From: Rossellomorea vietnamensis
GTDB lineage: Bacteria > Bacillota > Bacilli > Bacillales > Bacillaceae_B
DNA length: 64,000 bases
Assembly (NCBI RefSeq): GCF_025398035.1
Contig: NZ_CP104558.1
Coordinates: forward strand, 1-64,000
Direction: 5' to 3'
Shown: piece after piece, positions 1 through 64,000 of the stretch
How positions within the stretch are numbered: the first letter of the stretch is position 1
Layout of the letters: the number at the start of each line of letters is the position of its first letter
The notes under the pieces: generated by a model
Seen by the model: only the letters and a program-made list of their open reading frames with translations
Told to the model about the DNA's origin: nothing
Database searches by the model: none
Translations under genes and position numbers: made by a program

Positions 1-1770
1 ATGATCATGCTTTCAGATTGGCATCCCGATATTATTGAATTCATTATCTCTAAAATGCAAAACCCGCGTATCCTGCGTTATCTTCTTGAAAACACGGAAG
101 ATGAAACCATCAAAAAGGCGGCTCAGGATAAGTTGAAATTCACCCCGCTGACTGAACAAGAGGAAGCGATGTATCAAGGAATCCTGAACTACAGACAGAT
201 CCCCGGCTATGGTGGATTTGATGCGAAGATCCTCAAGAATGCAGAAGAAAAACTGCGCACAGGGGGCACATACAGTGTCCATAATTCAGAATTCCTGACA
301 GGGGCGAACATCTCCGTCTGCCTGACAAGCGACTTCATGGAAGCCGTGGAGAACGATCGTGAATATGAGCTTCGCTTCCCTGATGTGGAAAGCTATAATG
401 AAGAGCAAATGAAGTATTATAATGAAGAATGGCATAATGTAGGTGATGTGCGCGAATGGGAAAAGCTTGGATACAAAGTTCGCACATACCGCAAGATCAA
501 GGCGAAAGAACTGTGGAACCTGATCAATGTGTGTGCAACCTACTCAGCTGAACCAGGAATCTTCTTTATCGATAACGCCAATGATATGACGAATGCGAAA
601 GCATACGGCCAAAAGGTAGTGGCCACGAACCCATGCGGCGAGCAGCCCCTTGCTCCATATTCAGTTTGTAACCTGGCAGCCGTCAACCTTGCTCAGTTTG
701 CGGATAAAGAGACGAAGACCGTTGATTTCGAGAAATTGAAGCGTACGGTTGAAGTCGGTGTTCGCATGCAGGACAATGTTATCGACGCGACTCCATACTT
801 CCTGGATGAAAATAAGAAGCAGGCTCTCGGGGAGCGACGCGTAGGCCTTGGTGTAATGGGTCTTGCCGACTTATTGATCTACTGTGAAAAAGAATACGGT
901 TCAGAAGAAGGCAACAGGCTTGTGGATGAAGTCTTTGAAGTCATCGCGACAACTGCTTATCGTGCTTCCGTTGAATTATCGAAGGAAAAAGGAAGCTTCC
1001 CATTCCTGACTGGAAGCACCGAAGAAGAAACGAAGGCCTTGCGTAAGGCATTCGTGGAAACAGGCTTTATGAAGAAAATGCCTGAAGACGTACGTCATGA
1101 TATTGAAGAGTACGGAATCCGTAATTCACATCTGCTGACGGTGGCCCCAACTGGTTCAACAGGTACGATGGTAGGGGTGTCGACGGGGCTTGAGCCTTAC
1201 TTCTCCTTCACCTATTACAGAAGTGGACGTCTCGGTAAATTCATTGAAGTAAAGGCGGATATTGTAGAGGATTACTTGAAGAGAAATCCGGATGCGGATG
1301 CAGACAATCTTCCGGAATGGTTCATTTCTTCCATGAGCCTGGCTCCACAAGCACATGCCGACGTTCAATGCGTCATCCAGAATTGGATCGACAGCTCCAT
1401 TTCGAAAACCGTGAATGCCCCTCGTGGTTATACGGTAGAACAAGTAGAAAAAGTATATGAGCGACTGTATAAAGGTGGAGCAAAGGGCGGTACCGTGTAC
1501 GTGGACGGAAGCCGTGATTCTCAGGTGCTTACCCTTAAAGCGGAAGAAAACAGCTTTGATGATGAAAATGAACAGGAACAACATGATATTCCGACAGCCA
1601 AAAAGCCGATCGTCTTGCTGGATACGATCCAGGACGTACGTTCAACGGACGTGACCATCGGTTCTGAGGTGGGGAATACGTGCCCGGTCTGCCGTAAAGG
1701 TACGGTAAAAGATATGGGTGGCTGTAATACTTGTACAAACTGCGGCGCTCAGCTGAAGTGTGGACTATAA
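1..1770 (+). CDS. nrdJ: Adenosylcobalamin-dependent (class II) ribonucleoside reductase, C-terminal part
   Basis: The gene enters from the left edge, so the 589 visible residues lack the N-terminus and the first methionine is probably internal. Class II reductases convert ribonucleotides to deoxyribonucleotides with a cobalamin-derived radical and work with or without oxygen. The active-site loop NPCGEQPL lies at visible residues 210-217 with its cysteine at 212, and the phosphate-binding loop APTGSTGT begins near residue 382. The last 30 residues carry CPVC and CNTCTNC clusters, the zinc-ribbon-like tail with redox cysteines typical of the long NrdJ form. A strong terminator follows directly. 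The B12 requirement matches the B12-dependent mutase at 44.8-48.8 kb. The family call is secure; only the true start is unknown. Confidence 0.93.
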   Translation: MIMLSDWHPDIIEFIISKMQNPRILRYLLENTEDETIKKAAQDKLKFTPLTEQEEAMYQGILNYRQIPGYGGFDAKILKNAEEKLRTGGTYSVHNSEFLTGANISVCLTSDFMEAVENDREYELRFPDVESYNEEQMKYYNEEWHNVGDVREWEKLGYKVRTYRKIKAKELWNLINVCATYSAEPGIFFIDNANDMTNAKAYGQKVVATNPCGEQPLAPYSVCNLAAVNLAQFADKETKTVDFEKLKRTVEVGVRMQDNVIDATPYFLDENKKQALGERRVGLGVMGLADLLIYCEKEYGSEEGNRLVDEVFEVIATTAYRASVELSKEKGSFPFLTGSTEEETKALRKAFVETGFMKKMPEDVRHDIEEYGIRNSHLLTVAPTGSTGTMVGVSTGLEPYFSFTYYRSGRLGKFIEVKADIVEDYLKRNPDADADNLPEWFISSMSLAPQAHADVQCVIQNWIDSSISKTVNAPRGYTVEQVEKVYERLYKGGAKGGTVYVDGSRDSQVLTLKAEENSFDDENEQEQHDIPTAKKPIVLLDTIQDVRSTDVTIGSEVGNTCPVCRKGTVKDMGGCNTCTNCGAQLKCGL

Positions 1771-1783
1771 TCATTGAAGTGTG

Positions 1784-1816
1784 CAGGAGGGGACTGGTTC
1801 CCCTCCTGTTTTTTTT
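1784..1816 (+). terminator. Rho-independent terminator of nrdJ
   Basis: A 9-bp perfect stem (CAGGAGGGG at 1784-1792 with CCCCTCCTG at 1800-1808) is followed by eight T residues, 14 bases after the nrdJ stop codon. Confidence 0.9.
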
Positions 1817-1876
1817 AGTCTAAAATCCTTTTCGGTGAATTAAAGATGTAGTAATACACTAAAAGGAGTGGAGCCT

Positions 1877-2758
1877 TTGGACATCGATGGCGTATTTTCC
1901 GGTGGAGGCATAAAGGGGCTCGCCATGATTGGGGCATACCAGGCGATTGAAGAGGAAGGATACACATTCAAGAGACTGGCAGGAACCAGTGCAGGGGCAG
2001 TGATCGCTGCATTTATTGCTGCAGGATACTCAAGCCGTGAATTACTCAAAATTATGGGTGATCTTGATTTGAAAGATCTGTTGGATTCAAACGCGGTCAT
2101 TTCCCTGCCGATCCTCAAGTGGTTTCGGATTTATTATCGTTTAGGCTTATATAAAGGAGTCGCACTTGAAAGCTGGGTGGAAGAAAAGCTGAAAGCAAGG
2201 GGGATTTATACGTTTGCGGATCTGCCCCCCAGATCCCTCCGTGTCATTGCATCGGATTTATCAAACGGAAGACTGCTCGTCCTTCCTGATGACCTGGAGA
2301 AATACGGCATACCGAAAGAAACCTTTCCCGTTGCCAGGGCGATACGGATGAGTGCGAGCCTTCCTTATTTCTTTGAACCTGTGAAACTGCGTTCACTCGA
2401 AGGGACCAGCTTTATGGTGGACGGGGGGGTGCTCAGTAATTTCCCCATGTGGCTCTTTGACAGGGAAAATGTGAAGAAGGTAAGGCCGGTACTCGGAGTG
2501 AAGCTTAGTCACGACTTGATAAGCAAGCCGAAAAAACCGATCAAAAATGCCATTGATTTATATGGAGCCCTCTTTACAACCATGAAAGACGCTCATGATT
2601 CAAGATATATTTCCAGAAAACTTGAAAAGAACATTATCTTTATACCGACAGAAGGTGTACTCACCACTGAATTCGAACTCACTCCTGAGCGGAAGATCGA
2701 ACTCGTCCAATACGGGAAAACGAAGGCCGCAGCCTTTTTGCAGACATGGCCCCATTAA
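1877..2758 (+). CDS. yqhO: Patatin-like phospholipase family protein (YqhO-like)
   Basis: Predicted patatin-fold serine acyl hydrolase of about 293 residues, presumably acting on lipid acyl esters; the substrate is unknown. All three family hallmarks are visible: the oxyanion loop GGGIKG at residues 9-14, the nucleophile elbow GTSAG with Ser38, and the second dyad residue in DGG at Asp182. I chose the TTG start at 1877 because AAAGGAG at 1862-1868 sits nine bases upstream; a GTG at 1868 overlaps that ribosome-binding site. No signal peptide is seen, so the protein is probably cytosolic. It is the outer gene of a block that matches the B. subtilis yqh region, which supports the name. It ends in a terminator shared with the convergent yqhP. 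Confidence 0.88.
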   Translation: MDIDGVFSGGGIKGLAMIGAYQAIEEEGYTFKRLAGTSAGAVIAAFIAAGYSSRELLKIMGDLDLKDLLDSNAVISLPILKWFRIYYRLGLYKGVALESWVEEKLKARGIYTFADLPPRSLRVIASDLSNGRLLVLPDDLEKYGIPKETFPVARAIRMSASLPYFFEPVKLRSLEGTSFMVDGGVLSNFPMWLFDRENVKKVRPVLGVKLSHDLISKPKKPIKNAIDLYGALFTTMKDAHDSRYISRKLEKNIIFIPTEGVLTTEFELTPERKIELVQYGKTKAAAFLQTWPH

Positions 2759-2760
2759 CA

Positions 2761-2800
2761 AAACAATCGAGCTCCTAAAACGAAGCTCGATTGTTTTTTT
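2761..2800. terminator. Bidirectional terminator between yqhO and yqhP
   Basis: A 13-bp perfect stem (2761-2773 with 2784-2796) runs into a T tract on the plus strand. The yqhP stop codon lies in the loop, so the last codons of yqhP form one arm. The T tract is weaker on the minus strand. Confidence 0.85.
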
Positions 2801-3137
2801 TATTCTTTTTTCCTTCAATTACGGTTAATTTGGCATTGGATTTTTTTCGTATCGAACGTTTTTTTGAAACATTGGATACTTGAGGTTTACTTGTAGACTT
2901 CTTCTTATGCCGCTTCTTCGATTGCTTGGCTGCTTTAACAAACGCTCTCTGTTCATTGCTGTTTCCAGTCCGTCTTCCACTGAACCATCTTTTGTAAATG
3001 AAATAGATGATCCCGATGACGGCTGCTGTAATCAGCAATTGCCTTGCAAGACCTAAAGGATTTCCGAACAGGGAAGTTCCGAGCCCGATTATAGCCAACA
3101 AAATGAGTGTGAATACAAAGATATTACGAGCGTTCAA
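2775..3137 (-). CDS. yqhP: Small membrane protein, YqhP/SA1362 family
   Basis: About 120 residues: two hydrophobic segments in the first 55 residues separated by a short Gly/Asn-rich turn, then a very basic Lys/Arg/Ser-rich tail that should stay in the cytoplasm near the membrane. The function of the family is not known. The TTG at 3137 is preferred as the start because AAGGAGG (3152 to 3146) lies eight bases upstream. A GTG at 3146 overlaps the ribosome-binding site, and a second TTG at 3140 is possible. The gene is convergent to yqhO and divergent from yqhR, as in the B. subtilis yqh region. No yqhQ follows it here. Confidence 0.72.
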   Translation of the reverse strand: MNARNIFVFTLILLAIIGLGTSLFGNPLGLARQLLITAAVIGIIYFIYKRWFSGRRTGNSNEQRAFVKAAKQSKKRHKKKSTSKPQVSNVSKKRSIRKKSNAKLTVIEGKKNKKNNRASF

Positions 3138-3399
3138 CAAAGCCACCTCCTTACATCACTATCCATCTTAGATATTATCTATACTATTATTCTAGACCAT
3201 TTCGGTCTTCTTTAACCGTATAAATTGATTTTTTATCAGGGTATGAATGGGACGATCCCACTTCTTTTTTTCTGAAACTTTAAAAGATATTATCTATTTT
3301 ACTAAATATTGAAGAAAAGCACTAGAGGGAGCGTTTCCCGAATGTTATTTATCTAGGATCCTGGTTCCCGATTGAATGAGTTAAAAATAAACAATTCCA

Positions 3400-3429
3400 T
3401 GCAAATGTTTCATTCTATGGGACATACTA
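3400..3429 (+). promoter_or_regulatory. Candidate forespore (sigma-G/F type) promoter for yqhR
   Basis: TGCAAA at 3400-3405 and CATACTA at 3423-3429, 17 bases apart, resemble the sigma-G pattern (TGMATA, 17-18 nt, CATWMTA). The site ends 19 bases before the yqhR start. The rest of the 3147-3432 interval shows no gene. Confidence 0.4.
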
Positions 3430-3447
3430 CGAATGGAGGTGTTACAG

Positions 3448-4017
3448 ATGGCAGAACAGAAAGGGCAACATGAGAAGGTCCAGGCCGGGACGGAAGAGAG
3501 TAAAGAAAATCCACGGTTGGAGCAGAATCAAAGTGAAAAACCGCTTTCCTTCACGGCAATGGTCGTCGTGACGGGCTTTACTGCCGGGATGTTATGGAGC
3601 GGGATTGCATACATTTGCTACTTCTTTTCCTTTACGAAGATTGAACCCAATATCATATTCGAACCTTGGGCAGTCGGGAACTGGGTGGACAAATGGATCG
3701 GTATCGTTCTATCCATCGTTGCTTATGGTGTCATATCGATCGGTGTGGCCCTCATTTATTATGGCCTGTTGCGAAAATTCAAATCCATGTGGGTTGGTGC
3801 AGCGTATGGAATCGCTCTGTACCTGGCATTTTTTCTGGTGCTGAATCCACTCTTCCCAAGCATAAAATCCTTTACAGCCATTGATTATCACACATTGATC
3901 ACGACATTCTGTTTGTATATTCTTTATGGAGTATTTATAGGTTACTCGATTTCATATGAAGAAAATGAATTAAGACATCAGGATGAAAAGGAGAAATCAG
4001 GGGAAGTTTCTCATTAA
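3448..4017 (+). CDS. yqhR: YqhR-family integral membrane protein
   Basis: A 189-residue protein with a charged, Glu/Gln-rich N-terminal tail of about 35 residues, then four hydrophobic segments (roughly residues 35-58, 78-105, 110-130 and 145-160) and a short acidic/basic C-terminus. The fold suggests a small four-helix membrane protein. No catalytic motif is visible and the function is unknown. The start at 3448 is set by GGAGGTG at 3435-3441; an upstream in-frame ATG at 3433 overlaps that ribosome-binding site. Its position between yqhP and aroQ matches the B. subtilis order. A sigma-G-like promoter lies just upstream, which would fit a role in sporulation, but that is inference. Confidence 0.78.
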   Translation: MAEQKGQHEKVQAGTEESKENPRLEQNQSEKPLSFTAMVVVTGFTAGMLWSGIAYICYFFSFTKIEPNIIFEPWAVGNWVDKWIGIVLSIVAYGVISIGVALIYYGLLRKFKSMWVGAAYGIALYLAFFLVLNPLFPSIKSFTAIDYHTLITTFCLYILYGVFIGYSISYEENELRHQDEKEKSGEVSH

Positions 4018-4055
4018 TTTATCAGACAATTAAGTAGGTATAGGTAAAAGGTTTA

Positions 4056-4090
4056 TGTTAGAATGTTCATGATGAACATTCTATTTTTTT
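4056..4090 (+). promoter_or_regulatory. Extended -10 promoter overlapping a terminator-like palindrome before aroQ
   Basis: The extended -10 TGTTAGAAT spans 4056-4064 and overlaps the left arm of a palindrome (AGAATGTTC 4060-4068, GAACATTCT 4074-4082) followed by seven T residues to 4090. The aroQ ribosome-binding site starts at 4091. Transcripts arriving from yqhR would carry the whole hairpin and could terminate. A transcript started here would begin inside it and escape. Alternatively the palindrome is an operator. Confidence 0.5.
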
Positions 4091-4102
4091 AGGAGTTTAC
4101 AT

Positions 4103-4561
4103 ATGGTGAAAATCTTACTGTTAAATGGGCCAAATTTAAACCGATTAGGGAAACGGGAGCCCGCTATTTACGGTCATGTCACACTGGCTCAGCTGGAATC
4201 AACCTTGAAAAGCAAGGCAGAAGAAGACGGTTATGAATTGCTTGCGGCTCAATCGAATCATGAAGGGGAATTGATTGACATCATCCACAGGTGTGAAGAT
4301 GAAGGATATGGGGGGATCATATTGAACCCCGGTGCGTTCACGCATTACAGCTATGCGTTGAGAGATGCAGTGGCGTCGGTATCCGTTCCGGTTGTGGAAG
4401 TGCATATATCAAATATTCATGCACGGGAAGAGTTCAGGCATCAGTCTGTCGTGGCAGCTGAGACGGTTGGTCAGATTGTCGGATTCGGATTGTTTGGGTA
4501 CGAGTTGGCCCTCAAAGCCATTATAAAGAACATTAAGGGAGTGGAACACGATGAAAATTGA
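4103..4561 (+). CDS. aroQ: Type II 3-dehydroquinate dehydratase
   Basis: Cytosolic enzyme of the shikimate pathway that dehydrates 3-dehydroquinate to 3-dehydroshikimate. At 152 residues it has the usual type II size. The N-terminal NGPNLNRLG block (residues 8-16) and the mobile active-site loop with Tyr23 (EPAIYG) are present, as are the NPGAFTHYS segment near residue 80 and the EVHISNIHAREEFRHQS active-site strand near residues 100-115. The ATG start has AGGAG eight bases upstream. It overlaps the next gene by 11 bases, so aroQ, yqhT and probably efp are cotranscribed. Confidence 0.96.
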   Translation: MVKILLLNGPNLNRLGKREPAIYGHVTLAQLESTLKSKAEEDGYELLAAQSNHEGELIDIIHRCEDEGYGGIILNPGAFTHYSYALRDAVASVSVPVVEVHISNIHAREEFRHQSVVAAETVGQIVGFGLFGYELALKAIIKNIKGVEHDEN

Positions 4562-5615
4562 ACGATTACGTGAAACCTTTTCAGAGAATGAACTTGACGG
4601 TATTTTATTGACGAGTACGTATAACCGCCGCTATATGACGAACTTTACGGGTTCTTCAGGGGTGGTATTGATTTCAAAGGAGAAGGCCTTATTCATCACC
4701 GATTTCAGATACATAGAACAAGCAACGGAACAGGCGGCTGATTATGAAATCGTGCAACATACCGGTCCGATTCATGAAGAAGTGGCGAAACAGGTGAAGA
4801 ACCTTGGTATCACGAAACTTGGCTTCGAAAAGAACGATATGACGTACAGTGCTTTCGAAAGCTACCGGGATAAAGTGGAAGCGGAAATGGTGCCGGTATC
4901 CGGTTTAGTGGAAAAGTTACGCTTGATTAAGACACCTGAAGAGCTTAATATAATTAAGGATGCGGCGGATATCGCCGATGCAGCATTTAAGCATATATTA
5001 GATTTCATCAAACCGGGTGTGACAGAGTTAGAGGTTTCAAATGAATTAGAATTCTTCATGAGAAAAGCAGGAGCCACTTCATCCTCTTTTGATACCATCG
5101 TTGCCTCAGGTTATCGTTCTGCACTGCCTCACGGGGTGGCCAGTGATAAAGTCATCGAAAAAGGTGATTTTGTAACCTTGGATTATGGTGCATACTATAA
5201 AGGATACTGCTCCGATATGACACGCACTTTATCGGTAGGAGAACCAAGCGATAAATTGAAAGAGATTTATGATGTCGTCCTTCAATCGCAGCTTCTTGCC
5301 ATGGACCAGATCAAACCGGGCATGACAGGTAAGGAAGCCGATGCAATCGCTCGTGATTACATAACAGAAAAGGGTTATGGTGAGTATTTCGGACATACAT
5401 TAGGGCATGGGATCGGCCTTGAGGTACACGAAGGACCAGGACTCTCCACACGCTCTGATGTGGTTCTCGAGCCTGGGATGATTGTAACCGTTGAACCAGG
5501 TATCTATGTGCCGGGTGTTGGCGGCGTACGCATCGAGGACGATACACTCATAACGGAAGATTCGAATGAAACACTGACACACTCAACAAAAGATCTAATC
5601 ATTCTACCATTTTAG
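4551..5615 (+). CDS. yqhT: M24-family Xaa-Pro aminopeptidase (YqhT/PapA-like)
   Basis: Metallopeptidase of 354 residues that should remove N-terminal residues ahead of proline. The N-terminal creatinase-like domain (about 1-125) is followed by the pita-bread catalytic domain. Metal ligands are visible in order: Asp in LDYGAYYKG, Asp in CSDMTRT, His in GHTLGHGIG, Glu in VTVEPGIYVP and Glu in VRIEDD. The gene starts inside the end of aroQ (11-base overlap) with AAGGGAG upstream, which implies translational coupling. efp follows after 38 bases. This neighbourhood is conserved in many Firmicutes, perhaps because the peptidase and EF-P both deal with proline-rich proteins; that link is inference. 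Confidence 0.93.
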   Translation: MKIERLRETFSENELDGILLTSTYNRRYMTNFTGSSGVVLISKEKALFITDFRYIEQATEQAADYEIVQHTGPIHEEVAKQVKNLGITKLGFEKNDMTYSAFESYRDKVEAEMVPVSGLVEKLRLIKTPEELNIIKDAADIADAAFKHILDFIKPGVTELEVSNELEFFMRKAGATSSSFDTIVASGYRSALPHGVASDKVIEKGDFVTLDYGAYYKGYCSDMTRTLSVGEPSDKLKEIYDVVLQSQLLAMDQIKPGMTGKEADAIARDYITEKGYGEYFGHTLGHGIGLEVHEGPGLSTRSDVVLEPGMIVTVEPGIYVPGVGGVRIEDDTLITEDSNETLTHSTKDLIILPF

Positions 5616-5653
5616 TCCTGAAAAAGGCCTACTAATCAATAGGAGGAATAAAC

Positions 5654-6211
5654 ATGATTTCAGTAAATGATTTTCGTACAGGTTTGACGATTGAAGTCGA
5701 CAACGGAATTTGGCGGGTAATCGATTTCCAACACGTTAAACCAGGTAAGGGAGCCGCGTTCGTGCGCTCTAAACTTCGTAATCTTCGCACAGGAGCGATC
5801 CAGGAAAAAACGTTCCGTGCCGGTGAAAAAGTTGGAAAAGCACAAATCGACAACCGTAAAATGCAGTACCTGTATGCAAATGGGGACATGCATGTATTCA
5901 TGGATAACGAAAGCTACGATCAAATCGAACTTCCTGCTTCTTCCATTGAATATGAATTGAAATATTTAAAAGAAAACATGGAAGTATCCATCATGATGTA
6001 CGGTGGCGAAACGCTTGGAGTCGAGCTTCCAAACTCTGTTGAACTCAAAGTGACGGAAACAGAACCGGGAATCAAAGGCGACACGGCTTCCGGTGGGTCC
6101 AAGCCTGCTACTGTTGAAACAGGTTTAGTGGTAAACGTTCCATTCTTCGTGAACGAAGGGGACACACTGATCATCAACACAACGGACGGATCTTACGTAT
6201 CACGTGGATAA
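5654..6211 (+). CDS. efp: Translation elongation factor P
   Basis: EF-P binds between the P and E sites of the ribosome and relieves stalling at polyproline stretches. The 185-residue length and three-domain layout are typical: KOW-like domain I from residue 1 to about 65, then two OB-fold domains. The modification loop near residue 32 reads KPGKGAAF, with Lys at the position that is modified in bacteria. The ATG at 5654 follows AGGAGGA with good spacing. A long perfect hairpin after the stop closes the aroQ-yqhT-efp unit. yqhV, which follows efp in B. subtilis, is absent here. Confidence 0.97.
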
Positions 6212-6223
6212 AGAATAAACATG

Positions 6224-6263
6224 AAAAGCCTGAACGGGATTCATCCCGTTCAGGCTTTTTTTT
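6224..6263 (+). terminator. Rho-independent terminator of efp
   Basis: A 17-bp perfect inverted repeat (6224-6240 with 6243-6259) runs directly into a T tract. It separates the housekeeping unit from the sporulation operon. Confidence 0.93.
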
Positions 6264-6316
6264 GTCTTTCCCCGTTCCACTCCCTATGACCACCTCGAAT
6301 CTCCCAACTCTATTTG

Positions 6317-6344
6317 TCATAATCTCCATTCGCTAGAATACATT
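6317..6344 (+). promoter_or_regulatory. Sigma-E-type promoter of the spoIIIA operon
   Basis: TCATAAT at 6317-6323 (consensus KMATATT, 6 of 7) and AATACATT at 6337-6344 (consensus CATACAHT, 7 of 8) are 13 bases apart. The site lies about 75 bases before spoIIIAA, whose operon is mother-cell sigma-E controlled in B. subtilis. Confidence 0.65.
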
Positions 6345-6417
6345 GTATTATCGGGAAGCATGTACGAAGGGTCCAGGTCCTTCAACCCGAAGTGGAACAA
6401 GATTAGGAGGTCTCCAT

Positions 6418-7341
6418 ATGCAAGAAGTTCTAGCCTTTCTACCCAGCACTATATCTGATAAAGTCCTGTCCCTTCCACAAGATCTGATTGACCGGATAGA
6501 AGAAATCAGGGTTCGTACCAACCGTGTATTAGAGGTAACGGCACGGGGGAAGCCATACTTTCTTTCCTATACGGTGACAGAAGAAGATAGTGAACAGCTC
6601 ATTAACAAACTATCCCGCCATTCATTTTATACATTGGAAGAAGAGTTGAAGCGTGGTTATATCACGATTGAAGGCGGGCATCGGGTGGGGCTCGCCGGGA
6701 AGGTGATATTAGAGGGCGGAGTTGTGAAGGGAATTCGGAATCTCTCTTCTTTTAATATCCGGATTGCCAGGGAAAAGCTTGGCATAGCTCGGTCCATCCT
6801 TCCATATGTGTACAGTGAAGGTTGGAAACATACGATGCTCATTGGTTCCCCTCAGACCGGCAAAACGACCCTGTTACGGGATCTGGCCAGGATGATTTCA
6901 ACAGGGGTCCCTGAAAGAAATATCCCGCCATTCAAGGTGGGGATCGTCGATGAACGATCAGAAATTGCCGGCTGCGTGAACGGAATCCCTCAGCTGATGT
7001 TCGGTCCGAGGGTGGACGTACTGGATGCCTGCCCAAAAGCTGAAGGGATGATGATGCTGATCCGTTCCATGAGTCCGGATGTACTGGTCGTGGATGAAAT
7101 CGGACGGGTGGAAGACGGTCAGGCGATTCAGGAAGCCGTAAATGCCGGTATTACCCTTGTCATGACGACGCATGGGTCTTCTTTAAGCGAAGTAAGGAAG
7201 AGGCCTGTGATCAAGGATATTGTGAATCTGCAGACAATTGAACGATTCGTGGAACTGAGGAGGGGGGATGAGCCGGGTAAGGTCCATGAGGTGTGGGACG
7301 AACACGGACAATCTCTTCTGAAAAAAGTGAGTGTGACGTAA
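6418..7341 (+). CDS. spoIIIAA: Stage III sporulation protein AA, secretion-type ATPase
   Basis: Cytosolic ATPase of 307 residues related to type II/IV secretion ATPases. It is thought to power or assemble the SpoIIIA-SpoIIQ channel that links mother cell and forespore during engulfment. Walker A GSPQTGKT is at residues 143-150, and a Walker B-like VLVVDEIG follows near residue 225. The ATG at 6418 is preferred because AGGAGG at 6405-6410 is correctly placed and the length then equals that of the B. subtilis protein; upstream in-frame starts at 6343 lack a ribosome-binding site. It is the first gene of eight closely packed spoIIIA genes. Confidence 0.96.
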   Translation: MQEVLAFLPSTISDKVLSLPQDLIDRIEEIRVRTNRVLEVTARGKPYFLSYTVTEEDSEQLINKLSRHSFYTLEEELKRGYITIEGGHRVGLAGKVILEGGVVKGIRNLSSFNIRIAREKLGIARSILPYVYSEGWKHTMLIGSPQTGKTTLLRDLARMISTGVPERNIPPFKVGIVDERSEIAGCVNGIPQLMFGPRVDVLDACPKAEGMMMLIRSMSPDVLVVDEIGRVEDGQAIQEAVNAGITLVMTTHGSSLSEVRKRPVIKDIVNLQTIERFVELRRGDEPGKVHEVWDEHGQSLLKKVSVT

Positions 7342-7857
7342 ATGATAAAACTTGTTGGTGCTGTATTTATTCTCCTTTCCACTTCCTGGGCAGGGTTCGA
7401 AGCTTCGAAATATTTGACGGAAAGACCGAGGCAGCTTCGGCTATTGAAGCTGGCCCTTCAGTCATTGGAAGCTGAAATCACCTATAGTCATACGCCTTTG
7501 CACGAAGCGACCAGAAAGATTTCCAAACAACTGCAAAAGCCTGTTTCCTGGTTTTTTGAAACGTTCTCGAAGAAATTGACAGAGCAGGAGATCTCAGTGA
7601 AGAAAGCATGGGAAGAAAGCCTGAACGATGTCTGGAAGTTAACGGCCTTTAAAGCAGGTGAGTATGAAATCCTGAAGCAATTCGGAGAAAACCTTGGCAG
7701 ACACGACATGATGACACAGCAAAAACATATCCAGCTTGCTCTCAAACATCTGGATAGGGAAGAAATGGAAGCCGTTGAAAAGCAGAAGAAATATGAAAAG
7801 ATGACGAAAAGTTTAGGTTTTCTATCAGGACTTTTGTTGATCATCCTACTACTCTGA
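7342..7857 (+). CDS. spoIIIAB: Stage III sporulation protein AB
   Basis: A 171-residue membrane protein with a hydrophobic N-terminal segment (about residues 3-18), a long helical and charged middle region, and a hydrophobic C-terminal segment (about 157-170). This two-anchor design resembles GspF-like inner-membrane components of type II secretion systems, the accepted analogy for SpoIIIAB. The start codon abuts the spoIIIAA stop, so translation is probably coupled. Confidence 0.93.
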   Translation: MIKLVGAVFILLSTSWAGFEASKYLTERPRQLRLLKLALQSLEAEITYSHTPLHEATRKISKQLQKPVSWFFETFSKKLTEQEISVKKAWEESLNDVWKLTAFKAGEYEILKQFGENLGRHDMMTQQKHIQLALKHLDREEMEAVEKQKKYEKMTKSLGFLSGLLLIILLL

Positions 7858-7907
7858 CCTGCGGACGGCATCCGGGATGAGGCTTAGAAACCAGGAGGGA
7901 AACAAAT

Positions 7908-8114
7908 ATGGGAATTGACGTGGATATTATTTTCAAGATTGCCGGAGTAGGGATTGTCGTCGCCTTTTTGCATACGATTTTAGATCAGGTTGGAAAGAAG
8001 GAATATGCCCAGTGGGTGACATTATTCGGCTTCATCTACATTTTGTTCATGGTGGCTTCGATTGTCGATGATTTGTTCCAGAAGATAAAATCGGTCTTCT
8101 TATATCAAGGATAA
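7908..8114 (+). CDS. spoIIIAC: Stage III sporulation protein AC
   Basis: A 68-residue protein with two transmembrane segments (about residues 8-24 and 36-52) and a short basic C-terminus. The sequence is nearly family-invariant (GVGIVVAFLHTILDQ near the start, KKEYAQWVTLFGFIYILFMV in the middle). It is a small membrane component of the SpoIIIA channel. A good ribosome-binding site (AGGAGGG) precedes the ATG. Confidence 0.95.
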   Translation: MGIDVDIIFKIAGVGIVVAFLHTILDQVGKKEYAQWVTLFGFIYILFMVASIVDDLFQKIKSVFLYQG

Positions 8115-8127
8115 GGGGGCGTCCGCG

Positions 8128-8520
8128 ATTGAAATCATCCAGATTGTAGGTATTGCACTGGTTGCTACTTTTCTTGCTTTGATTGTAAAAGAACAAAAAC
8201 CGAATTTTGCTTTCCTGCTCATTGTGTTTACAGGCTGTACGATTTTTTTATTTCTAATTGATCAAATTTACGCCATCATTCATATGATTGAGAAACTGGC
8301 TGCAAACGCAAACGTGAATATGGTGTATGTGGAAACCATCCTTAAAATCATCGGCATCGCTTACATAGCGGAATTCGCTTCACACATTACGAAAGATGCC
8401 GGGCAGGGGGCACTGGCAGCGAAAGTGGAGCTTGCCGGAAAGATTTTAATATTGGCAATGGCTGTTCCCATTCTGACAGTCATCATCGAAACGATCATCA
8501 ATATGATTCCGACTGGATAA
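8128..8520 (+). CDS. spoIIIAD: Stage III sporulation protein AD, apparent ATT start
   Basis: Integral membrane component of the SpoIIIA channel, 130 residues, with three or four hydrophobic segments. The conserved core NVNMVYVETILKIIGIAYIAEF and the end ELAGKILILAMAVPILTVIIETI are intact. Homologous N-termini begin MEIIQIVG or similar. Here the matching codons begin ATT-GAA-ATC-ATC-CAG at 8128. AAGGGGG at 8113-8119 is ideally spaced for this ATT. No in-frame ATG, GTG or TTG exists between the preceding in-frame stop and the TTG at 8179, and starting there would cut off the first transmembrane segment. I therefore infer ATT initiation, as known for infC. A sequencing error (ATG read as ATT) is the main alternative. 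Confidence 0.88.
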   Translation: MEIIQIVGIALVATFLALIVKEQKPNFAFLLIVFTGCTIFLFLIDQIYAIIHMIEKLAANANVNMVYVETILKIIGIAYIAEFASHITKDAGQGALAAKVELAGKILILAMAVPILTVIIETIINMIPTG

Positions 8521-8544
8521 GCGAAACGTTAAGAGGTGGAATGA

Positions 8545-9744
8545 ATGTTGCAATTATACCGGATACTCGTCACAGCACTCGTTATCTTTTTCATCACAGC
8601 CTCAAGTGGACAAGCAGAAGAAGGGGATGAACAGACTCCTCCCGATACAAACATCCAGCAGGAATTGATCGATGCGCAGCTGGACCGGTTAGGGGTTGAA
8701 GAATTGACAGGATACTGGAATAGCATCGTGGATCAATACGGCGGCTATCTTCCCGAAAGTCAAAAAGGCAGTTTGATCGATTTCATGAAAGGCGAGAAAG
8801 AGTTCTCCTTTAAGGCATGGTTCAGCGGAATCTTCAAATTTGCCTTTCAGGAGCTTGTGATGAATGGAAAGTTATTGGGGACCCTGATTATGCTCACGAT
8901 CTTCAGCATGTTTCTCCAGTCCCTGCAGAATGCTTTCGAAGGGGGAAGCGTCAGCAAGGTGGCATACAGCATCATTTTCATGGTGCTGATCATCATCGCT
9001 CTGAATAGTTTTCACGTGGCCATCGACTACACCCGGGATGCAATCTCCACCATGGTCCATTTCATCATCGCCCTCATCCCGCTGCTCCTTGCCCTGATTG
9101 CCGCTTCAGGAGGCGTGGTTTCGGCAGCTTTCTTTCACCCTGTCATTATCTTCTTGATGAATACAAGCGGTCTGCTCATTCAGAATGTCGTCCTGCCCCT
9201 CCTGTTCCTATCCGCCCTTCTGAGCATTGTGAGCACACTTTCCAGTCATTATAAAGTGACTCAGCTGGCTCAATTATTGAGAACTTGGAGCATCGGGTTG
9301 TTAGGGGCATTCATGACGGTCTTTCTCGGAGTGATATCCGTACAGGGGGCAACAGCTGCCGTGACGGACGGCATAACGATCCGTACAGCTAAATTTGTGA
9401 CAGGCAACTTTGTCCCGGTCATCGGCAGGATGTTCACGGACGCAGCGGATACCGTGATCAGCGCATCGGTCCTACTGAAAAATACGGTGGGGATAGCGGG
9501 TGTCGCCATTGTTTTGATCATTGCAGCCTTTCCGGCCATCAAGATCTTGATGATTGCCTTCATATATAAACTGGCGGCCGCTCTCCTTCAACCTCTCGGC
9601 GGAGGGCCGGTGATTGAATGCCTGGATACGATCGCAAAGAGTGTGATTTATGTCTTTGCGGCCCTGGCGATCGTGTCCTTTATGTTTTTCTTAAGTCTTA
9701 CCGTCATCATTGCAGCGGGAAATATTACGATGATGATGCGATAA
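8545..9744 (+). CDS. spoIIIAE: Stage III sporulation protein AE
   Basis: Polytopic membrane protein of 399 residues. A cleavable signal-like N-terminus (hydrophobic residues 8-19, then a Ser/Gly/Ala cleavage region near 20-25) precedes an acidic extracytoplasmic segment. Seven or more hydrophobic helices follow from about residue 100 to the end. SpoIIIAE is a large membrane subunit of the mother cell-forespore channel. The ATG at 8545 has AGAGGTGG eight bases upstream. Confidence 0.95.
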   Translation: MLQLYRILVTALVIFFITASSGQAEEGDEQTPPDTNIQQELIDAQLDRLGVEELTGYWNSIVDQYGGYLPESQKGSLIDFMKGEKEFSFKAWFSGIFKFAFQELVMNGKLLGTLIMLTIFSMFLQSLQNAFEGGSVSKVAYSIIFMVLIIIALNSFHVAIDYTRDAISTMVHFIIALIPLLLALIAASGGVVSAAFFHPVIIFLMNTSGLLIQNVVLPLLFLSALLSIVSTLSSHYKVTQLAQLLRTWSIGLLGAFMTVFLGVISVQGATAAVTDGITIRTAKFVTGNFVPVIGRMFTDAADTVISASVLLKNTVGIAGVAIVLIIAAFPAIKILMIAFIYKLAAALLQPLGGGPVIECLDTIAKSVIYVFAALAIVSFMFFLSLTVIIAAGNITMMMR

Positions 9745-9756
9745 GGGGGTCCCGTC

Positions 9757-10386
9757 ATGTCATTTCTAACCGATTGGATTACAAATATCATCATCTTTGT
9801 TCTCTTAGCCACCGTCATTGACATGCTGCTTCCAAGCTCGAACATGCAGAAATATGCCAAAATCGTGACCGGCTTATTATTGATCACCATCATCCTTACA
9901 CCGCTCTTTAAATTGATGTCCACGGATTTTGATGAGGTGATGAATTCCATCGATTTAAATGGTCCTTCCCAGAATAAATCGATGGAAAATGAAATAGAAA
10001 TGAAGAAAAAAGAAATACAAGCCTCACAACGTGCATATATTTTAGAACAGATGGCTGTCCAAATGAAACAAGAAGCAGAAAAGGAGATGATGGATGAGCA
10101 CGGCAAAGTCATTGAGAAGGTAACCATACAAGCAGAAGACGTAGAAAACCTTCCCGACAGTATTACAGGGGTGACAGTGATTGTGAAAGATAAAGAAAGT
10201 GAAAAGGACAGCACGATTGAAACCGTCCAAAACGTGGAGATCGATACGGGATCTGAAACGAGAAAGAAAACATCCGACGAAGATACGTCCCAACTGGCCT
10301 CCTTACTAGCCGAACAATGGAATCTAACACAAGACAAAATAATCATTACAGTTGAAGGGGGGACTGGGGAAGCGAATGAACTTTAA
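9757..10386 (+). CDS. spoIIIAF: Stage III sporulation protein AF
   Basis: A 209-residue protein with two N-terminal hydrophobic segments (about residues 8-26 and 36-54), then a long charged region and a C-terminal folded domain that projects into the intermembrane space in this family (ring-building motif type). The start follows GGGGG nine bases upstream. Its end overlaps the start of spoIIIAG by 11 bases. Confidence 0.93.
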   Translation: MSFLTDWITNIIIFVLLATVIDMLLPSSNMQKYAKIVTGLLLITIILTPLFKLMSTDFDEVMNSIDLNGPSQNKSMENEIEMKKKEIQASQRAYILEQMAVQMKQEAEKEMMDEHGKVIEKVTIQAEDVENLPDSITGVTVIVKDKESEKDSTIETVQNVEIDTGSETRKKTSDEDTSQLASLLAEQWNLTQDKIIITVEGGTGEANEL

Positions 10387-11029
10387 TAAAGGTCCGCTGA
10401 ATATGCTGAAGGAATGGTTGTCAAAAGAAGACGCGAACTCTCCACCCAGGGGAAAAAAAGGTAAAAGGCTGCATTATTTTCTCATTGTGCTTCTCATAGG
10501 AGTGGCCTTCATGCTGATCAGCGACCTGTGGAGCGGTAATCAAGGGGTTGAGGTTGCGAAGCAGGTGGATGGAGGTACCCCTGAAGAAGTGGCGGCATTC
10601 GGGTCCGGTCAAAAGGAGTCGGATGGGTCCATGAGGGATTACGAAGATCGATACGAAAATCAGTTGAAAGAAGCCCTCGACCAAATTGTCGGGGTCAGCG
10701 ATGTTTATGTCGTCGTCAATGTGGAGGCAACGGAATCAAAGGTGTATGAGAAAAATGAGTCGACAAAAATACAATCCACCGATGAAGAAGATAAAGAAGG
10801 TGGAAAGCGGTCGATAGAAGATAAATCCAGGGAAGAAGAAATCGTCATTGTAAACAACGGTGAGAAAGAAGTTCCCATTGTGAAAGAAACAAAGAAACCT
10901 AAAGTCACCGGTGTCCTTGTAGTAGCAAAGGGAGCCGATAACATACAAATCAAAAAATGGATTATAGAGGCCGTCACCCGGGCCCTTGATGTTCCAAGTC
11001 ACCGGGTATCGGTCCTGCCCAAACAATAA
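10376..11029 (+). CDS. spoIIIAG: Stage III sporulation protein AG
   Basis: A 217-residue, single-pass protein (hydrophobic segment at about residues 33-50). It has an extended acidic/basic linker and a C-terminal ring-building domain (VSDVYVVVNVEATES to the C-terminus, including KPKVTGVLVVAKGADN). SpoIIIAG forms the large intermembrane ring of the channel. I prefer the ATG at 10376; an in-frame start at 10352 also has G-rich sequence upstream. The gene begins inside spoIIIAF. Confidence 0.93.
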   Translation: MNFNKGPLNMLKEWLSKEDANSPPRGKKGKRLHYFLIVLLIGVAFMLISDLWSGNQGVEVAKQVDGGTPEEVAAFGSGQKESDGSMRDYEDRYENQLKEALDQIVGVSDVYVVVNVEATESKVYEKNESTKIQSTDEEDKEGGKRSIEDKSREEEIVIVNNGEKEVPIVKETKKPKVTGVLVVAKGADNIQIKKWIIEAVTRALDVPSHRVSVLPKQ

Positions 11030-11043
11030 GGGGGAAATGATAG

Positions 11044-11598
11044 ATGTTACTGAAAAAACAAACGGTTTGGCTATTAACGATGTTGAGTCTTGTGATTGTC
11101 CTTTCGGTTTACTACATTACGTCACCAACACAACAAGCGACAGATATGGCTTATCAGGAAAAGGACGCAAAAGAGCAGGCTAAAGGTGGAGATAAAGAGA
11201 CAATGTCAGGCAACGGCATGGAAGTCGTCACGGACGCCGCTGGAAATGAAATGTTCGAAGCGTTGCGTCTTGAAGTAACAGACCAGCGTGATCAGCTTCG
11301 AGAAGAGCTGGAGGCGAAGGTAGCAAACGCGGATGTGTCAGCAGAAGAAAAGAGTGCAGCCTATGAGCAGATGGAAAACCTTCGTGAGCTTGCCATGACG
11401 GAATCGGTTCTCGAAACGATGATTAAAACAATGGGTTACGATGATGCCTTAGTCAGAGCCAACGGAGAAAACATCCGGATTACGGTGAAGTCAGACAAAG
11501 AGCACACTAAAGCCGATGCCAATGAAATCATCCGCCTGGTCATGAGTGAAGTGGGACAAATGAAGCCGGTCGCAGTGGAATTCCAGCCGGCAAACTAA
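11044..11598 (+). CDS. spoIIIAH: Stage III sporulation protein AH
   Basis: A 184-residue single-pass protein: short basic N-terminus, transmembrane segment at about residues 8-25, a hydrophilic linker, then a YscJ/FliF-like extracytoplasmic domain (about 85-180) that pairs with forespore SpoIIQ across the two membranes. AAGGGGGAAATG places the start at 11044. It is the last gene of the operon and is followed by a hairpin. Confidence 0.95.
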   Translation: MLLKKQTVWLLTMLSLVIVLSVYYITSPTQQATDMAYQEKDAKEQAKGGDKETMSGNGMEVVTDAAGNEMFEALRLEVTDQRDQLREELEAKVANADVSAEEKSAAYEQMENLRELAMTESVLETMIKTMGYDDALVRANGENIRITVKSDKEHTKADANEIIRLVMSEVGQMKPVAVEFQPAN

Positions 11599-11616
11599 AC
11601 GGATCCAGGACACGTT

Positions 11617-11650
11617 GCCGCCTAAAGCAGACCCTTTAGGCGGCTTATTT
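11617..11650 (+). terminator. Probable terminator of the spoIIIA operon
   Basis: An 11-bp perfect stem (GCCGCCTAAAG 11617-11627 with CTTTAGGCGGC 11634-11644) has a loop of six and is followed by TTATTTATGTTTA rather than a pure T run. Confidence 0.7.
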
Positions 11651-11868
11651 ATGTTTAATCCAGAAATTGCTTATTGCCCCTTTTTGTCAGATAAATGAAA
11701 AATCCTTTTCTATTATTTTATTTTTTTCCGAAAAAGGTCTAGAATAGAGGTAGGGTTGTATGCGCTTTTAAAGGATGGTAGGAATCGCATATTGAATTTA
11801 TACGAGGTATTATCGTATGATGTTAGTAGCTAGTCATAATTTTTTAAACTATAAGAGGGGTGTCAACA

Positions 11869-12369
11869 GTGTTGAAAATTCAAGAAATTCGAGAAATAAT
11901 CAAACTCGTAGATCAATCAAGTGTTGAAGAGTTTACATACGAGCATGATGGTTCTAAGATCAATCTAAAGAAAAATAATGGCGTGACCGTATCGGCCCAG
12001 CCGGTGGTACAAGCAGTCGAAGAAGTAAAACCTGCTGCACAAGCCGTTCAACAAGCACCTGTACAGGAAGCTGCTGCTCCTGCACAGCCGGAAAAAGAAG
12101 CTCCACAAGCTGGCGCTGAGGATGCTAACCTACATAAAATCACGTCTCCGATGGTCGGGACGTTCTACCAATCCTCTTCACCTGAATCAGGTCCATATGT
12201 AAAAGTCGGGGATAAAGTAGATGAAAGCTCAGTGGTGTGCATCGTGGAAGCGATGAAATTATTTAATGAAATCGAAGCCGAAGCAAAAGGCGAAATCGTA
12301 GAAATACTAGTAAAAGACGGTCAATTAGTGGAATATGGTCAGCCGTTATTCTTGGTTAAACCTGAATAA
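11869..12369 (+). CDS. accB: Acetyl-CoA carboxylase biotin carboxyl carrier protein
   Basis: A 166-residue carrier subunit. An N-terminal helix region is followed by an Ala/Pro/Gln-rich flexible linker (about residues 45-85) and a C-terminal biotinyl domain with the [12 protein letters not shown] motif, whose Lys carries biotin. It moves carboxyl groups from AccC to the carboxyltransferase in malonyl-CoA synthesis. The GTG at 11869 gives the family N-terminus MLKIQEI and has AAGAGGGG eight bases upstream; GTG at 11860 overlaps that site. The 220-base leader (11651-11868) shows several AT-rich -10-like boxes but no promoter I can defend. Confidence 0.95.
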
Positions 12370-12384
12370 GGAGCGAAAATAGAT

Positions 12385-13737
12385 ATGATAAAAAAGGTAC
12401 TAATCGCCAATCGAGGAGAAATTGCTGTACGTATCATTCGTGCATGCCGAGATTTAGGCATTGAAAGTGTAGCCGTTTATTCTGAAGCTGATAAAGAGGC
12501 ACTTCATGTTCAATTAGCGGATGAAGCTTATTGCATCGGACCTACTGCATCGAAAGACAGCTACCTGAATTTCACGAACATCATCAGCGTGGCAAAACTG
12601 ACGGATTGTGATGCGATCCACCCCGGTTACGGATTTCTAGCCGAAAACTCTGATTTTGCAGAGTTGTGCCGCGATTGCAACATCATCTTCATCGGTCCTT
12701 CACCTGAAGCCATCTCCAAGATGGGGACGAAAGACGTGGCTCGTGAAACGATGAGGGAAGCAGGCGTTCCGATTGTCCCTGGTTCAAAAGGCATTGTGAA
12801 AGATGCAGATGATGCAGTTCAGCTTGCAGAATCCATGGGTTATCCTGTCATCATCAAAGCCACTGCCGGTGGTGGAGGTAAAGGGATCCGTGTCGCGAAA
12901 AGTCAGGAAGAGCTTATCAAAGGGGTGACGATCACCCAGCAGGAAGCCATGACTGCATTCGGAAACCCGGGTGTATATATCGAGAAGTTCATCGAGGACT
13001 TCAGGCACGTGGAAATACAGGTGCTCGCCGATAACTTCGGAAACGTGATCCACCTTGGTGAACGGGACTGTACGATTCAGCGCCGCCTTCAAAAACTGAT
13101 TGAAGAAACACCGTCGCCTGCTTTAACAGAAGAGAATCGTGTTAAAATGGGGGAAGCAGCAGTAAAAGCAGCCAAAGCGGTTGATTATACAGGTGCCGGC
13201 ACGGTAGAATTTATATATGATTACGTGAATCAATCATTCTACTTTATGGAAATGAATACGCGTATCCAGGTGGAACACCCTGTAACGGAACAAGTAACAG
13301 GTGTCGATTTGATTAAGGAACAGATTCTCGTGGCATCAGGACAAAAGCTTTCCCTGACACAGGAAGAAGTGACGTTCACTGGCTGGGCCATTGAATGCCG
13401 TATCAATGCCGAGAATCCAGAGAAGAATTTCATGCCTTCAGCGGGACGGATCGAAATGTATCTTCCACCGGGCGGCATTGGCGTAAGAGTCGACTCAGCC
13501 GCATATCCTGGTTATATGATCCCTCCATATTACGATAGCATGATTGCCAAAGTGATTACCTATGGAGCGACACGTGAAGAAGCCATTTCAAGGATGAAAC
13601 GGGCTCTAAGTGAATTTGTGGTTGAAGGTATACACACAACCATCCCGTTCCATCTCAGACTATTAGATCACGAAACCTTTGTAGGTGGGGAATTCAATAC
13701 GAAATTCTTAGAAAAATATGAAGTGATGAAATCCTAG
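12385..13737 (+). CDS. accC: Acetyl-CoA carboxylase, biotin carboxylase subunit
   Basis: ATP-grasp enzyme of 450 residues that carboxylates biotin on AccB using bicarbonate and ATP. The N-terminal fold ([22 protein letters not shown]), the glycine-rich ATP lid ([14 protein letters not shown] near residues 160-172), the catalytic stretch [14 protein letters not shown] near 287-300 and the C-terminal domain are all present at the usual length. It lies 15 bases after accB, so the two form one unit. The window also holds an acyl-CoA carboxyltransferase subunit (yqjD) without its own biotin carboxylase nearby. Confidence 0.97.
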
Positions 13738-13760
13738 TGTGAATTCAGGAGGTGCCATAC

Positions 13761-14171
13761 ATGGCGGAAAATCAAAACCTTTTACAAATGTCTCACGGTA
13801 AAGACGGTCTTGGGAAAATTGAAATCGCACCTGAAGTGATTGAAGTGATCGCAGGAATCGCCGCGTCAGAAGTCGAAGGCGTATCCCAAATGCGCGGAAA
13901 CTTCGCAACAGGTGTCGTCGAGCGTCTTGGAAAGAAAAACCACGGTAAGGGTGTAAAAGTGGAACTGGCCGAAGAAGGAATCATCGTGGATGTATACTGC
14001 ATCATGAAATTCGGTGTAGCCATCCCGACGGTCGCTCAAAAAATCCAGGATAACATCCGTCAAGCCTTGCTTAACATGACTGCTCTCGAAGCAGACGAAG
14101 TGAATGTTCATATCGTTGGCGTTCAATTTGAAAACCAAAAGTTTGAAGCTGAAATTGACGAAGAAATGTAA
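13761..14171 (+). CDS. yqhY: Asp23/Gls24 family protein YqhY
   Basis: A 136-residue member of the Asp23/Gls24 (DUF322) family. The core runs from about residue 20 to 120 (IEVIAGIAASEVEGV, GIIVDVYCIMKFGVAIP, VNVHIVGVQFE). The ATG at 13761 fits GGAGGTG at 13748-13754; the GTG at 13752 lies within that site. In B. subtilis yqhY is cotranscribed with accBC and is linked to control of fatty acid synthesis, and the same order here supports the assignment. The molecular role remains unclear. Confidence 0.9.
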   Translation: MAENQNLLQMSHGKDGLGKIEIAPEVIEVIAGIAASEVEGVSQMRGNFATGVVERLGKKNHGKGVKVELAEEGIIVDVYCIMKFGVAIPTVAQKIQDNIRQALLNMTALEADEVNVHIVGVQFENQKFEAEIDEEM

Positions 14172-14177
14172 TGGGGA

Positions 14178-14209
14178 AGAACGGTCCTTTTAGGGGGCCG
14201 TTCTTTTTG
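14178..14209 (+). terminator. Rho-independent terminator of accBC-yqhY
   Basis: AAGAACGGTCC (14179-14189) pairs with GGGCCGTTCTT with one G-T wobble, and a T run follows to 14209. Confidence 0.85.
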
Positions 14210-14260
14210 TGTCTGGAGGTGTACCTGGGATTCAAGCCGTAATGGGATTTTATGTAAAAT

Positions 14261-14386
14261 GGCTGGATTATTCCGTGAATCGGCCGGATTTTTTCCTGGA
14301 ATGGCTGGATTTCTATCGGTTTTCGCTGGATTTTTCATCAAAAAGGCTGGATTTGTGGAGTGTTTGGCTGGATTCTTAATTTTTCG
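14261..14386 (+). repeat. 21-bp tandem repeat array
   Basis: The motif GGCTGGATT recurs at exactly 21-base steps, at 14261, 14282, 14303, 14324, 14345 and 14366 (variants GGCCGGATT and CGCTGGATT). Two more decayed units seem to lie upstream, near 14224 and 14244. Only the first nine or ten bases of each unit are conserved. The reading frame across the array would give AGF plus four variable residues per unit, but I see no evidence that it is translated. Confidence 0.85.
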
Positions 14387-14390
14387 GGCA

Positions 14391-14538
14391 AACCCAGTCG
14401 CCTCCGCTTTTCGAGCTGTCCAGCTCCGGGGCTTAGAGGCTCGAGGTCATAAGCTAAGGTACCCAAAAAGGCAAATAACGCCTTTCCGGGTACCTCATCT
14501 TATGCTTGTCGCCTCTGGGCAAAGCCCCTCCGCTTTTC
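14391..14538 (+). repeat. Long-hairpin intergenic repeat, copy A
   Basis: The two halves pair along a long interrupted stem: GGGGCTT at 14428 with AAGCCCC near 14522, AGAGGC with GCCTCT, CATAAG with CTTATG, GGTACCC (14458-14464) with GGGTACC (14488-14494), and AAAGGC with GCCTTT around a short A-rich loop. It is flanked on each side by CTCCGCTTTTC. Copy B follows directly and copy C lies inverted at 57961-58084. Confidence 0.85.
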
Positions 14539-14666
14539 TATTTGTCCAGCTCCGCCTCCTTGTCCCTCGAGGTCATAAGCTAAATGGTCCATGAAGGCAA
14601 AAAACGCCTTCAAGTCCCATTCATCTTATGCTTGTCGGGCCAACCCAGTCGGCTCCGCTTTTCTTT
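14529..14666 (+). repeat. Long-hairpin intergenic repeat, copy B
   Basis: Same architecture as copy A: a shared outer arm (CCTCGAGGTCATAAGCT and CATCTTATGCTTGTCG) with different inner pairs, AATGG (14583-14587) with CCATT (14617-14621) and GAAGGC (14593-14598) with GCCTTC (14606-14611). It shares the CTCCGCTTTTC flank with copy A. No gene is seen between 14210 and 14764. Confidence 0.85.
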
Positions 14667-14713
14667 CAGAATATTGATTTTTTTACATACGCGTGCGTAA
14701 TGCCCTTGGTTTG

Positions 14714-14722
14714 TGCTATTAT
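14714..14722 (+). promoter_or_regulatory. Candidate extended -10 promoter for nusB
   Basis: TGCTATTAT (TG at 14714-14715, TATTAT at 14717-14722) is a good extended -10 element about 43 bases before nusB. No convincing -35 box is seen. Confidence 0.4.
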
Positions 14723-14764
14723 CAAAGGTATGAAAATTGATGGATTAAAAGGAGTAAATAGAAA

Positions 14765-15151
14765 ATGAAGAGAAGAGTTGCCCGTGAAAAGGCTTTACAG
14801 GCGTTATTTCAAATAGATATGAGTGGGATTGAGCCGGAGGTTGCGTTAAGGAACGTGCTGGAGGAAGAGGAGAAGATGGATGCGTATCTTGAGCAGATCG
14901 TTCTAGGCTTCATCGAGAATCAGGAACGGATTGATGGCCATATTCGTGAAAATCTGGAGAAATGGTCGTTTGACCGTCTGGCAAAAGTCGATCGTAATAT
15001 TTTGCGTCTAGGCGTGTACGAGCTTCTGTTTGTAGAAGACGTTCCGAATAATGTGGTCATTAATGAAGCGGTTGAAATAGCAAAGATCTTTGGTGATGAT
15101 CAATCCAGTAAATTTATCAATGGTGTCCTTTCAAAGGTAAGTCAATCTTAA
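14765..15151 (+). CDS. nusB: Transcription antitermination factor NusB
   Basis: An all-helical RNA-binding protein of 128 residues that joins NusE (S10) on boxA of rRNA leaders to prevent premature termination. The family signatures RRVAREKALQALFQIDMS at the start and NVVINEAVEIAKIFGDDQSSKFINGVL at the end are visible. The ATG is preceded by AAAGGAG. It opens the nusB-folD-xseA-xseB-ispA series found in many Bacillaceae. Confidence 0.96.
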   Translation: MKRRVAREKALQALFQIDMSGIEPEVALRNVLEEEEKMDAYLEQIVLGFIENQERIDGHIRENLEKWSFDRLAKVDRNILRLGVYELLFVEDVPNNVVINEAVEIAKIFGDDQSSKFINGVLSKVSQS

Positions 15152-15171
15152 CAATGTAAGGGGGCGAGTGA

Positions 15172-16038
15172 ATGTCAGCTTCTATAATTGATGGTAAGCT
15201 CATTGCAGATCACTATCGGCAGCAATTAAAGACTCAGATCCAACAGCTGAAGGAGCAGGGAGTCGTACCTGGCCTGGCTGTCATCCTGGTGGGTGATAAT
15301 CATGCCTCTCATTCTTATGTGAAAATGAAGAGGAAGGCATGCAGCAATCTTGGGATCCATTCAGAGCTTTATTTATATGAATCCACTCTTACACAAGAAG
15401 AGCTGCTTGGGAAGATCAGAGAATTGAATGAACAGGATCATATCCATGGAATTCTCGTTCAACTTCCACTGCCGGAACATATCAATCCGATTACTGTGAT
15501 TGAGACGATTTCTCCATCGAAGGATGTGGACGGCTTTCATCCGGTTTCCATCGGTAAAATGGTGACGAACCAAGATACTTTCTATTCCTGTACGCCGCTT
15601 GGGGTCATGAAAATGCTTGAATATGAAAACATCCCGGTAGAAGGAAAACACGTCGTCATATTAGGACGAAGCAACATTGTCGGGAAGCCGGCAGGTCACT
15701 TATTCCTGAATCGGAATGCCACCGTGACGTACTGCCATTCCAAAACCGACAATATGTCTTCCTTCACACAACAGGCGGATATCATCGTTTCCGCCGTAGG
15801 GAAAGCGAATCTGATCGGGGCTCGAGACATCAAACCCGGGGCTGTCATCATCGATGTAGGCATGAACCGTAACGAAGATGGCAAGCTGTGCGGAGACGTG
15901 AACTTTGAGGAAGTAAAGGAAAAAGCAGGGAAAATCACCCCTGTTCCCGGTGGAGTCGGCCCGATGACCATCACCATGCTTCTTTATAACACGGTGAAAT
16001 CTGCCGAATGGGCTCACAGGAATCGCCAAAATGGTTAA
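15172..16038 (+). CDS. folD: Bifunctional methylenetetrahydrofolate dehydrogenase/cyclohydrolase
   Basis: A 288-residue cytosolic enzyme that interconverts 5,10-methylene- and 10-formyl-tetrahydrofolate using NADP. The catalytic Tyr49-x-x-x-Lys53 pair (SYVKMKRK), the ILVQLPLP block, VDGFHP, the CTPLGVM loop and the Rossmann segment GRSNIVGKP are all present, as is the PVPGGVGPMTITML signature near the end. It starts 20 bases after nusB with AAGGGGGCGAG upstream. Confidence 0.97.
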   Translation: MSASIIDGKLIADHYRQQLKTQIQQLKEQGVVPGLAVILVGDNHASHSYVKMKRKACSNLGIHSELYLYESTLTQEELLGKIRELNEQDHIHGILVQLPLPEHINPITVIETISPSKDVDGFHPVSIGKMVTNQDTFYSCTPLGVMKMLEYENIPVEGKHVVILGRSNIVGKPAGHLFLNRNATVTYCHSKTDNMSSFTQQADIIVSAVGKANLIGARDIKPGAVIIDVGMNRNEDGKLCGDVNFEEVKEKAGKITPVPGGVGPMTITMLLYNTVKSAEWAHRNRQNG

Positions 16039-16066
16039 AAAATAGTACAATATACGTAACATAAAA

Positions 16067-16098
16067 GGAAAGGGACGGCTAATCGCTGGTCCCTTTCC
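16067..16098 (+). other. Stable hairpin between folD and xseA
   Basis: GGAAAGGGAC (16067-16076) pairs perfectly with GTCCCTTTCC (16089-16098). No T run follows, so it may be a processing or mRNA-stabilising element rather than a terminator. Confidence 0.55.
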
Positions 16099-16145
16099 GT
16101 ATTCCTGCATGTATTTCAGTGCAAGGGACAAAGGAGTCAGTGAGC

Positions 16146-17513
16146 ATGGAACTTGATCAATCGCGTTATTTAACGGTACAAGCTCTGACAAAATACATAA
16201 AACGTAAATTCGACAGGGACCCGCATCTGTCCAACCTGTTTGTACGGGGCGAAATTTCCAACTTCAAAAGGCACTCAAGCGGACATATGTACTTTACTTT
16301 GAAAGATGAAAAGGCCAGGATATTATCTGTGATGTTCTCAAGTCACAATCAGTCAATGAAATTCAGGCCCGAAAATGGGATGAATGTATTGATTCGCGGA
16401 GATATTTCCGTATATGAGTCAGGCGGGCAATATCAGATCTATGTGAAAGAAATGCAGCCCGATGGAATCGGTGAGCTTTATCTAGCGTATGAACAGCTGA
16501 AGGAGAAGCTCGAGAAGGCTGGATTCTTTGAGCCTGAGCGCAAACGGATGATCCCTAAGTTTCCGAAGCGGATCGCCGTTGTCACCTCCCCGACGGGTGC
16601 TGCGATCCGTGATATCATCACAACGATCAAGCGGAGGTATCCGATCGGAGAAATACTCGTCTATCCTGCTCTGGTCCAGGGCGATCAAGCGGCAGGCTCG
16701 ATTTCAGGCGCCATGAGGAAGGTGAATGAGCACGGAGATATCGACGTGTTGATCATCGGCCGGGGTGGCGGTTCGATTGAAGAGTTATGGGCTTTCAACG
16801 AGGAAGTAGTGGCGAAAGCGATTGTCGAGTCAAAGGTTCCCGTCATTTCTGCCGTGGGGCATGAGACGGATTTTACGATCGCCGATTTTGTGGCAGATCT
16901 CAGGGCACCTACGCCGACGGCTGCCGGGGAATTAGCTGTTCCTCATATTGATGATCTATTGGAAAGGATTATGAACCGGAAATTAAGGCTGATTAAATCG
17001 TTTAAAACAAAGCTGCAAACCGAAAGAAACCGATTAAATGGGTTAACCAAATCGTATGCTTTGAGAAATCCCAGAAATCTTTATCAGCAGAAGATCGAGG
17101 CCGTCGACCGGCTGACCGATCAGCTGCAAAAAAATATAAGTATGCATGTGAAACAAGACCGGGATCGATTATCCGTTCTTCATTCAAGGCTAGAGCGTAT
17201 TCATCCATCCCAAATCATCAAGGTGCAGCATGAACGGGTATTATCTATGCAGACCATGCTTGAGAAGCAATTCAAACAAGTGTTGAAAGAAAAGAATCAT
17301 CGTTTCACTTCAGCGCTGTCCACCTTACATGCCCTCAGTCCATTGAAGATCATGGACAGGGGATACAGCCTCGTTTACCGTGACGAGGGAGATCTGATAA
17401 AGTCATCTCGGCAGGTAAAGGAAGGCGACCGCATCGAGATTAATGTCAAAGATGGAAAAATACATTGTGAAGTTGAATCCGTTGAGGAGCGTGAGCAAAA
17501 TGGCAAAATCTAA
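16146..17513 (+). CDS. xseA: Exodeoxyribonuclease VII large subunit
   Basis: Catalytic subunit (455 residues) of a nuclease that degrades single-stranded DNA to oligonucleotides. An N-terminal OB-fold (about 8-105) is followed by the catalytic domain with KRIAVVTSPTGAAIRDI and DVLIIGRGGGSIEELWAFNEE, then a long coiled-coil region (about 280-400) and a C-terminal tail. The ATG at 16146 is set by AAGGAG at 16131-16136; an ATG at 16119 lacks a site. It overlaps xseB by 14 bases. Confidence 0.96.
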   Translation: MELDQSRYLTVQALTKYIKRKFDRDPHLSNLFVRGEISNFKRHSSGHMYFTLKDEKARILSVMFSSHNQSMKFRPENGMNVLIRGDISVYESGGQYQIYVKEMQPDGIGELYLAYEQLKEKLEKAGFFEPERKRMIPKFPKRIAVVTSPTGAAIRDIITTIKRRYPIGEILVYPALVQGDQAAGSISGAMRKVNEHGDIDVLIIGRGGGSIEELWAFNEEVVAKAIVESKVPVISAVGHETDFTIADFVADLRAPTPTAAGELAVPHIDDLLERIMNRKLRLIKSFKTKLQTERNRLNGLTKSYALRNPRNLYQQKIEAVDRLTDQLQKNISMHVKQDRDRLSVLHSRLERIHPSQIIKVQHERVLSMQTMLEKQFKQVLKEKNHRFTSALSTLHALSPLKIMDRGYSLVYRDEGDLIKSSRQVKEGDRIEINVKDGKIHCEVESVEEREQNGKI

Positions 17514-17733
17514 AGAAGAATTATCATTTGAAACAGCTATGGATCAGTTGGAAGAAATCGTGGAGAAATTAGAAGAAGGGGAAGTTCCCCTCGAGAAGGC
17601 GTTGGAATTCTATCAAAAAGGGATGGACCTTTCAAAATATTGTCATGATACGTTGCAAAAAGCAGAAAATCAATTAACGAAAATGATGACGGATGAAGGG
17701 GAAAAATCCTTTGATCTCGATGAGGGGGAATAA
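17500..17733 (+). CDS. xseB: Exodeoxyribonuclease VII small subunit
   Basis: A 77-residue helical subunit that binds the XseA coiled coil. The family pattern LSFETAMDQLEEIVEKLEEGEVPLEKAL covers residues 8-35, followed by YQKGMDLSKYCHDTL. The ATG at 17500, inside the end of xseA, has GAGGAG eight to nine bases upstream and matches the family N-terminus; longer in-frame starts back to 17443 lie deeper in xseA. ispA follows after three bases. Confidence 0.94.
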   Translation: MAKSKEELSFETAMDQLEEIVEKLEEGEVPLEKALEFYQKGMDLSKYCHDTLQKAENQLTKMMTDEGEKSFDLDEGE

Positions 17734-17736
17734 TAC

Positions 17737-18627
17737 ATGTATCCTCCCATTACATTGAAAGAGTTTCAACAGGAGCATGGGGAACTGATCACCAAACATA
17801 TGGTTGAGGCCGTAGAAGGCCTAAAGATCCCTTCTGTATTAAAGGAGGCCATGATTTATTCCCTGCAGGCAGGTGGAAAAAGGATACGTCCCATCCTCCT
17901 GTTGGCAGTGATCCGGACGTTCAATCAAGACACGAGGCTGGGACTCAATACAGCGTCCGCCCTTGAAATGATCCATACATATTCTTTGATCCATGACGAC
18001 CTTCCTTCCATGGATGATGACGATTTAAGGCGAGGCAAGCCGACCAATCATAAAATGTTCGGGGAGGCAGCGGCGATTCTTGCAGGCGATGGTCTCTTGA
18101 CATATAGCTTTCAGCTCATTGCAGAAGATTCAGCCTTAACCACTGACCAAAAGGTGAAGCTCATCGCACTTCTCGCACGGTGTGCCGGTCCAGAAGGGAT
18201 GGTCGGCGGACAGGTTGCCGATATCGAAGGGGAGAATAAGCGGTTAACTGTACAGGAGCTTGAAAACATTCACGTTCATAAAACAGGGAAGTTACTCATA
18301 TTCAGCGTATTGGCCGGCGGAATCATTTCAGGGGCCTCAGAGAATGAACTTGAGCTGCTTGAACGGTTTTCGTACCACATAGGTCTCGCGTTCCAAATTC
18401 AGGATGATATCCTCGACATTGAAGGATCTGAAGAAATGATTGGTAAACCGGTGGGGAGCGACGAATCGAAACATAAGAGTACGTATCCGAGCCTTTTATC
18501 CATGAAAGGTGCGAAGGAGAAGCTTCAATTTCATCTGGACGAGGCGCTGACGGCCCTTACATCTATGCCGGTGGAATCCGGTCTGCTGGCAGAAATTGCC
18601 CGTTTGATCGTTTCCCGGAATCATTAA
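17737..18627 (+). CDS. ispA: Farnesyl diphosphate synthase (short-chain polyprenyl synthase)
   Basis: A 296-residue prenyltransferase that condenses isopentenyl diphosphate with allylic diphosphates to make farnesyl diphosphate. The first aspartate-rich motif is at Asp87-Asp88 (HDDLPSMDDDD), the second at Asp223-Asp227 (DDILD), and GGKRIRP lies near residue 46. The product supplies undecaprenyl phosphate, quinones and, in some extremophiles, other isoprenoids. dxs, the first enzyme of the precursor pathway, lies just past the OLE RNA and oapA. A strong promoter starts immediately after the stop codon. Confidence 0.95.
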   Translation: MYPPITLKEFQQEHGELITKHMVEAVEGLKIPSVLKEAMIYSLQAGGKRIRPILLLAVIRTFNQDTRLGLNTASALEMIHTYSLIHDDLPSMDDDDLRRGKPTNHKMFGEAAAILAGDGLLTYSFQLIAEDSALTTDQKVKLIALLARCAGPEGMVGGQVADIEGENKRLTVQELENIHVHKTGKLLIFSVLAGGIISGASENELELLERFSYHIGLAFQIQDDILDIEGSEEMIGKPVGSDESKHKSTYPSLLSMKGAKEKLQFHLDEALTALTSMPVESGLLAEIARLIVSRNH

Positions 18628-18639
18628 AACATTCTATAT

Positions 18640-18669
18640 TTGAGCTAGTGATTTAACATATGTTATAAT
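18640..18669 (+). promoter_or_regulatory. Sigma-A-type promoter of the OLE RNA
   Basis: TTGAGC at 18640-18645 and a perfect TATAAT at 18664-18669 are 18 bases apart, placing transcription start near 18676. It lies 13 bases after the ispA stop. Confidence 0.75.
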
Positions 18670-18675
18670 ACGATT

Positions 18676-19275
18676 AGAATAAATTTTGGGGTGGTGCAGT
18701 ATTCTAGTCAGTCCACCAATCCTGAAGGTGGGCCTAAAAATCCACTAAAGGGCACATCGATGAAGTTCCTGGAATTGGCTTGAGGCGCCCAGCTTTGGGT
18801 CATATCTGGGAGTAAGGCTTGAGGGCGATCCACAATGGCATGTGGGCGTTGACCCGCGAGCCGCGGAGGCTTTGTTTCTTATGCTGGCTTTAAAGCATAT
18901 GCAATAAGAACAAAGTATGAACCTGCGATGTGATGATTCACTAGCAGCGTAGCCTGCCTTGAGTGAAGAGAGAGGGGATTATGGTTACAGGGTACACATC
19001 AGTTGGCCATTGATATGTGCTTTTTCGCCCATATGAAATCCTCTTTGCAAAAGAGGCTAAGGATTGTGTTAAGGACTGTTGAGGAAAACTCCTAGACTGT
19101 TCATATCGGACATATAAAGAGGATTATAGTGCGGACTAAGTGGTAATCCAGTCTAGCTTGTGGTGACGCGGCTAAGTCGGGTTTAATGGGAAACCGCCGG
19201 TATGGCAACATCCGGTACCTGATTGGGAAAACCTACTGGACCTAAGCTGCAATTTTTACTCTTTATATGACCCCC
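18676..19275 (+). ncRNA. ole: OLE RNA (ornate, large, extremophilic)
   Basis: A roughly 600-base gene-free stretch, unusually G-rich for this genome, between ispA and a gene for an OLE-associated membrane protein. That position and size are the hallmarks of OLE RNA, known from extremophilic Bacilli and Clostridia. Local helices are visible: CTTTGTT-T-CTTAT (18870-18882) with ATAAG-A-ACAAAG (18904-18915) enclosing ATGCT/AGCAT; CCTCTTT at 19040 with AAAGAGG ending at 19056; and ACACAT...ATATGT near 19002-19018. The RNA forms a membrane-located ribonucleoprotein with OapA and affects tolerance to cold, alcohol and Mg2+ in its best-studied host. Boundaries are approximate: the 5' end is taken from the promoter, the 3' end from the last G-rich block before AT-rich sequence. 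The call rests on context plus structure, not on an alignment. Confidence 0.87.
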
Positions 19276-19329
19276 CAATTACATATAACCAAACTATTTA
19301 CACAGTAGAAACGGTGTGTTTAAACGATA

Positions 19330-19962
19330 ATGAATGAAACGATGAAAAACTCAATAAAATGGAGTGTCAGCATTGCCGTTATCACATTTGTGTTAGCGGC
19401 TATTTTTTCAGTTACGTCCAATATGGTTTTAAATGGGGTCGCATGGTTTACAGGGCTCGTAGTCGTGTTGATCATCGTCTTCATCGGAATCTTTTTTGAT
19501 ATGCTGGGAATCGCTTCAACGGCAGCTGATGAAACCCCTTTTCACGCCATGGCGGCCAAAAAGGTATACGGAGCGAAATATTCAATCAAGATTGTACGGA
19601 ACGCAGATCGATTCGCAAGCTTCTGTAACGATGTGATCGGTGATATTTCAGGGATCATAAGCGGGACCGCATCAGCCATTGTACTGGTCCAACTGGCGGT
19701 CTCCTTTCACCTCAAGGGAGGGTCCTTGAAGGAGTATATCGTAAGCGTAACCCTGACAAGTATCATCGCTTCCTTGACAGTCGGAGGCAAAGCGCTTGGA
19801 AAAACGTTTGCTATCACCTATTCTAAGGATATAATATTTAGAGTTGGTAAAGTTCTACAATTTCTTGAAGACCGATTTCATATCGTCCTGATCAAAGATA
19901 AAAAAGACAAAAAAGATAAAAACAAGAAAAAAGGTTTTAAACGTGAGAAACAAAATATTTAG
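19330..19962 (+). CDS. oapA: OLE-associated membrane protein OapA
   Basis: A 210-residue integral membrane protein with hydrophobic segments at about residues 9-30, 35-57, 105-128 and 133-150. A very basic Lys/Asp-rich tail follows (KDKKDKKDKNKKKGFKREK at the end) and could contact RNA. An adenine-rich start and no clear Shine-Dalgarno sequence (only a weak GGTG well upstream) suggest poor or regulated translation. OapA homologues bind OLE RNA directly and take it to the membrane, where the complex is linked to magnesium homeostasis and to cold and alcohol tolerance. The gene lies 55 bases after the RNA and 21 bases before dxs, in the arrangement described for other OLE-bearing species. Confidence 0.9.
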   Translation: MNETMKNSIKWSVSIAVITFVLAAIFSVTSNMVLNGVAWFTGLVVVLIIVFIGIFFDMLGIASTAADETPFHAMAAKKVYGAKYSIKIVRNADRFASFCNDVIGDISGIISGTASAIVLVQLAVSFHLKGGSLKEYIVSVTLTSIIASLTVGGKALGKTFAITYSKDIIFRVGKVLQFLEDRFHIVLIKDKKDKKDKNKKKGFKREKQNI

Positions 19963-19983
19963 TGATGAAAGTGAGTGGACCCC

Positions 19984-21876
19984 ATGGATCTATTATCAAT
20001 AAAGGAGCCTTCTTTTCTAAAGAGCATGTCGAATGAACAATTAGAAGAGCTCAGCCAAGAGATTCGCCAATTCCTGATCAAGAATCTTTCCAAAACCGGC
20101 GGTCATATTGGTCCAAACTTAGGGGTGGTCGAATTAACCGTTGCCCTTCATAAGCATTTCTCCAGTCCAAAAGATAAAATCCTTTGGGATGTTGGTCACC
20201 AATCGTATGTCCATAAGATATTAACCGGCAGGGCCTGTCAGTTTGACACCCTCCGTCAATATAAGGGATTATGCGGTTTCCCGAAACGGAATGAAAGTGA
20301 GCATGATGTATGGGAAACCGGTCATAGTTCCACTTCATTATCGGCAGCCATGGGTATGGCGATCGCGAGGGACGTCAAGAAAGAAGATTCATATATTATC
20401 CCGGTGATCGGTGATGGTGCCTTGACTGGTGGAATGGCACTTGAAGCACTCAATCACATCGGTCATGAAAAGAAGGACATGATCGTTGTACTGAACGACA
20501 ATGAAATGTCCATCGCTCCGAATGTTGGGGCCCTTCACAGTGTACTTGGCCGTTTGCGTACAGCCGGCAAATACAACTGGGTGAAGGATGAAATGGAATA
20601 TATCCTTAAGCGTATCCCTGCTGTCGGCGGCAAATTAGCCAGTACAGCAGAACGGGTGAAGGACAGCTTGAAGTATTTATTCGTTTCCGGAATGTTCTTT
20701 GAGGAGCTTGGTTTTACATACCTTGGACCGATCGATGGACATGATTATAATGATCTGGCTGAAAATATTCAATATGCGAAGAAAACGAAAGGACCCGTCC
20801 TTTTACACGTGATCACCAAAAAAGGAAAAGGGTTTCATCCTGCTGAGTCTGATAAAAAAGGAACCTGGCACGGTACCGGACCTTACAAGATCGATACCGG
20901 GGATCTGATCAAGCCCGTGAATGCGCCTCCTTCATGGAGTGGCCTTGTGAGTGAGACGGTCAGAAGGGTTGCCCGTGAGGATGAACGGATTGTGGCCATT
21001 ACCCCGGCAATGCCGGTCGGCTCAAAACTTCTCGGATTTGCGGAGGAATTTCCTGATCGGATGTTCGACGTGGGGATTGCCGAGCAGCATGCCACAACGG
21101 TCGCTGCAGGTCTTGCCACGCAGGATATGAAACCGTTCTTAGCCATATACTCTACCTTCCTGCAACGGGCGTACGATCAGGTGGTTCACGATATTTGCCG
21201 CCAAAACTTAAACGTCTTCATCGGGATCGACCGTGCCGGATTGGTCGGAGCCGACGGGGAAACCCATCAAGGGGTATTCGATATCGCCTTTTTAAGACAT
21301 TTACCGAATATGGTGATCATGATGCCAAAAGACGAGAATGAAGGGCAGCACCTTGTCAATACGGCACTTCAATATAATGACGGTCCCATCGCTCTGCGTT
21401 ATCCACGCGGTAACGGGTATGGAGTACCGATGGACGGGGAACTTACAACGATCCCGATTGGAACGTGGGAAATATTGAAACAGGGAACAGATGCAGCGAT
21501 CCTGACTTTCGGAACGACGATCCCGATGGCCATGGAAGCGGCAGCAGACCTTGAAAAACAAGGACTTTCGGTCCGGGTTGTAAACGCACGTTTCATCAAA
21601 CCGATGGATGAGATCATGCTGAAAAGGATCCTGGAAGAAGAAATGCCTGTGCTGACGATCGAAGAAGCGGTTCTTCAAGGCGGTTTCGGAAGTGGTGTTC
21701 TTGAATTCGCTCAGGAACAGGGCTTCCATGACGCCGTGATTGACCGGATCGGTATTCCTGATTACTTCATCGAGCATGGCAGTGTGAAGGAATTATTGAA
21801 TGAAATCGGTATGACAAAAGAAAACATAGTGGATCGCATTTTAACGATCACACCAAAAAAACAAAAAAGGGCTTAA
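19984..21876 (+). CDS. dxs: 1-deoxy-D-xylulose-5-phosphate synthase
   Basis: Thiamine diphosphate enzyme (630 residues) joining pyruvate and glyceraldehyde 3-phosphate, the first step of the MEP isoprenoid pathway. GDGALTGG (residues 143-150) starts the cofactor motif. The pyrimidine-domain segment [10 protein letters not shown] and the loop [15 protein letters not shown] are intact, and the C-terminal transketolase domain is complete. The ATG at 19984 gives the family N-terminus MDLLSIK; a GTG nine bases upstream is an alternative. The stop overlaps the next start as TAATG. Confidence 0.96.
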
Positions 21877-22715
21877 TGATGAAAGTAAAAAAACAACGAG
21901 TAGATGTACTTCTGGTAGAACGTGGATTGATTGATACAAGAGAAAAAGCGAAGCGGGCTGTCATGGCGGGGCTTGTTTATTCCAATGAAGTGAGACTGGA
22001 CAAGCCCGGGGAAAAAGTAAGTGAAGATATCCCCCTTACAATGAAAGGGAAAGTGATTCCTTATGTGAGCCGTGGCGGTTTGAAACTTGAGAAGGCTCTA
22101 AAGGTCTTCGATGTGGATGTGGACGGTAAAGTGATGATCGATATCGGTGCTTCCACTGGCGGCTTCACGGATTGCGCCCTCCAGAATGGCGCAAAAATGT
22201 CCTATGCCCTTGATGTAGGATACAACCAATTAGCCTGGAAGCTAAGACAGGATGAACGGGTCGTGGTGATGGAACGGACGAACTTCCGATACGTGACCCC
22301 GGAGGATCTTCAAGGGGAGATGCCAAGCTTTGCTTCCATCGATGTCTCCTTCATTTCCCTTTCATTGATATTGCCTGTCCTGAAAACCCTATTGGTACCT
22401 GGAGGGGATTGTGTCGCTTTAATCAAGCCGCAATTCGAAGCGGGTAAGGATCAGGTCGGGAAAAAAGGAATCGTAAGGGATCCTGCCGTACACAAAATGG
22501 TCATCGAAAAAATCATGACATTAGCTAGTAAAGAAGGCTATCATATAGCAGGTCTTTCTTATTCCCCCATTACAGGCGGAGATGGGAATATAGAATTCCT
22601 CATTCATCTGAGATGGCCGGGGCAAGAGGGTGAAGGGGAGTCCCTCCTTACCACCACACCGGATGACGTGATCGATGAAGCGCACAGTCAATTCAAGGCA
22701 AAAACACAGCAGTAA
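21876..22715 (+). CDS. yqxC: TlyA-family rRNA (cytidine-2'-O)-methyltransferase
   Basis: A 279-residue protein with an N-terminal S4 RNA-binding domain (about 5-65, RVDVLLVERGLIDTREKAKR) and an FtsJ/RrmJ-like methyltransferase domain. The SAM loop is MIDIGASTGGFTDCALQ, and IDVSFISL and ALIKPQFEAG follow. Relatives methylate 2'-OH groups of cytidines in rRNA, and some are called hemolysins. The start overlaps the dxs stop, so translation is probably coupled. A second ATG three bases on is equally possible. Confidence 0.92.
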   Translation: MMKVKKQRVDVLLVERGLIDTREKAKRAVMAGLVYSNEVRLDKPGEKVSEDIPLTMKGKVIPYVSRGGLKLEKALKVFDVDVDGKVMIDIGASTGGFTDCALQNGAKMSYALDVGYNQLAWKLRQDERVVVMERTNFRYVTPEDLQGEMPSFASIDVSFISLSLILPVLKTLLVPGGDCVALIKPQFEAGKDQVGKKGIVRDPAVHKMVIEKIMTLASKEGYHIAGLSYSPITGGDGNIEFLIHLRWPGQEGEGESLLTTTPDDVIDEAHSQFKAKTQQ

Positions 22716-22722
22716 TGACAGG

Positions 22723-22751
22723 GTCACTCTTCTTAGGAGAGTGGCTTTTTT
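22723..22751 (+). terminator. Terminator after yqxC
   Basis: GTCACTCT (22723-22730) pairs with AGAGTGGC (22738-22745, one wobble) and six T residues follow. It probably ends the dxs-yqxC transcript. Confidence 0.82.
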
Positions 22752-22761
22752 CATGGAGACC

Positions 22762-22787
22762 AAGCCGCCTCCGCTTTTCTTTTTTAT
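22762..22787 (+). repeat. Fragment of the long-hairpin repeat flank
   Basis: AAGCCGCCTCCGCTTTTC matches the flank that borders copies A and B near 14.4-14.7 kb. The hairpin body is missing, so this looks like a decayed copy. Confidence 0.6.
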
Positions 22788-22873
22788 TGTACTTCCCAAC
22801 AAAATAGGCTAACATAAGCGTAGAGGTATATTTATACAGGTTTTAATCAAATGTAAGAGGTGTATGTTCTATG

Positions 22874-23323
22874 ATGAACAAAGGGCAAAGACATATTAAA
22901 ATCAGGGAAATCATTACGAATAGAGATGTGGAGACGCAGGATGAGCTGGTGGAAGGCCTGAAGAATGCAGGATTTAATGTGACCCAGGCAACCGTATCCA
23001 GGGACATCAAGGAGCTCCATCTTGTGAAGGTTCCGCTGATGGATGGCAGATACAAATACAGCTTGCCGGCAGATCAGCGCTTTAATCCACTTCAGAAGTT
23101 GAAGCGTACACTGACGGATGCGTTCGTGAAAGTGGATCAGGCAGGGCATATGCTGGTGATGAAAACGTTACCCGGAAATGCGAATGCCATCGGGGCATTA
23201 ATCGATAATCTGGACTGGGAAGAGATTCTCGGGACCATTTGCGGGGATGATACCTGTTTGATTATTTGCCGGACGGAAGAAGAAACGAAAGTCGTTTCAG
23301 AACGATTTTTAGATATGCTGTAA
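22874..23323 (+). CDS. ahrC: Arginine repressor/activator AhrC (ArgR family)
   Basis: A 149-residue transcription factor. The N-terminal winged helix (about 1-70, with [18 protein letters not shown]) binds ARG boxes; the C-terminal domain (about 80-149, [33 protein letters not shown]) binds L-arginine and forms hexamers. It represses arginine synthesis and can activate catabolism. The ATG at 22874 matches the family start, with another ATG just before it at 22871. A candidate target lies in this window at the artPQR promoter (50537-50550). Its place between yqxC and recN is the usual one. Confidence 0.96.
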
Positions 23324-23433
23324 ACAATCAATATCACGGGGCTTATGGTCAGCTCTTTATACAAAATCCAATAGGAAGCTTTTCTTTTTCAAAATTTTGA
23401 GGGGAAAGTTCCTTTTTATTTGAGGTGAATGTT

Positions 23434-25143
23434 TTGCTACAAGAACTATCAATCAAAAATTTCGCCATTATCGATTCCCTTTCCCTTTCGTTTGAAGAAG
23501 GATTGACTGTATTATCAGGTGAAACGGGTGCGGGTAAGTCGATCATCATCGATGCCATTCATTTACTGGTTGGCGGCAGAGGCTCCTCTGAGTATGTACG
23601 GCATGGGGAGAAGAAGGCCGAAATTGAAGGGTTATTTATTCTTGATAATGAAACACATCCCTGCATTCAGAAAGCGGCAGACTTCGGGATCGAGATCGAG
23701 GAAGGCATGATTGTCCTCAGAAGGGATATCTCGAGCACGGGGAAAAGTGTTTGCAGAATTAATGGGAAGCTGGTGACGATCGCCATCATGAGGGAAGTCG
23801 GGGCATCCCTTATTGACATCCACGGGCAGCACGAACATCAGGAACTCATGAATGAAAGCCTTCATCTTTCCTTATTGGACCAATTCGGAGGGAAGGATAT
23901 TGCATCCGGATTATCCAGTTATGGACAAGTATACAAAGAGTATCTATCCATATATAAGCAGCTGAACAGATTGAATGATAATGAACAGGAGATGGCTCAT
24001 CGCCTGGATCTGATTCAATTTCAGCTGAAAGAGATTCAAGATGCGAATCTTCAGCTTAATGAAGATGAAGAGCTGCAGGAAGAGAAGCGGAAACTGATGA
24101 ACTTTGAAAAGCTATTCGAAGCGCTTCAAACCTCGTATGACAGTATACAAGGGGAAAGAAAGGGGATGGACTGGGCAGGACTCGCCATGAGCCATCTTGA
24201 AACCGCTGCAGAAGTCGATTCTCAGTATGCAAAGACGCTTGAATCCGTATCGAATGCGTATTATATCCTTGAAGATGCCGCCCATCAAGTCAGGGGTGGA
24301 TTGGATATGCTTGAATTCGAGCCGAATCGACTGGACCTGATTGAGGCAAGATTGAATGAAATCAATGGTCTTAAGAGAAAATATGGATCATCGGTAGAAG
24401 AGATTCTTGCCTATAGTTCTAAGATCGAAGAAGAAATCGAAACGATCATGAATAAAGATTCACATGTTGAACAATTACAAAGTAAATTACAGTCACTTGA
24501 AAAAGATCTATCCCTCGAGGCGAAAAACCTATCCGATACTAGAAAAATGTGGGCGAAGAAATTGACCGCCAGTATCCACGAACAGTTAAAGCAGCTGTAT
24601 ATGGATAAGACGAAATTCGAAGTCCGGTTTGTGAAAAGCGGGGAAAACGAATCCTTTTCGTTTCATGCTTTCAAGAAGGATGGCTGGGATACGGTTGAGT
24701 TTTATATTTCCACCAATCCAGGAGAGCCGTTGAAGCCGTTATCAAAGGTGGCTTCAGGCGGGGAACTGTCACGGATCATGCTTGCCCTTAAAACCATTTT
24801 TTCAAAGCATCAAGGGATTACATCGATTATTTTTGATGAGGTTGATACAGGGGTGAGCGGCAGGGTAGCCCAGGCCATTGCTGAAAAAATCTATCAGGTT
24901 GCCGTCCATTCACAAGTGATGTGCATTTCTCACTTGCCTCAGGTGGCAGCCATGGCCGATTGTCACTTGTTCATTTCGAAAAAAATGTCAGGAGGCAGGA
25001 CGAGCACCATGGTGAAGCGTCTTCAGGAAAAAGATAAGATCAGGGAAATTTCACGTATGATTTCAGGAGTGGAAATAACCGATCTGACGCTTGAGCATGC
25101 AAAGGAATTACTGCAACTGGCCGGTTCCATTAAAGAGACATGA
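23434..25143 (+). CDS. recN: DNA repair protein RecN
   Basis: SMC-like ATPase (569 residues) that acts early at double-strand breaks. Walker A GETGAGKS is at residues 29-36, a coiled-coil middle runs from about 150 to 370, and the C-terminal half holds the signature SGGELSRIMLALK and Walker B SIIFDEVDTGVSG. I chose the TTG at 23434 because GAGGTG lies six bases upstream and the protein then begins MLQELSIKNFAII like its homologues; the GTG at 23425 overlaps the ribosome-binding site. A terminator follows at once. Confidence 0.95.
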   Translation: MLQELSIKNFAIIDSLSLSFEEGLTVLSGETGAGKSIIIDAIHLLVGGRGSSEYVRHGEKKAEIEGLFILDNETHPCIQKAADFGIEIEEGMIVLRRDISSTGKSVCRINGKLVTIAIMREVGASLIDIHGQHEHQELMNESLHLSLLDQFGGKDIASGLSSYGQVYKEYLSIYKQLNRLNDNEQEMAHRLDLIQFQLKEIQDANLQLNEDEELQEEKRKLMNFEKLFEALQTSYDSIQGERKGMDWAGLAMSHLETAAEVDSQYAKTLESVSNAYYILEDAAHQVRGGLDMLEFEPNRLDLIEARLNEINGLKRKYGSSVEEILAYSSKIEEEIETIMNKDSHVEQLQSKLQSLEKDLSLEAKNLSDTRKMWAKKLTASIHEQLKQLYMDKTKFEVRFVKSGENESFSFHAFKKDGWDTVEFYISTNPGEPLKPLSKVASGGELSRIMLALKTIFSKHQGITSIIFDEVDTGVSGRVAQAIAEKIYQVAVHSQVMCISHLPQVAAMADCHLFISKKMSGGRTSTMVKRLQEKDKIREISRMISGVEITDLTLEHAKELLQLAGSIKET

Positions 25144-25173
25144 AAAGCTATCCAATTCGGGTAGCTTTTTTTT
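25143..25173 (+). terminator. Terminator of recN
   Basis: AAAAGCTATCC (25143-25153) pairs with GGGTAGCTTTT (25159-25169, one wobble) and runs into a T tract. It starts on the last base of the recN stop codon. Confidence 0.9.
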
Positions 25174-25269
25174 CATGATTACCAGTTATAAATGTGGCTT
25201 TTAAAGGCAAAATTAAAACTGTAGCCGATAGAAAGTGTTTGTGGATTAGAAGCGAGGAGAGTGAATATA

Positions 25270-26559
25270 TTGAGTTTAGATTGGTTAAGGAAATGTATAG
25301 GTGGAATTCTCCTTGTTTCGCTTTGTCTTATTGGTTTTTACAAACCGGTTCAACAATTTATCAATACTCCGAACTCTGTAAGGATGATGGAAGGGGATCA
25401 AGTTGCTCTCCCTAAGGCTGCATCCGTCACGACTTTGGGTTCGTCGCATAATGAGCATGTTCAATTGGAAGAAGGGAAAGGCCAGCTCTCCATCCAGGGA
25501 AGCTCTGTAGGTAAGGACGAAGTGGTCTTCGAGCTTGCCGGCCTGCCCATCAAAAAGGTCGATGTAGAAGTACTGAAAGATTTTAAAGTGATTCCCGGTG
25601 GGCAATCCATCGGAGTAAAATTAAATACAGTCGGGGTGTTAGTAGTTGGACATCATCTGGTGGAAACCGATGGTGGGAAGATGTCACCCGGCGAAAAAGC
25701 CGGTATTCAGGTAGGGGACATGATCACTGAAATTAATGGAACGAAGATTGAGGAACTTGCCGATGTTGCTCCATTTGTACAGAAGGCTGGGGAAGAAGCG
25801 AAATCTCTTGACGTCGTCATCAAGCGGGATCAAAAGACCGTGAAGACACAATTGCTACCATTGAAGGAAAAAGGGGACAAAAACTATAAATTGGGCCTGT
25901 ATATCCGTGATTCTGCAGCAGGGATCGGGACGATGACATTTTATGATCCAAAGTCCAAGAAATACGGAGCTCTCGGCCATGTGATTTCAGATATGGATAC
26001 GAAAAAACCGATTGTCGTTGAAAACGGGGAAATCGTGAATTCGGAAGTCACTTCGATTCAAAAAGGGACGGATGGAAAACCAGGAGAAAAACTGGCCCGC
26101 TTTTCATCTGACCGGAATGTCATCGGAAACATTAAGCGGAACAGTCCTTTTGGAATTTTTGGTGAATTGAATCAGTCCATTGAAAACGAATTGATGGATA
26201 AGCCGATGCCCATCGCTCTATCTCATCAAGTGAAAGAAGGACCGGCACAAATATTGACCGTTGTGGATGGGAAAGAAGTGGAAATGTACGATATTGAAAT
26301 CGTCAGTACCATCCCTCAGAAGTATCCCGCAACAAAAGGGATGGTCTTGAAAGTGACGGATCCCGAGTTACTAAAGAAAACAGGTGGAATCGTACAGGGG
26401 ATGAGCGGAAGTCCCATTATTCAAAATGGGAAGGTCATCGGGGCTGTCACCCATGTGTTTGTCAATGACCCGACCAGCGGATATGGGGTCCACATTGAAT
26501 GGATGCTGAGTGAAGCAGGAATCGATATTTATAAAAAAGATCATAACCGGGCAAGTTGA
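25270..26559 (+). CDS. spoIVB: SpoIVB serine peptidase (S55 family)
   Basis: Forespore-secreted serine protease (429 residues) that triggers cleavage of pro-sigma-K by signalling to SpoIVFA across the space between membranes. An N-terminal anchor (about residues 9-25) is followed by a PDZ domain (about 115-195) and the S55 catalytic domain. The catalytic His is His237 (GALGHVISD) and the nucleophile Ser381 (GMSGSPI), closely matching His236/Ser378 in B. subtilis. The TTG at 25270 has GAGGAG ten bases upstream; the GTG at 25261 directly abuts that site. It keeps its conserved place between recN and spo0A. Confidence 0.95.
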
Positions 26560-26567
26560 AAGTGGAA

Positions 26568-26617
26568 AACCCTTACGAAAGTACCGAAACCAGGTACTTA
26601 TAAGGGTTCTTTTTTTT
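26568..26617 (+). terminator. Terminator of spoIVB
   Basis: AACCCTTA (26568-26575) pairs with TAAGGGTT (26601-26608), enclosing AGTACC/GGTACT, and is followed by a run of T residues. Confidence 0.92.
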
Positions 26618-26680
26618 GTAGTGCTTTTTGACTTACATCCGTTTGCCAAAGAGATTTGATCACTGATAAAATAAAGATTA

Positions 26681-26822
26681 TTCGACAAAACGAATCGTGA
26701 ATATCGAATAGGGTCGAAATATAAAGAAATCGTTAGAAAATCGAAGAAAATATAATAATTTTCAAGTTTTTTTCAAAAATAAAAGGAATTTAGGTTGCAT
26801 TGTCGAAAAAGTAATTTAGAAT
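26681..26822 (+). promoter_or_regulatory. spo0A control region with Spo0A boxes
   Basis: A perfect inverted 0A box (TTCGACAAA at 26681-26689, reverse of TTTGTCGAA) and a second box (TTGTCGAA at 26800-26807) flank weaker TCGAA copies near 26705 and 26714. AGGAATT at 26784-26790 resembles a sigma-H -35 box with GAAAA 14 bases later, overlapping the second 0A box. TTGCAT (26795) and TAGAAT (26817-26822) could be a sigma-A pair. Autoregulated, sigma-H-driven spo0A promoters are known in B. subtilis; the exact boxes here are inferred. Confidence 0.55.
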
Positions 26823-26867
26823 AAAATTACAGAGATGAATTAATTAGGATTGAGGAGGAAACCTGTA

Positions 26868-27647
26868 GTGAAATCGATTAAAGTATGTGTTGTGGATGAT
26901 AACCGTGAGCTGACGTCTTTATTGGAGGACTACATCGCTTCGCAAAATGATATGGAAGTAGTAGGGATTGCCCATAATGGTCAAGATTGTTTAGATTTAT
27001 TGGAGGAAGTCGATCCGGATGTCCTGGTCCTGGATATCATCATGCCTCATTTGGACGGGCTGGCGGTGCTTGAACGACTTCGTGAAAAGAAGGGAATTCC
27101 AAATGTCATCATGCTTACGGCCTTCGGTCAGGAAGATGTGACGAAGAAAGCTGTCGACCTTGGAGCTTCTTATTTTATTTTAAAGCCATTCGATATGGAA
27201 AACCTAGTGAGTCATATCAGACAAGTCAGCGGTAAATCAAACTCAATCATCAAAAAACCTTCCTCATCCAGAATGAATACAGAACAAAAACCAAGGAACT
27301 TGGATGCAAGCATCACGAGCATCATCCACGAAATCGGCGTGCCGGCACATATTAAAGGATACTTATATCTACGTGAAGCCATCTCTATGGTGTATAACGA
27401 TATCGAGTTACTCGGGTCCATCACAAAGGTTCTTTACCCGGATATTGCCAAGAAATACAATACGACCGCATCACGTGTGGAACGGGCAATCCGTCACGCC
27501 ATTGAAGTGGCCTGGAGCAGAGGGAATATTGATTCCATTTCTTCTTTATTCGGATACACCGTCAGCATGTCAAAGGCCAAGCCGACCAACTCTGAATTCA
27601 TTGCCATGGTAGCGGATAAACTGCGCTTGGAGCATATGGCTTCTTGA
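26868..27647 (+). CDS. spo0A: Sporulation master response regulator Spo0A
   Basis: A 259-residue phosphorelay response regulator that switches the cell into sporulation. The receiver domain (about 1-120) has the acidic pocket Asp10-Asp11 and the phosphoacceptor Asp56 (LVLDIIMP). A linker of about 20 residues leads to the C-terminal DNA-binding domain, which contains [19 protein letters not shown], the recognition region for 0A boxes. The GTG at 26868 follows GAGGAGGAA at the right distance. Its own control region carries 0A boxes. Confidence 0.97.
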
Positions 27648-27698
27648 AAGAGTAAGGAATAATACAAGCACCTTCCAAATTGAATTTTACATGACTAT

Positions 27699-27728
27699 CC
27701 CTCTGATTATTCGGGTCAGGGGGTTTTT
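27699..27728 (+). terminator. Terminator of spo0A
   Basis: CCCTCTGA (27699-27706) pairs with TCAGGGGG (27716-27723, one wobble), followed by five T residues. Confidence 0.85.
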
Positions 27729-27817
27729 GTTTGCTCATTTCTTCTTTTTGTCCTTCCGAATCCTCATCACACCCTAATATAATCGCCTCTTTTATTCAAA
27801 AATGGTGGTTCGCCCTT

Positions 27818-27844
27818 ACAGCCTGTCCCCTCTGACATAAGATG
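27818..27844 (+). promoter_or_regulatory. Candidate sigma-K-type promoter for the small Cys/Arg-rich gene
   Basis: AC at 27818-27819 and CATAAGATG at 27836-27844, 16 bases apart, fit the sigma-K pattern AC-N16/17-CATANNNTA with one mismatch. It lies about 40 bases before the gene. Confidence 0.45.
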
Positions 27845-27882
27845 AAGTGTAGTGCAAAAACAACAAAGGGGGAGGTGATACC

Positions 27883-28098
27883 ATGGGATGTTATCGTAAT
27901 AACGATAATGTAGGTGGAGCTTCTGACCGTTGCAGAAACAATGACGTAGCAGGTGTTTCTGACAACAACGACTTCAGAGTGCCTGTCAGAGCTTATATCA
28001 GAGGAGAAGATTTCTGCAGAGCCGTTCGCCGTTGCAGGGATAACGATGTAGCCGGTGAAATGGACAACCGCCGCAGATGCCGCTGCCGCTGGTTCTAA
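27883..28098 (+). CDS. Small Cys/Arg/Asn/Asp-rich protein, possible spore coat component
   Basis: I do not recognise a family. The 71-residue product is built of related blocks: DRCRNNDVAGVSDNNDF, then RRCRDNDVAGEMDNR about 34 residues later, and a degenerate NNDNVGGASD at the start. It ends RRRCRCRWF. Arg, Asn, Asp and Cys make up over half the sequence and there is no hydrophobic segment. A strong ribosome-binding site (GGGGGAGGTG) precedes the ATG and a terminator follows the stop, so it looks like a real single-gene unit. The sigma-K-like promoter, the Cys/Arg-rich repeats and its place beside spo0A suggest a late mother-cell coat or crust protein. That is inference only. Confidence 0.7.
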   Translation: MGCYRNNDNVGGASDRCRNNDVAGVSDNNDFRVPVRAYIRGEDFCRAVRRCRDNDVAGEMDNRRRCRCRWF

Positions 28099-28123
28099 TT
28101 CAATGCCTCCACAAAACGCGATA

Positions 28124-28148
28124 AACCCTGAGTCCCTCAGGGTTTTTT
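28124..28148 (+). terminator. Terminator of the small Cys/Arg-rich gene
   Basis: AACCCTGAG (28124-28132) pairs perfectly with CTCAGGGTT (28136-28144) over a three-base loop, followed by further T residues to 28148. Confidence 0.9.
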
Positions 28149-28175
28149 GATGTTAGGCGTTAAAAGGTTCATTCT

Positions 28176-28203
28176 TTGAGGCAGGAGCAAATAAGTATAT
28201 AAT
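28176..28203 (+). promoter_or_regulatory. Sigma-A-type promoter of yqiK
   Basis: TTGAGG at 28176-28181 and TATAAT at 28198-28203 are 16 bases apart, about 65 bases before yqiK. Confidence 0.65.
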
Positions 28204-28268
28204 GGAGTCAGTTATTAAATTCTATAAGTGAAGGAATCTACATATAGAAAAGCAAAGGAAGTGAGCTC

Positions 28269-29003
28269 ATGACGCTGATTTTTGCTCATCGTGGATCTGC
28301 GGGTACCCATCCGGAAAACACTATGGAAGCTTTTTATGAAGCGGAGCGAGTGATGGCAGACGGGATTGAATTGGATGTTCAGCTGACAAAAGACGGAGAA
28401 ATGGTCGTCATACATGATGAAACCGTCGACCGGACGACCAATGGAAAAGGATTCGTCAAAGATTATACGTTAAAAGAAATTCAAAAGCTCCAGGCGAATT
28501 TCAAATTCAAGAGTAAACTATTCAAGAAAAATCGCGTCCCGTCATTGAGGGAAGTCTTTCAGTGGCTAAAGGGAAATAAACTACTTTGTAATATCGAGTT
28601 AAAAAACAGTATCATGGATTATCAAGGTCTGGAAGAGAAGGTAATCGGACTGATCAGGGAGTTCGGATACGAGAACCGGATTATCATCTCTTCTTTTAAT
28701 CATTATTCGATTGTGGCCTGTTACCGCTTGGAGCCCGCCGTTGAAATCGCGCCCCTTTACTCATCACGCTTATTCATGCCCTGGATTTATGCCCAGTCAA
28801 TAAGGGCGAAAGCGATTCATCCCAACCTGAAAGCGGTAAGGGATGAGATTATCATCGAAGCCATGAACAACGGTATTGGTGTTAGACCCTACACGGTGAA
28901 TAAGGCAGATCAAATGGAAAGGTTACTGAATCTGGGCTGCACTGCATTTGTCACGGACTATCCTGAAAAGGCCTGGAAGTTGAGGGAAAATAAGAAAGGC
29001 TAG
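28269..29003 (+). CDS. yqiK: Glycerophosphodiester phosphodiesterase (YqiK-like)
   Basis: A 244-residue TIM-barrel enzyme of the GlpQ/UgpQ type, expected to hydrolyse glycerophosphodiesters to glycerol 3-phosphate and an alcohol. The catalytic start AHRGSAGTHPENTMEAF (His7, Arg8, Glu and Asn of the HRG and ENT motifs) and the metal-binding IELDVQLTKDGEMVVIHDETVDRTTNG block are intact. There is no signal peptide, so it is cytosolic, unlike secreted GlpQ. It ends convergently with yqzF inside a shared terminator. Confidence 0.93.
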   Translation: MTLIFAHRGSAGTHPENTMEAFYEAERVMADGIELDVQLTKDGEMVVIHDETVDRTTNGKGFVKDYTLKEIQKLQANFKFKSKLFKKNRVPSLREVFQWLKGNKLLCNIELKNSIMDYQGLEEKVIGLIREFGYENRIIISSFNHYSIVACYRLEPAVEIAPLYSSRLFMPWIYAQSIRAKAIHPNLKAVRDEIIIEAMNNGIGVRPYTVNKADQMERLLNLGCTAFVTDYPEKAWKLRENKKG

Positions 29004-29029
29004 CGCATACACTGCGCTAGCCTTTCTTA
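28991..29029. terminator. Bidirectional terminator between yqiK and yqzF
   Basis: A 16-bp perfect stem (28991-29006 with 29014-29029) contains the stop codons of both genes, one in each arm. Short A and T tracts inside the stem serve both directions. Confidence 0.85.
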
Positions 29030-29256
29030 TTGAATCGGGACTGAACTTTATTGCGTTTTCGGTCACGATGCAGGACGAAACCTGCAATGAAGCCCAAACC
29101 GCAAACAAAAAAGACTAACCCGATCATAAATTGAAGCCAAAGATAAGGGATCGGAGGCTGCAGGATCCCGAATAACATATCTCTCATCAACTTAATCCCC
29201 AGAGCTGCGAATGCTCCGGGGACCAACATGATTATCAGTGCAATAAGACGGACCAT
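29017..29256 (-). CDS. yqzF: DUF2627 family small membrane protein YqzF
   Basis: A 79-residue protein with two transmembrane segments (about 3-20 and 34-58) and a strongly basic C-terminus (HRDRKRNKVQSRF). The pattern LMRDMLFG...PYLWLQF between the helices is typical of the family, whose function is unknown. The start at 29256 gives the homologous N-terminus MVRLIALII. AAAGGAG lies 11 bases upstream, while an ATG at 29265 is only two bases from that site. Its order next to yqiK and bkdR agrees with B. subtilis. Confidence 0.85.
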   Translation of the reverse strand: MVRLIALIIMLVPGAFAALGIKLMRDMLFGILQPPIPYLWLQFMIGLVFFVCGLGFIAGFVLHRDRKRNKVQSRFNKKG

Positions 29257-29343
29257 GAGATGCATAACTCCTTTTCGTTTCCATACTAAAATTCTAACTC
29301 CAAGCAGAGAATTGTCAAGTTTCGAAAAGTAGTGTAACATTAT

Positions 29344-29386
29344 GGGTGTGAAAAAAATTGCAGGTGTCGGGGTGAAGAAAGTTGCA
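29344..29386 (+). promoter_or_regulatory. Candidate BkdR operator overlapping the bkdR start
   Basis: GGGTGTGAAAAAAATTGCA at 29344-29362 is identical to a 19-mer upstream of ptb (31455-31473). A weaker second copy (GGGGTGAAGAAAGTTGCA at 29369-29386) follows 25 bases later and covers the TTG start of bkdR. This suggests autoregulation by BkdR. Confidence 0.5.
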
Positions 29387-31448
29387 AGAGGTTCTAATTG
29401 TCGGTGGTGGTAAGGGTGGAACAGCCATCCTGCAGATCCTCCACGAGGTTTCCGTCATGAAAGTGATTGCTGTTGTAGATGTAAATGAAAACGCTTCAGG
29501 CATTAAGCTGTCAAAGGAACTGGGCATCCCTGTCGGTAAGGATTGGCGACCTTTCCTCAGCGACTCCGTGGACATTGTCATCGAGGTGACGGGTGAACAG
29601 GAAGTGTTTGAACAGATTAGGGATCACCGTGGAAAGAATACGGTTCTCATCCCTGGGAGCGTGGCTTTCCTTATTTCAAAGCTCCTCGAAGAAAAAGAGG
29701 ATCTTATCCATCAATTGACGAGCGAGTCCTTTAAAAGGGATCTTATCTTTAATTCAACTGATGATGGAATGGTCGGGATCGATGATCAAGGCATTGTCAT
29801 GCTGTTTAATAAAAGTGCAGAGCGAATGATCGGCAAACACCAGGAAGAAGTGATGGGGCTACATATTTCTGAAGTGATACCTGAGAGCAGGCTGACCAGA
29901 ACCATTGAAACAAGACGGACTGAAATCAATCAGGAAGTCATCCTTGGGAACGGATTGAAGATCATTTCCAGCCGGATTCCGATGATCACTGAGCAGGATG
30001 AAATCATCGGTGCCTTTTCGGTGTTTAAAGATATCACAGAAGTAGTGAATCTGGCAGAGGAAATCACCAACCTTAAAGAGATCCAGACGATGCTGGAAGC
30101 CATCATCCATTCCAGTGATGATGCGATTTCAGTCGTCGATGAAGAGGGAAAGGGGATTATGATCAACCCTGCTTACACGAGGATCACGGGACTTTCCCGG
30201 GAGGAAGTGATCGGGAAGCCTGCAACGGCGGATATCTCTGAAGGGGAGAGTATCCATTTGAAAGTGCTGCAAACACGGAGAGCGATCCGTGGCACGAGGA
30301 TGCGGGTAGGACCCAACCGTAAAGAAGTCATCGTGAATGTTGCCCCCATCATTGTAAACAATAAGCTTAAGGGGAGTGTCGGCGTCATTCATGACATGTC
30401 GGAAATACAATCTCTCACCCAGGAATTGGACCGGGCGAGGAGGATCATCCGAACCCTTGAAGCGAAATATATGTTCGAGGATATCATTGGTGACTCAGAG
30501 GAAATGATGATCGCCATAGAGCAAGCGAAACTAGGCGCGAAAACACCTGCTACCGTCCTGCTCCGCGGAGAATCGGGGACCGGAAAGGAATTATTTGCCC
30601 ATGCCATACATAATGCGAGTGACCGTAAATTCAATAAGTTCCTCAGGGTCAACTGTGCCGCATTATCGGAGAACCTGTTGGAAAGCGAATTATTCGGATA
30701 TGAAGAAGGGGCCTTTTCCGGTGCTAAGCGCGGGGGGAAACGCGGATTGTTTGAAGAGGCGAATAATGGAAGTATCTTCCTCGATGAAATAGGGGAACTG
30801 AGTGCCAATACACAAGCGAAATTATTAAGGGTCCTGCAGGAAAATGAAATCGTGAGGGTCGGAGGGACGAAATCGATTCAAATCAATGTCCGGGTCATTG
30901 CCGCTACGAACGTAAACCTTGAAAAGGGAATAGCCGACGGATCCTTCAGGGAAGATCTGTATTATCGCCTCAACCGGATGCCGATTCAAATCCCGCCGTT
31001 AAGGCAGCGTAAATCCGATATACCACTCATTACCGAAACCCTGATTACAAAGATCAACCAGGATTATGGAAGGAACGTCGAAGGAGTGACGGCTGAGGCA
31101 ATGAACAAGCTAATGAATTATCATTGGCCGGGGAATGTGCGGGAGCTTGAAAATGTATTGGGGAGAGCCATCATTTTCATGAACTACAATGAAGTCCAAA
31201 TAGATGGAAAGCATTTACCCCAATTAGAAAATACAGCTAAGCCCTCTGTTAATGTAGCGGAACTTCCGTTTCAAGTCGATGAAGATCTTGCAACCCAGGT
31301 TGAAAAGTATGAAAAAAATATAATTCAAAAAGTTTTAGAGCAGAATAATGGTAATAAGACGGCTACTGCTAAAGCATTGAATGTGTCGGTGAGAAACTTA
31401 TACTATAAAATTGAAAAATATAACATTGAAATAAATAGCATGAAGTAA
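29382..31448 (+). CDS. bkdR: Sigma-54-dependent transcriptional activator BkdR
   Basis: A 688-residue enhancer-binding activator of the downstream bkd operon. Residues 1-110 form a Rossmann-like sensor region ([17 protein letters not shown]). Two PAS-like domains follow (about 125-215 and 240-330), then the AAA+ domain with Walker A GESGTGKE (396-403) and the sigma-54 contact loop GAFSGA near residue 447. A Fis-type helix-turn-helix is at the C-terminus ([20 protein letters not shown]). The TTG start is the first available start codon in this frame and lies within a repeated 19-mer that may be its own binding site. Effectors are probably branched-chain amino or keto acids. Confidence 0.95.
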
Positions 31449-31454
31449 TTTGCA

Positions 31455-31473
31455 GGGTGTGAAAAAAATTGCA
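31455..31473 (+). promoter_or_regulatory. Candidate BkdR upstream activating site for ptb
   Basis: GGGTGTGAAAAAAATTGCA, an exact copy of the site at the bkdR start, lies about 60 bases upstream of the sigma-54 promoter, a workable distance for an enhancer-bound activator. Confidence 0.5.
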
Positions 31474-31490
31474 TGAGTAATTCCTGCTTT

Positions 31491-31504
31491 ATAAAGCGTT
31501 TTCA
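31491..31504 (+). promoter_or_regulatory. Candidate CcpA cre site before ptb
   Basis: ATAAAGCGTTTTCA matches the cre consensus TGWNANCGNTNWCA at 12 of 14 positions. It sits between the candidate activator site and the sigma-54 promoter, where bound CcpA could block DNA looping. Confidence 0.4.
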
Positions 31505-31516
31505 GGATATTAAAGT

Positions 31517-31532
31517 TGGCACGCTTCTTGCA
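31517..31532 (+). promoter_or_regulatory. Sigma-54 (SigL) promoter of the bkd operon
   Basis: TGGCAC (31517-31522), five bases, then TTGCA (31528-31532) is a perfect -24/-12 element with correct GG/GC spacing. It lies 51 bases before ptb and downstream of the activator gene bkdR. Confidence 0.92.
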
Positions 31533-31583
31533 TGTAGTTAAATGGGAACACAATAACAGAAAAAAGGGGTTGAAACGACATAC

Positions 31584-32492
31584 ATGAATCTACAATCTTT
31601 AGTGGAAAAAGCAACCCGAATTGAACACTCCACTGTAGCAGTCGCTGCAGCAGAAGATAAAGAAGTCCTTTTGGCTGTCTCCATGGCGGTTGAAAAAAAC
31701 ATGGCTGACTTTTTACTGTTCGGGGATAAAGAAGAAATCATCACCATATTGGATGAGGTTGCCCCACAGCTGATATCTCACAGCAGTATTAAAATCAAGC
31801 ATGCCTTCTCGCCTCAAAAAGCAGCAGAGCTTGCCGTGAAGGCGGTAAAGGAAAATGAGGCAGGTACCCTTATGAAGGGGAATGTCCCTACTGCTGTCAT
31901 CTTGAAGGCAGTCCTGAATAAAGAATGGGGACTTCGTACAGGCAATGTCCTGTCACATGTTGCAGCATTTGAGGTGGCCGGGTTCGATAGGCTTACGTTC
32001 ATTACGGATGCCGCGATGAATATCTCTCCTGATCTGCAGCAAAAAGCGCAAATCATAGAAAATGCCGTCGGGGTTGCCCGGTCAATCGGTGTGGATACGC
32101 CGAAAGTAGCGCCAATTGCCGCCGTGGAAGTGGTGAATCCGTCGATGCCGGCTACAGTCGATGCCGCTTCTCTTACCATGATGAATCAACGGGGGCAGAT
32201 TCGGGATTGTACGGTCGATGGTCCGTTAGCCCTCGATAATGCTGTTTCCCATCATGCAGCCGAACATAAAGGAATTGAAAGTGCGGTTGCGGGGCAAGCG
32301 GATATTCTGCTCGTACCCTCGATTGAAACAGGGAATGCCCTATATAAATCCTTGATCTACTTTGCCAAGGCAAAAGTAGGGGCAGTGATAGCCGGAGCTA
32401 AAGCACCAATCGTATTAACATCCAGAGCAGACAGTGCAGAAAGTAAATTATATTCTTTGGCACTGGCTATATGCTCTGCTTCTAATAAATAA
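31584..32492 (+). CDS. ptb: Phosphate butyryltransferase
   Basis: A 302-residue acyltransferase that swaps CoA for phosphate on butyryl- or branched-chain acyl-CoA. With Buk it yields free acid and ATP. The phosphotransacetylase fold is recognisable ([58 protein letters not shown]). AAGGGG lies rather far (about 14 bases) from the ATG, but no better start exists in frame. First gene of the seven-gene bkd operon. Confidence 0.94.
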
Positions 32493-32533
32493 TCATCCAT
32501 TCTAAAAATATAAACCTACAGGGGGAAATAATA

Positions 32534-33631
32534 ATGAAAATTTTCAGCTATATGGAACAATACGACTATGAACAATTGGTATTCTGTCAAGATGAAGCTT
32601 CAGGATTAAAAGCAATCATCGCCATTCATGATACAACACTTGGACCTGCCCTTGGCGGTACCCGTATGTGGACATATGAATCAGAAGAAGCGGCAATTGA
32701 AGATGCACTGCGCCTTGCAAGAGGGATGACCTATAAGAATGCAGCTGCCGGTCTGAATCTTGGTGGAGGGAAGACGGTTATCATCGGTGACCCCCGTAAA
32801 GATAAGAACGAAGAAATGTTCCGTGCCTTCGGTCGTTATATCCAAGGGTTAAATGGACGCTATATCACTGCGGAAGATGTGGGTACGACGGTTGCCGATA
32901 TGGACTTGATCCACGAAGAAACAGATTATGTAACAGGAATTTCACCAGCGTTCGGTTCTTCAGGTAACCCATCTCCTGTGACGGCTTATGGAGTATACCG
33001 CGGAATCAAGGCAGCAGCAAAAGAAGCTTTCGGTACAGATTCACTGGAAGGGAAAACAATCGCCGTCCAGGGAGTTGGTAATGTCGCGTACAACATGTGC
33101 CGCCATCTTCACGAAGAAGGAGCAAACCTGATCGTGACGGATATCAACAAAGAAGCCGTTCAACGTGCCGTTGATGAATTTGGTGCGAAAGCAGTGGACA
33201 TCAATGATATTTACGGAGTGGATTGTGACATCTTTGCACCATGTGCACTGGGTGCGATTATCAATGATGAAACGATTCCACAACTTAAAGCGAAAGTCAT
33301 TGCGGGAGCGGCAAATAACCAGTTGAAAGAAACACGTCACGGTGATGCTATCCATGAAATGGGTATCGTTTATGCACCTGACTATGTCATCAACGCAGGT
33401 GGAGTCATCAACGTAGCAGATGAATTATACGGCTACAACAGCGAAAGAGCCATGAAAAAAGTGGAACAGGTGTACAACAACGTAGAACGCGTCATCGAAA
33501 TCGCGAATCGTGATAACGTCCCAACGTATGTAGCTGCTGACCGTATGGCAGAAGAGCGCATCGAAAAAATGCATCGCTCAAGAAGTCAGTTCCTGCAGAA
33601 TGGACACCACATTCTTAGCAGACGTGGATAA
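32534..33631 (+). CDS. bcd: Leucine dehydrogenase
   Basis: A 365-residue NAD-dependent enzyme that oxidatively deaminates Leu, Val and Ile to branched-chain 2-keto acids. The substrate domain carries [10 protein letters not shown] and [15 protein letters not shown], with the catalytic lysines in the usual glycine-rich loop. The Rossmann domain begins [17 protein letters not shown] near residue 175. It supplies the keto acids used by the dehydrogenase complex encoded downstream. Confidence 0.95.
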
Positions 33632-33633
33632 AT

Positions 33634-33678
33634 AGAAGAAAGAACGCTTTACTTTTTGATAAAGTGAAGCGTTTCTTC
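33634..33678 (+). other. Intercistronic hairpin between bcd and buk
   Basis: AGAACGCTTTACTTT (from 33641) pairs with AAAGTGAAGCGTTTCT (to 33676) with few mismatches. There is no T run beyond it, so it is more likely an mRNA processing or stability element than a full terminator. Confidence 0.55.
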
Positions 33679-33738
33679 CCGGTTTAGGGGAACATCGGAC
33701 AGCGTAAGGGGTTATCTATCATAGGGGGAAATTCTTTC

Positions 33739-33795
33739 ATGCAAACATTACAATACAGCTGCCCAAATGGAGGTAACAACAGTGCAGGAAAATAA
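33739..33795 (+). CDS. Possible 18-codon leader peptide overlapping the buk start
   Basis: A short frame begins at an ATG at 33739 preceded by AGGGGGAAA at eight to nine bases. It encodes [18 protein letters not shown] and ends at 33795, 13 bases past the buk start in another reading frame. Ribosomes on it would cross the buk ribosome-binding site, so it could couple or tune buk translation. Too short for any family call. Confidence 0.4.
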
Positions 33796-34888
33796 ACATC
33801 GAATACTTGTCATTAATCCGGGATCGACATCCACCAAAATTGGTGTCTTTGACGATGATCGCTCCATATTTGAAAAGACGATCCGTCATGATTCAGAGAA
33901 GATTAATGAATTTGCAACGATTATCGATCAATATGAATTCAGGAAGAACACCATTCTTCAGACATTGGATGAAGAAGGGATCAATATTTCAAAGCTGAGT
34001 GCCGTATGCGGTCGCGGGGGACTTCTAAGACCGATAGAAGGTGGCACCTATTTAGTGAATGATGACATGCTGAAGGATCTGAAAGAAGGATTCTCTGGTC
34101 AGCATGCGTCTAACCTTGGGGGGATCCTGGCATTTGAAATCGCCTCGGGATTAAATATTCCATCTTATATCGTCGATCCCGTTGTCGTGGACGAGCTGCA
34201 GCCCCTTGCCCGGGTTTCAGGGTTCTCACTCATTGAAAGAAAAAGTATTTTCCATGCGTTGAATCAGAAAGCGGTCGCAAGAAGAGTAGCGAAACAAATC
34301 GGGAAGAAATATGAAGACCTTAATCTGATCATCACTCATATGGGGGGAGGTATCACTGTAGGTGCCCACCGCAATGGGAAAGTCGTGGATGTGAATAATG
34401 GTCTCCACGGAGATGGACCATTCAGCCCTGAAAGAGCAGGAACCGTTCCGGCAGGCGATCTGGTTGACCTTTGCTTCTCGGGAGACTATTACCGTGATGA
34501 AATCATGAAGAAACTTGTCGGTCAGGGTGGACTGGTCGGTTATCTTGATACAAATGATGCCGTAAAGGTAGAGAAAATGATAGAAAATGGCGACGAAAAA
34601 GCCAAAGCCGTCTATGATGCCATGGCGTATCAAATTGCGAAAGAAATCGGCTCGGCAAGCGCGGTCCTGAATGGTAAAGTCGATGCCATCGTTTTAACAG
34701 GTGGACTTGCGTACGGCAAGGATTTTGTCAAAGCGATAAGTGAACGAATCAACTGGATAGCGGATGTCGTTATTCAACCAGGAGAAAATGAACTGCAAGC
34801 TCTTGCTGAAGGGGCTTTAAGAGTCTTACGGAATGAAGAAGACTATAAAGTATACCCGGGAAATGTAAAAAAAGAGGCAAGAGTATAA
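33782..34888 (+). CDS. buk: Butyrate kinase
   Basis: A 368-residue acetate/butyrate kinase-family enzyme that makes ATP from butyryl or branched-chain acyl phosphate. The first phosphate loop [16 protein letters not shown] (residues 8-23), the [14 protein letters not shown] segment and VLTGGLAYG near the end are intact. The GTG at 33782 has GGAGGT eight bases upstream; a longer in-frame ATG at 33767 overlaps that site. With Ptb it conserves energy from branched-chain amino acid breakdown. Confidence 0.94.
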
Positions 34889-34908
34889 GAGAGAAGGGGG
34901 ACTTAAGA

Positions 34909-36333
34909 TTGGCAGAAGAATATGATTTAGTCATTCTCGGTGGGGGTACAGGTGGTTATGTTGCTGCCATCCGTGCTTCTCAACTTGGGTTAAAAACAGC
35001 AATCGTTGAAAAAGGAAAGCTTGGAGGGACATGCCTTCACAAGGGATGTATTCCAAGTAAAGCCCTTCTTCGCAGTGCTGAAGTATATGCGACAGCGAAA
35101 CATAGTGAAAGTTTCGGTGTAAAAATCAATGGAGTGGAACTTGACTTTCCTAAGGTTCAGGAAAGAAAAGAAGGAATCGTCGAACAACTGCATAAAGGTG
35201 TACAACATCTGATGAAACAGGGTAAAATCGATGTTTTCGAAGGACTCGGCCGGATTCTCGGACCTTCCATTTTCTCTCCCATGCCTGGAACCATTTCCGT
35301 GGAAATGAACAACGGCGAAGATAACGCGATGCTCATTCCAAAAAATGTCATCGTAGCAACAGGCTCAAGGCCACGTTCACTGCCCGGTCTTGAAATTGAT
35401 GGTGAATATGTTTTATCTTCTGATGAAGCGCTTTCACTTGAAGCGCTTCCGAAATCGATCATCATCGTTGGTGGAGGTGTCATCGGGATCGAATGGGCTT
35501 CCATGCTTTCTGATTTTGATGTTGATGTAACCGTTGTGGAATACGCTGATAAGATCGTACCAACAGAAGATCATGAAATCTCAAAAGAAATGCAGCGCCT
35601 CATGAAGAAAAAGGGCGTCAAAATCGTGACAAGTGCAAAAGTGCTTCCTGAATCCTTAAATAAAGGGGACGGAGAAGTGACAATAAGCGCGGAGCATAAA
35701 GGGGAAGAAAAATCCTTTACAGCAGAGAAGATCCTTGTATCTGTAGGCAGACAAGCAAACGTTGAAGGCATTGGCTTAGAGAACACGGATATTAAGGTGG
35801 AAAAGGGCTTTATTGAGGTAAATGATTTCTTCCAAACGAAAGAATCCCATATTTACGCGATAGGGGACGTCATCGGTGGACTTCAGTTGGCTCATGTTGC
35901 GTCTCATGAAGGAATCACGGCCGTGGAACATATGGCGAATGAGAACCCTCATCCGATCGACTATTCCCTGATTTCAAAATGCATCTATAGTAATCCTGAA
36001 ATTGCAAGCGTAGGAATCACAGAGCAGGAAGCGAAAGAAAAGGGATACAATCTTAAGGTCGGGAAATTCAGCTTCAGAGCGATCGGAAAAGCGCTTGTGT
36101 ACGGTGAATCGGATGGGTTTGTGAAGATCATTGCAGACAAAGATACAGAGGACATCCTTGGCGTGCACATGATTGGTCCACATGTAACCGACATGATTTC
36201 AGAAGCGGGACTTGCTAAAGTATTGGATGCAACACCGTGGGAAATCGCCCATACCATCCACCCTCACCCTTCCCTGTCGGAAGCGATCGGTGAAGCCGCG
36301 CTTGCCGTAGATGGAAAGGCAATTCACTCATAA
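34909..36333 (+). CDS. lpdV: Dihydrolipoyl dehydrogenase, E3 of branched-chain keto acid dehydrogenase
   Basis: FAD enzyme of 474 residues that reoxidises the lipoyl groups on BkdB, passing electrons to NAD. The FAD motif GGGTGGYVAA (11-20), the redox disulfide Cys42/Cys47 in GGTCLHKGCIPSK, the NAD motif GGGVIGIEWAS and the C-terminal dimer-interface catalytic stretch HTIHPHPSLSEA are all visible. The TTG start at 34909 follows GAAGGGGGAC. Confidence 0.96.
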   Translation: MAEEYDLVILGGGTGGYVAAIRASQLGLKTAIVEKGKLGGTCLHKGCIPSKALLRSAEVYATAKHSESFGVKINGVELDFPKVQERKEGIVEQLHKGVQHLMKQGKIDVFEGLGRILGPSIFSPMPGTISVEMNNGEDNAMLIPKNVIVATGSRPRSLPGLEIDGEYVLSSDEALSLEALPKSIIIVGGGVIGIEWASMLSDFDVDVTVVEYADKIVPTEDHEISKEMQRLMKKKGVKIVTSAKVLPESLNKGDGEVTISAEHKGEEKSFTAEKILVSVGRQANVEGIGLENTDIKVEKGFIEVNDFFQTKESHIYAIGDVIGGLQLAHVASHEGITAVEHMANENPHPIDYSLISKCIYSNPEIASVGITEQEAKEKGYNLKVGKFSFRAIGKALVYGESDGFVKIIADKDTEDILGVHMIGPHVTDMISEAGLAKVLDATPWEIAHTIHPHPSLSEAIGEAALAVDGKAIHS

Positions 36334-36404
36334 TAAGAAAAATCAGGAAAGGTAGAGATCTTCTCTGCCTTCCCAATCATTAGATTGTGTAGGAGGTAAA
36401 TAAA

Positions 36405-37403
36405 ATGGCTGAGAATCGTCATGAAGCGTTAGGACTTTCCAATGAGAAAGTATTAGAAATGTATGAAACCATGCTGCTTGCCAGAAAAATCGATGAGCGC
36501 ATGTGGTTACTGAACCGTTCTGGTAAAATCCCATTTGTTATTTCATGTCAGGGTCAGGAAGCGGCTCAAGTTGGTGCTGCATTTGCACTGGACCGTGAAA
36601 AGGATTATGTATTGCCGTATTACCGTGACATGGGTGTTGTATTGACATTCGGAATGACGGCCCAGGAATTGATGCTATCAGGTTTTGCGAAAGCAGAAGA
36701 TCCAAACTCAGGAGGTCGTCAAATGCCTGGTCACTTTGGACAGAAGAAAAATAATATCGTAACGGGTTCATCTCCTGTAACGACTCAAGTGCCACATGCC
36801 GTTGGAATCGCTCTTGCAGGCAAAATGGAGAAGAAAGATGTTGTGACGTTTGTTACGTTCGGAGAAGGGTCTTCCAACCAAGGAGATTTCCATGAAGGGG
36901 CAAACTTTGCAGGTGTACATAAACTTCCTGTTATTTTCATGTGTGAAAACAATAAATATGCGATTTCGGTTCCGATTGAAAAACAATTGGCTTGTGAGAA
37001 AGTATCAGACCGAGCCATCGGGTACGGAATGCCTGGAATCACCGTCGATGGAAATGATCCGATCGAAGTATACAAAGCTGTGAAGGAAGCTGCTGATCGT
37101 GGGCGCCGCGGAGAAGGACCAACGCTTGTCGAGACGGTTTCTTATCGTCTGACTCCACACTCCTCTGATGATGATGACAGAAGCTACCGCTCACCGGATG
37201 AAGTGGCAAAAGCGAAAACGAACGATCCGATCATCACATTTGGTGCGTATCTGAAAGAGACAGGCGTCATGAATGATGACATTGAGAAAGAAATCAATGA
37301 TCGTATTATGAAGCTTGTAAACGAAGCAACGGATTATGCAGAAAACGCTCCATATGCTGAAGCAGAATCAGCGATGAAGTATGTTTACGCAGAAGAGAAG
37401 TAA
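36405..37403 (+). CDS. bkdAA: Branched-chain 2-keto acid dehydrogenase E1 component, alpha subunit
   Basis: A 332-residue thiamine diphosphate-binding subunit that decarboxylates branched-chain keto acids. The cofactor motif reads GEGSSNQGDFHEG...FMCENN, and RQMPGHFG and the phosphorylation-loop-like YRLTPHSSDDDD segment follow the family pattern. AGGAGG precedes the ATG. bkdAB follows after 14 bases. Confidence 0.96.
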   Translation: MAENRHEALGLSNEKVLEMYETMLLARKIDERMWLLNRSGKIPFVISCQGQEAAQVGAAFALDREKDYVLPYYRDMGVVLTFGMTAQELMLSGFAKAEDPNSGGRQMPGHFGQKKNNIVTGSSPVTTQVPHAVGIALAGKMEKKDVVTFVTFGEGSSNQGDFHEGANFAGVHKLPVIFMCENNKYAISVPIEKQLACEKVSDRAIGYGMPGITVDGNDPIEVYKAVKEAADRGRRGEGPTLVETVSYRLTPHSSDDDDRSYRSPDEVAKAKTNDPIITFGAYLKETGVMNDDIEKEINDRIMKLVNEATDYAENAPYAEAESAMKYVYAEEK

Positions 37404-37417
37404 GGGGGAATTCAATC

Positions 37418-38401
37418 ATGCCAGTAATTTCATACATTGATGCCGTAACCATGGCCATAAGAGAAGAAATGGAACGTGATGAGAAAGTTTTCGTTCTCGG
37501 TGAGGACGTTGGGAAAAAAGGTGGAGTATTTAAAGCGACTCACGGTTTGTATGACCAATTTGGTGAGGACCGTGTCATTGATACGCCACTTGCAGAATCA
37601 GCCATTGCCGGAGTGGGGATCGGAGCTGCCATGTATGGTATGAGACCGATCGCAGAAATGCAGTTCGCTGATTTTATCATGCCTGCCGTAAACCAAATCA
37701 TCTCTGAAGCGGCAAAAATTCGTTATCGTTCGAATAACGATTGGAGCTGTCCGATGGTCATTCGTGCTCCTTACGGCGGTGGGGTGCACGGAGCGCTTTA
37801 TCACTCACAATCCGTCGAAGCCGTCTTTGCCAATCAACCGGGATTGAAAATCGTGATGCCTTCAACTCCATATGATGTGAAAGGCTTATTGAAAGCGGCC
37901 ATCCGTGACGAAGATCCGGTATTATTCTTCGAGCATAAACGAGCTTATCGTCTGATCAAGGGTGAAGTCCCCGAGGATGATTATACGCTGCCGATCGGAA
38001 AAGCTGACGTGAAGCGTGAAGGAGAAGACATCACAGTCATCACTTACGGCTTATGTGTTCACTTTGCCCTTCAAGCGGCTGAAAAACTTGCCCAGGACGG
38101 AATTGAAGCACATATCCTGGATTTACGCACGATTTATCCATTGGATAAAGAAGCGATCATTGAAGCAGCATCTAAAACAGGTAAAGTACTTCTTGTGACT
38201 GAAGACAATAAAGAAGGAAGCATCATGGGTGAAGTTTCTGCGATCATCGCTGAAAATTGCTTGTTCGAGCTTGATGCCCCGGTAAAACGCCTTGCAGGTC
38301 CAGACGTTCCTGCTATGCCGTATGCACCGACTATGGAAAAATACTTCATGATCAACCCGGACAAAGTAGAAAAAGCTATGCGTGAACTTGCAGAATTTTA
38401 A
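37418..38401 (+). CDS. bkdAB: Branched-chain 2-keto acid dehydrogenase E1 component, beta subunit
   Basis: A 327-residue transketolase-like subunit that pairs with BkdAA. LGEDVGKKGGVFKAT near the N-terminus, DTPLAESAIAGVGIGAA, the RAPYGGGVHGALYHSQSVEA loop and the C-terminal LLVTEDNKEGSIMGE are characteristic. It has the usual length and a GGGGGAA ribosome-binding site. Confidence 0.96.
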   Translation: MPVISYIDAVTMAIREEMERDEKVFVLGEDVGKKGGVFKATHGLYDQFGEDRVIDTPLAESAIAGVGIGAAMYGMRPIAEMQFADFIMPAVNQIISEAAKIRYRSNNDWSCPMVIRAPYGGGVHGALYHSQSVEAVFANQPGLKIVMPSTPYDVKGLLKAAIRDEDPVLFFEHKRAYRLIKGEVPEDDYTLPIGKADVKREGEDITVITYGLCVHFALQAAEKLAQDGIEAHILDLRTIYPLDKEAIIEAASKTGKVLLVTEDNKEGSIMGEVSAIIAENCLFELDAPVKRLAGPDVPAMPYAPTMEKYFMINPDKVEKAMRELAEF

Positions 38402-38447
38402 TCACAGTCCACACCAATTAAACTAGAGCAGTAGGGAGGGTTCCTCA

Positions 38448-39755
38448 TTGGGTATTGAAAATATGAAAATGCCTCAGCTAGGGGAAAGTGTTACAGAAGG
38501 TACAATTAGTAAATGGTTGGTGTCACCAGGTGATACCGTAAATAAATATGATCCAATTGCAGAAGTTCAAACAGATAAAGTGAATGCAGAAGTGCCATCT
38601 TCCTTCACGGGTACCATTAAAGAATTGATTGCCGAAGAAGGGGACACTCTTGAAGTCGGGGAAATCATTTGTTCCATCGAGATTGAAGGTGCAGGCACAT
38701 CCCCTGCTCAAGAAGCTCCGAAAGAAGAGGCTAAAGAGGAAGCGAAAGGGTCGGCTCCTGCTAAGCCTAAGGCTCCAACGAGAGATAGCGGAAATAAAGC
38801 AAGGTATTCTCCAGCCGTATTAAAGCTGTCCCAAGAGCACGATATTGATTTGAATCAAGTGGAAGGCACCGGAAACGGCGGCCGGATCACCCGTAAAGAT
38901 TTAAAGAAAATCATTGAATCAGGTTCTATTCCTAAATCAACAGATGCACCGGCACCTAAACCGTCCGCACCGGCTCCACAGCAGGCGCCTGTGAAAGAGG
39001 AAGCTCCGGCACAGCAGGCCAAACCGGCAGCAGCGAATGTTCCTGTCGTCCCTGGTGATATCGAGATCCCGGTTTCCGGCATACGCAAAGCGATTGCCTC
39101 CAACATGGTACGCAGTAAACATGAAGCACCTCATGCCTGGACGATGATGGAAGTGGATGTAACCAACCTGGTTGACTACAGAAATTCACTTAAGACAGAA
39201 TTCAAACAGCGTGAAGGATTCAATCTGACATTCTTCGCATTTTTCGTGAAAGCTGTCGCCCAGGCTCTTAAAGAGTACCCACAAATCAATTCCATGTGGG
39301 CTGGAGACAAGATCGTTCAGAAGAAGGACATCAATCTTTCCATTGCGGTAGCTACGGATGATGCACTTTATGTTCCTGTGATTAAAAATGCTGACGAAAA
39401 AACAATCAAAGGGATCGCAAGAGAAATCACCGAGCTTGCAGGAAAAGTCCGCAGCGGTAAATTGACCTCCCAGGATATGCAGGGCGGAACATTTACGGTG
39501 AATAATACAGGGTCATTTGGCTCGGTACAATCGATGGGTATCATCAATTATCCACAGGCCGCGATCCTTCAGGTAGAATCGATCGTGAAACGTCCTGTCG
39601 TCATGAACAACGGAATGATTGCAGTTCGTGATATGGTGAACCTCTGTATGTCACTCGATCACCGCGTACTTGACGGTTTGGTATGCGGAAGATTCCTTCA
39701 GCGCGTGAAAGAAATCTTAGAAAACACTTCGAAAGAAAATACATCTATATATTAA
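38448..39755 (+). CDS. bkdB: Dihydrolipoyl acyltransferase, E2 of branched-chain keto acid dehydrogenase
   Basis: A 435-residue core protein with an N-terminal lipoyl domain (lysine in VQTDKVNAEVPS near residue 46), a Lys/Ala/Pro-rich linker, and a peripheral E3-binding domain (about 122-158, ARYSPAVLKLSQEHDIDLNQVEGTGNGGRITRKD). A second Ala/Pro/Gln-rich linker leads to the acyltransferase domain with the active-site motif DHRVLDG near the C-terminus. The TTG start at 38448 follows GGGAGGG. Last gene of the operon, closed by a terminator. Confidence 0.95.
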   Translation: MGIENMKMPQLGESVTEGTISKWLVSPGDTVNKYDPIAEVQTDKVNAEVPSSFTGTIKELIAEEGDTLEVGEIICSIEIEGAGTSPAQEAPKEEAKEEAKGSAPAKPKAPTRDSGNKARYSPAVLKLSQEHDIDLNQVEGTGNGGRITRKDLKKIIESGSIPKSTDAPAPKPSAPAPQQAPVKEEAPAQQAKPAAANVPVVPGDIEIPVSGIRKAIASNMVRSKHEAPHAWTMMEVDVTNLVDYRNSLKTEFKQREGFNLTFFAFFVKAVAQALKEYPQINSMWAGDKIVQKKDINLSIAVATDDALYVPVIKNADEKTIKGIAREITELAGKVRSGKLTSQDMQGGTFTVNNTGSFGSVQSMGIINYPQAAILQVESIVKRPVVMNNGMIAVRDMVNLCMSLDHRVLDGLVCGRFLQRVKEILENTSKENTSIY

Positions 39756-39762
39756 TACTGAT

Positions 39763-39798
39763 AAGGACTGACCCTGGGTGGTTGGTCCTTATTTTTTT
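39763..39798 (+). terminator. Terminator of the bkd operon
   Basis: AAGGACTGACC (39763-39773) pairs with GGTTGGTCCTT (39780-39790, two wobbles), followed by seven T residues. Confidence 0.88.
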
Positions 39799-40232
39799 AT
39801 GCAGTTAGATAGAATGACTTATTAAAAAAGGTCCGTAACAGGAAAATTACGGGAAAAACAACCGGAATATAACTGGAAGAATATTCTAGTAGATCGTCAT
39901 AGGTCACTACCTGGGTCATAATTCCGATTCCTCATTCCGGGAATTCTCACTATGAAACTTATCGCTCATTTTTTCTTTCCTTCACTTATTAAAAGAGGCA
40001 TAACCTCCACTTTCATCCTACTAAATCTGAAGATTATCCTGGAATATTCTTGAAGTTATATTATAGGAGTGACTTTATCCTTATGAAAAAATCGGGATTC
40101 GTGACTTTTCAATCAATTACTGAATTTTCAGATTTATTTCGACAGCAACTTACAACATTTTACATATAAACTTGGTTATCTTTGGTTTAACACCTACTAT
40201 TTTCCAAAGTTGGTGTTCGTAGGAGGTGACGG
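39799..40232 (+). other. Long leader/intergenic region before the bacillopeptidase-like gene
   Basis: No convincing gene. AATTTTCAGATTTAT at 40123-40137 partly resembles a CodY box (11 of 15). TTGGTT (40172) and TACTAT (40195) are a weak sigma-A pair. Two competing small hairpins, CTTTGG/CCAAAG (40180-40209) and AACACC/GGTGTT (40189-40217), lie just before a strong ribosome-binding site at 40221-40229. Confidence 0.4.
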
Positions 40233-40268
40233 GTGGTTGGATTTATAAAAAGACTGGGAGGGAATTAG
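40233..40268 (+). CDS. Possible 11-codon leader peptide before the protease
   Basis: A GTG at 40233 just after AGGAGGTGA (40221-40229) opens a frame of 11 codons (VVGFIKRLGGN as coded). It stops with TAG at 40266-40268, directly before the protease ATG at 40269. The arrangement suggests translational coupling. The GTG is close to the ribosome-binding site, so initiation there is uncertain. Confidence 0.35.
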   Translation: MVGFIKRLGGN

Positions 40269-43200
40269 ATGTCAGGAAGAAAACGTAAGGCAAGATGGTT
40301 ATCCATTGTACTCACCTTAGTCATGTTTGTCCCCTTGATGTTTCCATTCAATGCAGGGGCGGCAAATACCTCACAAGCGGCTCTATCGAAAGAAAAGCCA
40401 TCCACATCAGCAAATGAGTCGGCAAAAGTAAGTCCACAATCAAAAATCACAACCACATTACAGGAACAATTTAAGAAAAAGGAACAGGTCACATACTTAG
40501 TGAAATTCAAGGATAAGGTAGACACGGAAGCTGTATCTAAAAAGGCGGCTGAAACAGCGAAAAAGCAGAAACTGTCTGCTAATAATAAGAAATTATTAAA
40601 ACGGAATATGGTCGTCTCAGAGCTTCGCGCTAAAGCCCTTGAATCTCAGGCAGAAGTGAAAGAATACTTAGCGAAAGAGAAGAAGTCAGGTGCAGTGAAG
40701 GAAATCAAAGACTTCTATGTTGTAAACGGAATGGCCGTTACAAGTACGAAGAAAGTCATGGAAAAGATTTCAACCTTTACTGAAGTGGAAAAAATCCTGC
40801 CGAATGAAACGAGACAAATTATCCAGCCGGCAAAGGCAAAAGCTTCTTCATCCGCAGTGTTGGATAAAGAAGCCCCAAATACTCCAGCATCCATTGAGTG
40901 GAATATCGATCGGGTCGGCGCACCTGCGGTATGGGAAATGGGGATCGATGGAGCGGGAACGGTCATTGCCTCCATTGACACGGGAGTACAATGGGATCAC
41001 CCGGCATTAAAAGAAAAATATAGAGGGTATGACCCTCAGAATCCGGATTCACCGGACAACGAATTCAACTGGTTTGATGCAACTGCAGGACAAAGTGCGC
41101 CATATGACGACCAGGGTCATGGAACACATACTGTCGGTACTATGGTCGGGTCTGAGCCCGATGGCAGCAATCAAATCGGTGTAGCGCCGGGTGCCAAGTG
41201 GATCGCGGTCAAAGCGTTCACGGCCGATGGCGGGACGGATGTAGACTTACTGGAAGCTGGGGAATGGATTCTGGCACCTAAAGATGCTGAAGGAAATCCA
41301 CATCCTGAAATGGCTCCTGATGTTGTCAATAACTCATGGGGTGGCGGTGCCGGACTCGATGAATGGTACCGGGATATGGTCAGTGCGTGGAGAGCGGCAG
41401 AAATCTTCCCTGAGTTCTCCGCAGGAAATACAACACTATTCAATCCGGGAGGACCAGGATCGATTGCGAATCCGGCTAACTACCCTGAGTCATTCGCAAC
41501 AGGTGCTACGGATATCAACGATCAATTGGGAAGTTTCTCATTACAGGGACCTTCTCCTTATGAGGAAATCAAGCCTGAGATTGCCGCACCGGGAGTGAAT
41601 ATCCGCTCTTCCGTTCCAGGTGGCAATTATGAAGGAGGCTGGAATGGAACATCTATGGCTGGTCCACACGTATCGGCAGTCGCTGCCCTGTTACGACAAG
41701 TGGATGCAAGCTTAACAGTGGATGAAATCGAAGAAATCCTTATGTCGACCGCTGTTCCGTTAACAGACGGAACCTTCCCGGAATCTCCAAATAACGGGTA
41801 TGGGCACGGCTTGGTCAATGCGTTTGATGCAGTATCCTCCGTTATGAGCGGAATCGGTAAAGTAAAAGGACAGGTTTCAAAAGAAGGTGATGACACGGAA
41901 GCTCCTGTCATCAGTCATGACGCACCACAAGAAGCATTTAAAGAAATGAATCTGCCATTACAAGCAGAGGCAAGTGATAATGTCAGCGTGACGAATGTAA
42001 CACTGAGTTATCAAAATCAGGACGGTGAATGGGTAGAAGTTGAAGCAAGCAGAACTTCAGGCGACTACACATCAGGAACGTATGAAGCGGTCATCCCGGG
42101 TGAGGATCTCACTGGAGGGCAGGTCACGTACAAGTGGGTTGCGACGGACTTCGGTGGAAATGAAGTCGAATCTGATACGTACACTGTAAACTTGCTACCG
42201 GGTATCACAGTTGGATATGAGCAGGACTTCGAAGCAGACCCGACTGGTTGGACATCCTACGGTCCAGGGAACAGCTGGGAATGGGGAGTTCCGGCGAGTG
42301 GTCCGGGAAATGCTTCTTCAGGAGAAAAAGTATATGCCACCAACTTAGACGGAACGTATGACAACAGTGCGAATATGTCACTTCAGATGCCTCCGATCGA
42401 TTTACCTGATGGAGAGAGCTTCTTACAATTTAAACAGTGGCACGAACTGGAACGCAACTATGACTACGGCCATGTGTTTGTATCCACAGATGGTGAAGAG
42501 TGGACACAGGCACTGCGCGTGAATGGGAATACCGACGGATGGGTAGACGGAGAAGTGGATCTGAGTCAATATGCAGGTCAACGTGTATACATTGCCTTCA
42601 ACGTTACCTCCGATGGAAGTGTCACGAAACAAGGCTGGTACCTTGATGATGTGAAGCTTAGTGCGGAATCAAATCTTCCAGCCAAGAAAATGAATCTTGG
42701 TCTGAAATCGAAGGATGAAAAATCATCTTCTGTATCGAAAAAGCCAAGTGTAAATCCAGCTAAGATCACAGTGAAAAATGACGTGAAGAAAGATGATAAG
42801 ACGGATGCATCAGGTCCGGCTCCTGTCCTTCTTCCACTGCAAGCAGAGGTAAGTGTATTGGAAACGGGTCGTTCCGTTTATACAAATCCTGCAGATGGAT
42901 CATATGAAATGACTCATGCAGCGGGTGAATTCACATTACAGGCATCCACATACGGTTACAGATCTGAAACGCAAAGTGTGACGATTGAAGCTGATCAAAC
43001 ATCGACTGCCAACTTCACCCTTGAAGAAATCCCTCAAGGGAATATTACCGGAACCGTCACGAACGAAGTAACGGGAGAACCGATTGAAGGAGCAACGGTC
43101 TTCGTTCTTGAAGATGCCGTAGTACAGCCGGTTGAAACAAATGCCAATGGAGAATATGAATTAGAAGCTTACGAAGGGGACTATACTCTGAAAGTGGTTG

Positions 43201-44621
43201 CGCCTTACTACTATAGTAAGGAAATGAGCGTCACTGTTGAAGGCGGGGAAGTCACAACCGCCGATGTATCATTAGAACCATTCATCGGATATCCTGGTGA
43301 AATCGGGTACGATGATGGAACAGCAGAAAATGCACGGGCATTCTATGATGCAGGTAACGGCTGGGCCGTGAAAATGTCCCTTGAAGAAGGAAATGACACG
43401 GCACTTGTGACAGGCGGACTATTCCGCTTCTGGGACACAGAGTGGCCTGTACCTGGAGGAACTGAATTCCAGGTTGCCGTCTATGATGCAACTGGACCTG
43501 ACGGGGCGCCAGGTAAGAAACTCGCCGGTCCATTCGATGGAACTGCATTGCGTAACGGAGAATGGACGCATGTGGACCTCAGTGAGCACGGCATCATGGT
43601 CGAAGGTGATTTCTATATGGTGTACATCCAGTCGGCACCAAATCCGAATGCACCTGGACTTGGGACAGATGAAGATGGCGAATATGCGGCAAGAAGCTGG
43701 CAGTTCGTTGGAGGAGCCTGGTCGCAGGCACCGGAAGATGAGGGGAACTACATGATTCGCGCAACTGTGAATTATGAAGTGACGGCACCAGTCATCACTT
43801 CACCGAAGGATGGATCATTTACCAATAAAGATTCCGTCACCGTGGAAGGGATTTCTGCCCCGACTACGACCGTTCATCTCTTTAATGGTGAAGAAGAAGT
43901 AGCGACAGCCGACACAGGTGAGGATGGAACATTCTCTGCCGATGTTTCCCTGCATGAAGGTGAGAATGTATTAACCGCCAAGGCAGCGACGGAACAGGGC
44001 ATGACGGGGCCATCGGATTCGGTGACAGTAACGCTTGATCAACTGAAGCCGGAACTCGCCATCACCTCACCGGAGGATGGCATGAAAACCAATCGTGAAG
44101 CGATCACGGTTAAAGGAACCATCGCGGATGAAAATCTTGCATGGGTGAAAGTGAACGGTGAGAAAGCATCTGTCAAAGACGGAGAGTTCAGTCATCGAAT
44201 TCTTCTCAATGAAGGAGAGAATGCCATCCAAGTAGTAGCGAAAGATAAAGCAGGAAACAAAAAGAAACAAAAGGTAACGGTCTTCGCGAAATTTGGGGAC
44301 ATCGAGATTGAGAATCTTCTTCCTGCAGAAGATAAAGAATTGAAGAAGGGTGAATCCGTCAAGATCGAATTTGACAGTGAGCCTGGATTGGACGCGACAT
44401 TTGTCATTCACATGCCTCTGACAAATGCACGCTCCCAAGTGTCAAACGCCACTGAACTTCCAATGATGGAAACATCGGAAGGTCATTATGAAGGTTACTA
44501 TACGGCTACTTCGAATGTGAAGGCGCCGGGAGCCGTGATTGAAGTGAAAGTTTCCGATGATTATGGAAATGTCACGACCCAGCGTGCTGAAGGTAAATTG
44601 TATATCAATTCAAAAAAATAA
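40269..44621 (+). CDS. bpr: Secreted subtilisin-family protease, bacillopeptidase F-like
   Basis: A 1450-residue exported S8 serine protease. A signal peptide (hydrophobic about 11-27, cleavage near AGA-A at 30-32) is followed by an inhibitor I9-type propeptide (about 70-180) and the subtilisin domain with the triad Asp237 (SIDTGV), His284 (GHGTHT) and Ser462 (GTSMAGPH). The long C-terminal part has an immune inhibitor A/MAM-like domain (about 655-795, EQDFEADPTGW to GWYLDDVKLS) and two carboxypeptidase-regulatory-like beta domains (about 860-1010). A further beta domain and two Ig-like repeats beginning PxITSPKDG and PELAITSPEDGM lie near 1170-1340. Size and order match bacillopeptidase F, about 1430 residues in B. 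subtilis. There is no LPXTG or S-layer motif, so it is released. It separates the bkd and mut operons, a place where B. subtilis has no such gene. Confidence 0.92.
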   Translation: MSGRKRKARWLSIVLTLVMFVPLMFPFNAGAANTSQAALSKEKPSTSANESAKVSPQSKITTTLQEQFKKKEQVTYLVKFKDKVDTEAVSKKAAETAKKQKLSANNKKLLKRNMVVSELRAKALESQAEVKEYLAKEKKSGAVKEIKDFYVVNGMAVTSTKKVMEKISTFTEVEKILPNETRQIIQPAKAKASSSAVLDKEAPNTPASIEWNIDRVGAPAVWEMGIDGAGTVIASIDTGVQWDHPALKEKYRGYDPQNPDSPDNEFNWFDATAGQSAPYDDQGHGTHTVGTMVGSEPDGSNQIGVAPGAKWIAVKAFTADGGTDVDLLEAGEWILAPKDAEGNPHPEMAPDVVNNSWGGGAGLDEWYRDMVSAWRAAEIFPEFSAGNTTLFNPGGPGSIANPANYPESFATGATDINDQLGSFSLQGPSPYEEIKPEIAAPGVNIRSSVPGGNYEGGWNGTSMAGPHVSAVAALLRQVDASLTVDEIEEILMSTAVPLTDGTFPESPNNGYGHGLVNAFDAVSSVMSGIGKVKGQVSKEGDDTEAPVISHDAPQEAFKEMNLPLQAEASDNVSVTNVTLSYQNQDGEWVEVEASRTSGDYTSGTYEAVIPGEDLTGGQVTYKWVATDFGGNEVESDTYTVNLLPGITVGYEQDFEADPTGWTSYGPGNSWEWGVPASGPGNASSGEKVYATNLDGTYDNSANMSLQMPPIDLPDGESFLQFKQWHELERNYDYGHVFVSTDGEEWTQALRVNGNTDGWVDGEVDLSQYAGQRVYIAFNVTSDGSVTKQGWYLDDVKLSAESNLPAKKMNLGLKSKDEKSSSVSKKPSVNPAKITVKNDVKKDDKTDASGPAPVLLPLQAEVSVLETGRSVYTNPADGSYEMTHAAGEFTLQASTYGYRSETQSVTIEADQTSTANFTLEEIPQGNITGTVTNEVTGEPIEGATVFVLEDAVVQPVETNANGEYELEAYEGDYTLKVVAPYYYSKEMSVTVEGGEVTTADVSLEPFIGYPGEIGYDDGTAENARAFYDAGNGWAVKMSLEEGNDTALVTGGLFRFWDTEWPVPGGTEFQVAVYDATGPDGAPGKKLAGPFDGTALRNGEWTHVDLSEHGIMVEGDFYMVYIQSAPNPNAPGLGTDEDGEYAARSWQFVGGAWSQAPEDEGNYMIRATVNYEVTAPVITSPKDGSFTNKDSVTVEGISAPTTTVHLFNGEEEVATADTGEDGTFSADVSLHEGENVLTAKAATEQGMTGPSDSVTVTLDQLKPELAITSPEDGMKTNREAITVKGTIADENLAWVKVNGEKASVKDGEFSHRILLNEGENAIQVVAKDKAGNKKKQKVTVFAKFGDIEIENLLPAEDKELKKGESVKIEFDSEPGLDATFVIHMPLTNARSQVSNATELPMMETSEGHYEGYYTATSNVKAPGAVIEVKVSDDYGNVTTQRAEGKLYINSKK

Positions 44622-44632
44622 GCATAATGGGG

Positions 44633-44667
44633 AGAAGAGTTGGGATGTCCAACTCTTCTTCTTTTTT
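44633..44667 (+). terminator. Terminator of the protease gene
   Basis: GAAGAGTTGG (44634-44643) pairs with CCAACTCTTC (44649-44658) over a five-base loop, followed by a T-rich tract. Confidence 0.87.
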
Positions 44668-44679
44668 ATACTCATTTTC

Positions 44680-44728
44680 TTGAGAGATTGATGAAAGGAG
44701 GTTTATATACTAAAATAGTATTAGTATA
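44680..44728 (+). promoter_or_regulatory. Promoter with overlapping inverted repeat before mutA
   Basis: TTGAGA (44680-44685) and TATATA (44704-44709), 18 bases apart, form a plausible sigma-A promoter. An inverted repeat, TATACTA (44706-44712) and TAGTATA (44722-44728), overlaps the -10 box and start point and looks like an operator for an unknown, possibly TetR-type, repressor. Confidence 0.5.
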
Positions 44729-44788
44729 AACATTTTGAATTTTCAAAGGGGATGCTTGCTTAGTTAGAAGAATCTTAGTGAAAAATTA

Positions 44789-44802
44789 TGTAAACGATTA
44801 CA
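44789..44802 (+). promoter_or_regulatory. cre site (CcpA) upstream of mutA
   Basis: TGTAAACGATTACA matches the consensus TGWNANCGNTNWCA at every position and is nearly palindromic. It lies downstream of the presumed start point, so CcpA would act as a roadblock. Confidence 0.72.
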
Positions 44803-44828
44803 AAAATAGCTTACGGAAGAGGGGTACT

Positions 44829-46622
44829 ATGAAGCTTAGTGATATGAAAAGCCAATCATTCAGTCGTCACACACTGTCACAATGGGAGGAAGCGGCTGAA
44901 AAAGCGTTAAAGGGGAAGGGAATAAGTTCCTTACATACAAGCACATATGAACATATTGATCTTAAACCGTTATATACAAAAGAAGATGTCCCTAGTCGGG
45001 ATAGAGTGAAGGACTATATTCCAAATGTTGAAGGAAAGTTGGAACGCGCTTCTAAGTGGTTTATCGCTCAGTCAATCAAAAGGGATTCATGGGAAGAACT
45101 GACAACAGCTGTGAAGGATGCGTTAACACGGGGGCAGAACTGTCTTTCATTTTCCATTGGGGATCTAAAGAATGAAGAACATCTCAATCAATTTTTGAAA
45201 GAATTGATAAGTTTCGATACTCCGATCTTTTCAATTGATAAAAAGACATCGTTATCCATCATTGGAATGGAAGAGGTCCTAGAATGGAAGGGAATGTATG
45301 GCATCGTTGGGTTCGATCCTCTTTCAGAAGGGGAATGGGCGGATGAAGATAGATTAGAAGAATGGATGAAGGTTGTGAAAGAAGCTGATAATCACCTTCC
45401 TGAAGTAAAGACCATAATTATCAATTCTGCACCTTACCATAACAGAGGCGCAAGTGCCACCCAGGAGTTGGCCTTGGCACTAAGTGAGGGTGTCGCTTAT
45501 ATTGAGGCCCTTCGAGAAAAGGGATGGACCCTTGAGAGGGCAGCTGAAAAGATGCATTTTCACTTTGCGGTAGGCAGTCATTTCTTTATAGAGATGGCGA
45601 AAATCAGGGCATTCAAGAAATTGTGGCAGTCCGTTTTGACTTCTTATGGTCTGAGTGAACAAAGTATTGCTAAATCCATCAGTATCAGTGCAGAAACATC
45701 CAGATTTAACAAATCGACCCTTGATACGTATGTCAACATTCTCCGCGGTGGTGGGGAAGCGTTCTCTGCCATACTCGCAGGTGTCGACTATCTTGTCGTC
45801 GCTCCGTTCAATGAGGTGAACGGGGAAGTGAGTGCCCTCTCAGAAAGGATTGCCCGGAACACGCAACTCATCCTGGGTGAAGAAGCCCATCTGGATAAGG
45901 TGCTGGATCCAGGTGGCGGTTCTTATTATATTGAATGGCTTTCAAAAGAAGTGGGTAAGCGGGCATGGGAGGAATTCCAGCAGGTTGATAAGGAGGGCGG
46001 GATTCTTGCACTCCTTGCCAATGGATCTATTGAAGAGAAGATAAAGAGGGTAAGAGACTCCCGCATCCTGGACTTAGCCACCCGGAAGAACTCCATGATC
46101 GGGACCAACATCTATGCAAATCTGGAAGAGACCCTTCCGATTTCTCCAGCAGCGGGAGAACGGCTCTCTCTTCCTTTTGAAAGAGTAAGAGAGAGGGCGC
46201 AGAAACTCGGAAATAATCCCACTGCAGGCCTGATCGGGTTAGGAGAACTGAAAACGTACAAGCCCCGTGCCGATTTTGTAAAAGGATTTTTAGCCACGGG
46301 CGGCATCCAGACACATCAAAGTCCGGATTGTTTCTCCAAAGAGGATATCCTTCGATTTGTGGAAGAAACCCGGTATCCATATTATTTGGTATGCGGGAAG
46401 GACGAAGAATATCACGATAAACTTTCAATGATCACTGAAGCCGTCCATACCGTTGATTCTTCCATTGTGATCGACATAGCTGGAAGAATCCCTGATGAAA
46501 GCAGAAGTGAATGGGTCCGGCAGGGATTGAACGGGTCGATCTACAACCAACAAAACATCCTGGAAAAATTGGATGAACTATTGACCATTTGGGAGGAGGG
46601 GAAAGACCATGACGAAGCCTGA
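44829..46622 (+). CDS. mutA: Methylmalonyl-CoA mutase small (beta) subunit
   Basis: A 597-residue partner of the catalytic MutB chain in the heterodimeric mutase. The TIM-barrel part is recognisable ([12 protein letters not shown] near the start, [66 protein letters not shown]). The C-terminal cobalamin-like domain lacks the DxHxxG cobalamin ligand motif, as expected for the non-catalytic subunit. The ATG at 44829 has GAGGGG six to ten bases upstream; an in-frame start at 44778 lacks a site and would precede the cre box. It overlaps mutB by 14 bases. Confidence 0.94.
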
Positions 46623-48765
46623 TTGGCAACAAATCAACCCGTATTCGAATAAAGGGGAAGCGGGAGCCATCCCCCTTACCGGGACTCCCTACGAAACGAA
46701 TGAAAAAATCGACATAAAACCTTTATATACAGAAGTGGATTCGGAAAATATTTCTCATGGAGAAGATTTACCCGGCCTCGCTCCATACACAAGGGGGCCG
46801 TATCCGACGATGTATGTGAATCGTCCTTGGACGGTCAGGCAGTATGCGGGTTTTTCTACCGCTGAAGAAAGCAATGCTTTTTATAGAAGAAACTTAAGTA
46901 TGGGGCAGAAAGGGTTGTCGGTGGCATTTGATTTGGCGACTCACCGCGGGTATGACTCGGATCATCCAAGGGTTGTAGGGGATGTAGGAAAAGCAGGTGT
47001 TGCCATCGATTCCATCCTGGACATGAAGATATTGTTCGACGGGATCCCCCTTGATCAGATGTCCGTTTCCATGACGATGAACGGGGCTGTTCTGCCCATC
47101 CTTGCTTTTTATATCGTGACGGCAGAAGAGCAGGGTGTGTCGAAGGAGAAGCTATCCGGTACGATCCAGAACGATATCTTAAAGGAATACATGGTGAGGA
47201 ATACGTACATCTATCCACCTGAAACGTCCATGAGTATCATTGCGGATATCTTCGAGTATACGTCCAAACATATGCCGAAATTCAACAGTATCAGTATTTC
47301 CGGGTATCATATGCAAGAAGCAGGAGCACCTGCTGATATCGAGCTTGCTTATACCCTGGCGGATGGTCTCGAATATGTCAGGACCGGACTTCAGGCAGGG
47401 ATCGATATCGATTCCTTTGCACCGAGACTTTCATTCTTCTGGGCCATCGGTATGAATTATTTCATGGAAGTGGCCAAGATGAGGGCGGCGAGGAGGATCT
47501 GGGCGAAAATGATGAAGACATTCAACCCCCAAAATCCTAAATCGATGGCGCTCAGGACCCATTCCCAAACATCCGGATGGAGCTTGACGGAGCAGGATCC
47601 CTATAATAATGTCATCCGCACGTTGCTCGAAGCCCATGCAGCTGCAATGGGCCACACGCAGTCGCTCCATACCAATGCCCTTGACGAAGCGATCGCCCTC
47701 CCGACAGACTTTTCGGCGCGTATCGCCCGCAATACCCAGCTGTATCTTCAAGAGGAAACGGGCATAACGAAAGTGATCGACCCATGGGCAGGTTCCCATT
47801 ATGTCGAGTCACTGACTCATCAGCTGATGGAAAAGGCATGGGAGCATATTGAAGAAATCGAAGAGCTCGGAGGCATGACGAAAGCAATCGAAACAGGCTT
47901 GCCGAAGATGCGCATCGAGGAAGCCGCTGCAAGAAGGCAGGCGATGATCGATTCAGGGGACGAGTCCATCATCGGGGTGAATAAATACCGTCTGGATAAG
48001 GAAGATCCGATTGAAACACTGGACATCGATAATACGGTGGTCAGACAGAAGCAAATTGAACGGATCCAAATATTGAAAGAAGAACGTAATGAAGAGAAAG
48101 TGGTTGAAACCCTGGAAGCGTTGACGCGAACGGCAGAAACAGGCGAAGGGAACCTTCTTGAAAAAGCCGTCGATGCGGCAAGGGCACGTGCCACGTTAGG
48201 GGAAATCTCCAATGCGATTGAAAAAGTATCGGGAAGGCATAAGGCGACGATCCGAAGTATAAGCGGGGTGTACAGCTCGAATTTTTCAAATGAACAGGAA
48301 ATCAATATCGTAAAAGAGATGACGGAAGAATTTTTGGAGAATGAAGGAAGAAGGCCTCGAATTCTCATCGCCAAGATGGGGCAGGACGGTCATGACAGGG
48401 GGGCGAAAGTGATCAGTACGGCATTTGCCGATCTTGGATTCGATGTGGATATCGGACCGTTGTTCCAGACCCCTGAAGAGACGGCTCTGCAGGCCGTTGA
48501 AAATGATGTACATGTCATTGGTGTCAGTTCACTGGCCGCAGGTCATAAAACGCTTCTGCCTCAATTAGTGGCGGAACTGAAGAAACTGGGAAGGGAAGAC
48601 ATCCTTGTCGTCATCGGCGGGGTGATTCCAGCGGGTGACTATGACTTCCTTCTATCCAACGGGGCATCTGCCGTCTTTGGCCCTGGAACGATCATTCCGG
48701 TAGCCGCACAAAAAGTGATCAAAGAAATTTATGAAGTGCTCGGCTATGAGGAAGTGGCTGATTAA
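46609..48765 (+). CDS. mutB: Methylmalonyl-CoA mutase large (alpha) subunit
   Basis: A 718-residue adenosylcobalamin enzyme that converts (R)-methylmalonyl-CoA to succinyl-CoA, the last step from propionyl-CoA to the TCA cycle. The N-terminal substrate barrel ([27 protein letters not shown]) and [19 protein letters not shown] are followed by the B12 domain (about 580-715), with the cobalamin-ligand motif Asp593-Gly-His595-Asp-Arg-Gly598. mutA overlaps upstream and meaB overlaps by one base downstream. Confidence 0.97.
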
Positions 48766-49820
48766 TGACGGAGTATAAGCCGGAACGAAAGAAGCGGTTT
48801 GTGAAAAAGAAAAAAGACCCTGTTTCGATCAGTGATTTAAAGGCCGGGGTCCTGAACGGGGACCGGAGTCACTTAGCGAAAGCCATCACGTTGATCGAGA
48901 GCAATGCAGAAGAGCATTATGCGTTGGGACAGGAGCTGCTGCAAGAACTCCTCCCCCATACCGGTAATAGTTTCCGGATCGGGATCACGGGTGTGCCGGG
49001 AGCCGGGAAAAGTACGTTTATCGAACAATTCGGTGAGATGTTGTGTGAAGAGGGTCTTCGTGTAGCCGTCCTTGCCATCGATCCCAGCTCCTCCATTTCA
49101 GGAGGCAGTATATTAGGTGATAAAACAAGGATGGAGCAGTTGTCGAAGAATCCACGTGCCTTTGTCAGGCCCTCCCCAACGGCGGGGACGCTTGGCGGTG
49201 TCCACAGGAAAACCAATGAGACTCTCCTTTTATGCGAGGCCGCTGGGTATGATCTCATCATCATTGAGACCGTAGGCGTCGGTCAGAGCGAAGTCATGGT
49301 CAGACAGATGGTGGATTTCTTCCTGCTCCTCGTCATCACCGGAGCAGGAGATGAGCTTCAGGGAATGAAAAAAGGGATCATGGAGCTTGCCGACGTGCTG
49401 CTCGTAAATAAAGCCGATGGAGAGAATAAGCCCCTCGCCGAGAAGACGAGGAGGGAGCTCAATCAAATCCTTCACTTTCTTGTTCCTGCCACAAAAGGCT
49501 GGAGTTCAAAGGCTTATACCTGTTCGGCGTTGAAAAATGAGGGATTGAAGGAACTATGGGATGTGGTACGGCAATTCGAAGAGCAGACAAAAGAACAGGG
49601 TGTCTTCGAAGAAAGAAGGCTTCTCCAGAAACAGGAATGGTTCCAAACGATGCTGAAAGAAAGAATACTGTCAGACTTCTTCTACCATCCGGGCATCAAG
49701 TCATCCCTCCCTCGCCTGGAAGACAGGGTGAGAACAGGGGATTTTACAACTTCCCAAGCGGTGGAAGAATTGTTGAGACAATATAAACAAGCCATACTCG
49801 ATGGGAATCGTTCATTTTAA
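48765..49820 (+). CDS. meaB: Methylmalonyl-CoA mutase-associated GTPase MeaB
   Basis: A 351-residue G3E-family P-loop GTPase that loads and protects the cobalamin cofactor of the mutase. Walker A GVPGAGKST is at residues 76-84, followed by AIDPSSSISGGSILGDKTRM, the switch region ETVGVGQSEV and the NKAD guanine-specificity motif. The start codon overlaps the mutB stop as TAATG, showing tight coupling. B. subtilis lacks this mutase unit; here it completes propionyl-CoA use. Confidence 0.95.
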   Translation: MTEYKPERKKRFVKKKKDPVSISDLKAGVLNGDRSHLAKAITLIESNAEEHYALGQELLQELLPHTGNSFRIGITGVPGAGKSTFIEQFGEMLCEEGLRVAVLAIDPSSSISGGSILGDKTRMEQLSKNPRAFVRPSPTAGTLGGVHRKTNETLLLCEAAGYDLIIIETVGVGQSEVMVRQMVDFFLLLVITGAGDELQGMKKGIMELADVLLVNKADGENKPLAEKTRRELNQILHFLVPATKGWSSKAYTCSALKNEGLKELWDVVRQFEEQTKEQGVFEERRLLQKQEWFQTMLKERILSDFFYHPGIKSSLPRLEDRVRTGDFTTSQAVEELLRQYKQAILDGNRSF

Positions 49821-49850
49821 TTGAAAGTTAGGGTTTGAAATTGTTATGAT
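49821..49850 (+). promoter_or_regulatory. Sigma-A promoter of brxB
   Basis: TTGAAA (49821-49826) and TATGAT (49845-49850) are 18 bases apart, and an extended -10 TG precedes the hexamer. It begins at the base after the meaB stop codon. Confidence 0.7.
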
Positions 49851-49918
49851 AAGGGTATATCAAATCCTCTTGTTTTTGTGAGATATGATTAAGTCAGCGA
49901 TTAAAGGAGAGTTCAAGC

Positions 49919-50356
49919 ATGGATATAGATTTCAATTTATTTATGAACGACGTTGTCCGCCAGGCCCGTCAAGAAATCGAGACGGCAGGGTATACCCAAT
50001 TGACAACAGAAGAAGAAGTGGATCAGGCTTTTTCTAAAGAAGGTACAACACTTGTCATGATCAATTCCGTTTGTGGATGCGCAGGGGGGATCGCCCGTCC
50101 CGCAGCCGCTCATTCCATTCACTTCGATAAGCGTCCGGATCAATTGGTCACGGTTTTCGCCGGTCAGGATAAAGAAGCGACTGCGAAAGCACGCAGCTAC
50201 TTCACAGGTTATCCGCCATCCTCACCGTCATTCGCCCTATTGAAAGACGGAAAGCTCCTGACGATGGTTGAAAGACACGAAATCGAAGGACATGATCCAA
50301 TGTCCGTTGTGAACAAACTTCAATCGTACTTTGATGAGTATTGCGAAGAGGTATAA
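49919..50356 (+). CDS. brxB: Bacilliredoxin BrxB (YqiW)
   Basis: A 145-residue thioredoxin-fold protein of the DUF1094 family that removes bacillithiol from S-bacillithiolated proteins. The characteristic CGC active site is at Cys52-Gly-Cys54 in [23 protein letters not shown] precedes the ATG. It has its own promoter and terminator, so it forms a single-gene unit, and its position before the arginine transporter genes matches yqiW-yqiXYZ of B. subtilis. Confidence 0.95.
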
Positions 50357-50363
50357 AACATTT

Positions 50364-50408
50364 CGTCAAGTTTCTCACTGTGAGAGTGAGAGGCTTGACG
50401 TTTTTTTT
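50364..50408 (+). terminator. Terminator of brxB
   Basis: CGTCAAG (50364-50370) pairs with CTTGACG (50394-50400), enclosing CTCACT/AGTGAG, followed by eight T residues. Confidence 0.92.
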
Positions 50409-50491
50409 GTTTATTAATTATGTATATATCATGCATAAATTACCCCAACCACTACCGTTAATCCAACTGAAATAGTCAATGACAATACATA

Positions 50492-50506
50492 AATTTTCAG
50501 AATATA
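50492..50506 (+). promoter_or_regulatory. Candidate CodY box upstream of artP
   Basis: AATTTTCAGAATATA matches the CodY consensus AATTTTCWGAAAATT at 12 of 15 positions. It lies 30 bases upstream of the artP -35 box. Confidence 0.45.
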
Positions 50507-50535
50507 TAATCATTTATCGATATTTATAAAAAGTA

Positions 50536-50563
50536 TTGCATAAATATTTATCTCTGCTACAAT
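50536..50563 (+). promoter_or_regulatory. artPQR promoter with overlapping ARG box
   Basis: TTGCAT (50536-50541) and TACAAT (50558-50563), 16 bases apart, with an extended TGC before the -10, form a good sigma-A promoter. TGCATAAATATTTA (50537-50550) differs from the ARG-box core TGAATAAATATTCA at two positions and covers the -35 box, so arginine-loaded AhrC could repress here. Confidence 0.6.
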
Positions 50564-50628
50564 ACGAATATAGTAATTAATATACATTATATATTATATT
50601 TATACATTCAAACTCAGGAGGAATCACA

Positions 50629-51405
50629 ATGAAAAAGCTATTATCGCTCGTATTCGTATTAATCCTTTCTACTACTCTAGCAGCATGCGGCTCAGGAGAA
50701 GACAAGCCTGCTTCCGGGGAATCCAAGAAGCTGATCATGGGGACGTCGGCCGATTATAAACCATTTGAATATGTCGACACGGCCAACAGCGACAAGATCA
50801 TTGGATATGACATCGATCTTGCCAATATGCTTGCAGATGAAATGGGATATGAAATCGAAATCAAGGATATGGAATTCAGCGGATTGATCTCTGCCCTGAA
50901 AACCGGCCAGGTGGATTTCGTCCTTTCTGCCATGACGCCAACGCCTGAACGACAGAAGAATGTCGACTTCAGTGATGTCTACTACACGGCTAAAGATATG
51001 ATCATCTCGACGAAGAAAAGCGGCATTCAGAGTGAAAAGGACCTCGACGGGAAAACGGTGGGAGTTCAATTAGGGTCGATTCAACAGGATGCGGCAGAAG
51101 AACTTTCAAAATCGATCAAGCTTAAAGTGGACACTCGCGACCGTATTCCTGAACTGATCCAGGATCTTCAAAATGGACGTTTTGACGCCATCATCATCGA
51201 AAATACAGTGGCAAACGGTTATTTGGACAAGAATGACGAGCTTCAAGGAAATACGATGAATGTAAATGAAGAAGATGCAGGTTCTGCGGTTGCCCTTCCA
51301 AAGGACAGCGAGCTGACAGGTAAATTCAATGACGCATTGAAGAAGCTGAAAGACAGTGGAGAGTTGGATAAACTCGCTGAAAAATGGTTTGACGGAGAAC
51401 AGTAG
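50629..51405 (+). CDS. artP: Arginine ABC transporter, substrate-binding lipoprotein
   Basis: A 258-residue extracellular solute-binding protein of family 3. The lipoprotein signal ends in LAAC with lipidated Cys20. The periplasmic-type binding fold follows (LIMGTSADYKPFEY, GYDIDLANMLADEMG, VDFVLSAMTPTPERQKNVDFS). The homologous YqiX/ArtP binds arginine; specificity here is inferred from synteny and the ARG box at the promoter. AGGAGG precedes the ATG. Confidence 0.9.
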   Translation: MKKLLSLVFVLILSTTLAACGSGEDKPASGESKKLIMGTSADYKPFEYVDTANSDKIIGYDIDLANMLADEMGYEIEIKDMEFSGLISALKTGQVDFVLSAMTPTPERQKNVDFSDVYYTAKDMIISTKKSGIQSEKDLDGKTVGVQLGSIQQDAAEELSKSIKLKVDTRDRIPELIQDLQNGRFDAIIIENTVANGYLDKNDELQGNTMNVNEEDAGSAVALPKDSELTGKFNDALKKLKDSGELDKLAEKWFDGEQ

Positions 51406-51412
51406 ATTGATG

Positions 51413-51442
51413 AAGGGCTAACCTCTAATCCGGTTAGCCCTT
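51413..51442 (+). other. Intercistronic hairpin between artP and artQ
   Basis: AAGGGCTAACC (51413-51423) pairs perfectly with GGTTAGCCCTT (51432-51442). No T run follows. Such hairpins after binding-protein genes usually protect that part of the mRNA and let it exceed the permease message. Confidence 0.65.
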
Positions 51443-51481
51443 CCCATTACATGCCACATTACAACATTGGAGGGGATCATA

Positions 51482-52141
51482 ATGCCACTAGATTTTGAAC
51501 AACTGATTCCTTCGATCCCCTTTATTTTGGAAGGATTGAAGGTCACACTTAAAATTGTCGCGTTAGCAGGGGTGCTTGGGTTCCTATTCGGTATTCTTCT
51601 TGCCCTTTGTAAAATCAGTTCCATAAAACCTTTGACCCTGCTTGCCGATTTTTATACATCCATCTTCAGGGGAACTCCCCTCGTCCTTCAGCTGATGATC
51701 ATCTTCTACGGATCGCCTCAGCTTTTCGGGACGCAGATTGAACCTTATTACGCAGCGATCCTCGCTTTTTCCCTTAATTCGGCTGCCTATATATCCGAAA
51801 TCATCCGTGCCGGGATCAATGCAGTGGATAAAGGGCAAACGGAAGCCGCGATGGCTCTTGGAGTGCCTTACCGATTGATGATGAAAGACGTGATCCTGCC
51901 TCAGGCGATCAAAAACATCCTCCCTGCTTTGATGAACGAATTCATCACGCTCACAAAGGAATCCGCCATCGTCACGGTGATCGGTGCTGCAGATGTGATG
52001 AGACGTTCATACATGGTTGGAAGTGACTTGTATTCCTTCTTTGAACCGCTTTTATTCGCAGGACTGATCTATTATGTACTCGTGATGATTCTGACTTTAC
52101 TAGGGAAAGTGCTGGAAGGGAGACTGCGTGGAAATGATTAA
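51482..52141 (+). CDS. artQ: Arginine ABC transporter, permease
   Basis: A 219-residue HisM-type permease with five hydrophobic segments. The cytoplasmic EAA loop reads [22 protein letters not shown]. The ATG at 51482 follows GGAGGGG; an earlier in-frame start at 51467 lacks a site. It overlaps the ATPase gene. Confidence 0.93.
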
Positions 52142-52850
52142 AGGAGAACAGATTACCAAGTCGTTTGGGAAGCTTCAGGTTTTAAAAGGAATCGACTTCT
52201 CAGTTGAGAAAGGGGAAGTCGTCGCATTGATCGGTCCATCGGGTTCAGGGAAATCCACTTTACTGCGGTGTTTGAATCACCTGGAAGAACCGACATCGGG
52301 ATCGATTTACTTTGAAGAAGCCCATGTGAAGGGGAAAGCCATTAACAAGGTAAGACAGGACGTCGGGATGGTGTTCCAACATTTTCACCTCTTTCCCCAT
52401 ATGACCGCCTTGGAAAATGTCATTTACGCTCCAGTGAAAGTGAAGGGCATGAACAAAACGGAAGCCGCGAAATTAGGGACGGACCTCCTGACAAAAGTTG
52501 GTCTGAAAGAAAAGTGCGATGAATACCCGAACCGTTTATCAGGCGGGCAGAAGCAGCGTGTGGCCATTGCAAGGGCGCTTGCCATGGAACCGAAAGTCAT
52601 GTTATTCGATGAACCGACGTCTGCCTTGGATCCCGAGATGGTGAAAGAGGTTCTGGACGTCATGAAGTCACTTGCTCACACAGGGATGACGATGATCATC
52701 GTGACCCATGAAATGGGCTTTGCAAGAGAGGTGGCGGACAGGATCCTCTTCATGGATGATGGAAAGATCATTGAAGAAGGGGAACCTCAAGCCTTTTTCT
52801 CGAACCCGCAAAGTGACAGGGGAAAAGGATTCCTTGAGAAAATATTATAG
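52134..52850 (+). CDS. artR: Arginine ABC transporter, ATP-binding protein
   Basis: A 238-residue ABC ATPase of the polar amino acid family. Walker [10 protein letters not shown], the Q-loop, the signature [19 protein letters not shown], Walker [15 protein letters not shown] and the switch histidine in IIVTHEM are complete. The start is either ATG 52134 (used here) or GTG 52128; both lie inside the end of artQ behind GGAAGGGAG. A terminator closes the operon. Confidence 0.94.
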
Positions 52851-52854
52851 AGAT

Positions 52855-52892
52855 GAAGGATTAACGGTATCATTCGTTAATCCTTCTTTTTA
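52855..52892 (+). terminator. Terminator of artPQR
   Basis: GAAGGATTAACG (52855-52866) pairs perfectly with CGTTAATCCTTC (52875-52886), followed by a T-rich tract. Confidence 0.88.
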
Positions 52893-52955
52893 TGTTCAAC
52901 CCTGTTTATGGTATTCTAGAGTAGCTAAAAAATGAAGTAGTTAGGAGTAAGATGA

Positions 52956-53933
52956 ATGTTTCGAATCGGATATCGGACACTTAAGACAGGAATCGGCACC
53001 GCGGCTGCCATCAGCATCGCCCAGTGGTTCCACCTGGATAACTTCGTCTCAGCCGGGATATTGACGATCCTGTGCATTCAGAATACGAAGAAGAAATCGG
53101 TGAATGCATCTTGGAGCCGTTTTCTGGCATGTGTGATTGCCATGGTTTTTTCTGCCGCCTTTTTCGAATTTATCGCCTATCACCCGGCGGTCATCGGTTT
53201 GCTGCTTCTTGTGTTCATTCCCATCACCGTTAGTTTGAACATCAAAGAAGGGATTGTCACAAGCTCCGTCATCATCCTTCATGTATACTCAGCGGGTCAT
53301 GTCACCCTTGGCCTTTTTGAAAATGAGCTTGGAATCATCGTGATCGGGATCGGGATTGCCCTCTTGATGAATCTGTATATGCCGAGCGTCGATAAAAAGA
53401 TGATCGAGTATCAGGAAAAAATCGAAGCGAACTTTTATAAGGTTTTCTGTGAAATGATCAACTATTTAAAGACAAATGACAGCGATTGGGACGGCAGGGA
53501 AATCACGGAAACGGAACAGCTGCTCAAAGAGGCGAAGACGATCGCCTTTAAAGATGTAGAAAACCATTTTTTAAGGGATGAGAACTTATACTATTTATAT
53601 TTCAAAATGAGGGAAAAACAGTTTGAAATCCTTCAGCGCATCCTGCCGATTGCCACAAATATTTCATTAACCGTCGAGCAGGGTCATCGTATCGCAGATT
53701 TCCTGGAAGAACTGAGCAATCATATCCATCCCGGGAATACGGCGCTCTTTTACTTGAAAAAACTGTACGATATGAAAGTGGAATTTGAGCAGATGGAGCT
53801 GCCGAAAACGAGGGAAGAGTTTGAAACGCGTGCCGCTCTTTATCAATTTGTTCAGGAAATGGAACAGTATCTTCTCCTGAAAAGCTCGTTCAAAGGAATA
53901 AAAAAGGAGGAAAGTGAAGCAAACTACACCTAA
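52956..53933 (+). CDS. yqjA: YqjA-like membrane protein, aromatic acid exporter family
   Basis: A 325-residue protein with about five hydrophobic segments in residues 8-145 and a long helical cytoplasmic half rich in charged residues. The layout fits the DUF939/ArAE-like family, whose members are annotated as aromatic acid exporters. The transported compound is unknown. TTAGGAG precedes the ATG. It follows artPQR as yqjA follows yqiXYZ in B. subtilis. Confidence 0.85.
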   Translation: MFRIGYRTLKTGIGTAAAISIAQWFHLDNFVSAGILTILCIQNTKKKSVNASWSRFLACVIAMVFSAAFFEFIAYHPAVIGLLLLVFIPITVSLNIKEGIVTSSVIILHVYSAGHVTLGLFENELGIIVIGIGIALLMNLYMPSVDKKMIEYQEKIEANFYKVFCEMINYLKTNDSDWDGREITETEQLLKEAKTIAFKDVENHFLRDENLYYLYFKMREKQFEILQRILPIATNISLTVEQGHRIADFLEELSNHIHPGNTALFYLKKLYDMKVEFEQMELPKTREEFETRAALYQFVQEMEQYLLLKSSFKGIKKEESEANYT

Positions 53934-53953
53934 AACATGAAGAAGGTGATAGG

Positions 53954-54457
53954 ATGCGCTTACTTCTTGCCATCATATTGTTCGCTTCTCCCATATGGCC
54001 ACTCGGGAGGAACCCGATACCCGGAGATCCGTTTATCATCGTGAACAAGGAAAACAATCAATTGGCGTATATAGATGACGGGAAAATACAGGCTGCCTTT
54101 CCCGTCGCTACGGGAAAAACGGCTGAGCTCACCCCGGAAGGTTTATTTAATGTTACGGTGAAAGCCAAGGACCCCTACTATCGTAAGAAGAATATCCCTG
54201 GCGGGGACCCGAGAAACCCCCTCGGAACCCGTTGGATTGGATTTGATGCAGAAGGGACGGATGGCCGGATCTACGGGATCCACGGGACGAACCGGCCATC
54301 GAGCATAGGGAGATACATCTCCAATGGATGCATCCGGATGCAGAATAAGAATGTTGAATATCTGTTTGACAAAGCACCCGTCGGCACCAAGGTACTCGTC
54401 GTGAAAACGAAGAAGAGCTTCAATCAGTTGGGGAAAGAATACGGGGCCATGAAATAA
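53954..54457 (+). CDS. yqjB: L,D-transpeptidase (YkuD domain), YqjB-like
   Basis: A 167-residue secreted or anchored cell-wall enzyme. A hydrophobic N-terminus (residues 2-15) acts as a signal. The YkuD domain (about 28-155) carries the catalytic pair His110 (IHGTNRPSSIG) and Cys126 (SNGCIRMQN). Such enzymes cross-link peptidoglycan through meso-diaminopimelate residues. It begins 20 bases after yqjA with GAAGGTGA upstream, so the two are probably cotranscribed. Confidence 0.88.
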   Translation: MRLLLAIILFASPIWPLGRNPIPGDPFIIVNKENNQLAYIDDGKIQAAFPVATGKTAELTPEGLFNVTVKAKDPYYRKKNIPGGDPRNPLGTRWIGFDAEGTDGRIYGIHGTNRPSSIGRYISNGCIRMQNKNVEYLFDKAPVGTKVLVVKTKKSFNQLGKEYGAMK

Positions 54458-54460
54458 AGA

Positions 54461-54499
54461 GGAGCTGCTGATCGATGAATTCGAAAAGCAGCTCCTTTT
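54461..54499. terminator. Terminator between yqjB and the convergent prli42 gene
   Basis: GGAGCTGCT (54461-54469) pairs perfectly with AGCAGCTCC (54487-54495), followed by TTTTA on the plus strand. It lies 12 bases from the end of the minus-strand gene and may serve both. Confidence 0.7.
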
Positions 54500-54510
54500 A
54501 GTTACTATTT

Positions 54511-54606
54511 TTATAATAAGAATGACAGTCCTGCCATGATCGTGGATGCAATCATCGCAAACAGCATCACAAATACAATGATCTTTTGCATCTTTTTATT
54601 ACCCAT
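54511..54606 (-). CDS. prli42: Prli42-type stressosome-associated membrane miniprotein
   Basis: A 31-codon gene. The product begins MGNKKMQK, a short lysine-bearing cytoplasmic tail, continues as one transmembrane helix (IIVFVMLFAMIASTIM) and ends AGLSFLL. This matches Prli42, the conserved Firmicutes miniprotein that anchors the stressosome to the membrane through its N-terminal lysines. GGAG lies eight bases before the ATG, and a good promoter is found 48 bases upstream of the start. Position between yqjB and yqjC on the opposite strand was judged from sequence; the family name rests on recalled similarity without alignment. Confidence 0.8.
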   Translation of the reverse strand: MGNKKMQKIIVFVMLFAMIASTIMAGLSFLL

Positions 54607-54653
54607 CGTATCGCTCCATTCTTCCACATAAGCGTGAGATCATTTTCTTCTCT

Positions 54654-54682
54654 ATTTTAACGTGAATAATGAGAGAAGACAA
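54654..54682 (-). promoter_or_regulatory. Sigma-A promoter of the prli42 gene
   Basis: On the minus strand TTGTCT (54682-54677) and TAAAAT (54659-54654) are exactly 17 bases apart. Confidence 0.6.
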
Positions 54683-54695
54683 CCACCCCAATAAA

Positions 54696-54709
54696 AGAAA
54701 ACGCTTTAA
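54696..54709 (+). promoter_or_regulatory. Candidate cre site between prli42 and the epimerase gene
   Basis: AGAAAACGCTTTAA has the palindromic core AAAACGCTTT and matches the optimal cre TGAAAACGCTTTCA at 12 of 14 positions. It lies about 85 bases upstream of the methylmalonyl-CoA epimerase gene. Confidence 0.5.
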
Positions 54710-54794
54710 TTATTCGTCTCTATAGGAGGAAATTCGACAACAAGTATGGAATACTATATGGGTGGAGCATGCAAACAACAGGGGGATGATAGGG

Positions 54795-55208
54795 ATGAAA
54801 AAGGTAGATCATATCGGAATAGCAGTTTCATCAATAGACAATGTTCTCGCATTTTATGAAGATACTCTCGGTCTTTCACTACTGAAGATCGAAGAAGTTG
54901 AGAATCAAGGTGTCAAGGTAGCATTCATGGATGGCGGAAATCTTAAACTTGAGTTACTCGAGCCACTACATAAAGAAAGCCCGATTGCGGCATTCATAGA
55001 AAAAAAGGGTGAAGGGATTCACCATATAGCCTTCGGAGTAGAAGGAATCGAGGAGCGCATCAAAGAGCTCCAGACCAAAGGGGTACGGATGATCAACGAA
55101 ACGCCGAAGCCTGGTGCCGGCGGGGCCTCCGTCGCCTTCATGCATCCGAAATCAGCCCACGGCGTTTTATACGAGCTTTGTGATAAATCCAACATCAAAG
55201 GGGAGTAA
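54795..55208 (+). CDS. mce: Methylmalonyl-CoA epimerase
   Basis: A 137-residue glyoxalase-fold (VOC) metalloenzyme that interconverts (S)- and (R)-methylmalonyl-CoA. Metal and active-site residues are in place: His6 (VDHIGIAV), the second His in IHHIAFGV, and the acidic residues of LELLEPL and GVLYELCD. AGGGGGA nine bases upstream supports the ATG at 54795; other in-frame starts lie at 54786 and 54762. It is the yqjC equivalent and is followed five bases later by the carboxylase gene. Confidence 0.94.
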   Translation: MKKVDHIGIAVSSIDNVLAFYEDTLGLSLLKIEEVENQGVKVAFMDGGNLKLELLEPLHKESPIAAFIEKKGEGIHHIAFGVEGIEERIKELQTKGVRMINETPKPGAGGASVAFMHPKSAHGVLYELCDKSNIKGE

Positions 55209-55213
55209 CCACA

Positions 55214-56761
55214 ATGGATATTTATGAAAAAATCAATGAATTGTACGACCGCAGAAGAGAAGTGGAACTTGGCGGCGGAGACGAAAAAATAGACAAGCAG
55301 CATGAAAAAGGAAAGCTGACAGCCAGGGAGCGGATCGATATCCTGGTGGATCCGGGTAGCTTTGTGGAGTTGAACCCGTTCATCGAGCACAGATGCACAG
55401 ACTTTGGACTTGAAGGGGTACAGGGACCTGGTGACGGGGTCGTGACGGGATACGGAAAGGTGAACGGGAAACCGATTTACTTATTCTCCCAGGATTTCAC
55501 GGTGTTCGGCGGTGCGCTTGGAGAAATGCACGCGAAGAAGATTTCCCATGTGATGGATCTTGCCGTGAAGAATGGTGCTCCGTTCATCGGATTGAATGAT
55601 TCAGGCGGGGCCAGGATTCAGGAAGGGGTCGTTTCTTTAGACGGGTATGGACATATCTTCTATCGGAACGCCGTCTATTCAGGTGTGATTCCGCAAATAT
55701 CCGTCATCATGGGCCCTTGTGCCGGCGGAGCGGTTTACTCCCCTGCCATCACGGATTTTGTCTTTATGGTGGATGAGACGAGCCAAATGTTCATCACAGG
55801 ACCTAAAGTCATTGAAACCGTGACTGGGGAAAAAATAAGCTCAGAGGATCTCGGTGGGGCGAAGGTCCATAATTCCATCAGCGGAAATGCCCATTTCAGG
55901 GGGAAAACGGAAGAAGAGGTGTTACAAGAGGTTCGAAGATTATTAACATACCTGCCTCAAAACAATGAAGAGAAGCCCCCTCGCCTGGGCGCGGATGAAG
56001 AAGATGATTACCGTGCGAACTTAACGGACCTGATTCCATTTGATGCGATTCGTCCATACGACGTCCGTACCGTCATCAATGAAATTGTCGATGAAGGAAG
56101 CTTCATGGAGGTTCAGAAGGAATTCGCCAAAAATATTGTTGTGGGGCTGGCCCGCATAAAAGGCGAAGTCGTCGGACTTGTATGCAATCAGCCAAAGTTC
56201 ATGGCGGGTGGCCTTGATATCGATTCTTCCGACAAAGCATCCCGATTCATCAGGTTCTGTGATTCATTCAATATTCCTCTCATTACGTTCGAGGATGTTA
56301 CGGGATTCTTCCCTGGGATCAAGCAGGAACATGGAGGGATCATCCGTCATGGGGCCAAGATTCTATATGCTTATTCTGAAGCGACAGTCCCTAAAATGAC
56401 CGTGATCCTAAGGAAAGCGTATGGCGGAGCATATGTGGCACTGAACAGTAAATCGATCGGTGCGGACCTGGTCTTTGCCTGGCCGAATGCGGAGATCGCC
56501 GTCATGGGGCCTCAAGGAGCAGCGAACATCATTTTTGCCAGGGAGATTGCATCGAGCGATAACCCTGAAGAGCTGAGGGAACAGAAGATTGAAGAATATC
56601 GTGAAAAGTTCGCGAATCCATATGTCGCAGCGTCCCGTGGGATGGTGGATGATGTCATCGATCCCCGTGAAACCCGGATCAAATTGATTCAAGGACTGGA
56701 AATGATGAGAAACAAACGGGAAGAACGTCCGAAGAAAAAGCACGGGAATATCCCATTGTAA
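55214..56761 (+). CDS. yqjD: Acyl-CoA carboxylase carboxyltransferase subunit (propionyl-CoA type)
   Basis: A 515-residue carboxyltransferase subunit that transfers CO2 from biotin to propionyl-CoA or a similar acyl-CoA, giving (S)-methylmalonyl-CoA. The N-terminal crotonase-like half carries LNDSGGARIQEGV and GPCAGGAVYSPA, and the C-terminal half FEDVTGFFPGIKQEHGGIIRHGAK and RKAYGGAYVAL. Both acyl-CoA and biotin oxyanion regions are intact. No biotin carboxylase or carrier gene is next to it, so it may depend on AccC/AccB or on subunits encoded elsewhere. Operon with mce. Confidence 0.93.
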   Translation: MDIYEKINELYDRRREVELGGGDEKIDKQHEKGKLTARERIDILVDPGSFVELNPFIEHRCTDFGLEGVQGPGDGVVTGYGKVNGKPIYLFSQDFTVFGGALGEMHAKKISHVMDLAVKNGAPFIGLNDSGGARIQEGVVSLDGYGHIFYRNAVYSGVIPQISVIMGPCAGGAVYSPAITDFVFMVDETSQMFITGPKVIETVTGEKISSEDLGGAKVHNSISGNAHFRGKTEEEVLQEVRRLLTYLPQNNEEKPPRLGADEEDDYRANLTDLIPFDAIRPYDVRTVINEIVDEGSFMEVQKEFAKNIVVGLARIKGEVVGLVCNQPKFMAGGLDIDSSDKASRFIRFCDSFNIPLITFEDVTGFFPGIKQEHGGIIRHGAKILYAYSEATVPKMTVILRKAYGGAYVALNSKSIGADLVFAWPNAEIAVMGPQGAANIIFAREIASSDNPEELREQKIEEYREKFANPYVAASRGMVDDVIDPRETRIKLIQGLEMMRNKREERPKKKHGNIPL

Positions 56762-56837
56762 AAGGTATACCATTTGTTGAACGTGGCTATTCACGCTATA
56801 CTATAGAAGTGAATACATATTTGTGGAGGTCTACTAA

Positions 56838-57962
56838 ATGATTAATGAAGAGCGTTTATTAAATGAATTCCTGGAATTGGTCCAGATCGATTCTGAAACG
56901 AAAGAAGAAGCGGAAATCGCGAAAGTATTAACAAAAAAATTCTCCGACCTGGGAGTGGAGGTATTCGAAGACGATACGATGGGGGAAACGGGCCACGGTG
57001 CCGGCAACCTGATCTGTACGTTAAAAGGGAATAAAGATGGAGTGGATACCATTTATTTCACTTCCCATATGGATACAGTGGTCCCTGCCAAAGGGGTAAA
57101 GCCTACTCTTAAAGAAGATGGCTACATTTATTCCGATGGGACAACCATACTCGGAGCCGATGACAAAGCCGGTCTTGCCACTATGCTTGAATCCGTGCGC
57201 GTCCTTAAGGAAAACAATATTTCCCACGGTGACATCCAATTCATCATCACGGTAGGGGAAGAATCAGGTCTCGTTGGGGCAAAAGCCCTGGATTCCTCTC
57301 TTGTTAAAGCGAAATACGGTTTCGCCCTTGATAGTGACGGCAAAGTCGGAAACATCATCGTAGCAGCACCGACACAGGCTAAAGTGAAGGCGACGATCTA
57401 CGGAAAAACAGCACACGCAGGCGTAGCTCCTGAAAAAGGCGTTTCTGCCATCACGATTGCAGCGAAAGCCATCTCTAAAATGCCACTTGGCCGTATCGAT
57501 GAAGAAACGACTGCGAACATCGGCCGCTTTGAAGGCGGGAAAGCAACGAATATCGTATGCGAACAAGCCGATATCCTTGCTGAAGCCCGTTCACTGGTTC
57601 CTGAAAAAATGGAAGCACAGGTAGAAAAAATGAAAGCTGCCTTCACTTCCGTTGCCGAGGAAATGGGCGGGAAAGCGGAAGTCGAAGTTCAAGTCATGTA
57701 CCCGGGCTTCAAGTTCAAAGACGGTGACGAAGTAGTGGAAGTGGCAAAACGTGCGGCGAAGAAAATCGGCCGCCCTAGCGAGCTGCTCACAAGCGGAGGC
57801 GGAAGCGACGCCAACGTCATCGCCGGATTCGGAGTACCGACTGTAAACCTTGCAGTAGGATACGAAGAAATCCATACCAAAAGCGAAAGAATGCCTGTAG
57901 AAGAACTAAACAAGCTTTCTGAAATGGTCATAGCCATCATCAAAGAGGTGGCTGGGGAATAG
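56838..57962 (+). CDS. yqjE: M20-family peptidase, tripeptidase T-like (YqjE)
   Basis: A 374-residue zinc aminopeptidase-like protein. Metal ligands appear in order: His and Asp in SHMDTVVP, Asp in GADDKAGLA, the catalytic Glu-Glu in GEESGLVG and Asp in ALDSDGKVG. A lid/dimerisation domain lies at about 180-290 (GKTAHAGVAPEKG). It is probably a cytosolic di- or tripeptidase. A 76-base gap with promoter-like TTTGTT/TATACT separates it from yqjD, so it may be transcribed on its own. Confidence 0.9.
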   Translation: MINEERLLNEFLELVQIDSETKEEAEIAKVLTKKFSDLGVEVFEDDTMGETGHGAGNLICTLKGNKDGVDTIYFTSHMDTVVPAKGVKPTLKEDGYIYSDGTTILGADDKAGLATMLESVRVLKENNISHGDIQFIITVGEESGLVGAKALDSSLVKAKYGFALDSDGKVGNIIVAAPTQAKVKATIYGKTAHAGVAPEKGVSAITIAAKAISKMPLGRIDEETTANIGRFEGGKATNIVCEQADILAEARSLVPEKMEAQVEKMKAAFTSVAEEMGGKAEVEVQVMYPGFKFKDGDEVVEVAKRAAKKIGRPSELLTSGGGSDANVIAGFGVPTVNLAVGYEEIHTKSERMPVEELNKLSEMVIAIIKEVAGE

Positions 57963-58084
57963 AAAAGCGAAGGGGCTTTGGCCAGAGGCGACAAGCATAA
58001 GGTGAACCGACCGGAAAGGCGTTTTTTGCCTTTTTGGTCGGTTTAACTTATGACCTCGAGCCTCTAAGCCCCGTAGCTGGACAA
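57961..58084 (-). repeat. Long-hairpin intergenic repeat, copy C (inverted)
   Basis: Reverse-orientation copy of the elements at 14391-14666. Nested pairs: GGGGCTT (57972) with AAGCCCC (58066), AGAGGC (57984) with GCCTCT (58060), CATAAG (57996) with CTTATG (58047), AACCGACC (58005) with GGTCGGTT (58036), and AAAGGC (58015) with GCCTTT (58028). The inner arms differ from copies A and B yet still pair. The element abuts the yqjE stop codon and may also end transcription. Confidence 0.85.
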
Positions 58085-58092
58085 TAGAAAGA

Positions 58093-58138
58093 AAAAAGTC
58101 CACATGCAAAAGGGTTTTCTTTTGTGCGTGGACTTTTT
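58093..58138. terminator. Bidirectional-looking terminator hairpin after copy C
   Basis: GTCCAC (58098-58103) pairs with GTGGAC (58128-58133) and GCAAAAG with CTTTTGT inside. An A tract precedes the stem and a T tract follows it. Confidence 0.75.
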
Positions 58139-58220
58139 CTTCTTTCAAATCAGCGCCTTATTGTGAAATATGGTACATTAGTAGTATACATATCAGAAAT
58201 GCGAGAGGGGACGTTATACA

Positions 58221-58691
58221 TTGCCGAAAGTAGTTGTATTTCATGCCGGAAAAGAAGAATATGCTCTGCCGATTGAGAACGTAGTATCCATTGAAAAGGT
58301 GGAGGAGATCAGGGCGATCCCTCACTTACCCCCATTTGTCCTGGGACTTGTAAAGGTCAGGGGAGAGCTGATTCCGGTCCTTGATTTAGGGAACATCCTT
58401 TATGACACCCCTGCGATTGCTGAAAAAGGAATGTTTCTCCTGGTCGTCCAGACGAAAACGATGCAGGTCGGTCTGGTCGTGATGGAAGCAAAGGAAATCA
58501 TCGAAGTGGCGGATGAATCGATAACAAACGTCGGTTTACTTGCTTACTCGAAAACAACCTATTTTTCAGGTATCATCAATCTTGAAGATTCCCTTCTGAC
58601 CCAAATCGATCCCGATGTTTTAGTAGAAAGCTTAGAAGGTATAAAAGAAATAAAGGATTATGTGAACGAGCAAAAAACACATCAAAACTAG
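58221..58691 (+). CDS. CheW-like domain protein
   Basis: A 156-residue protein made of one CheW domain (about 3-140): VVVFHAGKEEYALPIENVVSIEKVEEIRAIP, then VLGLVKVRGELIPVLDLG, the typical CheW core. CheW domains link receptors to the CheA kinase. No other chemotaxis gene lies nearby, so it may be a CheV- or CheW-like adaptor working with unlinked partners. The TTG at 58221 has GAGAGGGGA ten bases upstream. The Pol IV gene follows after 21 bases, possibly in the same transcript. B. subtilis has no such gene at this place. Confidence 0.88.
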   Translation: MPKVVVFHAGKEEYALPIENVVSIEKVEEIRAIPHLPPFVLGLVKVRGELIPVLDLGNILYDTPAIAEKGMFLLVVQTKTMQVGLVVMEAKEIIEVADESITNVGLLAYSKTTYFSGIINLEDSLLTQIDPDVLVESLEGIKEIKDYVNEQKTHQN

Positions 58692-58712
58692 ACAAAGAAA
58701 GCCGCGATTGAA

Positions 58713-59966
58713 ATGAACTCACACTATCCCAAAAACGGACGAGTGATCCTTCATGTGGATATGAACAGTTTTTATGCCTCTGTAGAGATGGCCTCTGATC
58801 CTACTCTGCGGGGGAAACCTCTGGCTATAGCCGGGAACCCCCAGGAAAGACGGGGCATCATCGTGACATGCAGCTACGAAGCCAGGGGCTTTGGCGTGAA
58901 AACGACGATGCCTCTTTGGGAGGCAAAAAAACTATGTCCGGATCTGGTGATCATGACTCCTAACTTCGACCGTTATCGTGCCGCCTCCAAAGGAATATTC
59001 GATATCCTCAGACAATATACAGAATTAGTGGAACCCGTGTCGATTGATGAAGGGTATCTCGATATAACGGATTCCTTCGAGAAAGGAACTCCACTACAAA
59101 TTGCCTCGGACATACAGGCCCAGATCAAGGGTCAGTTAGACCTTCCTTGCAGTATAGGTGTGGCGCCAAATAAATTCCTGGCGAAAACGGCTTCAGATAT
59201 GAAGAAGCCCATGGGAATCACCGTGTTGCGTAAAAGGGATATCCCGAATAAGCTGTGGCCCCTTCCCGTCATTGAAATGCACGGAATCGGTCAGAAGACT
59301 GCCGAGAAGCTGAATTCAATCGGTATCCATACGTGCAGCGACCTTGCCCATGCCAACGATATCCAGTTGAAGTCACTGCTCGGGATCAACGGGCTCCGTC
59401 TTAAAGAGCGAGCCAATGGAACCGACAGAAGGAATGTGGACCCGGAGTCGATTTATGATTATAAGAGCGTGGGCAATTCCACTACCTTACCGAAGGATAC
59501 AACGAATCAACAAGAGCTTTTAATCGTTGTAGAAGAGCTGTGTGCGAAGGTATCGTCGCGACTTCAACAAAAAGATGTACTGGGAACGACAATCCAGCTG
59601 ATGATTCGTGATAAGTTCCGGAAGACCATCACCAGAAGCAAAAAGGTTGCAAACCCCATCTATAAAAAAGAAGACTTATACCACCAGGCGAAAGACTTAT
59701 TCCTGAAGCATTGGGATGGGGATCCTGTACGACTCCTCGGGGTCACGGCACAGGATGTAGTGGAGAAAAGCGAAGCCACGGAACAGCTGGACTTATTTTC
59801 TTATAAGAAAGTCGCCGAAAAGGAACCACTCTACAACGTATTATCCAAGCTCCATGACAAATTTGGGAAAGATTCCATCTCTCAAGGGATTAAAGCCAAG
59901 AATAAGAAAAAGTCTTATGACCAGAAACAGGACACAAGCTTCAACAAAGACTTCTTAAGGGAATGA
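58713..59966 (+). CDS. dinB: DNA polymerase IV (Y family, YqjH-like)
   Basis: A 417-residue translesion polymerase. Catalytic acidic residues are visible in HVDMNSFYASVE (about residues 14-25) and SIDEGYLD (about 109-116), and the palm, thumb (helix-hairpin-helix near MHGIGQKTAEKLNSIGI) and little-finger domains are complete. A C-terminal QLDLF-type motif (TEQLDLF) is a likely beta-clamp binding site. The ATG has only a weak upstream ribosome-binding site. I see no LexA box ahead of it. Confidence 0.94.
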   Translation: MNSHYPKNGRVILHVDMNSFYASVEMASDPTLRGKPLAIAGNPQERRGIIVTCSYEARGFGVKTTMPLWEAKKLCPDLVIMTPNFDRYRAASKGIFDILRQYTELVEPVSIDEGYLDITDSFEKGTPLQIASDIQAQIKGQLDLPCSIGVAPNKFLAKTASDMKKPMGITVLRKRDIPNKLWPLPVIEMHGIGQKTAEKLNSIGIHTCSDLAHANDIQLKSLLGINGLRLKERANGTDRRNVDPESIYDYKSVGNSTTLPKDTTNQQELLIVVEELCAKVSSRLQQKDVLGTTIQLMIRDKFRKTITRSKKVANPIYKKEDLYHQAKDLFLKHWDGDPVRLLGVTAQDVVEKSEATEQLDLFSYKKVAEKEPLYNVLSKLHDKFGKDSISQGIKAKNKKKSYDQKQDTSFNKDFLRE

Positions 59967-60129
59967 CAGTTGGAAAAGGGGACATCTTATAACAGTAACG
60001 TACTTCTCAATCGGATTATTTGCATCAATGAACCATTCTTGTTAGATTGAAATAGACTCCGGTCATTCATTTGATATAACTGAAGAAGTAATGAAATCAT
60101 GATTCTATAGATGAAAGGACGTTGATGTT

Positions 60130-61536
60130 ATGGCTCAGGAAATCGGTGTTATTGGATTAGCCGTTATGGGAAAAAACTTGGCATGGAATATTGAAAGCAG
60201 GGGATACTCTGTTTCTGTATACAATCGTTCCAGTGAGAAAACGGAAGAAATGATGAACGAATCGAAGGGCAAGAATGTCAATCCTACATATTCAATCGAG
60301 GAATTCGTCAACTCATTGGAAAAGCCTAGGAAGATTCTTCTGATGGTCAAGGCTGGAAATCCGACTGATGCGACTATCGAACAATTAAAACCCTTCCTTG
60401 AAAAAGGTGACATCCTGATCGATGGGGGAAATACGTTCTTTGAGGATACCCGTCGACGCAATCAGGAACTAAGTGAACTTGGCATTCACTTTATCGGGAC
60501 GGGTGTGTCCGGTGGGGAGGAAGGTGCACTGACAGGTCCATCCATCATGCCTGGAGGACAGAAGGAAGCATATGATCTCGTGGCTCCTATCCTGAAAGAT
60601 ATCGCAGCGAAGGTTGACGGAGATCCATGTACGACGTATATCGGTCCCGACGGCGCAGGTCACTATGTGAAAATGGTGCACAACGGTATTGAATATGGAG
60701 ATATGCAACTGATCGCGGAATCTTATTTCCTGATGAAAAATGTCCTTGGCTTGAGTGCAGAAGAACTTCATGAAGTGTTTGCGGACTGGAATGAAGGTGA
60801 GCTTGACAGCTATCTCATCGAAATCACAGCTGATATCTTTACGAAGAAAGATGAAGAAACCGGCAAGCCTATGGTGGATGTCATCCTCGATAAAGCAGGT
60901 CAAAAGGGTACGGGTAAATGGACAAGTCAAAGTGCATTGGATCTCGGTGTATCTTTACCGATCATCACGGAGTCTGTCTTCGCCCGTTTCATTTCAGCGA
61001 TTAAGGATGAACGTGTAAAGGCGAGCAAGATGCTGAAAGGTCCAGACACGAAACCGTTCGATGGTGATAAGAAAGCATTGGTCGAATCGATTCGGAAAGC
61101 TCTTTACATGAGTAAGATCTGTTCGTATGCGCAAGGCTTTGCCCAGATGCGTTCTGCGTCTGATGAGTACAAATGGGATCTCGAGTACGGAGATATCGCC
61201 ATGATCTTCCGCGGAGGCTGTATCATCCGTGCACAGTTCCTGCAGAAGATTAAAGAGGCATATGATCGTGAATCCAATCTCACTAACCTTTTACTCGATC
61301 CTTACTTCAAAGAGATCGTCGAAAGCTATCAATACGCACTCCGTGAAGTCATCAGTGTCGCCGTCCAGAATGGCGTACCGGTTCCCGGCTTCTCGGCAGC
61401 CCTTTCTTATTATGACAGCTACCGCACAGAAACGCTTCCTGCGAATTTAATCCAGGCTCAGCGGGACTACTTCGGTGCTCATACCTACGAACGTGTGGAT
61501 AAAGAAGGTATTTTCCATACAGAGTGGATGAAATAA
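60130..61536 (+). CDS. gndA: 6-phosphogluconate dehydrogenase, decarboxylating
   Basis: A 468-residue NADP-dependent enzyme of the oxidative pentose phosphate pathway that makes ribulose 5-phosphate and NADPH. The N-terminal coenzyme motif [18 protein letters not shown] (residues 8-25) has Asn-Arg-Ser at the NADP phosphate site. [19 protein letters not shown], the catalytic [15 protein letters not shown] and the C-terminal HTEW end are intact. zwf, the first enzyme of the pathway, lies 2 kb away on the other strand. Confidence 0.97.
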
Positions 61537-61547
61537 TTAAATGATTC

Positions 61548-61580
61548 AAGCCCCTTTCTGATGAAGAAAGGGGCTTTTAA
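61548..61580 (+). terminator. Terminator of gndA
   Basis: AAGCCCCTTTCT (61548-61559) pairs perfectly with AGAAAGGGGCTT (61565-61576), followed by a short T run. Confidence 0.88.
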
Positions 61581-61712
61581 TAATATCATGATGTCGAGTG
61601 GAACGAATCAGAATTACATACGGAATGAATAACATTCCCCAAACAGATTTCTTTGATTTTCACTACGGGTTTGAAATAATGAAAATGCATCAAGAAAAGA
61701 GGAGGCATTTCA

Positions 61713-62816
61713 ATGAGTCAAACCAATACATCGACAGAATCATTATTTAAATCATTCCATAGTGAGAAGCTGCAGTTATCCAACCGTACAGTGATGGCAC
61801 CTATGACACGGGGTTTCTCACCCAATGGAGTTCCCGGTGAAGACGTTGCCGCTTATTATCGCCGCAGAGCTGAAAATGGTGTAGGATTGATCGTCACGGA
61901 GGGAACCGGAATCAATCACCCCTCTTCTGTTTCAGGAGCGAGCATCCCTCTTTTCCATGGGGAAGAATCACTGAATGGATGGGCAAACGTCGTGAAGGAA
62001 GTCCATCAAGCAGGAGGAAAGATCGTACCACAGCTTTGGCATGTGGGGATGACCCGTAAAAAGGGGGAGCTTCCAAATGAAGAAGCGTTTCCTGTTGGAC
62101 CATCAGGACTGAGTCTTTCAGGTAAAGAAATCACGGAGCCTATGTCGGAAGAGGAAGTCGTCCAGATGGTGGAAGCGTATGCCCAAGCTGCTGCAGATGC
62201 GAAACGCATAGGCTTCGACGGCATAGAACTGCACGGGGCACACGGATATTTAATCGATCAGTTTTTCTGGGAGAATACAAACCGTCGTACGGACCGTTAT
62301 GGAGGAGATCTGGTCGGCAGAACCCGGTTTGCCGTTGAGGTAATTGAGGCTTGCCGACGCGAAGTGGGACCCGATTTCCCAATCATTTTCCGTTTCTCGC
62401 AATGGAAAATGAATGATTTCGGTGCAAAGCTTGCAAATACGCCAGATGAACTGGAGCGCTTCCTGGAGCCACTGGTGAATGCAGGCGTAGATATTTTCCA
62501 TTGCTCGACACGCCGTTTTTGGGAGCCTGAATTTGAAGCATCTGACTTGAATCTCGCCGGGTGGACAAAGAAGCTGACAGGTAAACCGGTTATATCTGTG
62601 GGGTCGGTTGGTCTGGACGGGGAGTTCACGAGCTTCTCGGGTGCGGGCACGACTAGCCTGGATGGTCTGATCGACAGACTGGACCTCGGAGAATTCGACC
62701 TGGTCGCAATCGGACGCTCACTCCTTCAGGACCCTGAATGGGTGAGGAAGGTGGAAGAAGGCAAGGCGAATGACCTGCTGCCGTTTGATAAGGAAGCACT
62801 GAAAAAATTGTATTAA
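61713..62816 (+). CDS. Old yellow enzyme-family NADH:flavin oxidoreductase
   Basis: A 367-residue FMN-dependent ene-reductase with a TIM barrel. Recognisable parts are SNRTVMAPMTRGF near residue 27, LIVTEGTGI, PQLWHVGM, the substrate-binding ELHGAHGYLIDQFFWENTNRRTDRYGG block and the FMN phosphate region VAIGRSLLQDPEWV near the end. These enzymes reduce activated C=C bonds or nitro groups; the natural substrate is unknown. AGAGGAGG precedes the ATG. It has its own terminator. B. subtilis has namA (yqjM) nearby, but this looks like a different, longer member. Confidence 0.9.
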   Translation: MSQTNTSTESLFKSFHSEKLQLSNRTVMAPMTRGFSPNGVPGEDVAAYYRRRAENGVGLIVTEGTGINHPSSVSGASIPLFHGEESLNGWANVVKEVHQAGGKIVPQLWHVGMTRKKGELPNEEAFPVGPSGLSLSGKEITEPMSEEEVVQMVEAYAQAAADAKRIGFDGIELHGAHGYLIDQFFWENTNRRTDRYGGDLVGRTRFAVEVIEACRREVGPDFPIIFRFSQWKMNDFGAKLANTPDELERFLEPLVNAGVDIFHCSTRRFWEPEFEASDLNLAGWTKKLTGKPVISVGSVGLDGEFTSFSGAGTTSLDGLIDRLDLGEFDLVAIGRSLLQDPEWVRKVEEGKANDLLPFDKEALKKLY

Positions 62817-62826
62817 GGCAGTACGG

Positions 62827-62855
62827 GGTGTCTCTTTGAATGAGGCACCTTTTTT
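62827..62855 (+). terminator. Terminator of the old yellow enzyme gene
   Basis: GGTGTCTC (62827-62834) pairs with GAGGCACC (62842-62849, one wobble), followed by six T residues. Confidence 0.87.
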
Positions 62856-62867
62856 GTGTGTTTACAA

Positions 62868-62900
62868 TAAAAAGACTCCCCGGCAATATACCGGAGAGTC
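62868..62900 (-). terminator. Terminator of the zwf-cyclase unit
   Basis: On the minus strand GACTC and CCGG (62900-62891) pair with CCGG and GAGTC (62883-62874), and a T tract follows (AAAAA at 62869-62873 on the plus strand). Confidence 0.85.
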
Positions 62901-62909
62901 AATAAAGCA

Positions 62910-63530
62910 TTACCCGATCATTTCATCAAACAGCAAGACACGTGCCGGTGATGCATCTGTGTTTTGAATTTTTAGTGGTGCCGCCACCATGAAGTATTGG
63001 CCGGCTTTGATATCTTTCAACTGAAGGCCTTCCATGATGATGACGCCGCTTCCCATAAGGCTGCGGTGGGTCGGGTGACCCTCCTGGGCCCGCTCGATTC
63101 CGAGGGCATCGATCCCCACTCCTGCAATCTTTTTCTCAGCAAGGTATGCAGCAGCATCTTCTGCTACATAGATGAAGTCAAAGTTGAATTCAGTATCCCA
63201 TGAATTCTTCGTTTTGAATAGGATGAAGTCATTTTCTTCAATCTCTAATCCTTCAATATCCTTCAGGCTGATTTTCTCATCGGCTTCCGTTACATCAAAT
63301 ACTTTGACAGGGCGGACGAGCTTCTCGATTTCAATCGTTTCAATCGTCTCACCGTCGTTGATCATGTGAAGAGGAGCGTCGACATGAGTTCCTGTATGAA
63401 CATCCATTGAGAGTCTTGACTCCGTCACATGTCCGTTCGTATTGGTTTCAATACTCGGTTGTTTTTCAGGTTTGTTCTTGTACACGGGCATCCCGTTAAA
63501 GATCGGGGCTGTTACGTCATAAATTTTCAT
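62910..63530 (-). CDS. Cyclase-family metal-dependent hydrolase (kynurenine formamidase-like)
   Basis: A 206-residue protein of the cyclase family, whose metal motif HxGTHxDxPxH is complete in VHTGTHVDAPLHM near residues 49-61. Further conserved parts are FILFKTKNSW, GVGIDALGIE and LMGSGVIIMEGL. Relatives include bacterial arylformamidase (KynB) and other amide or lactone hydrolases; the substrate here is not known. The ATG at 63530 has AAAGGTG eight bases upstream; a GTG at 63539 overlaps that site. It lies directly behind zwf on the same strand. Confidence 0.87.
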   Translation of the reverse strand: MKIYDVTAPIFNGMPVYKNKPEKQPSIETNTNGHVTESRLSMDVHTGTHVDAPLHMINDGETIETIEIEKLVRPVKVFDVTEADEKISLKDIEGLEIEENDFILFKTKNSWDTEFNFDFIYVAEDAAAYLAEKKIAGVGIDALGIERAQEGHPTHRSLMGSGVIIMEGLQLKDIKAGQYFMVAAPLKIQNTDASPARVLLFDEMIG

Positions 63531-63546
63531 AGGTTCCACACCTTTC

Positions 63547-64000
63547 TTAGCATTGGTCTACATCGAGGTTGGCAATCGGCCACCAGGAGAAGCCGTCTTT
63601 TGCGAGCAGATTGTCAGCGGCTTTCGGCCCCATCGAACCTGCTTCATAGTTAGGGAATTCTCCGTCACGTGTATGTTCCCATACTTCAGAGATTTTGTCG
63701 ACGAAAGCCCATGATAATTTCACTTCATCCCAATGGGTGAAATTCGTAGCATCCCCGCGAAGACAATCGAATAGAAGCTTCTCATACGCCTCAGGTGTGT
63801 TCATTCCATCCACGCTATTGTTGGCAAAGTTCAATTTCACTGGAGTCGTTTCGATATTCTGTCCGGATTTTTTCACGTTCAGATGCAGGGTGATCCCTTC
63901 TTCCGGCTGAATGTGAATGACCAGCAGGTTCGGTGCCAGTGGCTTGTCCGGGTTGTAATACAGATTCATCGGGATGTCTTTGAACTGGATGACGATCTTC
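63547..64000 (-). CDS. zwf: Glucose-6-phosphate dehydrogenase, C-terminal part
   Basis: The gene continues past the right edge; about 151 C-terminal residues are visible. The segment IQFKDIPMNLYY...NLLVIHIQPEEGI, then EAYEKLLFDCLRGDATNFTHWDEVKLSW and the PNYEAGSMGPKAADNLLAKDGFSWWP end are typical of the C-terminal domain of Zwf. It catalyses the first step of the oxidative pentose phosphate pathway. It is read leftward, towards the cyclase gene, opposite to gndA, as in B. subtilis. Confidence 0.96.
   Translation of the reverse strand, partial: KIVIQFKDIPMNLYYNPDKPLAPNLLVIHIQPEEGITLHLNVKKSGQNIETTPVKLNFANNSVDGMNTPEAYEKLLFDCLRGDATNFTHWDEVKLSWAFVDKISEVWEHTRDGEFPNYEAGSMGPKAADNLLAKDGFSWWPIANLDVDQC

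Follow-up and report, generated by a model that had tools for sequence, protein, structure and literature searches.

What does the interval between ispA and dxs of Rossellomorea vietnamensis encode, and what sets the relative amounts of its products? A preliminary description of the first 64,000 nt of contig NZ_CP104558.1 (this whole stretch is referred to as the window, and positions are numbered within it) had placed a complete OLE RNA locus in this interval, consisting of a promoter directly after ispA, a gene-free structured RNA and the membrane protein gene oapA, and had supposed that the output of RNA may greatly exceed that of OapA, since oapA has no good ribosome-binding site. OLE RNA is, to our knowledge, among the largest bacterial RNAs for which no biochemical function is known. 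The OLE membrane ribonucleoprotein (RNP) is established in Halalkalibacterium halodurans, where an abundant RNA of ~600 nt is found at the membrane and stress phenotypes involving magnesium, cold and ethanol are associated with the particle. The features of the Rossellomorea locus that are discussed below are as follows.

17737–18627, + strand: ispA (polyprenyl synthetase), the upstream neighbour (PF00348, E-value 1e-60)
18640–18669, + strand: putative ole promoter, sigma-A type, TTGAGC-18-TATAAT with a TG-extended −10 (scan 10/12; motif recurs in congeners)
18675–19290, + strand: OLE RNA, full length (RF01071, 517.3 bits, model positions 1–616; pair counts on 30 sequences)
18686–18695, + strand: 5′ arm of the terminal helix, UUGGGG[U]GGU (unpaired in the Rfam structure line)
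19004–19009, + strand: self-complementary hairpin loop UGGCCA (invariant in 30/30 rows)
19270–19278, + strand: 3′ arm of the terminal helix, ACCCCCCAA (pairs with 18686–18695)
19310–19319, + strand: conserved box AACGGTGTGT before oapA, a candidate weak Shine–Dalgarno sequence (alignment of 30 congeneric loci)
19330–19962, + strand: oapA, a CNNM-like membrane protein of 210 aa with a basic tail (PF01595, 19.8 bits, below the cut-off of 28.4)
19375–19400, + strand: hairpin GCCGTTATCACATTTGTGTTAGCGGC in oapA codons 16–24 (−12.9 kcal/mol; 10 pairs)
19401–19409, + strand: T-rich tail TATTTTTTC, codons 24–27, directly 3′ of the hairpin
19975–21876, + strand: dxs, the downstream neighbour (PF13292, E-value 2.6e-121)

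The RNA is OLE RNA. When the whole 64 kb window was searched with cmscan, RF01071 was the sole family found (E-value 7.9e-149), with a score far above the gathering score of 50 and a match to all 616 positions of the model, and the RNA is present as a single copy in the 4.52 Mb genome. That the match might be due to chance, or to a decayed relic, is refuted by its score and completeness and is further contradicted by the presence of OLE in nearly all congeners (see below), so that we regard this explanation as having a negligible probability. The Rfam structure has 156 pairs with a counterpart in the window; 144 of these are standard and 12 are not, and three more fall on gaps. Pair statistics were compiled from an alignment of the OLE sequences of 30 of the 33 positive congeners (29 of the rows being distinct; three loci were left out), using the Rfam structure together with one terminal helix added in this analysis. 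In this alignment 91.9 % of cells are paired, compared with 89.6 % in 500 column shuffles, and changes on both sides are seen at 28 pairs, three of which belong to the added helix, compared with 15.9 in the column shuffles; when the pair partners are slid, the paired cells fall to about 39–45 %. The added terminal helix comprises nine pairs, three of them changed on both sides, with 89.3 % of cells paired over the 30 rows, and in the subclade of the window a bulged U seems to take the place of one pair, with a shift of register. Since the published OLE model, in the part of PMC12265935 that sets out its stems, already includes a stem, P1, within the domain to which both RNA ends belong, this helix, although supported, is not claimed as new. 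The UGGCCA loop is probably the P9 loop–loop dimer contact described in the same source (PMC12265935, in the passage on dimer contacts). The preliminary description had thus named the RNA correctly: the covariance-model search over 18676–19275 returned an overwhelming match, the conserved helices are supported by pair changes, and its gene-free segment indeed contains no ORF of at least 50 aa overlapping the OLE RNA on either strand.

The locus is ordinary as an OLE locus, and its RNA is an ordinary member of the family, since OLE is common in both the genus and the order. Of the 36 genomes in the genus, 33 carry it (the family-level set consists of the same 36 genomes); sampling gave 66 positives among 101 genomes of the order (where 15 of the genomes lacking a match are not itemised) and 111 among 149 of the phylum. 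An OapA match accompanies OLE in the 33 positive congeners and is found in none of the three that lack it (G011, G012 and G013), and a check of 15 loci found OLE in all eight with OapA and in none of the seven that have no OapA or only a fossil of it. A search for RF01071 in 14 named control genomes gave no match, and Bacillus subtilis is listed among the controls. The gene order ispA–ole–oapA–dxs is shared by all 20 OLE-positive loci that were fetched at the order level, out of 63 outside the genus. No literature pairing Rossellomorea with OLE RNA was found.

The putative promoter of this unit is conserved. A promoter scan alone is weak, with five found versus 3.3 expected in shuffles; inspection of the congeners shows that every one of the 30 loci read (of 33) has, upstream of OLE, TTTGAG together with TATAAT (28 loci) or TACAAT (2 loci), with the hexamers separated by 16–18 nt. 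At the order level, TTGA and TA...T hexamers lie 15–19 nt apart in 16 of 20 loci, a loose pattern in which some rows may represent the wrong hexamer. An internal dxs promoter (TTGCTA-16-TATAAT, 19808–19835) in the 3′ part of oapA was considered and rejected, as it occupies the same place in only one order-level row (L241) of those compared. There is no classic ribosome-binding site before oapA; a GGTG lies 13 nt upstream of the ATG, inside the box AACGGTGTGT. We note that the AACGG of this box could pair with a CCGTT in the 5′ arm of the hairpin at codons 16–24, and might in this way act as an antiterminator.

The DxxxD motif of OapA is present as DVIGD at residues 101–105 and is invariant in nine of nine OapA proteins. 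The four best PDB folds for an AlphaFold2 model of the protein (mean pLDDT 76.3) are three archaeal CorB chains and a bacterial CNNM/CorC domain, although the best E-value is 0.022 and none is 0.001 or lower, and a comparison with the PDB sequences gave no match up to an E-value of 10. The protein has the DxxxD signature of OapA, a CNNM/DUF21-like membrane protein, together with a weak CNNM match and a fold model whose nearest structures, at the E-values just given, are archaeal CorB and a bacterial CorC transmembrane domain; the relation of OapA to CNNM proteins is already published (PMC11332333, in its treatment of OapA). The difference here lies in the anatomy of the gene alone, codons 16–27 of which overlap an RNA element. 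The OapB (YbzG) gene is located upstream of infA and its product matches PDB entry 7k9b, 'OLE-associated protein B' (E-value 5.6e-32), while OapC (YbxF) matches YbxF structures (3v7e, E-value 1.3e-27) and has Gly15, the residue at which a change to aspartate arose in a suppressor strain (as given in a passage of PMC9723947). The preliminary description therefore stands as regards the placing of a promoter directly after ispA (10 of 12 consensus positions, with the motif in every congeneric locus read), the poor ribosome-binding site of oapA and the basic-tailed protein of 210 aa encoded by the ORF at 19330–19962 after the RNA, and the homology check that it suggested finds genes for both OapB and OapC at other places in the genome.

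Since all its parts are encoded, we infer that OapA, OapB, OapC and OLE RNA form the known membrane RNP in this organism. OapB and OapC genes are also present in all three OLE-less congeners and so are not diagnostic of the OLE RNP. The likeness to the H. halodurans particle (RF01071; PMC11332333 and PMC12265935, in the portions dealing with its components) extends to the match over the full 616 positions, the three Oap genes, the self-complementary loop and the adjacency of oapA to ole among isoprenoid genes. What is added to that system here is the conserved promoter and a terminator-like element in oapA, both described across the order, and the present genome differs in also having two CNNM-CBS-CorC proteins, of 422 and 457 aa.

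The OLE locus itself is of a known kind, and what is new here is the terminator-like element in oapA codons 16–27, which the preliminary description did not mention. These codons double as GCCGTTATCAC-N4-GTGTTAGCGGC + TATTTTTTC (19375–19409), and they have the form of an intrinsic terminator, with a hairpin of −12.9 kcal/mol that is followed at once by the T-run TATTTTTTC. Both the hairpin and its tail are conserved beyond the needs of coding. When the window oapA was subjected to 500 synonymous randomisations (using, here and for the other genes, each gene's own codon use), one was as stable and none matched both the stability of the hairpin and the T-richness of its tail. The stability is reached by no more than 5 of 500 randomisations in 47 of 50 oapA genes, the remaining three being L237 (13/500), L238 (12/500) and L236, which has no hairpin, and the element is kept at the level of synonymous codons in 49 of the 50 OLE-positive loci. 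Codon counts were made on 24 rows, 20 from the order and four congeneric. A single codon is used in 0.86–1.00 of these rows at codons 16–18 and 21–27 and in 0.83 at codon 20, the corresponding values for codons 28–38 being 0.37–0.64; codon 19, the third base of which is in the loop, is free (0.38). The tail codons are ATT in 18/18 cases, TTT in 24/24 and TCA in 18/21. Excess synonymous homozygosity is 0.56 for codons 16–27 without codon 19, compared with 0.037 in the rest of oapA (23 rows, with L236 left out), and none of 100,000 random codon sets is as high. Codons 3–14 are also somewhat conserved synonymously, the best 12-codon window clear of codons 16–27 having a value of 0.26 over six scored codons.

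The embedded hairpin is also present in two further loci confirmed as OLE-positive, from the named genomes of Ornithinibacillus caprae (L057) and Piscibacillus halophilus (L097), and all 10 of its pairs are standard in 51 embedded copies. Pair 5 is a T.G wobble in 51 of 51 copies even though a GCA codon would give T-A, an invariance that hints at sequence-specific recognition, and the mismatch at pair 8 is T.T in 47 copies, T.C in three and C.T in one. No second copy of the hairpin within three mismatches was found in the window, nor was any found in 100 shuffles. Two results from the window count against reading the element as a terminator: when folded in full, the region 19290–19425 does not exceed its shuffles in stability (z −0.66), and a simple terminator scan did not report the element. 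In its GC-rich hairpin and immediately following T-run it resembles the intrinsic terminators and attenuators of Gram-positive leaders, for example that of the ykoY riboswitch, with which the terminator passages of PMC10898510 are concerned, but it differs from these in being located inside the downstream coding sequence and in being nearly invariant, and it has no more than a possible antiterminator in the box before oapA. No terminator in oapA was found in the OLE literature at the level of titles and the beginnings of abstracts, a scope that does not take in the founding OLE papers, and we therefore make no claim of priority.

The hairpin has also outlasted oapA. We read 22 ispA–dxs gaps without OLE or an intact oapA, belonging to the three OLE-less congeners, to ten of the 35 OLE-less genomes of the order and to nine named loci drawn from 37 that have ispA and dxs but no OapA match. 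It is kept in eight of these gaps, those of G011–G013 (a single lineage), G048, G071, G072, Bacillus sp. FJAT-49736 and Bacillus thermotolerans, with the absence of OLE in the last two having been checked at the fetched locus alone; a looser search for the hairpin in all named loci gave no further case. Each of these six lineages without oapA in the gap retains 10/10 hairpin pairs, with the T.G of pair 5 replaced by T-A in FJAT-49736 and G071, and five of the six retain the T-rich tail. The hairpin without a T-run in G072 and the absence of the hairpin from the other 14 gaps both count against a terminator. The losses in G011, G048, G071 and G072 are probably separate, since each of the families also holds OLE-positive genomes. 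In G011 the hairpin lies in a 44 nt stretch that is identical to oapA at 41 of 44 positions (score 73, shuffle maximum 28), and the gap (L048 2371–2713; also L047 and L049) contains the ole promoter motif and two decayed oapA scraps between ispA and dxs. The promoter piece in G011–G013 scores 17 in local alignment, which is not above the shuffle maxima of 23–30, and it is accepted as a putative remnant on its motif, spacing and position. A genome of another family, G073 (L218), whose congener G112 is OLE-positive, has an oapA fossil without the hairpin in its ispA–dxs gap (score 118, compared with 31). No remains of the OLE RNA above the level of shuffles were found in the gaps of G011–G013 or G073.

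The exceptional locus L236 (genome G058), in which the embedded hairpin is missing, has instead AAGCTTGCGCTTAGCAAGCTT followed by TATTTTAC, starting 7 nt past the OLE match and situated between OLE and oapA. With this intergenic hairpin counted, all 20 order-level loci have a terminator-like structure in the first 260 nt beyond OLE, compared with 8 of 80 block-shuffled sequences. The same search at the phylum level found such a structure in 10 of 29 loci (one of 30 being left out), compared with 9 of 116 shuffled sequences. The element of the window was not found in the 30 more distant phylum-level oapA genes, all of which were placed by alignment, and this also argues against a terminator; in three of these 30, the first-helix codons contain a hairpin at least as stable as −10 kcal/mol together with a T-rich tail. 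Two of the three, L269 and L276 of one distant genus, have in common a GC-rich hairpin of another sequence that overlaps the start of oapA and precedes TTTTTTTA; it was equalled by one of 60 synonymous randomisations. In Salisediminibacterium halotolerans (L058) a hairpin with a weak T-tail lies in the intergenic stretch before oapA.

We think it likely that full-length OLE RNA is made from its own promoter, works together with OapA, OapB and OapC, and owes its abundance relative to OapA to most transcription stopping at the hairpin in oapA codons 16–27. Transcription would start at the ole promoter right after ispA, and RNA polymerase would cross the OLE RNA together with the terminal helix that closes it, enter oapA and mostly halt at the hairpin. 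The primary transcript would then extend from 18676 to about 19408, some 733 nt, and its 3′ end would be trimmed to yield an RNA of roughly 600 nt. OapA would be encoded by read-through transcripts only. An embedded terminator of this kind, with mostly short transcripts and some read-through, would fit the processing of the OLE RNA 3′ end that has been published for H. halodurans (PMC11332333, in its account of that RNA). Termination at this point would imply a high ratio of RNA to OapA and damped read-through into dxs. The excess of OLE RNA over OapA supposed in the preliminary description is a plausible proposal, for which the oapA hairpin would be a stronger sequence-based reason than the weak ribosome-binding site alone, and the amounts of both RNA and protein may depend on this hairpin.

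A plain terminator would not need so invariant a sequence, and this makes it a live, if rather unlikely, alternative that the conserved block is a binding site, either an RNA hairpin for a regulator or for an RNase involved in OLE 3′ maturation, or an imperfect DNA dyad for a dxs repressor. A binding site would agree with near-invariance in place of free covariation, including the pair 8 mismatch and the pair 5 T.G throughout the 51 copies, and with the hairpin of G072 that has no T-run. It does not account for a T-run that is fixed at the codon level and a T-rich tail that persists in five of six lineages without oapA, or for the sole OLE-positive locus of 50 that lacks the element having another hairpin and T-rich tail between OLE and oapA; a DNA dyad, moreover, would have half-sites that differ at two of 11 positions. 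A much less probable explanation is that codons 16–27 are conserved for the sake of the protein, as its first transmembrane helix, or as a signal for slow translation, with the hairpin being incidental. The segment AVITFVLAAIF is well conserved as protein too, but third positions are fixed where they are paired and vary freely at codon 19 in the loop, the hairpin is still found in gaps that contain no oapA frame at all, and L236 has a similar protein stretch with no hairpin.

If oapA does contain a conserved terminator, this would provide a regulatory logic for the ole–oapA unit, and synonymous mutations would offer a simple handle with which to alter RNA and protein separately. A more speculative extension, which we put forward tentatively as a possibility that may well prove wrong, is that the start of oapA has a dual use, as a membrane helix and as an attenuator that sets the number of OLE RNAs per OapA, perhaps being opened by ribosomes or by a component of the RNP such that the ratio adjusts itself, and that in several lineages this element remains after the loss of OLE to control dxs and hence isoprenoid synthesis. 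Control of dxs by the element, if true, would explain the place of ole in this operon.

The three OLE-less congeners provide a view of what accompanies the disappearance of the RNA. A neighbour tree of 14 genes from 23 of the 36 congeners and three outgroups places G011–G013 inside the OLE-positive genus (support 0.99), and we conclude that OLE was lost in them. Each has seven CNNM genes above the cut-off, compared with two to four in the 33 OLE-positive congeners (two in 21 genomes, three in 11 and four in one; a CNNM gene split by a frameshift in G033 was counted as one). CBS domains are present in both CNNM proteins of the present genome and in all seven of G011, and CorC_HlyC in eight of these nine, the exception being one member (353 aa) of a tandem pair in G011 (G011:C4:572585-574990) that is found in all three OLE-less congeners. 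In a comparison of 42 proteins from 11 genomes, three from G011, the tandem pair and one other, were left without a close counterpart. An anticorrelation of OLE with MpfA has already been published, with rare defective OLE genes also mentioned (PMC11332333, in the passages on its survey), and G011–G013 represent one loss event fitting this pattern, to which a loss with a visible scar is added here.

Whether the additional CNNM genes are linked to that loss is a separate matter, and it is a strong possibility, a little short of being probable, that they are simply lineage-specific content. There is a single loss event, four of the seven G011 proteins group with proteins of OLE-positive congeners (support 0.96–1.00), the difference in CNNM number is not significant within the seven families that hold both states (p 0.25), and 4 of the 66 OLE-positive genomes of the order have five or six CNNM genes. 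Against this stand the contrast of seven genes in each of the three with two to four in the other 33, the order-wide means of 2.97 in 35 OLE-less and 2.14 in 66 OLE-positive genomes (p 7.5e-5 without correction for kinship), and the agreement in direction with the survey in PMC11332333, so far as its passages on MpfA go. With their scar and their seven CNNM genes, the OLE-less congeners offer a natural system for asking whether MpfA-type transporters take the place of the OLE RNP. We also note that the split CNNM gene of G033 (G033:C1:504384-504978) extends over two frames, and may be either a recent pseudogene or a sequencing error.
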